From Desulfurococcales archaeon (GTDB lineage Archaea; Thermoproteota; Thermoprotei_A; Sulfolobales; Fervidicoccaceae), in contig JALWDA010000062.1 in assembly GCA_027014955.1 (NCBI GenBank), positions 1-44,317 of the forward strand: a stretch of DNA of 44,317 nucleotides. The letters run 5' to 3'. This document shows, one piece after another, positions 1 to 44,317 of the stretch (positions are counted from its first letter, which is position 1; every line of letters begins with the position of its first letter). The position numbers were made by a program, and so were the translations under genes. Below the pieces are notes generated by a model. The model had not been told where the DNA came from. It did not search any database and was given only the letters and a program-made list of their open reading frames with translations.

Positions 1-105
1 CGCTGTCCCTTTGCCACAGACAAGTGCATGACGGAGGAGCCCCCCCGTATAGGCGTAAGCCCCACCCACTATGCATACTGCCACTACGTTGACCAAGTCC
101 CCTAG
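1..105 (+). CDS. C-terminal tail of an oligopeptide/dipeptide ABC transporter ATPase (partial)
   Basis: Only the last 34 codons are inside the window; reading frame 1 is open from the left edge to TAG at 103-105. The peptide has the cysteine-rich tail of OppD/OppF-type ATPases: RCPFA near the edge, a second Cys in DKC, then the ending HYAYCHYVDQVP, which matches the family pattern of a CP-F pair, Cys, and a final H-x-V. The full protein would energise peptide or sugar uptake. The next gene starts 20 nt downstream on the same strand. The call rests on a short tail and is moderate. Confidence 0.6.
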   Translation, partial: RCPFATDKCMTEEPPRIGVSPTHYAYCHYVDQVP

Positions 106-125
106 CATCAGACAAGGTACAAGCT

Positions 126-812
126 ATGCCCCCTCTCACACGCTTCAGCCGGGAAAGGGCCATAAGGGTCCAAAGAATAATCGCGGACAAGGTTCTCATA
201 AAACCCCTGTCCCAGCCACGCGTGGTGGCGGCGGTAGACGTGGCTTATAGCAGGGCGACCGCCACCAGCCATGCCGCCGCCGTCGCCTACGACGTTAGGG
301 CTGGGAAAATAGTGGCCCAGTCAACCGCGCAGGTACGTACGCCCCTTCCCTATATGCCCGGATTCCTCGCATTCAGGGAGCTCACGCCCATGCTGATAGC
401 TCTGAGCCGCCTCGGGACACGCTACGACGTCATACTCGTGGACGGCCATGGTATATCCCACCCACGCGGGGCGGGCATAGCTACGCACCTGGGCGTTATA
501 ATGGACAGGCCCACCGTGGGAGTGGCCAAGAAGATACTCGTCGGCAGGTTGGTTAAGGAAGGGGACAGGATGCTGGTCTACCACGAGGGCCGCCCAGTGG
601 CAATGGTGCACGACAGGCAGGGAAGGTGGAAGCCCCTCTACGTTAGCCCCGGCCACCGCTCTGACCTCGAATCAGCATACAGGCTAGTGGACATGCTCAG
701 AACAACCCCCGGCCTCCCCACCCCCTTGAAGGAGGCCGACAAGCTCAGCAAAGCCCTCAAGAAGGCAACCAGAGGCAGGGAAGAGGCCCCGAGAAACGCT
801 AAACTATTTTGA
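126..812 (+). CDS. nfi: Endonuclease V (deoxyinosine 3'-endonuclease)
   Basis: Endonuclease V nicks DNA (and often RNA) at the second phosphodiester 3' of inosine, repairing deaminated adenine, a heavy load at high temperature. The 228-residue protein has the usual family length. Visible motifs are the first catalytic Asp at 38 (AAVDVAY), PYMPG at 75-79 (the strand-separating wedge), FRE at 83-85 with catalytic Glu85, VDGHG with Asp106, and HPRGAG at 112-117 followed by ATHLGV. All expected metal ligands are present. Start is ATG 20 nt after the ABC gene. Its 3' end overlaps the convergent downstream gene by 14 nt. Confidence 0.93.
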   Translation: MPPLTRFSRERAIRVQRIIADKVLIKPLSQPRVVAAVDVAYSRATATSHAAAVAYDVRAGKIVAQSTAQVRTPLPYMPGFLAFRELTPMLIALSRLGTRYDVILVDGHGISHPRGAGIATHLGVIMDRPTVGVAKKILVGRLVKEGDRMLVYHEGRPVAMVHDRQGRWKPLYVSPGHRSDLESAYRLVDMLRTTPGLPTPLKEADKLSKALKKATRGREEAPRNAKLF

Positions 813-1197
813 CAACTCCCTTCTTCACAAGCGAGTTAAGAATCCTAACAACTCTGCGCTCCCCTACAAAACTAGTGTCAAACCCCTCCTCCTCAAGCCT
901 CTTCTTAACAAGCTCATAGAGCTCAGGAAGACCCGCCTCGAACAACACGCCTCCCGTAACCTGCATAATGGCCTCGGCTATGTCCTGGTTGCTCGGGAAC
1001 CTCCTCTTACCACGACCCCTGGAGAACTCCCTCCTCAAGAACTCCTCCTCATATCTAAGGACATCCTCTAGCACATCCCTCGGCACACTATCCAGGTAAT
1101 CAACCATCTCACGCACACTCTTACCACTCATCTCCCCATCAATCTGGCGAAAAGCCTCCTCACTCGAATCACCAGACAACCCAACCCCCTCCGACAC
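799..1197 (-). CDS. Conserved hypothetical protein, helix-rich with winged-helix-like C-terminus
   Basis: I do not recognise the family. The 132-residue, strongly charged protein has an acidic helical N-terminal half and a C-terminal segment (about 70-132) whose helix-helix-strand pattern, ending VVRILNSLVKKGVVKIV, resembles a winged-helix DNA-binding domain. GTG start at 1195-1197 (GTG TCG GAG). A TATA-like element at about 1228-1236 places the transcript start within about 10 nt of the start codon. It converges on nfi, overlapping its last 14 nt. A transcription-related role is inference only. Confidence 0.6.
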   Translation of the reverse strand: MSEGVGLSGDSSEEAFRQIDGEMSGKSVREMVDYLDSVPRDVLEDVLRYEEEFLRREFSRGRGKRRFPSNQDIAEAIMQVTGGVLFEAGLPELYELVKKRLEEEGFDTSFVGERRVVRILNSLVKKGVVKIV

Positions 1198-1227
1198 TCA
1201 ACCAGACACCACTAGAACACCCACCAC

Positions 1228-1236
1228 AATATAAGC
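1228..1236 (-). promoter_or_regulatory. TATA box for the minus-strand gene at 799-1197
   Basis: On the minus strand this reads cttatattg, centred about 26 nt upstream of a predicted start point near 1206, which gives a leader of under 10 nt. Spacing fits archaeal TBP promoters. Confidence 0.4.
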
Positions 1237-1262
1237 CCACCGACGAAACAAACGCCACAATC

Positions 1263-1270
1263 CTTATAAC
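1263..1270 (+). promoter_or_regulatory. TATA box for tRNA-Asp
   Basis: The element cttataac is centred about 45 nt before the mature tRNA 5' end. The tRNA-Thr gene at 14020 has a similar box at the same distance, so both imply a 5' leader of about 20 nt for RNase P to remove. Confidence 0.5.
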
Positions 1271-1310
1271 CCCAACATCACCCACACACATACACGCATA
1301 GAGATAAGAA

Positions 1311-1388
1311 GCCGCGGTAGTATAGCCTGGCCTAGTATGCGGGCCTGTCGAGCCCGTGACCCGGGTTCAAATCCCGGCCGCGGCGCCA
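1311..1388 (+). tRNA. tRNA-Asp (GTC)
   Basis: Complete cloverleaf. The acceptor stem gccgcgg pairs with ccgcggc (1378-1384), the anticodon stem cgggc (1340-1344) pairs with gcccg (1352-1356), the loop ctgtcga carries anticodon GTC at 1347-1349, and the T arm is ccggg-ttcaaat-cccgg (1361-1377). Discriminator G is at 1385, as expected for Asp, and CCA is encoded at 1386-1388. There is no intron. Confidence 0.96.
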
Positions 1389-1529
1389 AATTCTTTCCCT
1401 GTGTTATTAAAAATGGCAATTTAGGGTAAAGGAGATTCTTATAGCTAGCTAATAAGTTAAAACTTTACTGGTTCATTCTAGCCTCTATGGTAAACACGAT
1501 ATAGAGAATCGGGGCCAAGTTGTAATACC

Positions 1530-1863
1530 ATGGTATATGTTCGGTACGACCTATTAAACCATGTTAAAGAGTTTTATGACAAGTTCCCTTCCTACTGTTA
1601 TGGTCTCAAAATACTTCCTTGGAAGAGATCGTTCTTTGAGAAATTAGTTTGGTGAACCTCAAAGAGACTTCTATACAATTATAGCAAGAACACAATCTAG
1701 TGAAAGTAGCTTGATAATAGATTATGTCTCGCACGAGATAGACTATGCTATGCAATATTATGGAGATGCGTTGTTTCTTCCCGTTTGCGTGGAAAGACTT
1801 TTTCTCAAAGTACCATATAGGCGGGGCGGAACCTACAGTAGTGGGCCGAAAGTGGGTTATTAG
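1530..1863 (+). pseudogene. Possible frameshifted gene remnant in an AT-richer gap
   Basis: The stretch 1389-1913 has no intact gene and is visibly AT-richer than its surroundings. A frame from ATG 1530 runs 41 codons to TGA 1653 (starting MVYVRYDLLNHVKEFYDKF). A second frame open from 1648 to TAG 1861 gives protein-like sequence (FGEPQRDFYTIIART, then IIDYVSHEIDYAMQYYGDA). Joined by one frameshift near 1645-1653 they form a single product of about 110 residues. I recognise no family. It may be a decayed gene next to the tRNA or chance reading frames. Confidence 0.35.
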
Positions 1864-1869
1864 TGGTTT

Positions 1870-1901
1870 TTCTATATTTCAAAAAAGATTAGGATATAGA
1901 A
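1870..1901 (-). terminator. Inverted repeat with T-run downstream of the surface-protein gene
   Basis: ttctatat (1870-1877) and atatagaa (1894-1901) are perfect 8-nt inverted copies around a 16-nt spacer that holds a run of six A (1881-1886), a T-run on the minus transcript. It lies just past the TAA of the gene at 1914-3659, so it probably terminates that transcript. Confidence 0.4.
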
Positions 1902-1913
1902 ACCTTTGTCTTT

Positions 1914-3659
1914 TTATCTTTTCAGAATAGCTGCTATGGCTATTATTGCGATTAGTGCGGCTGCTATTAGAAGCGTGTTGTTTCCGAGAATGTTCCCAGT
2001 TTCGGGAGTTTGCTTCTCTTTCTCTTCTTCGGGCTCTTTGGGCGTCACTTGTTCTTCTCCTGCTTGCTCTGCTGGTTTTGTTGCCTGTGTCTCTCTAGGG
2101 GTTTCCTCAGTCTCTTGCTTTACTTCTCCCTCTTTGGTCTGGGTTATTGTTTCCTGTTTAGTTTCTTGTGTTGTTTCTACTTGTTCTTTGGTGGTCTTCT
2201 CCTTGGTTTCTGTTCCCGTTTGCGTCATTGGGGGTACCTGTGTTGGGCTTTCTGCCTCGCGGTATTCGCTGGTTTCTGTGGAGGGCTTGGGCAGGCTACC
2301 CTCTATGGTTACCTGGTATGTCTGGTTGGTGGGTGCTTTCTCTATTACCAGCTTGCCGGGCTGGGACTTGGTCACGTACTTGTCGAGCGGCGGCATGGGC
2401 TTGAGCTTCACGTTCTCGAGGGGCTTGTCGAGCGCTATCACGGCCCTGTCTATGACCTCTCCTTTCTGGGTGGGGTCTCCCTTGAGGAGCTCGTTTAGCA
2501 CCATGAGTGCCCCCTCGTAGCCGGGGGTCCTGCTGGTGGGCGCCAGGTAGATTTGGTTTATCTCGATGACTATGGACCCCTTGGCCCCGTCTCCGCTTAT
2601 CTTTATGGAGACGTCTATGGGCTTCTCGGCTATGGTTATGTTGGGTGTTATGGGGAGGGTCTGTGAGCTAACTTCGAGGGGGACCTCTACGGGTGATATG
2701 GAGGCGGGAGCGGTCTGGGCCATGCCCGCCTTTCCGAGGAGGTCTATATACTCGAGGTAAGCGTCCAGCCAGGCCTTGGTGGCCCTGGCCTCGATGTCCA
2801 CGTTGTAGGTTATCTTCTGGGGCTCTACTCTGAGGCTTATGTCGAAGCTTGCCTCAGCTTTTTCCTTAATGAGAACGTCCATGAGTTCTTGGAGACGTAT
2901 TCCAAGCTTCTCTATGTCCTCCTGCTTAACCCCGGCGTTATAGAGCGTGGCCTTGTACCATGTCACGTACTCGTTATAGTCCATCACAATAACCATCCTG
3001 ATGCTCCCTGAGACACCCTCACTGGTAATACTGAGTCCCTGGAGGTCCAACTCCTCGAACCGTATGAAGGTCATACCAGTCTGGGCAAGCTGCATGTTGA
3101 CAAGCCCTGCGTTAACCATGCCAAGCATTCCCCTAACCTGGTTAGCCACCTCAGGGTCTATCGGAACCCTAAGGTCCATGTTAGCCTCAACCGTGGTCCT
3201 GAAGGCCTTCTCCTTGCCCTCCACCGGCTCGCTTGAAGCCCTCAGCACCACGACGCCGTCCAACGTGCTATTCCCCAGAACGACCTCACCAAGCTCGACC
3301 CTGACCTCGAAGTCTCCAGTAGTCATGCTACCTTGGCCCTTAACCGTGACTTCTACCAGCTTCAGGTTCAACTTTTTCAAAAGCTCGAACGCTCCAGACC
3401 CTTTCACCTCGAGAGAAAAGCCCTCAGAACCGTCAACTTGGGCGGGCTGGGCCTTTATTGATAGGTCCCCCTCCCCGCGTGCGTTGAAGTTGTCCAGCGG
3501 TATCTTTGTTACGCCCCTTATCAGGAGGGTTCCGTCACCGTTGAGTATGAGCTCCAGGTCCTCCTGGAACTGCTGGGCCATGGCGGTGAGGGGAGACACC
3601 ACTAGTGCTAACAGAAACAGTGCTAGGATGCCCATCCTAGCTGCTTCTCGTGCGCCCAT
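1914..3659 (-). CDS. Membrane-anchored surface protein with Thr/Glu/Lys-rich stalk
   Basis: Not a family I can name. From ATG 3659 the product begins MGAREAARMGILALFLLALVV, a signal peptide with basic n-region and a likely cut after AMAQQ. A long beta-rich extracellular region of about 450 residues follows. Next is a low-complexity stalk of about 90 residues rich in Thr, Glu, Lys and Gln (TKEKTTKEQVETTQETK), and a C-terminal membrane helix (TLLIAAALIAIIAIAAILKR) ending in basic residues. This is the plan of archaeal S-layer-anchored or adhesin-like proteins. Starts at 3701 (longer) and 3635 (ATG, nearest the predicted start point) are possible; I chose 3659 for its basic n-region. Confidence 0.7.
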   Translation of the reverse strand: MGAREAARMGILALFLLALVVSPLTAMAQQFQEDLELILNGDGTLLIRGVTKIPLDNFNARGEGDLSIKAQPAQVDGSEGFSLEVKGSGAFELLKKLNLKLVEVTVKGQGSMTTGDFEVRVELGEVVLGNSTLDGVVVLRASSEPVEGKEKAFRTTVEANMDLRVPIDPEVANQVRGMLGMVNAGLVNMQLAQTGMTFIRFEELDLQGLSITSEGVSGSIRMVIVMDYNEYVTWYKATLYNAGVKQEDIEKLGIRLQELMDVLIKEKAEASFDISLRVEPQKITYNVDIEARATKAWLDAYLEYIDLLGKAGMAQTAPASISPVEVPLEVSSQTLPITPNITIAEKPIDVSIKISGDGAKGSIVIEINQIYLAPTSRTPGYEGALMVLNELLKGDPTQKGEVIDRAVIALDKPLENVKLKPMPPLDKYVTKSQPGKLVIEKAPTNQTYQVTIEGSLPKPSTETSEYREAESPTQVPPMTQTGTETKEKTTKEQVETTQETKQETITQTKEGEVKQETEETPRETQATKPAEQAGEEQVTPKEPEEEKEKQTPETGNILGNNTLLIAAALIAIIAIAAILKR

Positions 3660-3664
3660 GTTCC

Positions 3665-3673
3665 TTTTATATA
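3665..3673 (-). promoter_or_regulatory. TATA box for the surface-protein gene
   Basis: Minus strand reads tatataaaagg, a strong archaeal TATA box. A start point 26 nt on falls near 3643, just upstream of ATG 3635 and inside the coding frame begun at 3659, so this site bears directly on which Met is used. Confidence 0.5.
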
Positions 3674-3862
3674 TCAACTGGCTAGGCATTACGCTATACA
3701 CCTGATAGACACTCTTGCATAGGGATACATAAATCTCCTACATCAATAGGGTCCCTAGGGACCAACCTGTTGCGTAGAGTAATAGTCAGTATAACCGGAT
3801 ATAACACTATCCCCTCGAACAACAGCCAACGACGCCAAGCGGTGCGAATAAAGACTATACTG

Positions 3863-4666
3863 TCACATCCGAGCCACGAGAACCACATCCGAGCCAAGAA
3901 ACTCCACATGCCACTGCGAGGCAAAACCCTCCTCCACGAGCCTCCTTCCCAAGGCCCTGAGGAACCGGGCCTCCCTCCGGGTTATATCATCCCCACCTAC
4001 CAGGCTCCTACAAGGCTCACTCACGACAACGCCCCTCACAGGTAATCTTGAGAGCCAGTCAACTGGGTCGATGCCACGCGTCCTGACAAGCACCCTAAGC
4101 ACCCGAAGAACAAGGCCGAGCCCCGGAAGAGGAGCTCCTTGACTACCAATGAGCTCTGCCAGTCCTGGGGAGGCCAAGTCCTCCCTCAGGATTACCAGCT
4201 CCACATCTGGGAGACCCCGGGAAAATTCCCAGAGCTTCTCCACAGCAAGCGTATCCCTTTCCACCGCTATATAGTACCTGGGGCGACAGGGCCACAAGGG
4301 CAGGGTTAGGGGGAAGAGCCCAGATCCCAGGTCTATGACCGTCTCTGTTCCAAGAACTTCCATTTGACCGCATATTATACGGGCCAGCTCCTCCAAGTCT
4401 TCCCTGCTCCTCTCCTGGAGCGGGACCTCAACCCCCGCTGGGCGGAACCTCCTTAATGTATAATAGGCCCGCTTTCTGACCTCCTTAACAGCCTCCCTCC
4501 ACGCCCGTGTCCTCCTGTCAATTGGGGCCCGGGGGTCTATCCCATACTTCTCAAGAATGGGTGCAACTACATCTTCAGGGAACCTGGGCTCCAGGTCTAT
4601 GATCCTCTCTAGGCGCCTACCGAGGATCTCCCTTGTCAGCCTCTCCAGTTCCCGCGTGCCCAACAC
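3863..4666 (-). CDS. SAM-dependent methyltransferase of the FmrO/Arm 16S rRNA type (putative)
   Basis: A 267-residue protein from GTG 4664-4666. A helical N-terminal region of about 100 residues precedes a Rossmann methyltransferase core: motif I VIDLGSGLFPLTLP (about 111-124), the acidic ribose-binding strand IAVERD, then GLGLVLRVLRVLV and, after about 20 residues, VVVSEPCRSLVGG. The order and wording follow Arm/FmrO enzymes, which have DIGCGLNPLALP, a leucine-rich LMLKVLP helix and a SFPT-SLGG motif and methylate the 16S A-site guanine (G1405 in E. coli numbering). The archaeal target is unknown and rRNA is an inference from this resemblance. It is divergent from glnA across an AT-rich control region. 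Confidence 0.6.
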   Translation of the reverse strand: MLGTRELERLTREILGRRLERIIDLEPRFPEDVVAPILEKYGIDPRAPIDRRTRAWREAVKEVRKRAYYTLRRFRPAGVEVPLQERSREDLEELARIICGQMEVLGTETVIDLGSGLFPLTLPLWPCRPRYYIAVERDTLAVEKLWEFSRGLPDVELVILREDLASPGLAELIGSQGAPLPGLGLVLRVLRVLVRTRGIDPVDWLSRLPVRGVVVSEPCRSLVGGDDITRREARFLRALGRRLVEEGFASQWHVEFLGSDVVLVARM

Positions 4667-4700
4667 TGTCCCCTTTCCTAATGTTGGGGATGCTCGTGTT

Positions 4701-4744
4701 TTTTACATTATGTAAAATTTGTCACTATTATTCACTAGAATAAT
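4701..4744. promoter_or_regulatory. Two perfect inverted repeats in the glnA/methyltransferase divergent control region
   Basis: ttttacat-t-atgtaaaa (4701-4717) is a perfect 17-nt palindrome. attattc-acta-gaataat (4727-4744) is a second perfect repeat with 7-nt arms. They sit ten bases apart, about one helical turn, in an AT-rich stretch. The first also overlaps a plausible TATA box for the methyltransferase. AT-rich palindromes of this kind are typical binding sites of Lrp/AsnC-type regulators; which protein binds here is inference. Confidence 0.5.
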
Positions 4745-4799
4745 TACAGGAATAAGTAATTTTAATGTTATTTTTCTAATGTTTCTGGGGAAAGTATTA

Positions 4800-4809
4800 T
4801 TTTTTTATT
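4800..4809 (+). promoter_or_regulatory. Probable TATA element of glnA
   Basis: The T/A tract tttttttatt ends a 100-nt AT-rich zone. A start point about 26 nt on (near 4831) would leave a leader of about 26 nt containing the ribosome binding site aggtga at 4844-4849. Confidence 0.4.
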
Positions 4810-4856
4810 CAATGAAAACCTGGGGTTCCGTAAAACATGCAGCCAGGTGAAATTTC

Positions 4857-6254
4857 GTGGACATAAACCGGATACTTGAGGCAATCAGGGAAAAACAGGT
4901 TAGATGGATAAGCCTACACCTGACAGACCTCTTCGGAACCCTACACCAGGCAACCGTCAGCGCGTGGCAGTTCGACGAGAAAAGCGCCCAGCGGGGCTTC
5001 GGGAAGCTCGACGGAAGCAGCGTTAAAGGATTTAAGGACATAAGCGAGAGCGACCTTGTACTCAAACCCGTGCTCGACACCTTCGCCATAACCCCCTTCT
5101 CCGAGAAAACAGCCAGGTTCATATGCCAGATATACGACACGGGTGGGAAGACCAGGTATGAGAGAGACCCCCGCTATATCGCTGAGAAGGCAGAGAAGGT
5201 GCTAGCAGAGGAGGGCTTCTCCGCCCTCATGGGGGCCGAGCCCGAGTTCTACTTCTTCCGACGCATGGAGAGCTGGATAGGAAACGCTAGCACAGGGTAC
5301 AGCATAGAGGTCGAGGAGGCAGGGTTTGACTACAAGGTCAACCAGGGGATAAGCCCCAAGGAGGGCTACTACCCCGCACCACCTATAGATAAAACCGAGG
5401 CCCTGAGGAGAAGAACAGCAGAGATACTCGAGGACTACTTCGGGGTAAAGGTCGAGTCACACCACCACGAGGTGGGTGCAGCTGGCCAGGCGGAGATAAA
5501 CACGCGCGCCGCCAGCCCGGTCAGGCTAGCGGATAACATACAGACTCTCAAGTACGTTGCCCGCAACGTCGCCCAAGAGGCAGGGTACATAGCCACCTTC
5601 CTCCCCAAGCCAATATACGCTGACAACGGCAGCGGGATGCACGTCCACGCAAGCCTATGGAAGGGGGACGAAAACACGTTCTACGACAAGTCGGACGACT
5701 ATGCTGAGGTAAGCCAGACGGCGAGGTACTTCATAGGAGGACTCATAGAGCACGGTCGAAGCCTCTCCGCCATAGTCAGTCCAACAGTGAACAGCTACAA
5801 GAGACTAGTACCAGGCTACGAGGCGCCAATATACCTCGCGTGGAGCAAGAGCAACCGCAGCGCAGCTGTCAGGGTCCCGGTATACCACAAGGGTGATGTC
5901 AAGGGGAAGAGGATAGAATACAGGCCCCCAGACCCGAGTGCCAACCCCTACTTGGCCTTCTCCGCAATCGTGCTCGCGGGTCTAGATGGCATAAAGAAGA
6001 AGATAGACCCCGGGGACCCGATAGACACGAATATATACAAGTTGGGCGAGCAGAAGCGCAGAGAGCTGGGCATAAAGCAGCTGCCCGCCACACTACTCGA
6101 GGCTATCCAGGAGCTTGAGAGCGACAACGAGTACCTGAAACCAGCTTTCACAAGCGACGTGATAGAGGGCTATATTGAGATGAAGAAGAACGAGTGGACC
6201 CAGATAGAGTACAGGGTCTCACCAGCTGAGATACACTTCTACTCAGGAGTCTAG
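4857..6254 (+). CDS. glnA: Glutamine synthetase, type I
   Basis: It makes glutamine from glutamate, ammonia and ATP in the cytoplasm as a dodecamer, the entry point of nitrogen assimilation. The 465 residues match GS-I length. Visible are the N-terminal beta-grasp domain, EPEFYFF (metal-binding Glu), HHEVGAAGQAEIN, the ATP-binding signature GSGMHVHASLWK, PTVNSYKRLVPGYEAP, the SNRSAAVRVP arginines, EYRPPDPSANPYLAFSA and a C-terminal helical tail. GTG 4857 lies 7 nt after aggtga, a good ribosome binding site. Control is likely through the AT-rich palindrome region upstream. No bacterial adenylylation signature is evident. Confidence 0.96.
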   Translation: MDINRILEAIREKQVRWISLHLTDLFGTLHQATVSAWQFDEKSAQRGFGKLDGSSVKGFKDISESDLVLKPVLDTFAITPFSEKTARFICQIYDTGGKTRYERDPRYIAEKAEKVLAEEGFSALMGAEPEFYFFRRMESWIGNASTGYSIEVEEAGFDYKVNQGISPKEGYYPAPPIDKTEALRRRTAEILEDYFGVKVESHHHEVGAAGQAEINTRAASPVRLADNIQTLKYVARNVAQEAGYIATFLPKPIYADNGSGMHVHASLWKGDENTFYDKSDDYAEVSQTARYFIGGLIEHGRSLSAIVSPTVNSYKRLVPGYEAPIYLAWSKSNRSAAVRVPVYHKGDVKGKRIEYRPPDPSANPYLAFSAIVLAGLDGIKKKIDPGDPIDTNIYKLGEQKRRELGIKQLPATLLEAIQELESDNEYLKPAFTSDVIEGYIEMKKNEWTQIEYRVSPAEIHFYSGV

Positions 6255-6267
6255 ACCCTAGCACGTG

Positions 6268-6272
6268 TTTTT
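6268..6272 (+). terminator. T-run after glnA
   Basis: Five consecutive T (gtgtttttatc) follow the glnA stop by 14 nt. Archaeal RNA polymerase terminates at such runs without a required hairpin. Confidence 0.4.
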
Positions 6273-6397
6273 ATCCCAAATATAACAAAACTAGCCCTTC
6301 ATTCTCTCCAAATTCCCCAAGTATCAAGATACTAGTATTGCGTTATTCTACGTATAGCCCCAGCCTGTTCGATGGGCCTATATGGGGAATAGCACTT

Positions 6398-6961
6398 CTA
6401 TAGCATTCTCCACCTGGACTCCTTGGAGCTGTAGTAAAGAAGCCCCCTCCTGTATAGCTCGTTAAACAGCTTGCCTGCTCTCCCGAAAAGCTCCACGCAT
6501 GCAACGGGGTCCCGCTCCTCCACTGTCTCGAGCTTCTCCCGGAACTCCCTGTAAACACTCGGGTGTACGATAAGTGTATCGCCCTCCACCTCCAACACTA
6601 CTCCCCCCATCTGCTCAAGCCTCTTAAGGACACGTCCAAGCTCGTCAGGGTTTCCCCTGCTCAGGTCCTTGACCAACGATACGTAGCCCTTAGCATTGAG
6701 CGCGTCCAAGGCTTTCTGAAACAGGCTCGGGGGCCTACCCCGCTCCTCCTTCTCCTCCGCCCTCCTCTGCCTCCCACTTGCGTGTCTTCTCCTCAACTCC
6801 TGTAATTCTTCCTCCAGCTTCTCAACCCTCTCTTCCAACCTGGCCACCCTCTCAACTAGCTCGGCCAGGACCTCCCCAGGAACCAGAGCCAGCCTGCTGC
6901 TTTCCTCCTCTTCTCCCCCTTTCTCATTCTTTCCAAGGAACTCGTCAAGAGTGGGAGCCAA
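6398..6961 (-). CDS. Conserved hypothetical coiled-coil protein
   Basis: The family is unknown to me. The 187 residues comprise a short acidic N-terminus, a strong heptad coiled coil (about 28-65, LAELVERVARLEERVEKLEE), a basic linker rich in Arg and Glu, and a folded C-terminal half (about 80-187) of mixed helices and strands. It starts 5 nt after the stop of the GNAT-ABC fusion gene, so it is the last gene of the same minus-strand operon. The coiled coil suggests oligomerisation or a scaffold role beside the ABC ATPase, which is inference. Confidence 0.65.
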   Translation of the reverse strand: MAPTLDEFLGKNEKGGEEEESSRLALVPGEVLAELVERVARLEERVEKLEEELQELRRRHASGRQRRAEEKEERGRPPSLFQKALDALNAKGYVSLVKDLSRGNPDELGRVLKRLEQMGGVVLEVEGDTLIVHPSVYREFREKLETVEERDPVACVELFGRAGKLFNELYRRGLLYYSSKESRWRML

Positions 6962-6965
6962 AACG

Positions 6966-8954
6966 TTATACCTCCTGGCCCCTGTAGGGCACCTTGACAG
7001 CCTTCCCGTAACCCGTGTATATGATGCTGTCGGGCTCCAGGGCCTGCAGAATCTCTCTCCTATGGGTACTCGCCACGAGAGTTATCCCCAGTTTTCTTAC
7101 GAGTATGCCAAGTTTACGAGCCACCCGCATGGCAGTAAGGGGGTCCAGATGGGCAAGGAACTCGTCGATAAGGAGAAGGTTAGGCCTCTCCGCGAGTATA
7201 CTGGCCAGCTTGGCCCTCTCTTTCTGGCCTGTTGACAACTGGTCAAACCGGGCCCTGTACATAACTGCGTCGCTGAGCCCCACGGCGTTCAGTAGCTCAA
7301 GCGAAGAGTAGACATCACCGAGCTTCTCCAGCATGTGTTCAAGGAGCGTCTCGTTCCCGAACATCGGTTCAGCCTCTCCCGGTATGAGGGCTGAGGCCTT
7401 CGTGTTTGGGGGAAGGCTTATCCTCCCCTTATCGGGCTTTGCATCAACCGCGCCCGTCGAACCATATATGAGCCTGAGCAGGGTTGTCTTGCCAGCACCG
7501 CTTATGCCCACCAGCACCACGACCTCACGGGGCCCTATCTCGAAGCTGGCGTCCTCAAGCACCATCTTTGTTATAGTCCTCTTCTCAACGCCGAATGCCC
7601 TAAGCACCTCCTGGACTAGGGTGGGAAGCCCCTCCAGGTCAAGCGTGCTCTCATAGTGCTTGGTGAGGCCCTCAACTCTAATCGGGCCTTCAAGGGGCTC
7701 TATCTCCGGGAGATGGGGCCGGTAGAGCCTCCCACCGTGGAGCCGGGCGTGGGGGTCGTTTTCTAGGAAGAACCTTATCTTCTCCTCCGCCTCCCCGTCA
7801 AGGGAGTAGAAGAGCACGGGCCTCCCGCTGGCCGTGTCCCATAGGTATTTGAAGCCGACCTTCTCGAAGAAGGGGTTGAAGCGGGCCATCTGGGCTATTG
7901 TTTCAACCACTTTTTTCTTCCGCTTCATCTCCGGCACACGCGCGTCCCTTATCCACTCAAGGGCCGCCTTGACGCTGAGAACTCCCAGACCGTCGCCCCT
8001 GTAGTCGGGGTGCACTACTACCCGGGCTATCCTGGCTGCTAGGTTGTCAACGCGGGATAGCAGTGCCCTGTAGTTCTCCTCACCCACGAGAGCCCTAGCA
8101 ATGCTCCTAGAGTGGTAGCGTTTGAGTATCTCTCGGTACTTACGGAAAAGCTGTATTTTCTGCTCCTTCTCTATGGGCCAGAAGGTGGGGTGGAACCAAT
8201 CCGTACCGAACACCTTCTCCCTTATCATGGGCTCTATCTCAACCTTCCCGTCGACCTCGACCCGCCTACTCATGAGGGGTATGGGGGTATCCACTCGGAC
8301 ATAGGCCACATACCTAGGCTCATAATCCTTCCGGGTGACGAGCTCTAATACCATAAATCTGCTGCTCGGCAGGCTTCCCCTTATCTCCTGGAGGACCATT
8401 GGAGTTCCATCGTTTGGGCACTGGGGCCTGGTGTTAGCCTCCTCATAATGTCCGCAGACAGGGCATTTCCATATCCCCACCTTCTCCTCCTTACTAGCAT
8501 AGTGGTACTGTTCTAGTGTGAGGATGTTCTCATAGTCCTCCTGGGTGACGGCCTCACGGGCGACAACTGTGTACTCATAACTTGCTCTACCCGACCAGCT
8601 CTTCCTGGTCATTGAGTACCTTTTGGACCAGGAGGGCCATACCCTGACCCTCGACTCCGCCTCCCTGCCACCAACCATACGGTCTAGGGTATATGAGTCT
8701 CGGGGAAAGAAAAGGGTCCTAGAATCGACCTCGACTGGGGTTGTGCTAGGCGTTATGAGCACGGTCTCGCCCGGAACAAGCCATCGCGCGATATTTCCGG
8801 GCATGTCCAAGAGTATCCTCTTACCCCCCTTGTCCACCTGTAGGAGCCCCCTCCACCTGTACCCCGTGGGGTATTCCCTGACCCCGGATACTCTTGCCGT
8901 AAAGGGTATTCCCGGGACTATCTTTGGCAACGCGTTCCTCCTCCCTCCAGACAC
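6966..8954 (-). CDS. ABC-type ATPase fused to zinc ribbon and GNAT acetyltransferase-like domain (COG2401-like)
   Basis: A soluble 662-residue fusion without membrane segments. An N-terminal beta-rich domain (1-155) is followed by a zinc-ribbon-like stretch (C164, C167, C179, with Asp182 in the fourth place), a GNAT-like domain whose acetyl-CoA loop reads VVVHPDYRGDGLG (312-324), and a complete ABC ATPase (about 420-662) with Walker A GISGAGKTT, signature LSTGQKERA, Walker B LLLIDEF and the switch His in STHR. This order matches the archaeal group described as ABC ATPase fused to a predicted acetyltransferase. GTG start. It follows the CitG-like gene by 24 nt. It is not a transporter; its substrate is unknown, with RNA, protein or nucleotide modification all possible. 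Confidence 0.8.
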   Translation of the reverse strand: MSGGRRNALPKIVPGIPFTARVSGVREYPTGYRWRGLLQVDKGGKRILLDMPGNIARWLVPGETVLITPSTTPVEVDSRTLFFPRDSYTLDRMVGGREAESRVRVWPSWSKRYSMTRKSWSGRASYEYTVVAREAVTQEDYENILTLEQYHYASKEEKVGIWKCPVCGHYEEANTRPQCPNDGTPMVLQEIRGSLPSSRFMVLELVTRKDYEPRYVAYVRVDTPIPLMSRRVEVDGKVEIEPMIREKVFGTDWFHPTFWPIEKEQKIQLFRKYREILKRYHSRSIARALVGEENYRALLSRVDNLAARIARVVVHPDYRGDGLGVLSVKAALEWIRDARVPEMKRKKKVVETIAQMARFNPFFEKVGFKYLWDTASGRPVLFYSLDGEAEEKIRFFLENDPHARLHGGRLYRPHLPEIEPLEGPIRVEGLTKHYESTLDLEGLPTLVQEVLRAFGVEKRTITKMVLEDASFEIGPREVVVLVGISGAGKTTLLRLIYGSTGAVDAKPDKGRISLPPNTKASALIPGEAEPMFGNETLLEHMLEKLGDVYSSLELLNAVGLSDAVMYRARFDQLSTGQKERAKLASILAERPNLLLIDEFLAHLDPLTAMRVARKLGILVRKLGITLVASTHRREILQALEPDSIIYTGYGKAVKVPYRGQEV

Positions 8955-8978
8955 AATGACCGATAAACGGGTGACACT

Positions 8979-9842
8979 TTATTCTAGACCAGCCCTGTCA
9001 TATAACATTGTTTCACCAACGCACGACCACCTGTAGTAAAACAGGCTCATAGTAACAATGTCGGCAACCGAGCCCAGAGACCCCCCTACAGCCTCCAAGC
9101 GTCCCTCCGAGCACGCCCTAATATCCTCCAACATTCGCTCCAACCCCCTCCTCCTAAAGCTCAGGTAATCACTCCCCAGCCTAGCACAAGCCCTCCTGTA
9201 GAGCCAGTCAACATCCCCACTCCCCGGTACACGACACCCGATTCTATGCCTGAGCACGGTGGCCAGCCCCCTGGACACCCTCCACCCTTCCCTGACCTCG
9301 CCCAAAACAGGGTCAAATGCCGTGACGATGCGACTTGCATCCCACAGGCTATAACGGGTTTCACCGGGAAAGGGCTCCCACAGGTCTGGGAAAGCCCAGC
9401 ATCTCATTCTACCCGAGTAACGGGGAAACACCCTTCTAAGCCCGCGTAGGAAGGAATCCATGGAAAACGACATAGCCTCTCTCAAGGCAATCTCCGAGAG
9501 CCTAGCTGGTCCTATATCCTCGTCGGAGCTGGTGCGAGACAGGGGTGCTACATGGAGGGACAACATGAGCATGGAGCCCAAAGAGAGGTTCGTCCTATAC
9601 ACGTGCATCATGTGGTCGACCAGGGTCTCGAACAAATCATTTGAGACGCACCCGGGATGCTTGCAGGAGAGCATCGTGATAAATGCTATCTCGTGGGCCA
9701 GTGACACGTAGTCGGGCAACCGCTTGTCAGCATGGTCCCTGAGGCGACTGACCGTGCCTGCACCCCTCCAGGAAAGGGGCTCTAGGGCGACCGCCCAGGC
9801 CGCTGAATGCACAGCCCTAAGGAAGGGCCATGATAACCTCAT
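8979..9842 (-). CDS. CitG-like protein (triphosphoribosyl-dephospho-CoA synthase family)
   Basis: A 287-residue, mostly helical protein. The region AGTVSRLRDHADKRLPDYVS (about 28-47) resembles the family segment KPGNVxRxRDxxD, and NLSLGSMLMLSLHVAPLS (about 85-102) resembles NTNLGxxLLLAPLA. Bacterial CitG/MdcB makes 2'-(5''-triphosphoribosyl)-3'-dephospho-CoA, the precursor of the citrate and malonate lyase prosthetic group. The usual KPG is replaced here by GAG, so the archaeal substrate may differ. The start ATG overlaps the DUF447 stop (ATGA), a sign of translational coupling. Confidence 0.65.
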   Translation of the reverse strand: MRLSWPFLRAVHSAAWAVALEPLSWRGAGTVSRLRDHADKRLPDYVSLAHEIAFITMLSCKHPGCVSNDLFETLVDHMMHVYRTNLSLGSMLMLSLHVAPLSRTSSDEDIGPARLSEIALREAMSFSMDSFLRGLRRVFPRYSGRMRCWAFPDLWEPFPGETRYSLWDASRIVTAFDPVLGEVREGWRVSRGLATVLRHRIGCRVPGSGDVDWLYRRACARLGSDYLSFRRRGLERMLEDIRACSEGRLEAVGGSLGSVADIVTMSLFYYRWSCVGETMLYDRAGLE

Positions 9843-10525
9843 ATGTCTAGCTTCTCCTCTAATGACCTACACCTCCTCAGAGCCTTCCTCACGTGGTCCA
9901 AAACCTCCTCTTTCAGGCCCCCGAACATGGCGTTGTTAGCATGCCTTTTCAGGAAATCCAAGGAGTGCTTAATCTGACATGAAAGTCCCTCCTCCCAAGA
10001 AGGGTTCCCGCAGGCGATGTCAATTCTAGACAGAGCCACAAGGAGCTCGATGAGCAAGGAGGTTACCCGTGAGAGTGGTGACACCATGGACGGCCTGACA
10101 AGGGCCTGGAAAGGCCTTAGGTTTAGAACCAGGTATCCCTCTTTCCTCTCATAATCACGAACCCTAACTTGTAGCACCATATAGGAGCCTTCGACAACGA
10201 GAAAACCACTAATCCATAATGTCCTCGCCCTTCCCTTGAATATCCTCCATAAAATAACCGGGTCGGCCACCGCGTTGAGGAAAAGCTCAGACCCCTCGCC
10301 TTTCTCTAACAAGTATCCGTAGAGAGCCCTGCCTTCATAGACCCGAGCACGTAAGACCCCCCCCTCTAGGGGATAAACTCCCAGAAAGCCCCCCGGGGCC
10401 CCCCAGTCAGGCACAGCTACGATGGTCTCCAAAGGAGAGTCCCTGAAGACCCTCCATAGCGTAGTAGAATCCGGGTCAATGTGCACCCATTCATCGTTAA
10501 GGCGTTGAACACTCATGAAGTTCAC
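9839..10525 (-). CDS. DUF447 family protein (flavin-binding-fold, COG2457-like)
   Basis: A 228-residue protein. The segment GGFLGVYPLEGGVLRARVYEG followed by LYGYL and FLNAVADPVILWRIF matches the DUF447 plan, a split-barrel fold related to flavin reductases, in which an FMN-binding strand is followed by a short helix and an N-x-x-x-DP turn. The C-terminal half is helical. GTG 10525 overlaps the previous stop (GTGA); ATG 10516 is the alternative. It lies between a nucleotidyltransferase-like gene and a CitG-like gene with 4-nt overlaps on both sides. Reaction unknown. Confidence 0.6.
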   Translation of the reverse strand: MNFMSVQRLNDEWVHIDPDSTTLWRVFRDSPLETIVAVPDWGAPGGFLGVYPLEGGVLRARVYEGRALYGYLLEKGEGSELFLNAVADPVILWRIFKGRARTLWISGFLVVEGSYMVLQVRVRDYERKEGYLVLNLRPFQALVRPSMVSPLSRVTSLLIELLVALSRIDIACGNPSWEEGLSCQIKHSLDFLKRHANNAMFGGLKEEVLDHVRKALRRCRSLEEKLDI

Positions 10526-11451
10526 CCGGCCAAGGCCACTCCATGGCTCTTATCAGTAAGTGTCAGCTGAAGCCTTGGCTCACCAACGTAGCCCGCCCGT
10601 ACAATCTCTAGTCTTCCCCACGCCTTTATCCTATCCCCGGGGAAAAGCAGCTCACAGAACCTGCCCCGTGGGCTGGTTAGGGAAAGCCTCCCCCCGGGTA
10701 CACCATCAACGCTGAGCTCGTAGGTGCAGGGGAACACATGTCCCCTGGAATTGTCCACAACCGTCCCCTCTAGGACTCGCTCGCCCAGATAGTAAACCGT
10801 GTCTCTACAAATGGAGTACTCCTCAGGCAAGAGGGGGACCAGCCTTATGTATACATCCAAACCCCTCCACATGCCCTGTAGGACCTTGGAGCTCTCCCTA
10901 TGGTGGAGAACCCCCTGCAACGACCACCCTCCCCTCTGGTCTATTAGCCTCCTACTAGCATTCCCCATGTAGGGTTCAAGCAGAGGGTTCTCCTTAAGAT
11001 GGTGGTAAAACTCGTCAACACGCGGGCCATAAACAACCAGGTCTATGTCACCTCTCCCCGGCTTACCCGAGGACGCCCACCTGTAAAGCCTCGAGCCCGT
11101 GACCCCAATAGTGTCAACACCCGTTGTACTTGTAAGGATTTTAACAAGACCACAGGCAACATCGTCATCTGATGAAGCGCAATACTCCAGGGGGTTGGCA
11201 AAAGCCTGAATCTCATCTATACGCAGGAGGGGCACATCCCTTCCATAGCACATCGAATACATAACAACATCCCCAGAGAATCTTCTTGCCACACTCACCA
11301 GATCTGCTGGCTCCTTAACCACAACATCCAACGCGGGATAGCGTGGCATCGCAAGCAACCTTCCCCGGGGATGGGACAATCCCCTGACCATCCAAAACAC
11401 CCCTTCGAATGCCACTAGGCATCCCTCAACGAAACAAGCCATGCTGCACAC
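10522..11451 (-). CDS. Predicted nucleotidyltransferase (COG1665-like)
   Basis: First gene of the operon, up to 309 residues. The nucleotidyltransferase signature is clear: GVTGSRLYRW, then a short loop and GDIDLVVYG (about 118-143), the G-S plus D-x-D pattern of DNA-polymerase-beta-fold enzymes. The C-terminal third is beta-rich (SLTSPRGRFCELLFPGDRIKAWG), perhaps an OB-like domain. The best ribosome binding site (aggaggg) favours ATG 11442 over GTG 11451. In bacteria a nucleotidyltransferase (CitX/MdcG) transfers the CitG product to its acyl carrier; adjacency to a CitG-like gene here suggests an analogous pair, which is inference. Confidence 0.65.
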   Translation of the reverse strand: MCSMACFVEGCLVAFEGVFWMVRGLSHPRGRLLAMPRYPALDVVVKEPADLVSVARRFSGDVVMYSMCYGRDVPLLRIDEIQAFANPLEYCASSDDDVACGLVKILTSTTGVDTIGVTGSRLYRWASSGKPGRGDIDLVVYGPRVDEFYHHLKENPLLEPYMGNASRRLIDQRGGWSLQGVLHHRESSKVLQGMWRGLDVYIRLVPLLPEEYSICRDTVYYLGERVLEGTVVDNSRGHVFPCTYELSVDGVPGGRLSLTSPRGRFCELLFPGDRIKAWGRLEIVRAGYVGEPRLQLTLTDKSHGVALAG

Positions 11452-11488
11452 CCTCCTACTATTTAGGGGCTTCTAGCTATACCCTCTA

Positions 11489-12772
11489 ATGGACTCTACC
11501 GTCCTGCCTTCTGGGGAACCTGGTGCTGATACCATGGATGAGAACAGAGGTTCTACGCCTCACGGGCCATCGCCTATGAGGGCATCCAAGTTTCTCATGT
11601 ACGCTGCTCTTATTATAGGAGTCTACATGGGTGTTAAGATATCTGTCATAGCACCATACCTTAAGGGCCTCGGCTACACTGCTTCTCAGTACGGCCTGTT
11701 CGCGGCAATATCGGTCTCCACATCTACAGTGTTCACCCTAGTCTCGGGCTACATGTCAGACAGGATTGGAAGCAGGTCCACCCTAGTCCTCGGGGGCCTG
11801 ATGGCCTCCCTGGCACCTCCCCTATACTACCTGGGAGGCAGCGTGCATCTGGCCGCCGCATTCGCAGTCGATGGTGCAGCGGGTGGCCTAATTTGGACCT
11901 CGCAGAACGTCTTGGTATCTAGGAGCGTCAGGGAAGAGCGGCTCCACATAGTGTATGGGGACCTCATGGCGCTTAGCCTCGTAGGCCATGTGCTGGGAAG
12001 TGCCCTTGGCTGGGCCCCAGTCATGTACTCTAGGGCACTCGACGTGCCCATATTAGAGGCCTACAGGGCAGCGCTTTTGTCCCTAACACTGCTACCCCTC
12101 ATAGGCATTCCCTTGGTTTTGAAGGTACCCGAGCGTAGGCCCGAGCATGGGGCAAGGAAGCCCAGTCTAAGCATACTCAGGGAGAAACCATGGCTAGCAG
12201 GATTCCTCATATACAACGCGGTGATAGGCCTGGGGGCCGCCATGTCTGTCCATAATATAGACTACTATTTTGCCCTCAAGTACCACTCCACGAGCGGCGG
12301 CCTGGGGACAATGTTTGCGGTGCAGAGCATAATAATGGCCATAGCCGCCACACGTCTCCCTCGGGCATCAGACAAGCTGGGGCTCATAGGAACATTCCTA
12401 GCCTTCACTAGCCCCAGTATACCACTGCTCATACTCATGACACTGACTGACAATTACCTCCTAGCCGCGGCACTATACATCATAAGAGCTGTCCTTATGA
12501 ATGCGGGCTACCCCCTTCTAGACGCATTCATTATGAAGAGGGTACCGGTGGGGGAAAGGGGTATGGCGAGCGCCCTGCTTAACCTAGCTTGGAACGTCCC
12601 AGCCAGTGCAGGCCGGGCAATTGGCGGGTGGCTTATGGATATTAACGTGGAGCTTCCCCTGAGGATAACAGCGGTGCTATACACAGTGGCCCTGGCGGGG
12701 CTCTACTACATGTCAAGGTCAAGGGGATGGCTGGGAGAGGGAAGGGCTCTTAATGGCTCCCAGGCTTCTTAG
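11489..12772 (+). CDS. MFS family permease
   Basis: A 427-residue integral membrane protein with about 12 hydrophobic segments in two halves. Between segments 2 and 3 lies GYMSDRIGSRSTLVLGG, the classical G-x-x-x-D-R-x-G-R-R-like loop of the major facilitator superfamily, and a charged central loop (about 215-235) separates the halves. The substrate cannot be read from sequence. It is divergent from the nucleotidyltransferase operon with under 40 nt between starts. The first 30 residues are hydrophilic, so ATG 11534 or 11576 could also be used. The next gene follows after 30 nt. Confidence 0.85.
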   Translation: MDSTVLPSGEPGADTMDENRGSTPHGPSPMRASKFLMYAALIIGVYMGVKISVIAPYLKGLGYTASQYGLFAAISVSTSTVFTLVSGYMSDRIGSRSTLVLGGLMASLAPPLYYLGGSVHLAAAFAVDGAAGGLIWTSQNVLVSRSVREERLHIVYGDLMALSLVGHVLGSALGWAPVMYSRALDVPILEAYRAALLSLTLLPLIGIPLVLKVPERRPEHGARKPSLSILREKPWLAGFLIYNAVIGLGAAMSVHNIDYYFALKYHSTSGGLGTMFAVQSIIMAIAATRLPRASDKLGLIGTFLAFTSPSIPLLILMTLTDNYLLAAALYIIRAVLMNAGYPLLDAFIMKRVPVGERGMASALLNLAWNVPASAGRAIGGWLMDINVELPLRITAVLYTVALAGLYYMSRSRGWLGEGRALNGSQAS

Positions 12773-12802
12773 GGCATCCCAGAGCCCATAGGGGGTGTCT
12801 AT

Positions 12803-13609
12803 ATGGGTTTAAGCATTGTCTCAATAGTTTACAGTACAGGTGACCCCGCCGGTGCTGGTATGGCGAGAGAGCTGATGAGGATGGGTACACCCAGCCTCGA
12901 GGGCGTATCGCTAAGAGGCTTCCCTGAGAGCGTCCTGGAGTTCGAGTTCCTAGACGAACGGGCCCCTGGGGAACAATATATAGTGCTATCCAAGCATCGT
13001 AGCAGTTCAGGCCAGCCTTCGCTCACGGTACACCACACGGGCAACCCGACGCGGAGGGCCGAGGCAGGGGGAGATCCACTGACCCTATCCATAGCACACG
13101 CGCGTCTCGCGGGCCATATTCTGAGGCTGATAAAACGCGAAGTGGAGGAGCATGGAGGCCTGGGCGAAATAGACGTCACCTACGAGGCAACCCACCACGG
13201 GCCGACCGGAGTGACAAGACCCCTTGTCTTCGTAGAGATTGGAAGCACGCATAAGCAATGGGAGGACCCTGTTCTCCACAGGCTCATGGCTAGGGTGATT
13301 CACGAGGCAGTGGAGGACCTTATAAGCGGGAGTCTTCCTACCTGCACTACAGCGGCGGGTTTCGGGGGAAGCCATTACCCCGAGAGATTCACACGTATGG
13401 CCATTGAGAATAAGGCTTGTTTCGGGCATATTATACCCAAGTACGCCATAAGGGAGGGTATAGACGAGAACGTTGTCAGGCAGGCTATTCTAAAGAACAG
13501 CGAGCCGGTAAAGAAGGTGTTCATGGAGAAGAAGGCAGGCCCCGCCCCTGCTAGGAGGGTCATAGAGAAGACTTCCCTTGACTTGGGTGTGGAGCTAGTG
13601 AAGATATAA
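12803..13609 (+). CDS. dtdA: D-aminoacyl-tRNA deacylase (archaeal/plant GEK1 type)
   Basis: It hydrolyses D-amino acids mischarged on tRNA, protecting translation. The 268 residues match family length, with the N-terminal strand IVSIVYSTGDPAG, the central TYEATHHGPTGVTRP, FVEIGSTHKQWEDP, and the zinc-site-like CTTAAGFGGSHYPERFTRM and FGHIIPKYAI. The histidines of HHGPT, STHKQW and GSHYPERFT are present. ATG 12803 follows a GGGGGTG ribosome binding site. It is probably cotranscribed with the MFS gene. Confidence 0.94.
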   Translation: MGLSIVSIVYSTGDPAGAGMARELMRMGTPSLEGVSLRGFPESVLEFEFLDERAPGEQYIVLSKHRSSSGQPSLTVHHTGNPTRRAEAGGDPLTLSIAHARLAGHILRLIKREVEEHGGLGEIDVTYEATHHGPTGVTRPLVFVEIGSTHKQWEDPVLHRLMARVIHEAVEDLISGSLPTCTTAAGFGGSHYPERFTRMAIENKACFGHIIPKYAIREGIDENVVRQAILKNSEPVKKVFMEKKAGPAPARRVIEKTSLDLGVELVKI

Positions 13610-13630
13610 CCCTTCCAGCGAGCAGTGTGT

Positions 13631-13921
13631 CTAATAGCTACCTATGAGCGTGAGAGTTTTCTCAACTCCTGGTAGCATGCGCAACTGGGATACGAGCTTA
13701 TCGATGGCCCTTATGCTCCTCGCCTCGACTATGACTATAAGGTCGTACTCGCCGAAGACAGGCTTAACGTCAACCCACACCTCCCCCTCCATGGCCTGCC
13801 CCAGCTTCTCAATCTCGTCCTTAATGGGGTGCTCACGCCCCACCTTTGTCACGACAAGTATGTAGGCGGTTATGTTCTCGCTCTCCACCAAAGCAGTCCC
13901 CTCCACGCATTGGGGGAACAT
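13631..13921 (-). CDS. Stand-alone Lrp/AsnC ligand-binding (RAM) domain protein
   Basis: Its 96 residues cover only the effector domain of Lrp/AsnC regulators: TAYILVVTKVGREHPIKDEI, a helix, then VKPVFGEYDLIVIVEARSIRAIDKLV and a C-terminal PGVEKTLTLIGS strand. There is no helix-turn-helix. Such proteins form decamers or mix with full-length Lrp proteins and bind amino acids. A TATA box at 13942-13950 puts the start point at the ATG itself, so the mRNA is probably leaderless. It converges on dtdA. Confidence 0.88.
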   Translation of the reverse strand: MFPQCVEGTALVESENITAYILVVTKVGREHPIKDEIEKLGQAMEGEVWVDVKPVFGEYDLIVIVEARSIRAIDKLVSQLRMLPGVEKTLTLIGSY

Positions 13922-13941
13922 GAAAGAGTGGGCCAGACCCG

Positions 13942-13950
13942 ACTAAAACA
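13942..13950 (-). promoter_or_regulatory. TATA box for the RAM-domain gene
   Basis: Minus strand tgttttag is centred about 26 nt before ATG 13921, predicting a leaderless mRNA. Confidence 0.45.
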
Positions 13951-13969
13951 CTTTCGCCATCCTCGACAC

Positions 13970-13979
13970 GCTTAAAACC
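13970..13979 (+). promoter_or_regulatory. TATA box for tRNA-Thr
   Basis: gcttaaaacc is centred about 45 nt before the tRNA 5' end, the same distance as for tRNA-Asp at 1311. Confidence 0.5.
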
Positions 13980-14019
13980 CCACCAACCATCACAATAATA
14001 ATGGCACCCCAGAGCCGGA

Positions 14020-14141
14020 GCCGCCGTAGCTCAGCCGGTAGAGCGCCGGCCTCGTACGGGCATCCCCAGATACGCAATGGGTCGGGCATCCTAGCCCGGG
14101 AGAGCCGGTGGCCGCGGGTTCGAATCCCGCCGGCGGCTCCA
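14020..14141 (+). tRNA. tRNA-Thr (CGT) with an intron
   Basis: The acceptor stem gccgccg (14020-14026) pairs with cggcggc (14131-14137), the D arm is gctc...gagc, the anticodon stem ccggc (14046-14050) pairs with gccgg (14104-14108), and the T arm is gcggg-ttcgaat-cccgc. Discriminator U (14138) is the archaeal threonine identity base, and CCA is encoded at 14139-14141. The anticodon CGT is at 14053-14055, directly before an intron after position 37. Confidence 0.94.
14057..14102 (+). other. tRNA-Thr intron (46 nt, canonical 37/38 position)
   Basis: The splice sites fit an archaeal bulge-helix-bulge. Loop bases ctcg (14051-14054) pair with cggg (14097-14100) as a 4-bp central helix next to the anticodon stem, with 3-nt bulges tac (14055-14057) and aga (14101-14103) cut between their second and third bases. 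The inner helix is imperfect, so the motif is somewhat relaxed. Confidence 0.8.
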
Positions 14142-14220
14142 CATCATGGCCTTCTCAGGCTTTACCCTCCTCTCTGGAAAAAACACCGCTTCTTGCCACC
14201 TTCTTGGTATGATGCAGTAG

Positions 14221-16002
14221 TTACTTGACAGTGACCCCCAACGACACGGCTGCCATGGCCCTCGCGTTGTCAACTAGGACCCTTAGAAGCTCCAAGCTCC
14301 CCACGGGGAACTCGTATGAGAAGTTCTTCAGAAAAACACTTGGGCCTCTCCAGGTCATCACGCTGATTTTGACTCCGCTGCATTGTCTCCTCTTCTTGAA
14401 AACCCTATCAATCAGGCGTTCCAGCATGTGCGATGGGGCTTTTCTGAACAGGTTGCCCGAATCCTTGCACACAACAGTGATTTCCTGTGGGCTTTGAGGA
14501 GGTGTCAGGAAGGCAGAGTACTTGCTCCTCAGAAGCCAAGCACGGTCTGGTATGAAGTAAACCCTTCCAAAAGGCGTGTAAATGTAAGATACCATGCCAT
14601 GTGACTGCAACCATCTTAGATGAGGCTTCAGCTTCGCGATGGGGGTCGAAAGCGCTCTCGCGAGCACTTCTTCGGGTAGAGGCTCCCTTTCCAGTATTTC
14701 TAGAATCCTCCTCTTACGGCTGAGCTCTAGGAGATGGCTAATTGTTTCCTCGTCGATGCTCATATCAATGCCAGCTGCACGTGCAGCGACAACGCCGTCG
14801 AGGAGGCTGTCAACGTCAACAGTCTCAGGCGTCACTATGAAAACGGCCCACTTAGGACCCCCCCTCACGTCCCTTGCCCGGAGAAGCCTCCCAACGCGCT
14901 GCACAAGCCTCAGGGGACTAGCAGTGTTGCTCCACACTATCAGGAGGTCGGCCTCTGGCAGGTCTATCCCCTCCTCCCCCGCGCTTGTGGACACAATAAC
15001 GCGGGTCCGGGGGTCCCTCGCCTGGTCAAGAGACTGCTTTGGGGCCTTCCTCCTCCCCAGCAAGAGCGTCGTCTCGAAACCCCGGGATGATAAGAGTTGG
15101 GCTATCCTCATGGCTATAACAATCCTGTCTATGAAGACTATTGCCTTCGTGAAGAGGTCATGGTCCTCAAGGATGCGCTCAAGGCTATCCCACTTGTGGG
15201 CTGGCCTTATGCTGGGCGACCACACTAGCTCCCCCAGAGGTTCCACAAGCTCCCGAAGGCGGTGGGAATTGGACACACTCTCCCTAAGCGCGTCTACCCC
15301 ATCCCTGGCCATCCACCTAAGCGCCATTCCTAGCAACATTCTACTAGTACCGTTGGCCTGCTCCCAAAGCTTCTCCAACCCCTTGTAGAGACGCTCCTCA
15401 ACCGGGTTAAGAGGCGCTTCGTAGACCTCTCCTATCCACTCGGGGATATAGGGCCTCAGGTTTGGATGGTCCCAGCCCCAGCACCTAATGTCACCGATCC
15501 ATCCCTCGATCTGGGAGGCCCTCGAACGGGGGATGAAAGCGGAGAGCCCCAGCCTGTACTCGATGTGCCCCAGGTGCTTCACGGCTTCTACATAGGCGTC
15601 CTTCCCCGTAGTATGATGGCATTCATCCACTACGAGCGCACTAAAGGAAGCTGGGTCCACGCGACCCTCTTTAAACAAATGAACTACAATCTCGGGTGTC
15701 GCCACTATTATCCGTGCTCTCTGCGCCCTCTCACGCAGTACTCGGGGGAGGCTGCCGTGCAGGGGCGCGGCGTCCAGACCCATACGCTCTCTGAAAAACC
15801 TTGCCACCTGCTCAACGAGGAACCTAGTAGGCTCAAGGACCAGTACGCGCTCAGACGCCCCCCGAGGCAGCCCCCTTATCCACAGCCCGGCTACTAGTGT
15901 CTTGCCCGTGCCCGTCGGCATGCAGACTGTGGCCCTTCGCCTCGAGAGGGCCCAACGGGCTGCTTCGAGCTGATACGCTCGGGGTCTCAGACCACTGCCC
16001 AT
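14221..16002 (-). CDS. SF2 helicase of the Hef/RIG-I-like group, without nuclease domain
   Basis: A 593-residue DNA helicase or translocase. RecA domain 1 (about 1-175) holds the Q-like RAYQLEAARW, Walker A MPTGTGKT, LVLEPTRFLVEQ, VATPEI and DECHH. A helical insert follows (about 185-285), as in Hef, Mph1 and RIG-I. RecA domain 2 (to about 395) has STSAGEEGIDLPEADL and motif VI QRVGRLLR. The last 200 residues are mixed, with a possible winged helix (ILEILEREPLPEEVLARAL). Euryarchaeal Hef carries an XPF nuclease domain that is absent here. It lies 18 nt downstream of an EndoIV-like gene, suggesting a shared repair role. Confidence 0.85.
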   Translation of the reverse strand: MGSGLRPRAYQLEAARWALSRRRATVCMPTGTGKTLVAGLWIRGLPRGASERVLVLEPTRFLVEQVARFFRERMGLDAAPLHGSLPRVLRERAQRARIIVATPEIVVHLFKEGRVDPASFSALVVDECHHTTGKDAYVEAVKHLGHIEYRLGLSAFIPRSRASQIEGWIGDIRCWGWDHPNLRPYIPEWIGEVYEAPLNPVEERLYKGLEKLWEQANGTSRMLLGMALRWMARDGVDALRESVSNSHRLRELVEPLGELVWSPSIRPAHKWDSLERILEDHDLFTKAIVFIDRIVIAMRIAQLLSSRGFETTLLLGRRKAPKQSLDQARDPRTRVIVSTSAGEEGIDLPEADLLIVWSNTASPLRLVQRVGRLLRARDVRGGPKWAVFIVTPETVDVDSLLDGVVAARAAGIDMSIDEETISHLLELSRKRRILEILEREPLPEEVLARALSTPIAKLKPHLRWLQSHGMVSYIYTPFGRVYFIPDRAWLLRSKYSAFLTPPQSPQEITVVCKDSGNLFRKAPSHMLERLIDRVFKKRRQCSGVKISVMTWRGPSVFLKNFSYEFPVGSLELLRVLVDNARAMAAVSLGVTVK

Positions 16003-16020
16003 GTGGCGTCCGCCTGATGG

Positions 16021-16914
16021 TCAGACCAGGTGCTTGACAGTCTCCTTCATCACCGTTGAGAACAACTCCACCGTGTCCCTGTACTTTGTCTCCATCGGAC
16101 CCGTGTATATTAGATGGGCCCTGACCTCAGGCCTCTTTCCACGCACCTCCTCTACAAGGAACCTTGCGAGAGCCCTAGCCAGGGGCTCTAGCCTGGGATA
16201 GCCCATGCCGAGTGGAACCCTCTTTTTCAGGACTCTCCTACCACCAAGTACGAATGCGACCACTTGGCTGAACCTGAGGCTCAGGAAACCCCCGCCCAGC
16301 TCGAGCGCCTTCTCTAGGATCTTCCACCAGAATGACTCATCAGCTCTCCTGTCGGCTTCCTCGAAGTCACCATTGTCCCCCGCCCCTGTCTCCAGCATCC
16401 AGGCGTTCTCCAGCTGTACAGAGACTATAACCCGCTCCTCTCCCACGGACTCCCTAAGAGCCCTTATCTCGTCCCATAGCCCCAGCATACGGGGGGTATA
16501 GGGTACCTCCACACTTACCACAGCTTTCTCATTCAGGCTCTCTGTGAGCTTCTTTAGAAACGCAGTGGCGTTCTCGAGGTCCCTCTCATCCATAAAGGCC
16601 CTCCAGCCGAGGTGGAGGTTGTATATCTCCGCGCCCGCCTTCACAGCCCTCTCTGCACCTGCTATGAGCCCCCTCCAGCTTGACTCCATTATACCCTTGC
16701 TAGTCGACACCACGTTATAATAGGGAGCATGGGCTGTAACTGTGGTGAAGGCTTTCCTTGCCTGTTCTCTGTAGGACTCGTAGTATTCATCGCTCCTCCT
16801 GCGCGAGAGGTCCCTTGGAGGTATTTCGGTGAGCTTCATGCCGAGACTCGCGGCGACGCCCAGCTTGGACAAGACGTTATACGTGCCCCAGTCGAACAGT
16901 ATCATTAATGTCAC
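16021..16914 (-). CDS. Endonuclease IV-like TIM-barrel protein with altered metal site
   Basis: A 297-residue protein of the endonuclease IV / xylose-isomerase-like superfamily: TAHAPYYNV (first His of the metal site), YNLHLGW (second His), VVSVEVPYTP (bridging Glu) and the late PLGMGYPRLEPLARAL, which parallels the family H-x-P-L-G-x-G-x-I-D stretch. The D-x-H pair before PLGMG reads KRVPLGMG and the D-x-x-H after the barrel centre reads ENAWM, so several zinc ligands of true Nfo enzymes are missing. Activity may be changed or lost. ATG 16905 has the better ribosome binding site (gggtga). First gene of a two-gene operon with the helicase. Confidence 0.75.
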   Translation of the reverse strand: MTLMILFDWGTYNVLSKLGVAASLGMKLTEIPPRDLSRRRSDEYYESYREQARKAFTTVTAHAPYYNVVSTSKGIMESSWRGLIAGAERAVKAGAEIYNLHLGWRAFMDERDLENATAFLKKLTESLNEKAVVSVEVPYTPRMLGLWDEIRALRESVGEERVIVSVQLENAWMLETGAGDNGDFEEADRRADESFWWKILEKALELGGGFLSLRFSQVVAFVLGGRRVLKKRVPLGMGYPRLEPLARALARFLVEEVRGKRPEVRAHLIYTGPMETKYRDTVELFSTVMKETVKHLV

Positions 16915-17030
16915 CCATCTTATTACCCTCTTTTAAGAATGGGATGCGACGATAGCCAAGTATGGTAGAGGTTTACATTGTTATATTATTAGGTGTATGG
17001 TAGTGTAAAAGTGTGTTGCTGTGAAGAATA

Positions 17031-17282
17031 CTAGGAGGACCTAGTCAAGCGCAGGCCCCTAAAGAACTGGGCGAAGCTCACTGCAAACGCCCCGATGTTA
17101 AGAACAAGGAAGAGGGGGTCATCGATTAGGTAGGAGTATATTATGAGGAAGAGGCTCCCCAGAGCGTAGAGCCCGCTCAACCTAACAGGAGGCACAGTCC
17201 TTATCGAGACCGCCCATCCCAGTATTATGAAAACCAGGCCGGCCACGCCCACCATCGTAACGCCGTCTGGCATAAGGTCCAC
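17031..17282 (-). CDS. Small integral membrane protein
   Basis: Its 83 residues hold three hydrophobic helices (about 9-26, 34-53, 55-71) separated by short loops, ending in a basic tail (RGLRLTRSS). GTG 17282, or ATG 17273 four codons in. Short loops and three tightly spaced helices recall half-size PQ-loop or SemiSWEET-like proteins, but I see no defining motif. It stands alone between divergent or opposite neighbours. Confidence 0.6.
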   Translation of the reverse strand: MDLMPDGVTMVGVAGLVFIILGWAVSIRTVPPVRLSGLYALGSLFLIIYSYLIDDPLFLVLNIGAFAVSFAQFFRGLRLTRSS

Positions 17283-17354
17283 CTAATCTTCTACTAACCA
17301 TGGATTCATAAGTCGCCCGAGCAGAGCTAATATCTGTAAGCCCGGGATGATACC

Positions 17355-18362
17355 ATGGCCAGATGCGACGTCTGCAGAGCAAGAGAAGCACGGGTCTACC
17401 AGGCGCATACCGGGAGAAGGCTCTGTGACCGATGCTTCATTGAGGACATCAAGAACAGGATTAGGGAGACGGTCGAGCGCTTCAAATTACTAGAGCCGGG
17501 TGACACGGTCCTCCTGGCCGTGTCCGGGGGCAAGGACAGCTTCGTACTCCTGGACACTATGCCCGAGATACACCCCCCGTCAAAGCTAGTGGCACTCTCA
17601 ATCATAGAGGGTATCCCTGGCTACAACAAGCCGCAGGACATACTAAAGATGAGGGAATACGCTAAAGAGAGAGGAGTAGATCTAGTTATAACAAGTATAA
17701 AGGAGCACGTTGGTGAGGACCTCCACGGTATAGTTAAGAGATCCCGTGGAAGAGGCCTGGCAATAAGCGCCTGCACATACTGTGGAGGACTGAGGAGGAG
17801 GCTTATAAACACATATGCTCGCCAGCTTGGAGTTACCAAGACTGCAACCGCTCATAACCTAGACGACGAGGTTCAGACAATGCTCATGAACATACTCAGA
17901 GGAGACCCTGCGAGGATAATACGGCAACACCCCAGGGCACCCCGCCTAAGCGACAAGTTCGTCCAGAGGATAAAGCCCCTTAGATACGTCTACGAATGGG
18001 AGGCGGCAATGTATAGCTACCTAAAGGGCTTCAAATTCCAGGAGACTGAGTGCATGTTCATAAACGAGCAGCCCACTTTCAGGGCCCGCATCAGGCACTG
18101 GCTGTTCCACCTGGAGCGCTACCGTCCTGGCACCATGCTTCGCATGCTCCAGGCTCTCGACGAGATGAGCAGGCATCTCGTTGAAGAGGCTGAGGGGCTG
18201 CCCCCCCTCCCGACCTGCAAGGCCTGTGGCGAGCCAACAAGCTATGGCCGGGAGCTATGCAAGATATGTGAGCTTCTCCAAGACGTGGGCCTTGTCTACA
18301 AGACCCCCACGGCAAAGGCGCTCACTGTACACCATAACCCGGTTCAGGGGACCTCCTCGTAA
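17355..18362 (+). CDS. tRNA 2-thiolation enzyme (TtuA/NcsA family)
   Basis: An ATP-dependent sulfurtransferase that thiolates tRNA: TtuA makes 2-thio-ribothymidine at position 54, NcsA/Ncs6 2-thiouridine at 34. The 335 residues show an N-terminal zinc finger (CDVC at 4-7, CDRC at about 24-27), the PP-loop AVSGGKDS, the cluster-binding CTYCG and ETEC cysteines, LDDEVQT and a C-terminal zinc finger (CKAC...CKIC). All elements are intact. Sequence alone does not settle TtuA versus NcsA. ATG 17355. It converges on DUF211 with a 19-nt overlap. Confidence 0.9.
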   Translation: MARCDVCRAREARVYQAHTGRRLCDRCFIEDIKNRIRETVERFKLLEPGDTVLLAVSGGKDSFVLLDTMPEIHPPSKLVALSIIEGIPGYNKPQDILKMREYAKERGVDLVITSIKEHVGEDLHGIVKRSRGRGLAISACTYCGGLRRRLINTYARQLGVTKTATAHNLDDEVQTMLMNILRGDPARIIRQHPRAPRLSDKFVQRIKPLRYVYEWEAAMYSYLKGFKFQETECMFINEQPTFRARIRHWLFHLERYRPGTMLRMLQALDEMSRHLVEEAEGLPPLPTCKACGEPTSYGRELCKICELLQDVGLVYKTPTAKALTVHHNPVQGTSS

Positions 18363-18637
18363 AAGGGGGGAACCTCAACCATCTTCTCCCCCGCCACGAC
18401 CTGGTCTATGCTGTGGATTACCGCACCGAACTCCTCCAGCCTGTTCTTGACCTCCTCAAGGTCAATATCATCCCCCTCAATCACTATGACGAGCGTCAGG
18501 GTCTCAACATCGACCTCCTTAACGGTGATGTTTACACCACGGACGCCTCTCACGCTCTCTAGGCGAAGAGCAAGCTCTTCTATACCGGGGTTACGGATAG
18601 GCTTAAGAACGTCCAGAACAAGTCTTCTCAGAGGCAT
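18344..18637 (-). CDS. DUF211 family protein
   Basis: A 97-residue archaeal protein of the DUF211 family (COG1888): LRRLVLDVLKPIRNPGIEEL at the start, then GVNITVKEVDVETLTLVIVIEG and IDLEEVKNRLEEFGAVIHSIDQVVAG. The predicted fold is ferredoxin-like, forming multimeric rings. No reaction is established to my knowledge. A TATA box at 18671-18679 gives a leader of about 12 nt. Confidence 0.88.
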   Translation of the reverse strand: MPLRRLVLDVLKPIRNPGIEELALRLESVRGVRGVNITVKEVDVETLTLVIVIEGDDIDLEEVKNRLEEFGAVIHSIDQVVAGEKMVEVPPFYEEVP

Positions 18638-18670
18638 GCTAGGTCACATACCTAGATTTTGTTCGCGAAG

Positions 18671-18679
18671 GATTTAAAC
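18671..18679 (-). promoter_or_regulatory. TATA box for the DUF211 gene
   Basis: Minus strand agtttaaat is centred near 18675; predicted start point near 18649, 12 nt before the ATG. Confidence 0.45.
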
Positions 18680-18706
18680 TTAGTTCTTTACCAGGAACAA
18701 GTTGTT

Positions 18707-19819
18707 TCACGATAGGCTCAACTTGCGCTCCATGAAACGTGGCTCTCCATACTCGTTCCAAATAACCCTAACAACCACCGAGCGTGCCTCACGGGGTAGC
18801 CTGACCTCCATCTCCACCAGTCGTCCCTCACCTGGCTCCAGCCTATCCACGCTACTTCTCGCAACAGCCTCGCCTAGCGCGAATACTGTGACCATGCCGT
18901 TCTCGAGGGCCACGCTTCCCCTATTAGCTAGGCTGAGCCTTATAACATGGCCCCTCGGCCCCTCAGCGACCTCTAGGCCCTCGATGACCGGTTCAGGCTT
19001 GTCATAGGCCTGCGACACGGCAACTATGCTGGGTAGCAATACGCTGCCGCTCACGCTCCTCGCCCTGACCCTACCGCAGGACTCCATGTCAATCCTCATC
19101 TCGCCCACTTTGGCGACCTGACTGTACTCCACGCCACTACCTGTCTCGCACGAGAGCTCTAATCTGAGCGGACTTGAAAGGGCCAGGGGGGTCGAGTAGA
19201 CTGTCATGGAGTCCCCTGGGGACTCGCCGACTCCAGGAAGCATCTCCTGTTCACCCTCATCTATCCTCAGACCCCCCGTGGAGTAGGTCAACCACGCCCT
19301 GCCCCGGCCCGTCAGGTATGTCTTGACCATGATGCTCCCTAGGAGCTCAATAGGCTCCGACCCCTCATTCACTATAACAAGCTTGTGCTTGCCCCTCCCC
19401 GGGCTCCTCTTGACAAGCGGTGTCACATTTATTACTGTTATGGAGAACTCGCCCCTCTCTAGGGGAATAGTGTAGTTAGGCTTATATTCCCTCGTAACCG
19501 CGACGCCGTCGAACCAGATCCTCCACCGCGTCATCTCGGGCCTCCTTGTGTGCGCGAATATCTCAACAAAAGAGTCACCAACCTCCGCGTCCCCCTGAAA
19601 GGGCACTAGGTAGTAGAGCCTGTGCCGGGGGTTACTATGGACTCCGCCGAGCACCTGGTCCACAGACACTGCATCGACCTTAACCACACCCTCCAGGACG
19701 CCACTGACTATGTCCCTTAGTCTCCCACTAGACAATAGAATCCACCCGACAAGTTGAATGTAGGAGGTGGCAAAAATATGAGTTGTCCCCAACCCCACCT
19801 TGGACCGGAAACACTTCAT
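18707..19819 (-). CDS. Hypothetical beta-rich protein with C-terminal CARDB-like domain
   Basis: I do not recognise the 370-residue protein as a whole. It is predicted largely beta. The C-terminal 100 residues (VIRLSLANRGSVALENGMVT, then a valine-rich strand, LEPGEGRLVEMEVRLP) look like a CARDB-type immunoglobulin fold, in which N-R-G precedes a strand and L-x-P-G-E marks the last turn. Such domains usually mediate adhesion or partner binding. Its start ATG overlaps the stop of the upstream gene (ATGA), so the two are translationally coupled. Confidence 0.6.
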   Translation of the reverse strand: MKCFRSKVGLGTTHIFATSYIQLVGWILLSSGRLRDIVSGVLEGVVKVDAVSVDQVLGGVHSNPRHRLYYLVPFQGDAEVGDSFVEIFAHTRRPEMTRWRIWFDGVAVTREYKPNYTIPLERGEFSITVINVTPLVKRSPGRGKHKLVIVNEGSEPIELLGSIMVKTYLTGRGRAWLTYSTGGLRIDEGEQEMLPGVGESPGDSMTVYSTPLALSSPLRLELSCETGSGVEYSQVAKVGEMRIDMESCGRVRARSVSGSVLLPSIVAVSQAYDKPEPVIEGLEVAEGPRGHVIRLSLANRGSVALENGMVTVFALGEAVARSSVDRLEPGEGRLVEMEVRLPREARSVVVRVIWNEYGEPRFMERKLSLS

Positions 19820-20154
19820 GCATACACGGCGTCGCTAGGGACACCGCTGAGGTAGGGTGGGAGGGGCATCTCAAGAAGACTGTGGGCAACAAATACTGGA
19901 GAGGCGAGGGCGTCTAATATCATGTTCTTGATTTCATCTAGGCTGCCCGCACGTGTAAGGGGGATAACAGTGTCATCAATCCTGAGCGCGGCCTCTCCTT
20001 CGCTTAGGCTAGGGAGTATTATGTGGGTGAAGTCAAAGCGTAGCCCATGCTCTACGCTTATGCTTGTCAGAGCCTGCCTCACCATCCATTCTATTTTGTA
20101 GGAATCCGAGTCTATCCCCCTGTAGAAAACCACCTCATGCACTTTACCGCTCAT
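19816..20154 (-). CDS. Hypothetical small protein coupled to the beta-rich protein
   Basis: The 112-residue family is unknown. The pattern VVFYRG, a helix, FDFTHIILP, ALRIDDTVIPL and a final helix resembles a thioredoxin-like fold (a strand ending I-D-D-x-V-I-P before the last helix), but no CxxC or other catalytic pair is present, so this is a weak structural guess. ATG start. It forms a two-gene minus-strand operon with the next gene through a 4-nt overlap. Confidence 0.55.
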   Translation of the reverse strand: MSGKVHEVVFYRGIDSDSYKIEWMVRQALTSISVEHGLRFDFTHIILPSLSEGEAALRIDDTVIPLTRAGSLDEIKNMILDALASPVFVAHSLLEMPLPPYLSGVPSDAVYA

Positions 20155-20288
20155 GATGTAATCCTCCCATATGGTGGTCTTTCAGCCCCTATCCCGATAT
20201 CATTATTGTTTTCAGGGCACGTGGAGGTTATAAGGTGGGGGACGCCATCTTCCTAGATAAAGGCAATTGCTCGCACTGGTGATTGTGT

Positions 20289-21011
20289 ATGGGTGGTACG
20301 AAGCTGCTCTTCCAGGACGACTCCTATCTAAGGGAATTTGAAGCACGGGTAGTCAGAGTTGTGGAGGGAGGTGTGGTTCTCGACCAGACCGCCTTTAACC
20401 CCACGGGCGGGGGGCTGGTTAGTGACACGGGCTATCTAGTGTCGGGTGACGAGAGGTATGCTGTGAAGGAGGTCAGGAAAGACAGGGAGACAGGAGAGGT
20501 TGTCCACTACCTGGACAGGACAGGGGGCTTGGGAGAAGGCATGGTTGTCAGGGGTGTCATCGACTGGGAGAGAAGGTATCGCATCATGAGGATGCACACA
20601 GGCCTACACGTCCTCATAGCGGTCATGAACACGAGGTACGGCGCGCTCGTGACGGGTAACCAGGTCAGGCCCGACCGCTCTCGGGTGGATGTTAACCTCG
20701 AAAAGCCGGATATAGAGGTGGTTCGGAGTGCTTTCGAGGAGGCAAACAGAATACTAGCCGAGGGGAGGCCGGTTAAGATATACTACCTGGAGAGGGAAAA
20801 AGCCCTCCAGATACCGGGGATAGTCAAGCTGGCAAAAGCCATGCCGCCCGACCTTAAGATTCTCCGCATAGTGGAAATAGAGGGTGTAGACATACAAGCT
20901 GACGGAGGCCCCCATGTTAGGAACACGCGCGAGGTAGGAAAGCTCGAATTCCTGAAGCTTGAGAACAAGGGCAGGAACAACCGCAGGATATACTTCACTT
21001 TATCCGAATAG
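20289..21011 (+). CDS. alaX: Alanyl-tRNA editing protein AlaX
   Basis: A free-standing editing domain that deacylates Ser or Gly from tRNA-Ala. About 240 residues is the AlaX-M size: an N-terminal beta domain with FNPTGGGLVSDTG and the editing core. The zinc site has HTGLH (His103, His107) and, in place of the usual CGGTH, DGGPH (Asp205 to His209), so the Cys ligand is replaced by Asp. NTREVGKLEFLKLENKG closes the domain. ATG 20289 is preferred over TTG 20283 because of ggtgat 8 nt upstream. It ends 2 nt from the convergent zinc-ribbon gene. Confidence 0.9.
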   Translation: MGGTKLLFQDDSYLREFEARVVRVVEGGVVLDQTAFNPTGGGLVSDTGYLVSGDERYAVKEVRKDRETGEVVHYLDRTGGLGEGMVVRGVIDWERRYRIMRMHTGLHVLIAVMNTRYGALVTGNQVRPDRSRVDVNLEKPDIEVVRSAFEEANRILAEGRPVKIYYLEREKALQIPGIVKLAKAMPPDLKILRIVEIEGVDIQADGGPHVRNTREVGKLEFLKLENKGRNNRRIYFTLSE

Positions 21012-21013
21012 AC

Positions 21014-21331
21014 CTATTCCTCCTCCGACATAATTGACTCGAGGTCAAGCTCAATCACCTCACCCTCATCGCTCCTCCGCGCCGGTGGAGCAGCCTTGGC
21101 TCTGCCCTTGGCGCCCTCTATCTCAACGTCTCCGCCACCCACCTTGAGCTTGGATACAACAGCCCTCCACCTATAACCGCAGTTGGGGCAAACGAAGCTC
21201 CCCATAACAGTGACGGTTATCCTTCCATATGCGTCAGGAAGGGGGGACGTGAGGCTCCAAGTCTTGACCGGTTCCTTCACAATAGTGCCGCACTGTGGGC
21301 ATTGCCGCGGGTCTTTTTTCTGTCTAGGCAT
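21014..21331 (-). CDS. Zinc-ribbon protein, conserved hypothetical
   Basis: The 105 residues contain one zinc ribbon: CPQCG (11-15) and CPNCGYRW (about 48-55) joined by a beta hairpin, followed by a basic linker (KGRAKAAPPARR) and an acidic tail (ELDLESIMSEEE). The ribbon plus a charged tail is typical of small crenarchaeal nucleic-acid or RNA-polymerase-associated proteins, but I cannot assign a partner. ATG start. Confidence 0.7.
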   Translation of the reverse strand: MPRQKKDPRQCPQCGTIVKEPVKTWSLTSPLPDAYGRITVTVMGSFVCPNCGYRWRAVVSKLKVGGGDVEIEGAKGRAKAAPPARRSDEGEVIELDLESIMSEEE

Positions 21332-21406
21332 ACAGCTGCACCCCTTCGGGTAAAGTTGCTATCGTGGCCGCGCAGATGTAATATTGTTTGTCTTGACAGG
21401 TATTTA

Positions 21407-22237
21407 TTATGAAGGCCCCTCTCTTACCACTTCTATTGACACGTCATACTGGGGGAGACCCGCGTGGAGCTCCTTTACCAGGCTGTTGATAACCGAGCTC
21501 CTCTCCTCCTGGCCCAGGTACCTAGTCTTTAGTATAAAGGTTAGCTTACCCCGCTGGTTGTCTGTGTCCCATTCAAGCTTCTCGATGTATAGGTCATAGT
21601 CCTCGGAGCGGGTGCCGTGCTTGTACCTCTCGTGCATGACCGTTCTTATAGCCTCCTCTGCGTTCTCTATCGTATCGAAGTCTGTGAAGTACATTGAAAT
21701 CCTGAGAGACAGGCTCCTCTCGTTGCCCAGGTGGATGACGTTTTTCTCGAGGAACGCCGTGTTGGGTACAATGACCCTAGTCTTGTCATCTCTGACTATG
21801 GTGGTGTTTATCAGGCCGATGTTCTTGACCCTCCCCCTAACCCCGTTTATCTCGATGTAGTCGCCGTTGGCAACCTGGCGGGAAAGGATGATGCTGTAAT
21901 GGGCAGTTATCATTGAGAATATCCTCCAGCTGGCCGCTAGCATGACGCCTATGGTTAGGAGCAGCACTACGAGCGTGACCGTGTGGTTCGTGGCAATGTA
22001 CAGCTCGGAAGCGAAGAGGACTATGAGTATGATAACCGTGGTGACTCTCCTGACCTTGTCGGCGGCGAGGGGGCTGATAATGTTCCTCTCGCTCAGCCTC
22101 CGCAGCTGGGTGCTGACAAGCCACATTATAAGGAAAGCGCCTATGAGGAGCAGTACGGCGTAGATGCTGGTTCTGACAATTGGGTTTGAGAGGAAGTCGC
22201 CCAACTGGCTTAGGGTTGAGAGTATGTCACTGGGCAT
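21407..22237 (-). CDS. MscS-family mechanosensitive channel
   Basis: A 276-residue small-conductance channel that opens under membrane tension to release ions on osmotic down-shift. Three N-terminal membrane helices (about 22-44, 68-86, 88-108) lead into the MscS beta domain: VANGDYIEINGVRGRVKNIGLINTTIV, then VIVPNTAFLEKNVIHL. A C-terminal mixed domain follows (to 276). It starts 6 nt after the TrkA-type gene, so the two form an operon joining turgor release and cation control. Confidence 0.92.
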   Translation of the reverse strand: MPSDILSTLSQLGDFLSNPIVRTSIYAVLLLIGAFLIMWLVSTQLRRLSERNIISPLAADKVRRVTTVIILIVLFASELYIATNHTVTLVVLLLTIGVMLAASWRIFSMITAHYSIILSRQVANGDYIEINGVRGRVKNIGLINTTIVRDDKTRVIVPNTAFLEKNVIHLGNERSLSLRISMYFTDFDTIENAEEAIRTVMHERYKHGTRSEDYDLYIEKLEWDTDNQRGKLTFILKTRYLGQEERSSVINSLVKELHAGLPQYDVSIEVVREGPS

Positions 22238-22243
22238 ATGGGT

Positions 22244-22897
22244 TCACCTGAACGCTCTCTCGAACTCCTCTAGGAGGTCCCTCCTCACTAGTGCTATTAT
22301 TATCATGTTTGGCATAATTTCCCTCGTGGGAACTGGTTCAAGAATGTTCTCGCCATCAAAGATGGCGAGTATCTTTATACCCTCGTCGAGCTCTATTTCC
22401 CCCAGGGTCTTCCCCACGCTTGCGTCGGTCTCCGTAATGGTTATGCTGGCGAGCATATAGTTACCGGTGAACACGGGGGCGAGCGAGACCGCGTGGTACT
22501 TGCCCTCGATTATGCTGTACAGGTACTTGGCTATCACAACGGGCTCAGTGACCGTGTATTCAACCCCCACTCTTTCGATTATCTTGGCTATTTTTGTTGA
22601 GCGCGTGCGCGCTACTATGCGCGGGACGCCACTCTCGTTCGCAATCGTAGCTACGAGAAGATTCACCTCGTCCCGGTCCGTCACCGCGACAACGACGTCT
22701 ATGCTCCTAAGGTCAATCTCGTCATATAGGCTCGGGTCAGTTGCGTCCCTCTCTATACCCTGGACGTCGGCCTCCCGCTGTACTTGCCTTATCCTCTCAC
22801 CATCCCTGTCCACAACTATAACTTCGTTGCCCCTCATGGAGAGAAGCTGGGCCAGGTGTGAGCCCACGTTGCCGGCTCCCACTATCAGAATTCTCAT
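22244..22897 (-). CDS. TrkA-type K+ transport regulatory protein (RCK domains)
   Basis: The 217-residue cytoplasmic protein has an RCK_N Rossmann domain (ILIVGAGNVGSHLAQLL, VVDRD with the acidic NAD-binding residue, ERDATDP, VVVAVTDRDEVNLLVATIA) and an RCK_C domain (about 140-217, LASITITETDASVGKTLGEIEL). It gates a K+ transporter or channel in response to NAD(H) or ATP. No TrkH/Ktr pore gene is adjacent; its neighbour is an MscS channel, so a role with MscS is possible but unproven. Confidence 0.9.
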   Translation of the reverse strand: MRILIVGAGNVGSHLAQLLSMRGNEVIVVDRDGERIRQVQREADVQGIERDATDPSLYDEIDLRSIDVVVAVTDRDEVNLLVATIANESGVPRIVARTRSTKIAKIIERVGVEYTVTEPVVIAKYLYSIIEGKYHAVSLAPVFTGNYMLASITITETDASVGKTLGEIELDEGIKILAIFDGENILEPVPTREIMPNMIIIALVRRDLLEEFERAFR

Positions 22898-23192
22898 CCA
22901 GGTGCCACCGGCTTACCCATGCTTGTTACGATACAAAGTGTTTTGGGGGATCCCACTAATTAAGGGAATGCCCACCCGGCGAAGTAGCTCATCCAGTTAT
23001 GTATGCATACGTTCTCGCCCATGACCCATTGTTACCTGGACTTCCCCTAATGGTTCAGCCTTGCCTGCTTCCCGAGCTTGGTGGGTCTAGAAGGTTTGAA
23101 AACAACTAAAACTATATAGAAGCAACTGGCAAAACAATTCACACTAGCATAGTTATTACCCCCCACCTAATAAACCCGGAGCCCGTGACGGG
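22898..23192. other. Divergent intergenic region between trkA and eno
   Basis: I find no gene, tRNA or clear RNA in these 295 nt. It holds the enolase TATA box (23110-23119), a long eno leader with a small palindrome cccg-tga-cggg (23182-23192) just before the start, and a weak TATA-like sequence for trkA on the minus strand. Confidence 0.4.
23110..23119 (+). promoter_or_regulatory. TATA box of enolase
   Basis: aactatatag is a strong TATA box. A start point near 23140 leaves a leader of 50-60 nt, long for this window. Confidence 0.5.
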
Positions 23193-24512
23193 GTGGTCAC
23201 AGTGTCCTCCTTGCATGTTGGCGAGGATTTCAAAATCACTAGTGTCAAGGCCCTAGAAATAGCCGACTCTAGGGGGAGGCCGACGGTCAAGGTATGTGTC
23301 TCGACGAGGATGAGCAGGGACTGTGCATCGGCACCCTCTGGAGCATCGAAGGGCAAATACGAGGCGGTCGAGCTAAGGGATGGAGGCCATAGGCTTCGAG
23401 GATATGGTGTTAAGAAGGCGGTCTTCAGCGTAGAGCACCAGATAGCCCCCATACTCATAGGAAAGGATGTCAGGATGCAGGCTGAGATAGACGAGGCGAT
23501 GAAGAAGCTAGACGGGACAAGGAACCTCTCCAAACTGGGGGCGAACGCCACCATAGCCACGAGCATAGCCGTCGCCAAGACTGCTGCAAAGTCGCTGTCC
23601 CTCCCCCTGTACAAGTACATAGGGGGGGTAAAGCCGCTCGCAACCCCCGTTCCTCTCATGAACATATTGAATGGAGGAGCCCACGCAGGCAACGAGCTTG
23701 AGTTCCAGGAGTTCCTAATAGCACCTGTGAAGGCGGAGACATTCACAGAGGCTTTCTGGAAGGGAGTGGAAGTGTATCATAGCCTAAAGGATGTACTGGA
23801 GAAGGAATACGGGAGGCAGGCCACCTTGGTTGGAGACGAGGGGGGGTTCGCCCCACCGCTGAGGGACCCTCACGACGCATTGGAGATCATAACGAAGGCG
23901 ATCGAAGACTCTGGATACAAGCCGGGCGAGGACTTCTACCTGGGAATAGACGTGGCCGCCACACAGTTCTATGACACGGGAAAGAAGAGATACAGGTTCC
24001 TGGGAAGAGAGTGGACCAGCTCCGAACTGGCTGACTACTACCTAGAGCTCGTGGAAGGGTTCCCCGTAAAATCCATAGAGGACCCCTTCTACGAGGAGCA
24101 TTACAAGTCCTTCGCTGAGCTCCAAGAAAAGGTGAGGCCCAGGGGAGTCATAATAGTTGGCGATGACCTGTACGTCACCAACTCGGAGCTCCTAGAAAAA
24201 GGCTTGGAAAACAGGAGCACCCTCGGTGTGATAGTGAAGCCCAACCAGGTGGGCACCCTCACAGACACCATAAAGTTCATAGAAAAGGCGAAGCGTGCGG
24301 GGCAGAAGATCATACTTAGCCACAGGAGCGGAGAAACCGAGGACAACTACGTAGCAGACCTCGCAATAGCGTTTAACAGTGACTTCATAAAAGCCGGCGC
24401 GCCCGCCCGGAGCGACCGTAACGCCAAATACAACAGGGTCCTAGAGATAGACCAGGAAAACAAGGGGATCCTCTACTACAAGGGTGTAGAGGCATACAAG
24501 CTACACATATAA
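23193..24512 (+). CDS. eno: Enolase (phosphopyruvate hydratase)
   Basis: It converts 2-phosphoglycerate to phosphoenolpyruvate in glycolysis and gluconeogenesis. The 439 residues match family length. Visible are DSRGRPTVKV, APSGASKGKYEAVELRDG, NGGAHAGNELEFQEF, LVGDEGGFAPPL, the Mg ligands in LGIDVAATQF, SIEDPF and VGDDLYVTN, the catalytic Lys in VIVKPNQVGT, and SHRSGETEDNYVADLAIAF with KAGAPARSDRNAKYNR. No catalytic residue is missing. GTG 23193 is the outermost start; GTG 23202 is better spaced from GGTGG and may be the true one. Confidence 0.96.
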   Translation: MVTVSSLHVGEDFKITSVKALEIADSRGRPTVKVCVSTRMSRDCASAPSGASKGKYEAVELRDGGHRLRGYGVKKAVFSVEHQIAPILIGKDVRMQAEIDEAMKKLDGTRNLSKLGANATIATSIAVAKTAAKSLSLPLYKYIGGVKPLATPVPLMNILNGGAHAGNELEFQEFLIAPVKAETFTEAFWKGVEVYHSLKDVLEKEYGRQATLVGDEGGFAPPLRDPHDALEIITKAIEDSGYKPGEDFYLGIDVAATQFYDTGKKRYRFLGREWTSSELADYYLELVEGFPVKSIEDPFYEEHYKSFAELQEKVRPRGVIIVGDDLYVTNSELLEKGLENRSTLGVIVKPNQVGTLTDTIKFIEKAKRAGQKIILSHRSGETEDNYVADLAIAFNSDFIKAGAPARSDRNAKYNRVLEIDQENKGILYYKGVEAYKLHI

Positions 24513-24537
24513 CCCCGAACCGCTTTTAAAAAACATT

Positions 24538-24547
24538 ATTTAAATAC
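24538..24547 (+). promoter_or_regulatory. TATA box of the dolichol-kinase-like gene
   Basis: tatttaaata is centred 25-26 nt before 24567-24568, so the predicted transcript begins at the first base of a perfect hairpin. Confidence 0.5.
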
Positions 24548-24566
24548 CGCTCAAGCCAAGACAAAA

Positions 24567-24597
24567 CACGCCCTCCCATAGAGGGCGTGGAACCCTC
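24567..24597 (+). promoter_or_regulatory. Structured 5' leader with two mutually exclusive hairpins
   Basis: cacgccctc (24567-24575) and gagggcgtg (24581-24589) form a perfect 9-bp stem with loop ccata. The same gaggg (24581-24585) can instead pair with ccctc (24593-24597), two bases before the ATG at 24600. The second fold would occlude the start region, and the first would free it. No ligand can be inferred. Confidence 0.45.
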
Positions 24598-24599
24598 CG

Positions 24600-25256
24600 A
24601 TGACCCTTGCCTCCCTCCTCCCGGAGCTTGTGAAGACCTCCGTTATGGTAGCCTACGTGTTTGCAATGATATTGCTACTAAAGAGTGTTCATGCGCGCCT
24701 GATTAAAAGAGGGTGGACGCGGGACCAGGCCTCCTACATAACCCGCAAGCTCGTGCACCTCCTCGCTGCAGGTCCGGTGACCCTTGCCCTACCCTTCGTA
24801 TTCATGGAAATTCTTGTCCCCGCATCGGTTTCCATGCTATTGGGGCTTGGGTTCTGGCTTGCCAAGAGGCGGGGCAAGCTTATGGAGTGGTTCCAGACTC
24901 GTGACAATAATAATGAGATAACGTTTATGATAGCCTGGGGGGCGAGCATAGCCATACTGTGGAAGCTGACGGGGAGCCCCCTGTTATCAATACTACCCGC
25001 TGCCTACATATCCATAGGCGACGGGGTAACGGGTCTGGTACGGGTCTCCATTATTGGAAGAAGGGAGAAGCATTGGAGCGGAAACCTGGCAATGCTCACA
25101 GTAACCCTACCACTAAGCATGGCCGTAGCAGGCCTGCCGGGATTCCTCTCAGCCCTAGCATCCTCCATAGCGGAGAAGATCCAGCTACCCCACATTGACG
25201 ATAACATAACTATAACAGGGACCTCCGTCCTGATACTAGCCCTAGCCTTCGCCTGA
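24600..25256 (+). CDS. Dolichol/phytol kinase-like membrane protein (SEC59, COG0170)
   Basis: A 218-residue membrane protein with about six hydrophobic helices. The family motifs are RKLVHLLAAGP (about 50-60), ISIGDGVTGLVR (about 140-151), the following basic KHWSGN (about 160-165) and the C-terminal DDNITIT. Members phosphorylate dolichol or other polyprenols, or activate lipids with CTP, supplying lipid carriers for glycosylation and archaeal lipid synthesis. ATG at 24600, with the structured leader just before it. The exact substrate is unknown. Confidence 0.82.
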   Translation: MTLASLLPELVKTSVMVAYVFAMILLLKSVHARLIKRGWTRDQASYITRKLVHLLAAGPVTLALPFVFMEILVPASVSMLLGLGFWLAKRRGKLMEWFQTRDNNNEITFMIAWGASIAILWKLTGSPLLSILPAAYISIGDGVTGLVRVSIIGRREKHWSGNLAMLTVTLPLSMAVAGLPGFLSALASSIAEKIQLPHIDDNITITGTSVLILALAFA

Positions 25257-25268
25257 CGACTGTCCCCA

Positions 25269-25326
25269 ATGATGAGGGTTAAAAGCGTTGAGCCCCCACG
25301 GGGGATGATAGGGACCAGGCTTCTGA
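25269..25326 (+). ncRNA. Candidate C/D-box sRNA (2'-O-methylation guide)
   Basis: In order: a perfect C box atgatga (25269-25275), 12 nt, ttga as D'-like box (25288-25291), a 12-nt spacer, atgata as C'-like box (25305-25310), a 12-nt guide (25311-25322), and D box ctga (25323-25326). The 58-nt span and 12-nt guides match archaeal dual-guide sRNAs bound by L7Ae, Nop5 and fibrillarin. It lies 12 nt after a stop codon in a gap with no other gene on this strand. The D' box deviates from CUGA and I could not identify the rRNA targets. Confidence 0.5.
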
Positions 25327-25394
25327 GGAAAGCGACCATCAGGTCCCATAGTGGGTTGTGGAGGGTCACTAGAAAGAGACTTGGTCAACCCAGT

Positions 25395-25502
25395 TTATCC
25401 GGCGTACGAATGGGTGCCTGTGTGCAAGGGTTGGGGGTTGACGAGTCTACAAAAACGCTTGATACCATGCCAGATGTATTTAAAAACACTTGACTTGGGC
25501 AA
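25395..25502 (-). CDS. Possible 35-residue small protein
   Basis: A TTG-initiated frame (MPKSSVFKYIWHGIKRF at its start) with its own apparent signals: TATA-like aaatataaaac near 25551-25559, and GGAGG at 25510-25514, seven bases before the TTG. The product is basic and partly amphipathic. No homology is recognised, and the length alone would not support it; the claim rests on the promoter and ribosome-site spacing. Confidence 0.3.
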   Translation of the reverse strand: MPKSSVFKYIWHGIKRFCRLVNPQPLHTGTHSYAG

Positions 25503-25550
25503 CTATGTTCCTCCTACCCCCAGGTTACCTGTCTTCCTGTTTCAATGTAG

Positions 25551-25559
25551 TTTTATATT
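25551..25559 (-). promoter_or_regulatory. TATA box downstream of cdvB
   Basis: Minus strand reads aaatataaaac, a strong TATA element with predicted start point near 25529. It would drive the possible small ORF at 25395-25502 or an unidentified RNA. Confidence 0.35.
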
Positions 25560-25586
25560 TGGTGGAGTTGATGTCCCCGATAGGCT

Positions 25587-25592
25587 AAAAAA
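25587..25592 (-). terminator. T-run terminating the cdvB transcript
   Basis: Six T on the minus strand directly after the CdvB-family stop codon (25598), in the sequence gcaggctttttt. A run of this length is sufficient for archaeal termination. Confidence 0.45.
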
Positions 25593-25597
25593 GCCTG

Positions 25598-26266
25598 CTA
25601 GTGTTCCCCACTCTCTGCAGTGGGTGGCTCTGGCAGGGCTATGTCCTTGCCGAGGGGTATTTCGGGGAACTGCTCCTTCATCCTCTGCTCGGCTATTGCG
25701 GCCGCTTCCTCCATGACCTTGCGCGCCTCGTCGGTGGCTATTATCTGGTTCACGGGTACTCCAGTGAACTCTCCCAGCTCCATGACGGTGGACTGCAGCA
25801 GCTCGTCGACCTCCATGAGCTCGAAGGCCACCTCGGGCATGACTCCCATGAGGTTGGACTTGACGCTTTTCACGACCGCCACGACGGGTCCGAGGGCGGT
25901 GACCAGGTCGCCCACGTCCCTTACCGTCTCGAGCCTTAGGCTTATTCTCTCTAGGGCGAATATCGCACTCATTATGCTCTTGGCGACCTTCCTTATCTCG
26001 GCTACCTCGGCTGCGTACATTGTGGCGCGGGCGGTGTCCTTCCTAATCTGGGCCTCCACCACCTTCTCGAAGAGCTGGGCGCCCCTGTTCTCGAGCCTCT
26101 GAAGGGTGTACTCCATGCGGTTCTTCTGTATCTTTAGCTTGAAGAGCGCCATGGCTATGCGGTGCCTTATAGGTGGCGGGGGCGCTACCCTGTTCTTCAC
26201 CTTGCTCCACACGCTCTCCTTGTCCTGGGGGCTCCACTTTTTGGCGAACTTGTCAATGGACCCCAT
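25598..26266 (-). CDS. cdvB: ESCRT-III-like cell division protein (CdvB family)
   Basis: A Snf7-type protein that assembles on membranes during crenarchaeal division, remodelled by the Vps4-like ATPase CdvC. The core is helical (about 35-190): basic RHRIAMALFKLKIQKNRMEYTL, then AARAT-like and ALERISLRLETVRDVGDLV. The tail is acidic and proline-rich (FPEIPLGKDIALPEPP), resembling an MIM2 motif that binds CdvC MIT domains. No winged-helix tail for CdvA binding is evident, so it may be a CdvB1/B2/B3-type paralogue. Start: ATG 26266 lies 6 nt after ggga; earlier Mets would overlap the divergent gene. TATA at 26304-26312. Confidence 0.88.
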   Translation of the reverse strand: MGSIDKFAKKWSPQDKESVWSKVKNRVAPPPPIRHRIAMALFKLKIQKNRMEYTLQRLENRGAQLFEKVVEAQIRKDTARATMYAAEVAEIRKVAKSIMSAIFALERISLRLETVRDVGDLVTALGPVVAVVKSVKSNLMGVMPEVAFELMEVDELLQSTVMELGEFTGVPVNQIIATDEARKVMEEAAAIAEQRMKEQFPEIPLGKDIALPEPPTAESGEH

Positions 26267-26303
26267 GGCCATCTCCCTAGAGCCATTATTACTTCCCGTG
26301 AAA

Positions 26304-26312
26304 GTATAAAAC
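26304..26312 (-). promoter_or_regulatory. TATA box of cdvB
   Basis: Minus strand gttttatac centred near 26308 predicts a start point near 26282 and a 16-nt leader to ATG 26266, supporting the short start. Confidence 0.5.
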
Positions 26313-26356
26313 GGGCAGGCCGGGAGAACACGTTGGGGTGAGCCACACTGGGTCTG

Positions 26357-27046
26357 GTGCCGGGGGAGAGGCCGTTTGTCCACGCGTTTTCAACAGTGAC
26401 TCTTGACGCGAGGCTGGCCTCACGTACGGGGTTCTCCAAGCTCAGCTGCCCCCATGACCTGGTTAGGCTGCACCGTCTTAGGGCCAAGTACGACGCCGTT
26501 ATGGTGGGTGCCAACACTGTTCTTGTCGACAATCCTAGCCTAAGGCTGAAGTATGTGAGGGGGAAGAACCCCAAACGGGTGGTCGTCGATGGCGCCCTTC
26601 GAACCCACCCTACACACAGGGTGTATGACGACACCGCCCCGACAATACTAATAACGAGTACAAAGGCCGCCGAGCACAAGAGTGGGCTCATCGAAGAATT
26701 CAAGAACAGGGGGGTTAGGGTACTAAAAATTGAACCCGTAGAAGACACGCGCATACCTATGAAAAGGGCGCTTCAATTACTCCTGCAGGAGGGGATATCG
26801 TCGCTTCTAGTCGAGGGCGGGGGAAGGCTGCTATGGAGCCTTCTGAGGGAGAAGCTGATAGACCGTCTATCAATAACCTATGTGGGGACAGTCTACGGCG
26901 CGGGTCCCGTGCTCTTCGATGGAGAGGGCCACGAGGGGCCCGAGGCCCCCTTATTTAGGCCTGTCAAGGTTCTCCTCTGCCCCTGTGGGAGAGAGGTCCA
27001 CGTAGAACTGGTGCCCTACTATGACACGAGTTATCTCAGAGGGTAG
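26357..27046 (+). CDS. 2,5-diamino-6-(ribosylamino)pyrimidinone 5'-phosphate reductase (riboflavin/F420 pathway)
   Basis: It reduces the ribosyl to ribityl side chain of the GTP-derived pyrimidine in archaeal riboflavin synthesis (RibD_C / ArfC / Rib7 type, NADPH-dependent). The 229 residues match. Motifs are the N-terminal STVTLDARLA, RLRAKYDAVMVGANTVLVDNPSL, KRVVVDG, VLKIEP, SSLLVEGGGRLL and SITYVGTVYGAG. GTG start 26357. It diverges from cdvB with about 90 nt between starts. No other riboflavin gene is in the window. Confidence 0.92.
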   Translation: MPGERPFVHAFSTVTLDARLASRTGFSKLSCPHDLVRLHRLRAKYDAVMVGANTVLVDNPSLRLKYVRGKNPKRVVVDGALRTHPTHRVYDDTAPTILITSTKAAEHKSGLIEEFKNRGVRVLKIEPVEDTRIPMKRALQLLLQEGISSLLVEGGGRLLWSLLREKLIDRLSITYVGTVYGAGPVLFDGEGHEGPEAPLFRPVKVLLCPCGREVHVELVPYYDTSYLRG

Positions 27047-27080
27047 CGGCGATATTAGCCTATCCCAGCCTAGACGGCCT

Positions 27081-27097
27081 CCACAATCCTATTGTGG
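27081..27097. promoter_or_regulatory. Perfect 7-bp hairpin between the reductase and the lipoyl cassette
   Basis: ccacaat-cct-attgtgg (27081-27097) lies 35 nt after the reductase stop and about 50 nt upstream of a TATA-like gattaaaca near 27128-27136. It could end the upstream transcript or be an operator for the lipoyl genes; the sequence cannot decide. Confidence 0.35.
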
Positions 27098-27176
27098 GTA
27101 ACTGTTATAGGCAACAACCTTCCAGGGATTAAACAGCATTGCAAAGCAGAAGGCCAATTATCATGGGGTGGTCTTG

Positions 27177-27437
27177 ATGGAGGAGCAAGTGATCGCGGTC
27201 AGGGTCCCCATAGAAGCTTGGCCGCGTAGGGGGGATTGGAAGGGGAGGGTCACGCGCTTGCTGCGGAGGGATGGTGATGTGGTCAAAGAGGGGGAGGAGA
27301 TTGCCGAAGTAGAGATAGAGAAGGCCGTGCTGGTTATTGAAGCTCCTATGGGGGGGAGGATAACCTTTAGAGTGTCCGAGGGTGACGAGGTTGGGCCCGA
27401 GACGGTTATTGCCGAAATCCATCCCCTTCAGGGCTAG
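27177..27437 (+). CDS. Stand-alone lipoyl-domain carrier protein
   Basis: The 86 residues form one lipoyl/biotinyl domain: an N-terminal strand with WKGRVTRLLRRDGDVVKEG, the acceptor hairpin VEIEKAVLVIEAP with Lys49, then GGRITFRVSEGDEVGPETVIAEI. ATG 27177 (after ggggtggtc) is preferred to GTG 27168. E-K-A with flanking acid residues is lipoyl-like; biotin domains usually carry M-K-M. It is much shorter than GcvH or full E2 proteins. It is directly upstream of lipA and a LipM/LplA-type gene, so it is likely their substrate. It could serve an unidentified oxidoreductase or sulfur-handling enzyme. Confidence 0.88.
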   Translation: MEEQVIAVRVPIEAWPRRGDWKGRVTRLLRRDGDVVKEGEEIAEVEIEKAVLVIEAPMGGRITFRVSEGDEVGPETVIAEIHPLQG

Positions 27438-27463
27438 CGGGTTGTCTATGACTGGTCAAGGCG

Positions 27464-28366
27464 GTGTATGATATGGAGACGCTCAAGCCAAGGATAAGGG
27501 TCAGGGCAGGCAGGGACTATCACCGTGTAAAGAATATGCTCTCCCGAAGGTACCCCGTGGCGACAGTCTGCGAGGAGGCGCTCTGCCCGAACATATGGGA
27601 GTGCTGGAACGAGGGCACCGCTACCTTCATGCTCCTCGGCGACACTTGTACCAGGAACTGCAGGTTCTGCTATGTCAAGACAGGCTCTCCGGGTGGTCTC
27701 GTGGACTGGGAGGAGCCACTGAAGGTGGCTAACGCTGTCAGGGAAATGAAGCTAGATTACGTGACCATAACGAGCGTCACAAGGGACGACCTCCCCGACG
27801 GCGGTGCCAGTATTTTTGCAGAGACTGTTAGATTGATAAAGAAGCAAAGCCCCCATACCCTCGTCGAGGTGCTGACCCCTGATTTCGACGCACGTAGGGA
27901 GCTCCTAGAGACCGTCATAGGCGCGGGGGTGGACGTCTACGGTCATAATATTGAGACGGTTCGTCGCTTAAGCCCCCTGGTCAGGGACCGCAGGTTCTCA
28001 TACGAGAAGAGCCTCCGCACCCTACAGCTGGCGAAGGAGATAAGCCCCAAAATAGTCACAAAGTCGAGCATAATACTCGGCATGGGGGAGGAGTGGAATG
28101 AGATAATCGAGGCCATGAAGGACCTAAGATCGGTGGGGGTCGACATACTCGTCCTGGGCCAATATCTTAGGCCCAGCCACAGGCAACTGCCTGTTGCCAA
28201 ACTGTACAAGCCGAGCGAGTTCAAAGAGCTTGAGCAAAAGGGGATTGAGCTGGGATTCGCGTACGTGGTTAGCACTCCCTTGGCTAGGACGAGCTATAAG
28301 GCCAAGCAAGCCTACTTCGCCGCCCTTTCCCAGCGCCAGGCTCCACAGCAGGGTGCAGGAGCCTGA
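27464..28366 (+). CDS. lipA: Lipoyl synthase
   Basis: A radical-SAM enzyme that inserts two sulfurs into the protein-bound octanoyl chain. The auxiliary cluster ligands are CEEALC plus C47 in IWECW, and the radical cluster is CTRNCRFC (62, 66, 69). [35 protein letters not shown] and the late ARTSY (usual RSSY) are present. The 300 residues match family length. GTG 27464 or ATG 27473 starts it; the latter lies 6 nt after ggcggtg. It overlaps the next gene by one base (TGATG). Confidence 0.95.
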
Positions 28367-29184
28367 TGAGCGGATCCGGTAAAGGCATCCTGAAGGTAAT
28401 CGTGGACGGGCCCCGGGATCCCCAGTTCAACATGGCACTTGACGAGGCCCTCTGGCTAGGCGTGGGGCCCGGGCAGGAGCCCATATTGAGGCTGTACACG
28501 TGGAGACCGACAGGTGTGACAGTGGGCCGGGGGCAGAGCATCTCCAAGAGTGTAAACCTGGACGCGGTTTCAAAGAGGGGGTGGAAGGTAGCACGACGCC
28601 CCACGGGGGGATTGGCACTGATACACGCGGAGGGACTCGAGATAACATATAGTATAGTGCTGCCGTCCACACACCCCCTCTACGGAGAACCCGTAGGGCG
28701 CTCGGCCGCCCTCATAGCAGAGGGGATAAGGATCGCCCTAGAGAATATGGGGATAAGCTCGACCACCCGTATGGAGGCGTCTCCCAGGTTTGGCGAGGGA
28801 GGAGAGCTCTGCCTGCTAAACGAGGGGTCCAGCGACATAATTGTCGAGGGGAGAAAGGTAAGCGGAAGCGCACAGGTCAGAGGTCCCCGCTCCCTCTTAC
28901 AGCACGGGACCCTCATGATTGAGGCCGTCTACGAGGACTGGCACGATGTGATAAAAGGCACGCCACCTCCACCGGTTCTAGGGAAAAAGTTCGCGGGACT
29001 GAGAAACCTCGGATACGGGTTGCCTAGCCTGGGTTCCATGCTCGAGATAATAGTAGATGGCTTCTCTCAGGCCCTCTCGCTTAAACCAGTTAAGTCGGGC
29101 CTGGATCCGACTATCTTGGAGAAGGCGGAGAGGCTATACATAGAGAAGCACTCGCTACGCGACTGGATATTCCTCCATCCCTGA
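28366..29184 (+). CDS. Lipoate-protein ligase/octanoyltransferase family (LipM/LplA-like)
   Basis: It attaches octanoyl or lipoyl groups to the carrier Lys. The 272-residue BPL/LplA/LipB fold shows FNMALDEALW, RRPTGGLALIHAEG (the lipoyl-AMP-binding stretch) and GRKVSGSAQVR with Lys164, followed by QHGTLMI. Cys149 in ELCLLNEGSSDIIV corresponds in place to the nucleophile of LipM-type octanoyltransferases, which favours LipM over LplA. Together with LipA it supports synthesis of lipoate on the adjacent carrier. ATG 28366, coupled to lipA. Confidence 0.85.
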   Translation: MSGSGKGILKVIVDGPRDPQFNMALDEALWLGVGPGQEPILRLYTWRPTGVTVGRGQSISKSVNLDAVSKRGWKVARRPTGGLALIHAEGLEITYSIVLPSTHPLYGEPVGRSAALIAEGIRIALENMGISSTTRMEASPRFGEGGELCLLNEGSSDIIVEGRKVSGSAQVRGPRSLLQHGTLMIEAVYEDWHDVIKGTPPPPVLGKKFAGLRNLGYGLPSLGSMLEIIVDGFSQALSLKPVKSGLDPTILEKAERLYIEKHSLRDWIFLHP

Positions 29185-29265
29185 GAAAAACATGACCGGT
29201 CCCGTCCCCTAGTTTGAAGCTGGTATGATGAGGGCCATTGGGACAGATGACCCTGCGCCGGGGGG

Positions 29266-31863
29266 ATGATTGGGAGTTACTCCGCTGAGCTAAACAATAA
29301 GTACAAGATACTGCAAAAATACCAAGCCAGCAGCCGGGGGAGAGCCTTGGCCTCTAAAGCCACCCTTCTGATATCCGCAGTGCTCTTACTACTGATACTC
29401 GCAGTGCCCTACGCGGTTCCCTCGCTTCAGCCGATGATTGACCCGGTAAACGGCTATGGTGGGATAGGGTTTGACAAGGACCTGCCAACAGGCCGGGTAC
29501 ATTCTCCCTACGGCCGTGCGGTTGTTGTATGGGACGTGCATGGTGTGCCCCACGTGTACGCGGATTCCCCCGAGGCCGCTGCCTTTGCTCTCGGCTACGT
29601 ACAGGCTAGCCAGAGACTCTTCCAGATGGACCTGTACCGGCGGGTGGCCCTTGGTAACCTGAGCGGCCTCGTGGGGGAGGCGGGTGTGGATAACGATGTG
29701 CTGGTCAATAAGCTTGGGATACCTCAGGCAATAGAGGAGGCCTGGAGGGTGATAGTTGACGACCCTGGCCTTGATGAACTGGAGAAGGTACTCCAGGCTT
29801 TCTCGGATGGGGTTAACAGGTACCTGGAAGATGCCCTCGGCGAGGGGAGGCTTCCCCTTGAGTACAGGATACTGGGTGCAGAGCCCCTTCCTTGGAGGCC
29901 TCTGGACAGCATAGCCCTTGCTAAGCTGCTCACACTCATGCTGGCGTGGGACAGGGATGACCTTGTCCTGGCCAAGCTTGTGAAGAAAAAGGGTGTGGAT
30001 GTCATCGAATGGCTTGATATAGTCGAGAGGAGACGGAACCTCGCCCACGCTAACTGCAGCGACGCGTCACCCTTCGGCGAGCTCGTAAACCTTGGCGGCG
30101 AGCCCAAACTATCAGACGGCATATACGACCCGACAAGGATGCCCGACCCTGCCAAAGCCCTGGAGGAAGCCACCCTCCATACCACTAAGGGTTTCTCGAA
30201 CAACTGGGTTGTATCAGCCAAGCTTGGCCCTGGGGGCAAGCCCCTGGTCGCTAATGATCCTCACCTAGCCCTACAAGCGCCCCCCATATGGTTCATACAG
30301 GATGTTAGGGCACCCGGCTGGACAGCCGCAGGTGTGGCGATTCCCGGGTCCCCTTTGGTCATCATAGGCAGGACACCCAGCCTAGCCTGGGGGTTCACTA
30401 ATGTGGGCAGTGACTTCACGGACTTCTACTTCTATAAGTGGGTCAACAAGACCCACTACTTTTACAAAGGCGAGGTCCTAAGGGTCGAGGAGGAGCCACT
30501 TGAGCTAAAGGTGTGGAACCCCCTGTCGCGAAAAGTGGAGACACGTAGCCTTGTTATACAGCGAACTGTCCACGGTCCCCTTCTGGGGGAGGACGAGGGA
30601 CGCTATGCGGTGGCATTCACAGGCTCCCTGCCAAGCCTTGAGGTCGCCTTCATATGGGCGCTGAATAGGGCCTCAACCGTTGAGGAGGCCCTGAGGGCAC
30701 AGGCCCTCTACTTCCGGGCGCCTGTGCAGAACCTAGTAATAGCGGACAAGGAGGGCACCATCGCATACAGTCCCAACGGGGCCTATCCCAACAGGACCAA
30801 CATCCCAGTGATACGCCTCGCCAATGGAGCAGAGCTGGCGAACACGGGCTTCCTCCCCTACAACGGGAGCCAGGGTGAGGGCGAGTGGAGGGGCTTTATA
30901 CCCTTCAGCCAGCTCCCTCTGATACTATCTGGACCGGAGGGCGACATACCCTATATAGCAACTGCCAATAGCAAACCCTGGGAGGGAGACTGCCTAGCTT
31001 CGCTCGGATGGAGCTACCATGATCGCTTCAGGACCCAGCGCATCTACGAGCTATTAGGGGGGCTCTCCAGGGACGGGACCCTTAGCGTCACCGACTCCAA
31101 GTCTACACAAACAGACATAGTGGACCTGGGCCTGAGAACTGTGGCAACATACATGCTACGCGTTGTTGGAGGAAAACTCCCACACGACCTAGCAGAGCCC
31201 ATTGAACTTCTCAGGGAGTTTGTGAAAAACCCCGTGATGAAGCCCAACTCGCCAGAAGCCCGTCTAGCCTTGGCTTCTGCAATGATATTCCACGAGGAGC
31301 TTTGGAGCCTCATTTATGGCGAGAGCGCTGACAAGTACTTCTTCAAAGTTGAGATGATGGAGGAACTACTTGACGCCCTCCTAGAAGGAGAGGAGTGGCC
31401 CCACAAGCTACTGGGACGGGACATACGCCAGGTTGCCTTAGAGTCCATCAGGAAGGCCTGGTCACTCATAACGGCCTTTTACGAAGAATACAACTCCCCC
31501 ATGATACTAGGGGTGGAGTCCTTCCGTTACTATAACATAAGAAACCCAGTCGCGCCCCTAGGCTATGAGAAGAAACCCGCAGTGGGAGGCCCCTTCACTG
31601 TGAAAGTGGCTCCCCCTGCCAGGATAAACGAGCTAGAAGGAGCACCCGTGGAGGTTGGGCCCAGCGTTGGGATAATCAGTCCGCTATCCGATAACCTGAT
31701 ACTACTCTCACTACCCGGGGGACAGTCGTCCAACCCCCTTAGCCCCCACTATCAGGACCTTTACAACATGTGGACCCAGGGACTCTACATAGGCATAGAC
31801 CTAGAAGAGGATCTCAGAGAAAGGGGACTCCCCACACTGGTGTTCGGGGAGGGAGGTGACTAG
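29266..31863 (+). CDS. Penicillin acylase family hydrolase (Ntn), membrane-anchored
   Basis: An 865-residue Ntn hydrolase that cleaves amide bonds; bacterial relatives act on penicillins, cephalosporins or acyl-homoserine lactones. A short cytoplasmic N-terminus precedes one membrane helix (about 28-52), so the enzyme faces outside. The alpha chain has VVWDVHGVPHVYADSPEAAAF and FALGYVQASQRLFQMDLYRR. The auto-cleavage nucleophile is Ser311 in TKGFSNNWVV, with later NDPHLALQAPPIWF and GRTPSLAWGFTNVGSDFTDFY. Archaeal substrate unknown. It precedes a small membrane protein by 2 nt. Confidence 0.9.
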   Translation: MIGSYSAELNNKYKILQKYQASSRGRALASKATLLISAVLLLLILAVPYAVPSLQPMIDPVNGYGGIGFDKDLPTGRVHSPYGRAVVVWDVHGVPHVYADSPEAAAFALGYVQASQRLFQMDLYRRVALGNLSGLVGEAGVDNDVLVNKLGIPQAIEEAWRVIVDDPGLDELEKVLQAFSDGVNRYLEDALGEGRLPLEYRILGAEPLPWRPLDSIALAKLLTLMLAWDRDDLVLAKLVKKKGVDVIEWLDIVERRRNLAHANCSDASPFGELVNLGGEPKLSDGIYDPTRMPDPAKALEEATLHTTKGFSNNWVVSAKLGPGGKPLVANDPHLALQAPPIWFIQDVRAPGWTAAGVAIPGSPLVIIGRTPSLAWGFTNVGSDFTDFYFYKWVNKTHYFYKGEVLRVEEEPLELKVWNPLSRKVETRSLVIQRTVHGPLLGEDEGRYAVAFTGSLPSLEVAFIWALNRASTVEEALRAQALYFRAPVQNLVIADKEGTIAYSPNGAYPNRTNIPVIRLANGAELANTGFLPYNGSQGEGEWRGFIPFSQLPLILSGPEGDIPYIATANSKPWEGDCLASLGWSYHDRFRTQRIYELLGGLSRDGTLSVTDSKSTQTDIVDLGLRTVATYMLRVVGGKLPHDLAEPIELLREFVKNPVMKPNSPEARLALASAMIFHEELWSLIYGESADKYFFKVEMMEELLDALLEGEEWPHKLLGRDIRQVALESIRKAWSLITAFYEEYNSPMILGVESFRYYNIRNPVAPLGYEKKPAVGGPFTVKVAPPARINELEGAPVEVGPSVGIISPLSDNLILLSLPGGQSSNPLSPHYQDLYNMWTQGLYIGIDLEEDLRERGLPTLVFGEGGD

Positions 31864-31865
31864 GC

Positions 31866-32306
31866 GTGGAGGATCTTTTAAAGAGGGTCCTAGCATTGTT
31901 TTCCCTAGCACTTCCGGGGGCTCTGGCATACGCGGTTCTCCTGTACATGACACGCCTTCCTCTCAGCCTTACCATAGCCCCCGTCGCCACTGGGGCCATA
32001 ATAGGGCTCGTATCTACGCGCGCCCCCGTTCTTGGAGGCCGTGACATTATTCTCGCGGGTCTGATTGCGGGTATTCTTGGTGCCATAGCGATCCCGCTTG
32101 GCCTTGGCTCGTTGAATCTGCACCTACTCGTAGCGGGGGAATACCTTACCACACCCATAGCGTCAGCTTTGCAGGCATACCATGGCATAACGACAGCGCT
32201 TGCCGCCTACATCGTAGCTAGACTTGTGTCAAAGTCGGGGGAACTTGCGCGGCCTTCTTCTGCTAATGAGGACAAGCTTCACGAAGAACAGTACCAAGGC
32301 ACCTGA
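31866..32306 (+). CDS. Small multi-helix membrane protein
   Basis: Its 146 residues hold about four hydrophobic helices in residues 5-130, followed by a polar tail (SGELARPSSANEDKLHEEQ). GTG start 2 nt after the acylase stop, so probably cotranscribed with it. No family recognised; a role as a partner of the acylase is only contextual. Its last 78 nt overlap the 3' end of the opposite-strand nuclease gene. Confidence 0.6.
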   Translation: MEDLLKRVLALFSLALPGALAYAVLLYMTRLPLSLTIAPVATGAIIGLVSTRAPVLGGRDIILAGLIAGILGAIAIPLGLGSLNLHLLVAGEYLTTPIASALQAYHGITTALAAYIVARLVSKSGELARPSSANEDKLHEEQYQGT

Positions 32307-32891
32307 CAGCAACAGTTCCAGCAACCCCTGTGCTCCGAGGGATGAGAGAACGTTAGTGCCCCCATCCTTTACTCTATCGTCCATGCCAAGTTGTACGAAG
32401 AGGGGTGTATCGGCAAGTCTCCACTCATTGTCATGCTCCCAAATACTGGCCAGGCCCTCTATGACTAGGAGGAGATTTACATTAACCCAGTGGGTATCAT
32501 TCCAGGGGGCAAGAACTATCGCCACCACACGCCCGTACCTGTCGGTAACACCGTGGTCGTCTATGTCGAGGGCGACCGTCTTCTCAAATACGAGTTCCTC
32601 AAGGCGTTTCAGGGCCTCGAGGGCCCCAGGCTCTATTTCGGGTCGTAGCTCCGGTGCATTTACATCGGCTAGTCTAACCCTCAAATCAGGACCGATTCCA
32701 CGGGATTTCTCAGACCTTTCAACAAGCTTGCACCTGAGCGTGTCTCCGTCGACAACCCTATACACGTTGCACAGGGCGTCTACCTCTAGTTCATGTATCT
32801 GGTAGGAGCTTAAAGTATATGATACCTGCGCAAAAGCGAATATGGCTACGACTATTAGAGCAGAGTTCGCATATAGCTTCTCCGTCTCCAT
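32229..32891 (-). CDS. SNase-type (thermonuclease) protein with membrane anchor
   Basis: The 220-residue protein has an N-terminal hydrophobic helix (about 10-30), an SNase core with VYRVVDGDTLRCKL, VRLADVNAPELRP and DRYGRVVAIVLAPW, and a C-terminal membrane helix (about 187-208, LLLSGALVLFFVKLVLI) with a basic tail. DGDT, VRL plus DxNAPE and DRYGR supply the Ca-binding and catalytic Asp, Arg and Glu of the staphylococcal nuclease fold. It probably acts at the cell surface on nucleic acid. It follows mpgP by 18 nt and may be cotranscribed. Confidence 0.85.
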   Translation of the reverse strand: METEKLYANSALIVVAIFAFAQVSYTLSSYQIHELEVDALCNVYRVVDGDTLRCKLVERSEKSRGIGPDLRVRLADVNAPELRPEIEPGALEALKRLEELVFEKTVALDIDDHGVTDRYGRVVAIVLAPWNDTHWVNVNLLLVIEGLASIWEHDNEWRLADTPLFVQLGMDDRVKDGGTNVLSSLGAQGLLELLLSGALVLFFVKLVLISRRRPRKFPRL

Positions 32892-32909
32892 TATACGGGC
32901 CTCCCAGGC

Positions 32910-33773
32910 TCACTTCGCTAGAAGGATGCGTGAAACAGCCCAAGCCCATCCAAGTGGGGCGGGATAGGGTGAGGGAAAATAGCTGAACCTAACACTATGG
33001 TCCCTAGTATGGAGCCCTTCATTGCCACTAATACCTATTATCACAGGGGTTTTACACAGGGAGAGGAAGCTCCAGTCGATAGGCGCATCACCCAGGCATA
33101 TACTCTGACCCAAGGCACCTCGTGGATACATGTGACGCAGGCCCTCTTCTAGTAATAGCAGGGCCCGCCCCTTCCCTATACCTTTACCAACATGTACATG
33201 CCGAGCCCCCGCAACCACGTCCAAGCCCAGCCTAGAGGCCTCCCTAACGATTTTCCTCACACATGGTCTATCCCTTGGAATGAGCACCTCGTCATACCTT
33301 CTCCTAATGGACTCACGTGCATGCTCTGGGGGGATACCCATTTCATCAACAAGCTCTCCCGGAGATGCAGTTGATACTCTGAGAACCCTTTTCCAGCATC
33401 CGCTTATTTTAATCAGCTTATCTATCTTATCGGAAAGCTCCTCTATGGGAGTAGCTAGGGGGTATTCCACAATGTCACCTAGCCCGGTTGGCCTATAGTG
33501 TCTCCGGAGGACCAGGAGCCCCCGGGTTGCGTGGATTGCTCCCCCCATCTCGCTGACAGCTACAAAGCCTCCCCGGGGCAGCTTTGCTAGGGTGGTTCTC
33601 CTGCTTAACAGGGCTATCTCGCCCAGGGTCTTGCTGGTTATGGGGATTACCGGTACCCCTAGGCTATGGAGCTCGTTAAGAAGGGGACTGAGTGGCTCCA
33701 TGTTGAGGTCTCTGTCAAGCATGGTCCCGTCTAGGTCGGTGAAGATAATTGCCCTCCCCAAGTCAACGCGCAT
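32910..33773 (-). CDS. mpgP: Mannosyl-3-phosphoglycerate phosphatase
   Basis: The HAD-superfamily phosphatase that turns mannosyl-3-phosphoglycerate into the compatible solute mannosylglycerate. The 287 residues show IIFTDLDGTMLD (nucleophile Asp), ITSKTLGEI, FVAVSEMGGAIH, the cap-domain motifs and the late metal-binding GDAPIDWSFL. ATG start, 8 nt after the mpgS stop. The two-gene arrangement is the standard archaeal two-step pathway for heat and salt protection. Confidence 0.92.
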   Translation of the reverse strand: MRVDLGRAIIFTDLDGTMLDRDLNMEPLSPLLNELHSLGVPVIPITSKTLGEIALLSRRTTLAKLPRGGFVAVSEMGGAIHATRGLLVLRRHYRPTGLGDIVEYPLATPIEELSDKIDKLIKISGCWKRVLRVSTASPGELVDEMGIPPEHARESIRRRYDEVLIPRDRPCVRKIVREASRLGLDVVAGARHVHVGKGIGKGRALLLLEEGLRHMYPRGALGQSICLGDAPIDWSFLSLCKTPVIIGISGNEGLHTRDHSVRFSYFPSPYPAPLGWAWAVSRILLAK

Positions 33774-33781
33774 GGCACTTT

Positions 33782-34945
33782 CTACCCGAGGACCGTATAG
33801 AGCTCGCTATTGGATTCGAATGCCTTGACTATCCTATTAGGCCAGGTCTCTCCCGGGGGAGGGTATATCATCATTGAGGGGACGTCCTGGAGGCCTGCTT
33901 CAACGACCTTCTCCCTTATAGCCTCCCTCAAATCCTCGGTGGCAAGCCTTGACCAGTATATGCTAGCCAGGCTCACCCCTATCATTTTTGCTATATGTTC
34001 CTCACCTCTCTCGCTGTGTATGTGGGGACTGAGTGTCTCTACTTGGAGGACCTCGACCGCCCCCTCAAGGTCGTCGCAGGGTGGCTCAAGCGTTAGCCAG
34101 CATCGTTCCAGGAGGCTCACCAGCTGGTAGGGCTCCACAGCGTATCCTCCCGCCCAGGGCATTCTGACGGCGAGCTTTGTCGTCAGCGCGTGCTCGCCGC
34201 TGTTGGCCGTCTCCACTATTATCGTCTCGAGACCCCTCCTCCTACTAATCGCGGCGTTAAGATACTCGTTGGTCACTGTGGACACCCTTCCCCGTTTCCT
34301 AAGGTAGGGTATTTCGCTCGACTCGAGCTTGCCCTTATAGGGCCACTTGAGCCTGACCATGGAGAGCTCGCTTTCAACAGCCAGGAACCCCGCGTAGTAT
34401 GTGAGGCTGTACTCCAGGACGCTGCCGGGGCTAAAGTTATCGCTATCGATGAGCCCGAGGTAGTCCAGGCCCATGCTGTAGGCGAGGAGGGCGCCGAGTA
34501 GCATGCCCTCCCCCTTACCGTACCTGACGAGGCCATCCTCTCCCAAAAGAGGCTCGAGGGGTGTTCCCTTAAGCGCCTCCCCCCACGCGGGGTCCCTCTG
34601 CCACGTGGCGATGATTCTCTTCCCCGTCCTCCTGTGTATCTCCGATAACATGTCTACCTCGTCCCTATAAACGTCAGTCGGCTCCCTTCGAGAAGCCGAC
34701 ACCACTATCACCGTCGAGGGATGGGGAATGGCCTGTACAACACCCCTTAGCTTGACAAGCTCCTCATCCTTAACGGGGACTACAATGGCTGTCCTAAGGG
34801 CAGTATCGGCCAACATGGCGTGGCTGTAAACAAGCGTGTTTGGGTCCGAGTCAGCGCCCGTCCCGTCTAGTTCAAGCACCTTAACGGGCCTGTATATCCT
34901 AAGCTTCCCATAGCTTTCAAACTCTCCCGGCCTCTCTATAATCAA
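33782..34945 (-). CDS. mpgS: Mannosyl-3-phosphoglycerate synthase
   Basis: It transfers mannose from GDP-mannose to 3-phosphoglycerate. The 387-residue GT-A glycosyltransferase (GT55-type) shows AIVVPVKDEELVKL, VIVVSASRREPTDVY, RYGKGEGMLLGALLAY, the metal-binding LIDSDNFSPGSV (D-x-D-like), RLKWPYKGK and AVRMPWAGGYAVEPYQL. TTG 34945 is the apparent start. It is first in an operon with mpgP and perhaps the SNase gene. Divergent from the MGMT gene. Confidence 0.93.
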   Translation of the reverse strand: MIIERPGEFESYGKLRIYRPVKVLELDGTGADSDPNTLVYSHAMLADTALRTAIVVPVKDEELVKLRGVVQAIPHPSTVIVVSASRREPTDVYRDEVDMLSEIHRRTGKRIIATWQRDPAWGEALKGTPLEPLLGEDGLVRYGKGEGMLLGALLAYSMGLDYLGLIDSDNFSPGSVLEYSLTYYAGFLAVESELSMVRLKWPYKGKLESSEIPYLRKRGRVSTVTNEYLNAAISRRRGLETIIVETANSGEHALTTKLAVRMPWAGGYAVEPYQLVSLLERCWLTLEPPCDDLEGAVEVLQVETLSPHIHSERGEEHIAKMIGVSLASIYWSRLATEDLREAIREKVVEAGLQDVPSMMIYPPPGETWPNRIVKAFESNSELYTVLG

Positions 34946-35081
34946 GCCCTACACCCCACAACAAGTCATAAGCGTAACACGGCTATTCGGAAGCCAGCCA
35001 ACCCGCCAGACGGGGAAATTAGAAAGCACACCTGTTCCAAAGACGATGCCTAGTTTAGAGGATAACAGCCATTAGGCAAGC

Positions 35082-35456
35082 ATGGGGCATGTTAGTACTT
35101 GGGAGAGGGGACTCATATCATTTTCTCTTGTAGGGTGGATGCCCTTGGACAGGCTATTCCTGCTCAAGACCCTGTTGCTCCTAGTACCCCCAGGCCGTGT
35201 TGTAACATATGGGGACCTGGCCCGAGTTCTCGGCACCAGTCCCCGGACGGTGGGGAGGCTTGCGGCTATGAATGATGAGGCCCCCGTGGTCCCATGTCAC
35301 AGGGTGGTGGGGTCGCGGGGCGAGCTCGTGGGCTACTCGGGCCCCGGGGGAGTCGGGTTTAAGAGAAAGTTGCTGGAGCTCGAGGGGGTCTCATTCGATA
35401 AGAGGGGCCGGGTAAGGAGGGAGCATATAATGAGCCTGGCAGAGGAGCTCCTATAG
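35082..35456 (+). CDS. ogt: Methylated-DNA-protein cysteine methyltransferase (MGMT), compact
   Basis: A suicide repair protein that removes O6-alkyl groups from guanine. The catalytic site PCHRVV is present (Cys72), so it is not an inactive ATL protein, which would have PWHRV. VVTYGDLARVLGTSPRTVGRLAA (41-62) includes the recognition helix and arginine finger, and VGYSGPGGVGFKRKLLELEG follows. It holds only the DNA-binding C-terminal domain. Start may be ATG 35082 or the later ATG 35139 (MPLDRLF). Overlaps nothing; the Mrp gene converges 3 nt away. Confidence 0.9.
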   Translation: MGHVSTWERGLISFSLVGWMPLDRLFLLKTLLLLVPPGRVVTYGDLARVLGTSPRTVGRLAAMNDEAPVVPCHRVVGSRGELVGYSGPGGVGFKRKLLELEGVSFDKRGRVRREHIMSLAEELL

Positions 35457-35459
35457 GGC

Positions 35460-36371
35460 TCACAGTATCCTCATAACCCGTAGAAGCCCGTAAACCCTCT
35501 CAGCGAGCTCGGCTAGCGTATAGTCAATCTCGCTCCCCGGAGCCACCTCGTATATGGGTCTTCCCTCGTCATGGGCCCTCCTTATAGCGGGGTCTAGGGG
35601 AATCCTAGCGAGGACTTCTATGTCGTATTCTTTGGCGAGCTTATCAGCAGTGCTCTTTCCCAGCACCTCAACCTTCTCGCCATTGCAGTCCACATAGCTC
35701 ATGTTCTCCACCAGGCCCATTATGGGCAGCTGCATCTTCTGGGCGAACACTATTGCCTTCCTCACAACACTCTCTGCGATCTGTCCTGGGGACGAAACGA
35801 TTATGGCGAACCGGGGAGGCGGTATGACCTGGGCGATCGTTATCACCTCGTCCCCAGTACCTGGGGGCAGGTCGTAGACCATCACGTCAAGGTCCCCCCA
35901 CCGCGTGTTTGAAAGCGTGTCTACGATAAAGCGCGTCCGCAGGGCTCCCTCCCATAACAGTGGCGTCTCGCCCTCTGGCAGGAATGGCTCTATGCTCATG
36001 AACTTTATGCCGTAACGGGACTCAAGTGGCAGGAGTTCCTTGGTCTTCTCCACGACCAGGACCTCTGCGTTCCTCTCCCCCAGTACGAATGGGACGGCCG
36101 CCCCCGTCTCGTCGGCGTCGAAGAGGCCAACCCTCAGCCCCTTCTTAGCGAGGTAGAGGGCGAGGCTGGTTGCGATAAACGTCTTGCCAACGCCTCCCTT
36201 GCCGCTTAGGACTATGAGGTGTGCCTTGAATCTGCTTAGCTTCTCGTGGGCTCTTTGGAAGAGAACCTCTATCCCGGGACCACTCCGGGTAGAGGGGGCT
36301 CCCCCCGCGCCTCCGGTCCCCTTTTTGGGCACCTGTAACCTTAGGGAGGGTTTTGACGACAAATCGCCCAC
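35460..36371 (-). CDS. Mrp/NBP35-family P-loop ATPase lacking the CxxC
   Basis: The 303-residue ATPase of the Fe-S carrier family: deviant Walker A VLSGKGGVGKTFIATSLA, VGLFDADETGAAVP, MVYDLPPGTGDEVITIAQ and PIMGLVENMSY. At the usual ENMSYFxCPxCG cluster site this protein reads ENMSYVDCNGEKVEV, so only one Cys of the CxxC pair remains. It may still carry clusters at another site or have a ParA-like role. GTG start; the A/T-rich TATA region (about 36389-36398) is shared with the divergent YkgJ gene. Confidence 0.85.
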   Translation of the reverse strand: MGDLSSKPSLRLQVPKKGTGGAGGAPSTRSGPGIEVLFQRAHEKLSRFKAHLIVLSGKGGVGKTFIATSLALYLAKKGLRVGLFDADETGAAVPFVLGERNAEVLVVEKTKELLPLESRYGIKFMSIEPFLPEGETPLLWEGALRTRFIVDTLSNTRWGDLDVMVYDLPPGTGDEVITIAQVIPPPRFAIIVSSPGQIAESVVRKAIVFAQKMQLPIMGLVENMSYVDCNGEKVEVLGKSTADKLAKEYDIEVLARIPLDPAIRRAHDEGRPIYEVAPGSEIDYTLAELAERVYGLLRVMRIL

Positions 36372-36388
36372 CGGCCATGGTGCCGCTG

Positions 36389-36398
36389 TTAAAATATA
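36389..36398. promoter_or_regulatory. Divergent TATA region between the Mrp-type and YkgJ genes
   Basis: ttaaaatata can serve as a TATA element in either direction. On the plus strand it gives a start point near 36417, 26 nt before GTG 36443. Confidence 0.35.
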
Positions 36399-36442
36399 GA
36401 CCGCCTGCGCGGGTAAAGTGTTTAGTGTAATGGTGGCTGGCA

Positions 36443-37081
36443 GTGGTGAAGAGTCTTAGGCTGGAAGACTATGGTGAGCTCAGGAAGAACCCCCGGATAC
36501 GACCCGGCAGGCCCTTTAGGTTCAAGTGCATAAGGTGCGACGTATGCTGTGGGACGGGGCCCAATGTCCACCTCTCGGTATTCGATGTGGTGAGGATGGC
36601 CCATTATCTTGACGTGGATGTTGTGACGTTTCTCCACGTTTACACCAACCTGATAATAGCTGCCCATATCCCCCACATTGGGCTCGCAGGTGATGTGAAC
36701 GGGCGTTGCGTGTTCCTGGGATTCGATGGCGAGGGTAGAACCTATTGCAAAATATACCCTGCGCGGCCCATGAAATGCAGGCTCTATCCAGGCCTCCCCA
36801 TAGCGCCTGGCCATGAGGAGTTGGAGCTGGACACGAAGTGCCCGGGACTAGAGGAGGCCGCTGAGGGAGAGGAGAGCAGCGTGCCTACCGGCCTATATCG
36901 CCAATATGTGGAGGAAATGAGGATGCACTACAGGTTCATCTTCGAGGAAGTCGTGAATAAGGGGAGGGACCCGGTTGACGCACTGTATGGTGTGCTAAGG
37001 AAGCTCGCCGAAGAGCTAAAGTCGGGCAGGCTCCCCGATTGGGCTGACCTGGACAGGCTCGAAAAAATGGGCTACACTTGA
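36443..37081 (+). CDS. YkgJ family cysteine-cluster protein
   Basis: The 212-residue protein has the CxxCxxCC-type cluster: FKCIRCDVCCGTGPNVHLS (about 29-46), then NGRCVFLGFDGEGRTYCKIYPARPMKCRLYPGLP with three further Cys and DTKCPG. This pattern (PF03692) binds zinc or an Fe-S cluster. Function of the family is unsettled. Helical C-terminal half. GTG 36443. It converges on the helical protein with a 10-nt overlap. Confidence 0.85.
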   Translation: MVKSLRLEDYGELRKNPRIRPGRPFRFKCIRCDVCCGTGPNVHLSVFDVVRMAHYLDVDVVTFLHVYTNLIIAAHIPHIGLAGDVNGRCVFLGFDGEGRTYCKIYPARPMKCRLYPGLPIAPGHEELELDTKCPGLEEAAEGEESSVPTGLYRQYVEEMRMHYRFIFEEVVNKGRDPVDALYGVLRKLAEELKSGRLPDWADLDRLEKMGYT

Positions 37082-37650
37082 CCAGCGAGGAGCTCCTGGG
37101 GGCTCTGGGAGTAGAATAGTGGGGTGGGGGGCATCCTCTTACGCGCCTCTATTTCCCCATGCTGGAGAGCGCTTGTCAGTATGCTCTCTACTATGGCTTG
37201 GCTCTCCTCCAGGTTACCCGGCTCTACCCCGTGGGCCTCAGCCATTCCCTCAAGCTCAGCTGCCACTATCCTCAAGTAAAGGCCCTCCGCCTGGTGAGAC
37301 TCCATCAGCATGGAACCCGTCCTCTCCAGGGCCATGATGGTGGCCCTCAGTACCACGGGTATCCTGGAGGGCTTCTCCACGCTCTCCAGCATGGAGTCAA
37401 GAGCCTCCATCACGTACTTGGAAACGTATAGGGACCTTAGCGTCGTGAACATGCTCTGCCTCTCAGCGAAATATTCGAAAGCGGACGACAGGGTCGGCCA
37501 GAGTGTTACTGTTGTCTTTGTTATTGCTTTGTCGAACATCTTTTCCTCTGCCTTCTTAATCTTAGATACGAGCCCCCCTATCTCCCTCAGGAGCCCCCTT
37601 ACAACAGTCTGCGCGTGGACGAGTGTCTTCAAGGCACCATTGCTCGCCAA
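37072..37650 (-). CDS. Helical protein, possible divergent ESCRT-III-like
   Basis: About 192 residues, all-helical, unknown family. KKAEEKMFDKAITKT followed by two long helices (AFEYFAERQSMFTTLRSLY, then MEALDSMLESVEKP) and a later LYLRIVAAELEGMAEAHG helix give a helix order resembling the Snf7 core of CdvB at 25598. I cannot prove the relation. Start: TTG 37650, 6 nt after GGAGGTG, fits better than GTG 37659, which lies inside that ribosome binding site. Confidence 0.5.
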   Translation of the reverse strand: MASNGALKTLVHAQTVVRGLLREIGGLVSKIKKAEEKMFDKAITKTTVTLWPTLSSAFEYFAERQSMFTTLRSLYVSKYVMEALDSMLESVEKPSRIPVVLRATIMALERTGSMLMESHQAEGLYLRIVAAELEGMAEAHGVEPGNLEESQAIVESILTSALQHGEIEARKRMPPTPLFYSQSPQELLAGQV

Positions 37651-38016
37651 GGGACCCACCTCCGAGACCTAGGAAGTTTACCGACGTTTGGTCAATGAAC
37701 AACTCCTTTCTTCAACAGGACCATTCTCTGCAAACAGGAGGTTGGGCGGAGAAGGCCATTATAACAGTGCTTGGCTCCATTATTGGTGGTTCCACTAACG
37801 GGCAACCCCCTACTCCATATTTAACCAGGCGGCCAGATGCAATCCCGGGTTTCGGGCTATCCCCGAGTAATGTATTATGCTAGTTTTTATGCTCCTCTGC
37901 ACAACCTTGGGCGTCTCTAGTGATAAAAGGTGTCTCCGACCCTCTCCCCCAGATCATAATTTATACGAGGCTGGCCAATTTAAACGAGGACCCAAGTAAA
38001 TACAGTAGGCTCAGAG
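37651..38016. other. Intergenic region with no recognisable gene
   Basis: About 365 nt between the helical protein and the next gene. No tRNA, RNase P or SRP RNA signature is seen, and the frames here look non-coding. It contains TATA-like elements, the last (aatttaaac, near 37977-37985) suited to the downstream gene. Confidence 0.4.
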
Positions 38017-38328
38017 GTGAATACGTTGCTGGAGGTCGTGGTCGATGAGAAGGGCAACATAGTTATAACAAACAGGGGGGACACGGAGGCGAGGCTGTGG
38101 AAGGTCGAGGTCGAGTACACGAGCAGCCTTCCAGGGACACTCTACACGGGAGAGAAGAGCAGGAGACTCAGGGTCAAGGAGGGGTTCAAGCCCGACACGA
38201 CACTGAACCCTGGGTCAACCTATGTGGTGAAGACGGGGCTTGCACGTTCTTCAATAAACACAGTCAGGGTCTACTACCAGCCTGGTGGGAGGACGGTAGA
38301 GAAGCTAGAGTTAACGATAAACCCGTAA
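38017..38328 (+). CDS. Small beta-rich hypothetical protein
   Basis: Up to 103 residues, no family recognised. Alternating strands (LLEVVVDEKGNIVITNRGDT, then LWKVEVEYTSSLPG, TVRVYYQPGG, KLELTINP) suggest a single immunoglobulin-like sandwich. N-R-G-D after the second strand recalls the CARDB-like end of the protein at 18707. GTG 38017, or TTG 38026 just after gaggtga. It converges on aspartokinase 15 nt away. Confidence 0.6.
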   Translation: MNTLLEVVVDEKGNIVITNRGDTEARLWKVEVEYTSSLPGTLYTGEKSRRLRVKEGFKPDTTLNPGSTYVVKTGLARSSINTVRVYYQPGGRTVEKLELTINP

Positions 38329-38343
38329 GGCTAGAACGCCCAT

Positions 38344-39735
38344 CTATAGAATTCCTTGTACGTCCTCCCACTCCTGGGAGACGACAAGGTCGTGATACTT
38401 GTTGGCTATCCCACGTGCCTCTTTCCCTGGAGCCACGACGCTCAAGCTGACCTCCATGGGACCCTTCGCCAGCATGTATACGTCGTGGCCCTTGAGGACC
38501 CCCAGCATCTCCCCTATGACCCCGGGTTGCCTGAGGCCGTAGCCCACTAGTGAGATGGCGCTCGCCTGGCCCAGTATCTCGTAGTCACGTATAATCCTCT
38601 CATCTACAAGCGAGTCGAGTTTGCCAGAAAGTCTCTCTCCACTCCCCTGCTTCACCACGAGGTTGATACTGGTTTCGCTCACGGGTTGGCTTATTGCAAT
38701 TATGTTAACCCCGGCCTCGCTGAAGGTCTTCATCACCCGCGCTGCGGTACCCAGGCGTCCCACCATGCCTGCCCCCCTGACCATGACAAGCTCCAGCCCG
38801 TTTAGGATGGTCACCGCCTTAAGGGGGGGTTTTCTCCATGTCTTGACTATGCTGGTCGATTTCTCGCTGTCCAGGCTCCTAACCCTCGTGACAATGGGAC
38901 TCTCCCTCAGAGGCTCGAAGGTCCTCGGGTGGAACTTCTTCCCACCCAGGTGGGCAAGCTCGATTGCCTCGTCGTAGCTTATTACTGGTATTAGACGGGC
39001 GTTCTCGAAGACCCGGGGGTCTCCTGTCTTGACCCCCTCGACATCTGTCACCAGGTGGACCTCGCCTGCACCTATGCTTGATGCTATGAAAGTCGCAGTG
39101 AAATCACTCCCCCCACGGCCCATGGTGGTCACTTTGCCCTCTCTGGTCTCTCCTATAAAGCCCGCGACAACGGGGACCCAGTCGGTCTTGACCAGGACCC
39201 CAAGCCTCTCGGCTACCATGCTACGGGACTCGGGCAGGGGGTTGGCTTCCCCAAAATTATCGTTGGTAACAATGCCTGCTTCCCTGCCGAAGAGGGGCTT
39301 GGCCTTCACGCCCAGGGAGTCAAGCGCTGTTGCCATGAGCTGGGTGGAGATGCGTTCGCCGAAGCTTACGATGAGGTCCTTTATCCTCGCATCACCTAGG
39401 CCCAGGTAGAGGTATGCCTTGTGTATGTTCTCCAGGTGAGCGAGGAGCTCCCTCGCTCTATCCAGGTAGGGTCCCTCGCCTCCTAGCTCGCCTATAACCT
39501 TATCGTGTTTCCTTATAACGGTGAGAAGCGCGTCCCTGGAGGACTTCTCATAGGCTTCTATAAGTGCATCGGTCACGCCCTTTAGGGCAGAGACTACTAC
39601 TATGACCTGGAAGCCCTTCCTCCTCAGCCCCACCACGTAGGCAGCGGCTCGTCGATATCCTTCACCACTGTCAAGTATGGATCCCCCGAACTTGACAACG
39701 ACAAGCCCAGGGTTCACAACCTCGTTTCCAACCAC
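38344..39735 (-). CDS. lysC: Aspartokinase
   Basis: It phosphorylates aspartate, the first step to threonine, methionine and often lysine. The kinase domain shows VVVKFGGSILDSGEGYRRAA, VVVVSALKGVTDALI, SFGERIS, TTMGRGGSDFTAT (substrate-binding) and GVKTGDPR. Two ACT regulatory domains follow (about 300-460, AGVNIIAISQPVSETSINLVV), normally sites of feedback inhibition. GTG 39735 is preferred to TTG 39795, which would be upstream of the start point predicted by the TATA-like ggataattgg (about 39768-39776). No downstream threonine gene is in the window. Confidence 0.94.
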   Translation of the reverse strand: MVGNEVVNPGLVVVKFGGSILDSGEGYRRAAAYVVGLRRKGFQVIVVVSALKGVTDALIEAYEKSSRDALLTVIRKHDKVIGELGGEGPYLDRARELLAHLENIHKAYLYLGLGDARIKDLIVSFGERISTQLMATALDSLGVKAKPLFGREAGIVTNDNFGEANPLPESRSMVAERLGVLVKTDWVPVVAGFIGETREGKVTTMGRGGSDFTATFIASSIGAGEVHLVTDVEGVKTGDPRVFENARLIPVISYDEAIELAHLGGKKFHPRTFEPLRESPIVTRVRSLDSEKSTSIVKTWRKPPLKAVTILNGLELVMVRGAGMVGRLGTAARVMKTFSEAGVNIIAISQPVSETSINLVVKQGSGERLSGKLDSLVDERIIRDYEILGQASAISLVGYGLRQPGVIGEMLGVLKGHDVYMLAKGPMEVSLSVVAPGKEARGIANKYHDLVVSQEWEDVQGIL

Positions 39736-39837
39736 ATCACCCGCACCACGCGACTGCAGAGAAACTGGATAATTGGCAAGCGAGGGTTGATTCAAGCATT
39801 GAGTGGATTAAAAGCATTGTTCTACAAGCATTGCAAA

Positions 39838-40752
39838 TCAGGGCCCCAAAGCTACCCTCTGGGCGAACTCCTCCACCTCCTCTCTCAGGGGGCTTGAGGT
39901 AGACCCCTCCCTCATAGCCTTGAGGCTCCCCGCGGCAACACCCATCCTAACGCACTCTCGGGGCTCCATCCGCTCCAGCATGCACGTGTTGAAGGCCGCG
40001 TTGAAGGCGTCGCCGGAGCCGGTAGTGTCAACGGCTTTTACTGGAGGAGGCGTAGCGTGTGCCCGCCCCTCCTTCCAGTACACGGTAGCGCCTCTCCTGC
40101 CTTCCTTGAGAACGAGTATGAGGTGGGGATGTCTATGAACAAGTTCCCCGGGAGATAAGTTGAAGGCTATACTGTACTCTTCCCTGTTCATGAGGAGTAT
40201 GTCTATCTGCTCTAGGAGCTCCACGAGACGTGGGGCGAGACTGGGGGTCTCACTACCTGGGTCTAGGGATGCCAAGCTCCTCCAACCCAGCCTCTCCCTT
40301 GTTTCTAGGAAGGCGCTAGCTATGTCAAACCGAGTGCTCGCCAGGTGGACTAGGTGGGGCTCCCTTTCCAGACCCGAAAAGGCCTGGGTTACGTGGTTGG
40401 GTTGTAGTAAAGAGTTGACCCCCCTGTATGATATTATCCTCCTAGGCTGTTGCCCCACGTTGAGCACGACCGTTGTTCCAGGATCGCCCTCCATTTCTAC
40501 TAGAAGACTCGTGTCGACGCCCTGCTCCTCCAGCCACCTGCGGAACCCTAGTCGGTTAAAAAGAGCCGTTACAGCACCGTGTAGTAGCACCCGGTGCCCC
40601 ATACGGGCCACGGCTACGCTATAGTTGACAGCCCCCCCGCCCAGAGTGTGGAGTATTCTATTGGCTTTGACACTGCCGTCGGGAGGGGGTATTTCATCCA
40701 CCCATACTATAACATCGATGTTAATGTTCCCTATGGCGGCCTGCAGCTTCAC
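39838..40752 (-). CDS. PfkB-family sugar or nucleoside kinase
   Basis: A ribokinase-type kinase of about 304 residues: N-terminal AIGNINIDVIVWVDEIP, LGGGAVNYSVAVARMG (about 38-53) and C-terminal AVDTTGSGDAFNAAFN with the catalytic Asp. GTG 40752 lies 4 nt after the udp stop; a longer frame would reach 68 nt into udp, so I chose the short one. Coupling to uridine phosphorylase suggests it acts on ribose-1-phosphate or a nucleoside in salvage, as TK1843-type kinases do in the archaeal pentose-bisphosphate route. Substrate not proven. Confidence 0.88.
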   Translation of the reverse strand: MKLQAAIGNINIDVIVWVDEIPPPDGSVKANRILHTLGGGAVNYSVAVARMGHRVLLHGAVTALFNRLGFRRWLEEQGVDTSLLVEMEGDPGTTVVLNVGQQPRRIISYRGVNSLLQPNHVTQAFSGLEREPHLVHLASTRFDIASAFLETRERLGWRSLASLDPGSETPSLAPRLVELLEQIDILLMNREEYSIAFNLSPGELVHRHPHLILVLKEGRRGATVYWKEGRAHATPPPVKAVDTTGSGDAFNAAFNTCMLERMEPRECVRMGVAAGSLKAMREGSTSSPLREEVEEFAQRVALGP

Positions 40753-40756
40753 CGCC

Positions 40757-41587
40757 CTATTTCCTCCACAAGCTGGGATAGAAGTACCTCTTGCCACGCT
40801 CCTTCTTGACCTCATCCCACTCACTTAGAATCTTGACCGCCTCATTGGCCACCCTTATGGCATCGTCGACGCCCACCCCCGGCTGGAAAGTGTTGTCAAC
40901 CCTGTTGGCTATTACAGCGCACACTGTCCCCGCGCGTGCCCCGTATATGCTAGAGAGAGTGAATATGGTGGCAGACTCCATCTCGAAGTTCATTACACCG
41001 GCCGCCCTAAGGTCGTCCACAATGGTCCTGGCCCAGGACTGCATGTATCCCTTGAACCCAGGCCTGCCCTGTCCCAGGTAGAAGCTGTCTGTCGACGCGG
41101 TTATTCCTACCCAGTACCTGACCCCCAGGCTCTCAGCCGCCTCGACTAGGGCCATAACCACCTCGGGGCTAGCGACGGCCGGGTACTCTGACATAACGTA
41201 CTGTTTCGAGGTCCCCTCAAGCCTAACGGCGGCCAGGCTTATTATAAGGTCCCCAAGACCCACACCGGGCTGTATGCTACCAGTAGTGCCTACTCTTATG
41301 AAGGTGTCGGCACCCACTCTAAGGAGCTCCTCAACGGCAATGGCGGCGCTGGGGGAGCCTATTCCGGTCGATGTCACGCTTATTGGCACGCCCTTGTAGG
41401 TGCCCGTGAACGTCGTATACTCCCTGTGTCTTGCCACCAGCCTGTGCTCGTCCCAAGTCTTGGCAATCCTCTCAGCCCTCCCGGGGTCACCGGGCAGAAG
41501 CACGTAGCGGGATACCTCTCCGGGAGCCACCTCAATGTGGTACTGCTTCCCTCCCTCTATTGTGGGAGCGTCGGCCCTGAACGTCAT
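40757..41587 (-). CDS. udp: Uridine phosphorylase
   Basis: It splits uridine (or other nucleosides) with phosphate to base and ribose-1-phosphate. The 276 residues match family length. Motifs are the phosphate-binding VLLPGDPGRAERIAK, TTFTGTYKGVPISVTSTGIGSPSAAIAVEEL, FIRVGTTGSIQPG and the ribose-binding NFEMESATIFTLSS. ATG 41587 follows aggtggtca. The product sugar phosphate is the likely substrate of the kinase just downstream. Confidence 0.93.
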   Translation of the reverse strand: MTFRADAPTIEGGKQYHIEVAPGEVSRYVLLPGDPGRAERIAKTWDEHRLVARHREYTTFTGTYKGVPISVTSTGIGSPSAAIAVEELLRVGADTFIRVGTTGSIQPGVGLGDLIISLAAVRLEGTSKQYVMSEYPAVASPEVVMALVEAAESLGVRYWVGITASTDSFYLGQGRPGFKGYMQSWARTIVDDLRAAGVMNFEMESATIFTLSSIYGARAGTVCAVIANRVDNTFQPGVGVDDAIRVANEAVKILSEWDEVKKERGKRYFYPSLWRK

Positions 41588-41648
41588 TCCATGACCACCT
41601 GTTGAATATGATCAATAGTGATTGTTCATAATCAGGGCCCCGTGTAGT

Positions 41649-41659
41649 AATTAAATTAA
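41649..41659 (+). promoter_or_regulatory. TATA box of the ArsB/NhaD-type permease
   Basis: aattaaattaa is centred near 41655. The ATG at 41683 is 28 nt on, predicting a leaderless mRNA. Confidence 0.5.
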
Positions 41660-41682
41660 TTTTGGCCCACCCACTACAGGGT

Positions 41683-43059
41683 ATGCCGACAACCCCTCGC
41701 CGGGGTCCTGAGGGGCCGGTGATGGAGGAGGCAGCCACTCGGGCTCTCCTGATATTCTCCGCTATAATAGCTCTTGTGATAACGGGTTTGGTCGACCGGC
41801 TTGTCGTGAGCCTCCTTGGCGTCGTGCTCATGATAATTACAGGTGTCACGACACCTGGGGAGGCATTCTCCTCCGTAGACTGGAACGTTATAGCCATACT
41901 GTTTGGTATGTGGGTAATCACACAGTACCTCGTAGAGGCTGGTGCGCCAACATACGTTATAAACAGGCTCTCAGAGAAGGGCTATGATTTTGACAAGTTC
42001 GTGCTAGTCATTGGCATACTCGCAGGGTTCCTCTCGATATTCGTTGACAACGTCCTCGTAATACTGCTCATAGGTACTATAGTGATAAGCACTGCCCTTA
42101 GCCAAAGAAGGGACCCCACGGTCCCAGTGGTGTTCGTAGCCCTCTCGGCCAACTTCATGGGGACGGCGCTACTATTAGGTGACCTGCCACCCCAGCTCCT
42201 GCACAGTATAGCGGGGGCGGAGTTCCTGGACTTCCTTTGGATGAAGGGCCGCCCCAGCAGCTTCCCCATACTAACGCTGGGCTTCATTCTCTCGAGTTGG
42301 GTATTCTACAAGCTCTTCATAGAGAAGAAACGAATGGAGCTAACCAGGTCCCTCGAAGTACTAGCTATAGAACAGAACCTAGTAGAAGCGTCAAGCCCCG
42401 CCTTTGACCGCAGGCTTACCCAAGTTGTCCTGTTCTTCTTTCTGCTAACCATTTTCCTAATGAGCATAAGGCCCTTGATAGGACTCCCCCTGGGCGCGAT
42501 AACGATAATGGGTGCAACCCTCCTCGGAGTGACTGTGGAGATTCTCAAGAAGACGGGTAAGACAGACCCGCCCTCATTTGAGGACATAGTGGAGAAGCTA
42601 GAGTGGAAAGCACTCCTTTTCTACGCAAGCCTGTTCGCCCTGGTCGGTGGCCTTGAGAAGTCGGGCTTCCTCGAAACCCTGGCGGAGGACCTGGCCCACT
42701 TCGTTGCCGGGGACCCGGTCAAGGGATTTGCATTCATGTACTGGATAAGCGTGCCAATAAGCGCCGTTATCGAGCACGATGCTTACATACTCACGATGCT
42801 GATAGTCATACGCGACCTTGCGGAGACCACGGGAGTCGACCCCTGGCCTCTTAACTGGGCCCTCGTCTGGGGAGGCACCCTTGGGAGCAACGCTTCCGTG
42901 GCGGGCGCGCCCGCCCTATACGTGGCTTACGTTATACTCAAGAAGAACGGGATCCCCCTACCCGCCAGGAGGTTCCTGAAGCTGACAGTCACATACGCGA
43001 TACTCTCAAGCGCATTAACATTCCCCCTAGGCTTCATCATATGGGGGCTCTTGTATTGA
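41683..43059 (+). CDS. ArsB/NhaD/citrate-type ion transporter
   Basis: An approximately 458-residue permease of the ion-transporter superfamily with about 11 hydrophobic helices (VDRLVVSLLGVVLMIITGV, then GMWVITQYLVEAGAP, ILAGFLSIFVDNVLVILLIGTI). The late GGTLGSNASVAGAPALYVA is a repeat half-motif typical of ArsB, NhaD and SLC13-like proteins. Substrate (Na+/H+, arsenite, dicarboxylate) is not decidable. The ATG 41683 start fits the TATA box; ATG 41722 is another option. Confidence 0.85.
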   Translation: MPTTPRRGPEGPVMEEAATRALLIFSAIIALVITGLVDRLVVSLLGVVLMIITGVTTPGEAFSSVDWNVIAILFGMWVITQYLVEAGAPTYVINRLSEKGYDFDKFVLVIGILAGFLSIFVDNVLVILLIGTIVISTALSQRRDPTVPVVFVALSANFMGTALLLGDLPPQLLHSIAGAEFLDFLWMKGRPSSFPILTLGFILSSWVFYKLFIEKKRMELTRSLEVLAIEQNLVEASSPAFDRRLTQVVLFFFLLTIFLMSIRPLIGLPLGAITIMGATLLGVTVEILKKTGKTDPPSFEDIVEKLEWKALLFYASLFALVGGLEKSGFLETLAEDLAHFVAGDPVKGFAFMYWISVPISAVIEHDAYILTMLIVIRDLAETTGVDPWPLNWALVWGGTLGSNASVAGAPALYVAYVILKKNGIPLPARRFLKLTVTYAILSSALTFPLGFIIWGLLY

Positions 43060-43100
43060 ATCGATACGCTGTTGCCCTTCGTTTGCTCGGCTTTTATGGG

Positions 43101-43112
43101 GTAAATATTAAA
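43101..43112 (+). promoter_or_regulatory. TATA box of priL
   Basis: gtaaatattaaa is centred near 43107, predicting a start point near 43133 and a leader of about 29 nt. Confidence 0.4.
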
Positions 43113-43161
43113 CGACGGAGCAACACAATTAGCAAAGAGCAAGGAGCTGGATGACGAGAAC

Positions 43162-44317
43162 ATGAGCAAAGCGGTAGAGGCGCTGAGAGTCCATGACTAC
43201 CCCTACCTTGTAAGCGATCCCATATCCTATCTTGTCAAGACTGGTAGACTAGCCCTGAAAATGCCTCTCTGGAAAGCAGTCGACTTCCTAGGGGTTGAGA
43301 AGTACATAGAGGACATGATAGTATATGCGGTGGTTAAGGAAAAATACCCTCCCCCCGAGCTGGGGGAGAAAGCGGATGTCAGCAAGCTGATAGTATCATT
43401 CCACGCAGCCCTCGTCGTCCTCGCGTCCCTCCCCCAGTGGTACTCCAAAAGGTTCGCCCTGGTAATTGCCAAATCCTCGGGTGAAAAACTCTCCAGACTG
43501 GGGGACCGAGAACTAGCCCTAGTAGCACGCCTGATGGGCATAGACGTGGAGATACACGACCGCAACCCGCTCAGGATACCCTACCGCAGCTACCGGGGGC
43601 GCTTTATAAGCGCCGAGTACAATTTCAGCCTGCACTTCATAGACTACACCAAGTGGACCAGGAGGCTATCGGGTGACCCTCGTTGGAAGATAACCAACCA
43701 GCTCCTAATAGCGTCCAGAGTGTTCGTGGACAGGGACCAGCTCGTCAGGCTTGTGGAAGAGGCGATATCAAAGAGGATAGAGGAACTGGTAGACAGGTAC
43801 AGTGGCTCCATCCCCCAGTCTGGACAGCTGCCCCATCCCCTGGATATTGTGAAGAATAGGGTTTCGGAGGTCCTGGAAAAAGAAGCTCCCCCACCCAAGC
43901 CGTTTGCTGAGGGGGCACGGTCGGTGTACAGGGGACCCCTGGTACTTGAGGCCTTCCCCCCCTGCATGGCCAGGATACTGGAAGAGGCGAGAAGGGGCGC
44001 CAACCTTAGCCACCACCAGCGGTTCGCCATAGCCACGTTCATGATAAGCCTCGGGGCAGGAGAGGATGATGTTGTGGACGTTTTTAGAAACGTCCCTGAC
44101 TTCAACGAGAAGAAAACCCGCTACCAGGTACAGCATCTTATGGGCGCACGGGGAAGTGGCAAGAAGTATCTTCCCTACAGTTGTGACAAGATGAGGACCT
44201 TGAACCTCTGCGTGGCCGACTGTGGAACCAGGACGCCCATGCAGAAGTACTTCCAGAATCTCCGAGATAAGAGGTCCTACAGAAAGGAGGGAGGGGTAGG
44301 TGTGGGGGGACCTAGTC
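43162..44317 (+). CDS. priL: DNA primase large subunit PriL (partial, runs off the window)
   Basis: It partners the catalytic subunit PriS to make primers for replication. From ATG 43162 there are about 385 residues and no stop inside the window. The helical N-terminal part (HDYPYLVSDPISYLVK) is followed by the Fe-S domain: LEAFPPCMARILEEA, SLGAGEDDVVDVFRNVPDFN, YLPYSCDKMRTLNLC and VADCGT, giving the four cluster Cys. Any earlier start is blocked by an in-frame stop at 43102, and no other ATG lies between. Confidence 0.93.
   Translation, partial: MSKAVEALRVHDYPYLVSDPISYLVKTGRLALKMPLWKAVDFLGVEKYIEDMIVYAVVKEKYPPPELGEKADVSKLIVSFHAALVVLASLPQWYSKRFALVIAKSSGEKLSRLGDRELALVARLMGIDVEIHDRNPLRIPYRSYRGRFISAEYNFSLHFIDYTKWTRRLSGDPRWKITNQLLIASRVFVDRDQLVRLVEEAISKRIEELVDRYSGSIPQSGQLPHPLDIVKNRVSEVLEKEAPPPKPFAEGARSVYRGPLVLEAFPPCMARILEEARRGANLSHHQRFAIATFMISLGAGEDDVVDVFRNVPDFNEKKTRYQVQHLMGARGSGKKYLPYSCDKMRTLNLCVADCGTRTPMQKYFQNLRDKRSYRKEGGVGVGGPS

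Follow-up and report, generated by a model that had tools for sequence, protein, structure and literature searches.

Three overlapping genes occupy positions 8979-11451 of the window, i.e. the whole 44,317-nucleotide stretch that was analysed. It forms contig 62 of a genome that is 71% complete, its congener being 61% complete. A sequence-only reading had described here three genes of a crenarchaeon joined by 4-nt overlaps, GTGA and ATGA. All of the open reading frames and both overlaps are present on the minus strand, and the taxonomic label is correct in the broad sense, the nearest named record being a Desulfurococcales MAG. The features are as follows.

10522-11451, minus strand: nucleotidyltransferase-fold protein (NT), first gene of the operon, 309 aa, GTG start
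11041-11106, minus strand: predicted active-site motif of NT, G116-VTGS...GDID137 (GS, D-x-D), from homologue conservation
10522-10525, minus strand: GTGA stop/start overlap between the NT and DUF447 genes, 4 nt
9839-10525, minus strand: DUF447-family protein, flavin-like split-barrel family fold, 228 aa, GTG start
9839-9842, minus strand: ATGA stop/start overlap between the DUF447 and CitG genes, 4 nt
8979-9842, minus strand: CitG-family protein of a predicted divergent subfamily, 287 aa, ATG start

The lengths and overlaps of all three genes are identical in the congener (G064, locus L054), and dN/dS between the two genomes (NG86) is 0.26 for CitG (0.095/0.368), 0.20 for DUF447 (0.108/0.529) and 0.15 for NT (0.074/0.509). 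These are therefore real, constrained genes, and all three are under purifying selection. The congener was the only match in a scan of genome contigs. The trio arrangement is kept across the window's family, the sample of which includes one relative with a complete chromosome (1,319,206 bases); in G048 the CitG-DUF447 portion is retained and NT is placed on a separate contig. In the window CitG is separated by the gene of a 662-aa GNAT + ABC-ATPase protein (6966-8954) from a small coiled-coil-like gene (6398-6961), relatives of which are found directly 3' of CitG in most other family members. A D-aminoacyl-tRNA deacylase gene (12803-13609) adjoins NT in most of the family, and in the window's genus an MFS transporter gene (11489-12772) separates the two.

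Single-sequence scans of Pfam and NCBIfam gave no match for the CitG and NT proteins, a single-sequence PHROGs scan of the trio gave little or no match, and the middle protein reached a sub-threshold Pfam hit to DUF447_C (PF20766, E 0.009). Profiles for CitG and DUF447 built from eight aligned members of the window's family are far more informative. Compared by hhalign, the profile of the CitG proteins aligns with PF01874 (CitG) at a probability of 99.85 (E 1e-30 over 260 columns); it also matches PDB 3h9p, a putative CitG (E 0.003), and the DUF447 profile matches DUF447 (PF04289/PF20766) in profile-profile comparison with a probability of 99.0 (E 2e-18); both family calls of the sequence-only reading are thus backed by homology. 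The CitG relatives from G029, G019 and G057 exceed the Pfam cut-off unaided. DUF447 structures 2iml, 2ptf (MTH_863) and 2nr4 belong to the same family as the window's middle gene, although this protein falls below the Pfam cut-offs, which miss the DUF447 of the window's own family. We know of no function for the DUF447 family.

When the conserved CitG pattern (E, KPG, N..G, D, D...R..G, G..AD) was checked in the window protein, E21, G29, N85, G89, D177, D225, R230, G233, G257 and D261 were found to be kept, whereas the K and P of the otherwise invariant KPG motif are replaced, as is one further Asp. Since this lysine and proline are lost, the donor or activity of the window protein may differ, and to judge from its residues it appears to be a member of a divergent CitG subfamily. 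Four cysteines (C203, C219, C244 and C274) are invariant in the CitG of the window's family and not in other CitG proteins; they may bind a metal or form disulfides. AlphaFold models made from shallow two-sequence input had a mean pLDDT of 36 (CitG) and 31.

The nucleotidyltransferase call likewise holds: the GS and D-x-D motifs are present, with G119, D135 and D137 invariant in 22 homologues. NTP_transf_2 (PF01909) is matched at E<=0.1 by 12 of these 22, the window NT itself having no Pfam match, and in the Pfam comparison no CitX/MdcG match was obtained for NT, its relatives giving NTP_transf_2/Polbeta-type matches only. Two or three NT paralogues stand side by side with CitG in many genomes (L158, L162, L163, L178-L183, L190-L193).

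Adjacency, taken as a separation within 3 kb, was surveyed in 220 Thermoproteota genomes. NT and CitG are adjacent in 37 of the 102 genomes holding both and in 14/29 families, as against 0.23 families expected by chance; CitG and DUF447 in 22/78 genomes (5/18 families), DUF447 and MptG in 33/81 (11/19), and NT and DUF447 in 7/79 (4/17), where the chance expectation is ~0.1-0.2 families per pair. The proposed pairing of CitG with NT and its link to DUF447 are therefore conserved across families, and because gene orders and strands vary between families these links do not derive from one inherited block. Direct adjacency of NT-MptG and of CitG-MptG shows no enrichment at 3 kb in the 220 genomes; the MptG connection goes via DUF447 and larger clusters. 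DUF58/DUF447 proteins have been suggested as forming the cannulae of Pyrodictium (PMC13140500). Such a role was rejected for the trio's DUF447 family because many families across the phylum have DUF447 genes beside MptG.

The larger clusters bring these genes together with the pathway for tetrahydromethanopterin (H4MPT), the archaeal replacement for folate. Loci L060, L062, L064 and L173 contain MptA, MptE, MptD, MptG (beta-RFAP synthase), a DHPS-like protein (TIGR00284), a flavoprotein with a 4Fe-4S motif, DUF1464 and DUF447, the partner being CitG in the first three and NT in L173; neighbours were named by Pfam/NCBIfam or similarity, and the members vary per locus within the stretch read. 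The order is NT-DUF447-DUF1464-MptD-flavoprotein/Fer4-DHPSlike-MptG-MptE-MptA in L173 (genome G002) and CitG-MptE-MptG-MptA-MptD-DUF447 in L060 and L064, and in L158 (G178) NTb-NTa-CitG-DUF447 stands beside MptA-MptE-MptD. The butyrate-kinase-like DUF1464 recurs in H4MPT clusters (L173 10095-11270, L060 13796-14956, L062 6304-7500, L064 10294-11460 and L167 10519-11625). In the window's own family the H4MPT pathway genes are scattered, the trio being located away from both MptG and the DHPS-like gene; the latter is on contig 18 of the window genome. Six relatives in the family have MptG, and neither the window genome (71% complete) nor its congener (61%) yielded it. The annotated neighbourhoods contain no citrate or malonate lyase context.

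The phyletic profile agrees with the clusters in tying CitG, DUF447 and sometimes NT to this pathway. With MptG (RFAP synthase) or Mch taken as the H4MPT marker, 116 of the 220 genomes are marker-bearing and 104 are not; CitG and NT are each present in 104/116 of the former and 3/104 of the latter, the three exceptions being the incomplete window genome, G065 and G263. The Fisher p of ~1e-44 ignores relatedness and is to be taken merely as a strong association. The trio very likely helps to make a one-carbon cofactor of the H4MPT type. In 21 genomes NT and CitG occur with neither MptG nor DUF447 detected, although divergence could hide both of the latter, as it does for the DUF447 of the window's family; Mch is present in 19/21 and the DHPS-like gene in 3/21. 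These genomes could speak for a nucleotide-like cofactor or protein-bound prosthetic group apart from H4MPT, on which CitG and NT would act as in citrate lyase, but this is very improbable given the Mch in 19 of them and the near absence of the pair outside marker-bearing genomes (3/104). Protein modification in the citrate lyase style was likewise rated low because the pair follows the H4MPT markers.

For the H4MPT-type assignment, the simplest reading of the 19 Mch-bearing genomes is that they depend on H4MPT, have lost the first part of its synthesis or replaced it, perhaps take up a precursor, and continue to require CitG and NT. Since they keep CitG and NT without MptG or DUF447, CitG and NT probably act late in the pathway; DUF447, lost together with MptG, would act early, on the aryl-riboside core. 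An ECF S-component adjoins CitG or NT in 10 of the 21 genomes and is a candidate transporter of an H4MPT precursor. It also occurs in two genomes with the full set of NT, CitG, DUF447 and MptG, beside DHPSlike-flavoprotein-MptG-DUF447 in G176 and beside NT in G216. The S-component is PF07155-like (L162, L169, L170, L171, L178, L179, L181, L184, L186 and L187; also L168 and L196), and several of these loci have a winged-helix regulator too, which in L171 and L184 is fused with a PfkB kinase. A point against the reading is that four genomes of the order (G005, G007, G016 and G027) have CitG and MptG with no NT detected.

Methanogens and many other archaea rely on H4MPT as their principal C1 carrier, and methanopterin bears an alpha-ribofuranosyl 5-phosphate on ribitol, joined through a phosphodiester to 2-hydroxyglutarate. 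To our knowledge no enzymes have been assigned to this ribosyl-phosphate-hydroxyacid tail, and the named pathway genes found or known include none for the phosphoribosyl and phosphodiester steps. CitG transfers triphosphoribosyl from ATP to a sugar hydroxyl in alpha linkage, so that an alpha-ribofuranosyl linkage is common to its product and methanopterin, and CitX/MdcG forms a phosphodiester on an acyl carrier protein with release of pyrophosphate. The two types of activity therefore match the two H4MPT steps that are without a known enzyme. The citrate lyase and malonate decarboxylase systems (CitG/MdcB + CitX/MdcG) share with the trio the CitG family, an NT-fold partner beside it and the proposed reaction types, whereas the trio differs in having no lyase context, no CitX/MdcG match in NT and no KPG lysine in CitG. 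This analogy, already drawn in the sequence-only reading, is the best mechanistic idea found; in the open-access literature no paper was found tying the CitG, DUF447 or NT family to methanopterin.

By analogy, the CitG homologue would attach a 5-phosphoribosyl or a 5-triphosphoribosyl unit, donated by ATP (or PRPP), to the hydroxyl at the end of the ribitol. NT would next release pyrophosphate and join this ribose 5-phosphate through a phosphodiester to the terminal acid, which in methanopterin is 2-hydroxyglutarate; the chances of this CitG/NT chemistry being correct are about even. A reductive role for DUF447, whose flavin-type fold might serve to open the ribofuranose to ribitol, is somewhat doubtful. 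Within the same H4MPT-type pathway other chemistry is conceivable, in which CitG uses PRPP to add 5-phosphoribosyl, NT activates the product or the acid with NMP, and closure of the phosphodiester falls to a second NT paralogue or to a different enzyme. The two or three NT paralogues of many genomes, often in tandem, and the missing KPG lysine of the window CitG would suit such a scheme, but it requires an extra enzyme, characterised CitG uses ATP, and the triphosphate product needs no further activation; it is accordingly judged unlikely.

Bacterial clusters bear on the proposed order, CitG and then NT. On plasmids of Azospirillum and Thiodictyon the C1 clusters have the order mptG-mtdB-ATP-grasp-mch-RimK-CitG-fae, with DUF447 on the same replicons. 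Such dephospho-H4MPT clusters (mptG, mtdB, mch, CitG, fae) share CitG with the trio, but no NT relative was detected by tblastn: one archaeal NT used as query gave matches solely on Streptomyces plasmids and none in the CitG-bearing genera. The Streptomyces homologues (H71-H90) have 28-30% identity over ~92% of the query, and phosphotransferase genes are annotated beside them; these homologues and the NT paralogues count against the proposed role of NT. Bacteria making dephospho-H4MPT would need CitG and not NT, and a bacterial CitG without NT fits because Methylobacterium (M. extorquens) is reported to use dephospho-H4MPT (PMC6193120).

Other lineages fit less well. In Natrinema the CitG and DUF447 genes overlap by 4 nt, yet haloarchaea are reported as H4F users (PMC8305020), which counts against an H4MPT-only reading. 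It favours instead a pterin/arylamine step shared by several modified folates (sulfopterin, glycosylated tails, perhaps haloarchaeal folates), the tail here not being that of methanopterin; the occurrence of sulfopterin as the C1 cofactor of Sulfolobus (PMC3697235) and the sequence divergence of the window's family point the same way. However, bacterial H4MPT clusters contain CitG, whose occurrence in archaea tracks that of Mch/MptG, and a shared modified-folate step is quite improbable. The best explanation overall, put at somewhat better than even, is an H4MPT operon in which DUF447 would act early and CitG and then NT late, by the chemistry given above.

Of the earlier interpretation, the CitG/NT pairing, the DUF447 link and the CitG/CitX analogy stand, whereas the separate novel cofactor or protein modification gives way to an H4MPT-type cofactor, as the neighbourhoods, phyletic profile and bacterial clusters indicate. 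New here are the assignment of CitG and NT to late steps, the modules that may serve salvage, and the apparent divergent CitG subfamily. The data name candidates for both of the H4MPT tail steps and suggest their order. Tentatively, and at rather less than an even chance, CitG and NT may be the missing late enzymes of methanopterin, the first adding triphosphoribosyl to the ribitol at the expense of ATP and the second then making the phosphodiester with 2-hydroxyglutarate; several archaeal lineages that have lost the early steps would need just this pair to finish a cofactor precursor imported via a dedicated ECF transporter. An exchange of H4MPT precursors between archaea is possible. The archaeal and H4MPT-linked bacterial CitG proteins now labelled "triphosphoribosyl-dephospho-CoA synthase" are suggested to have no connection with citrate lyase.
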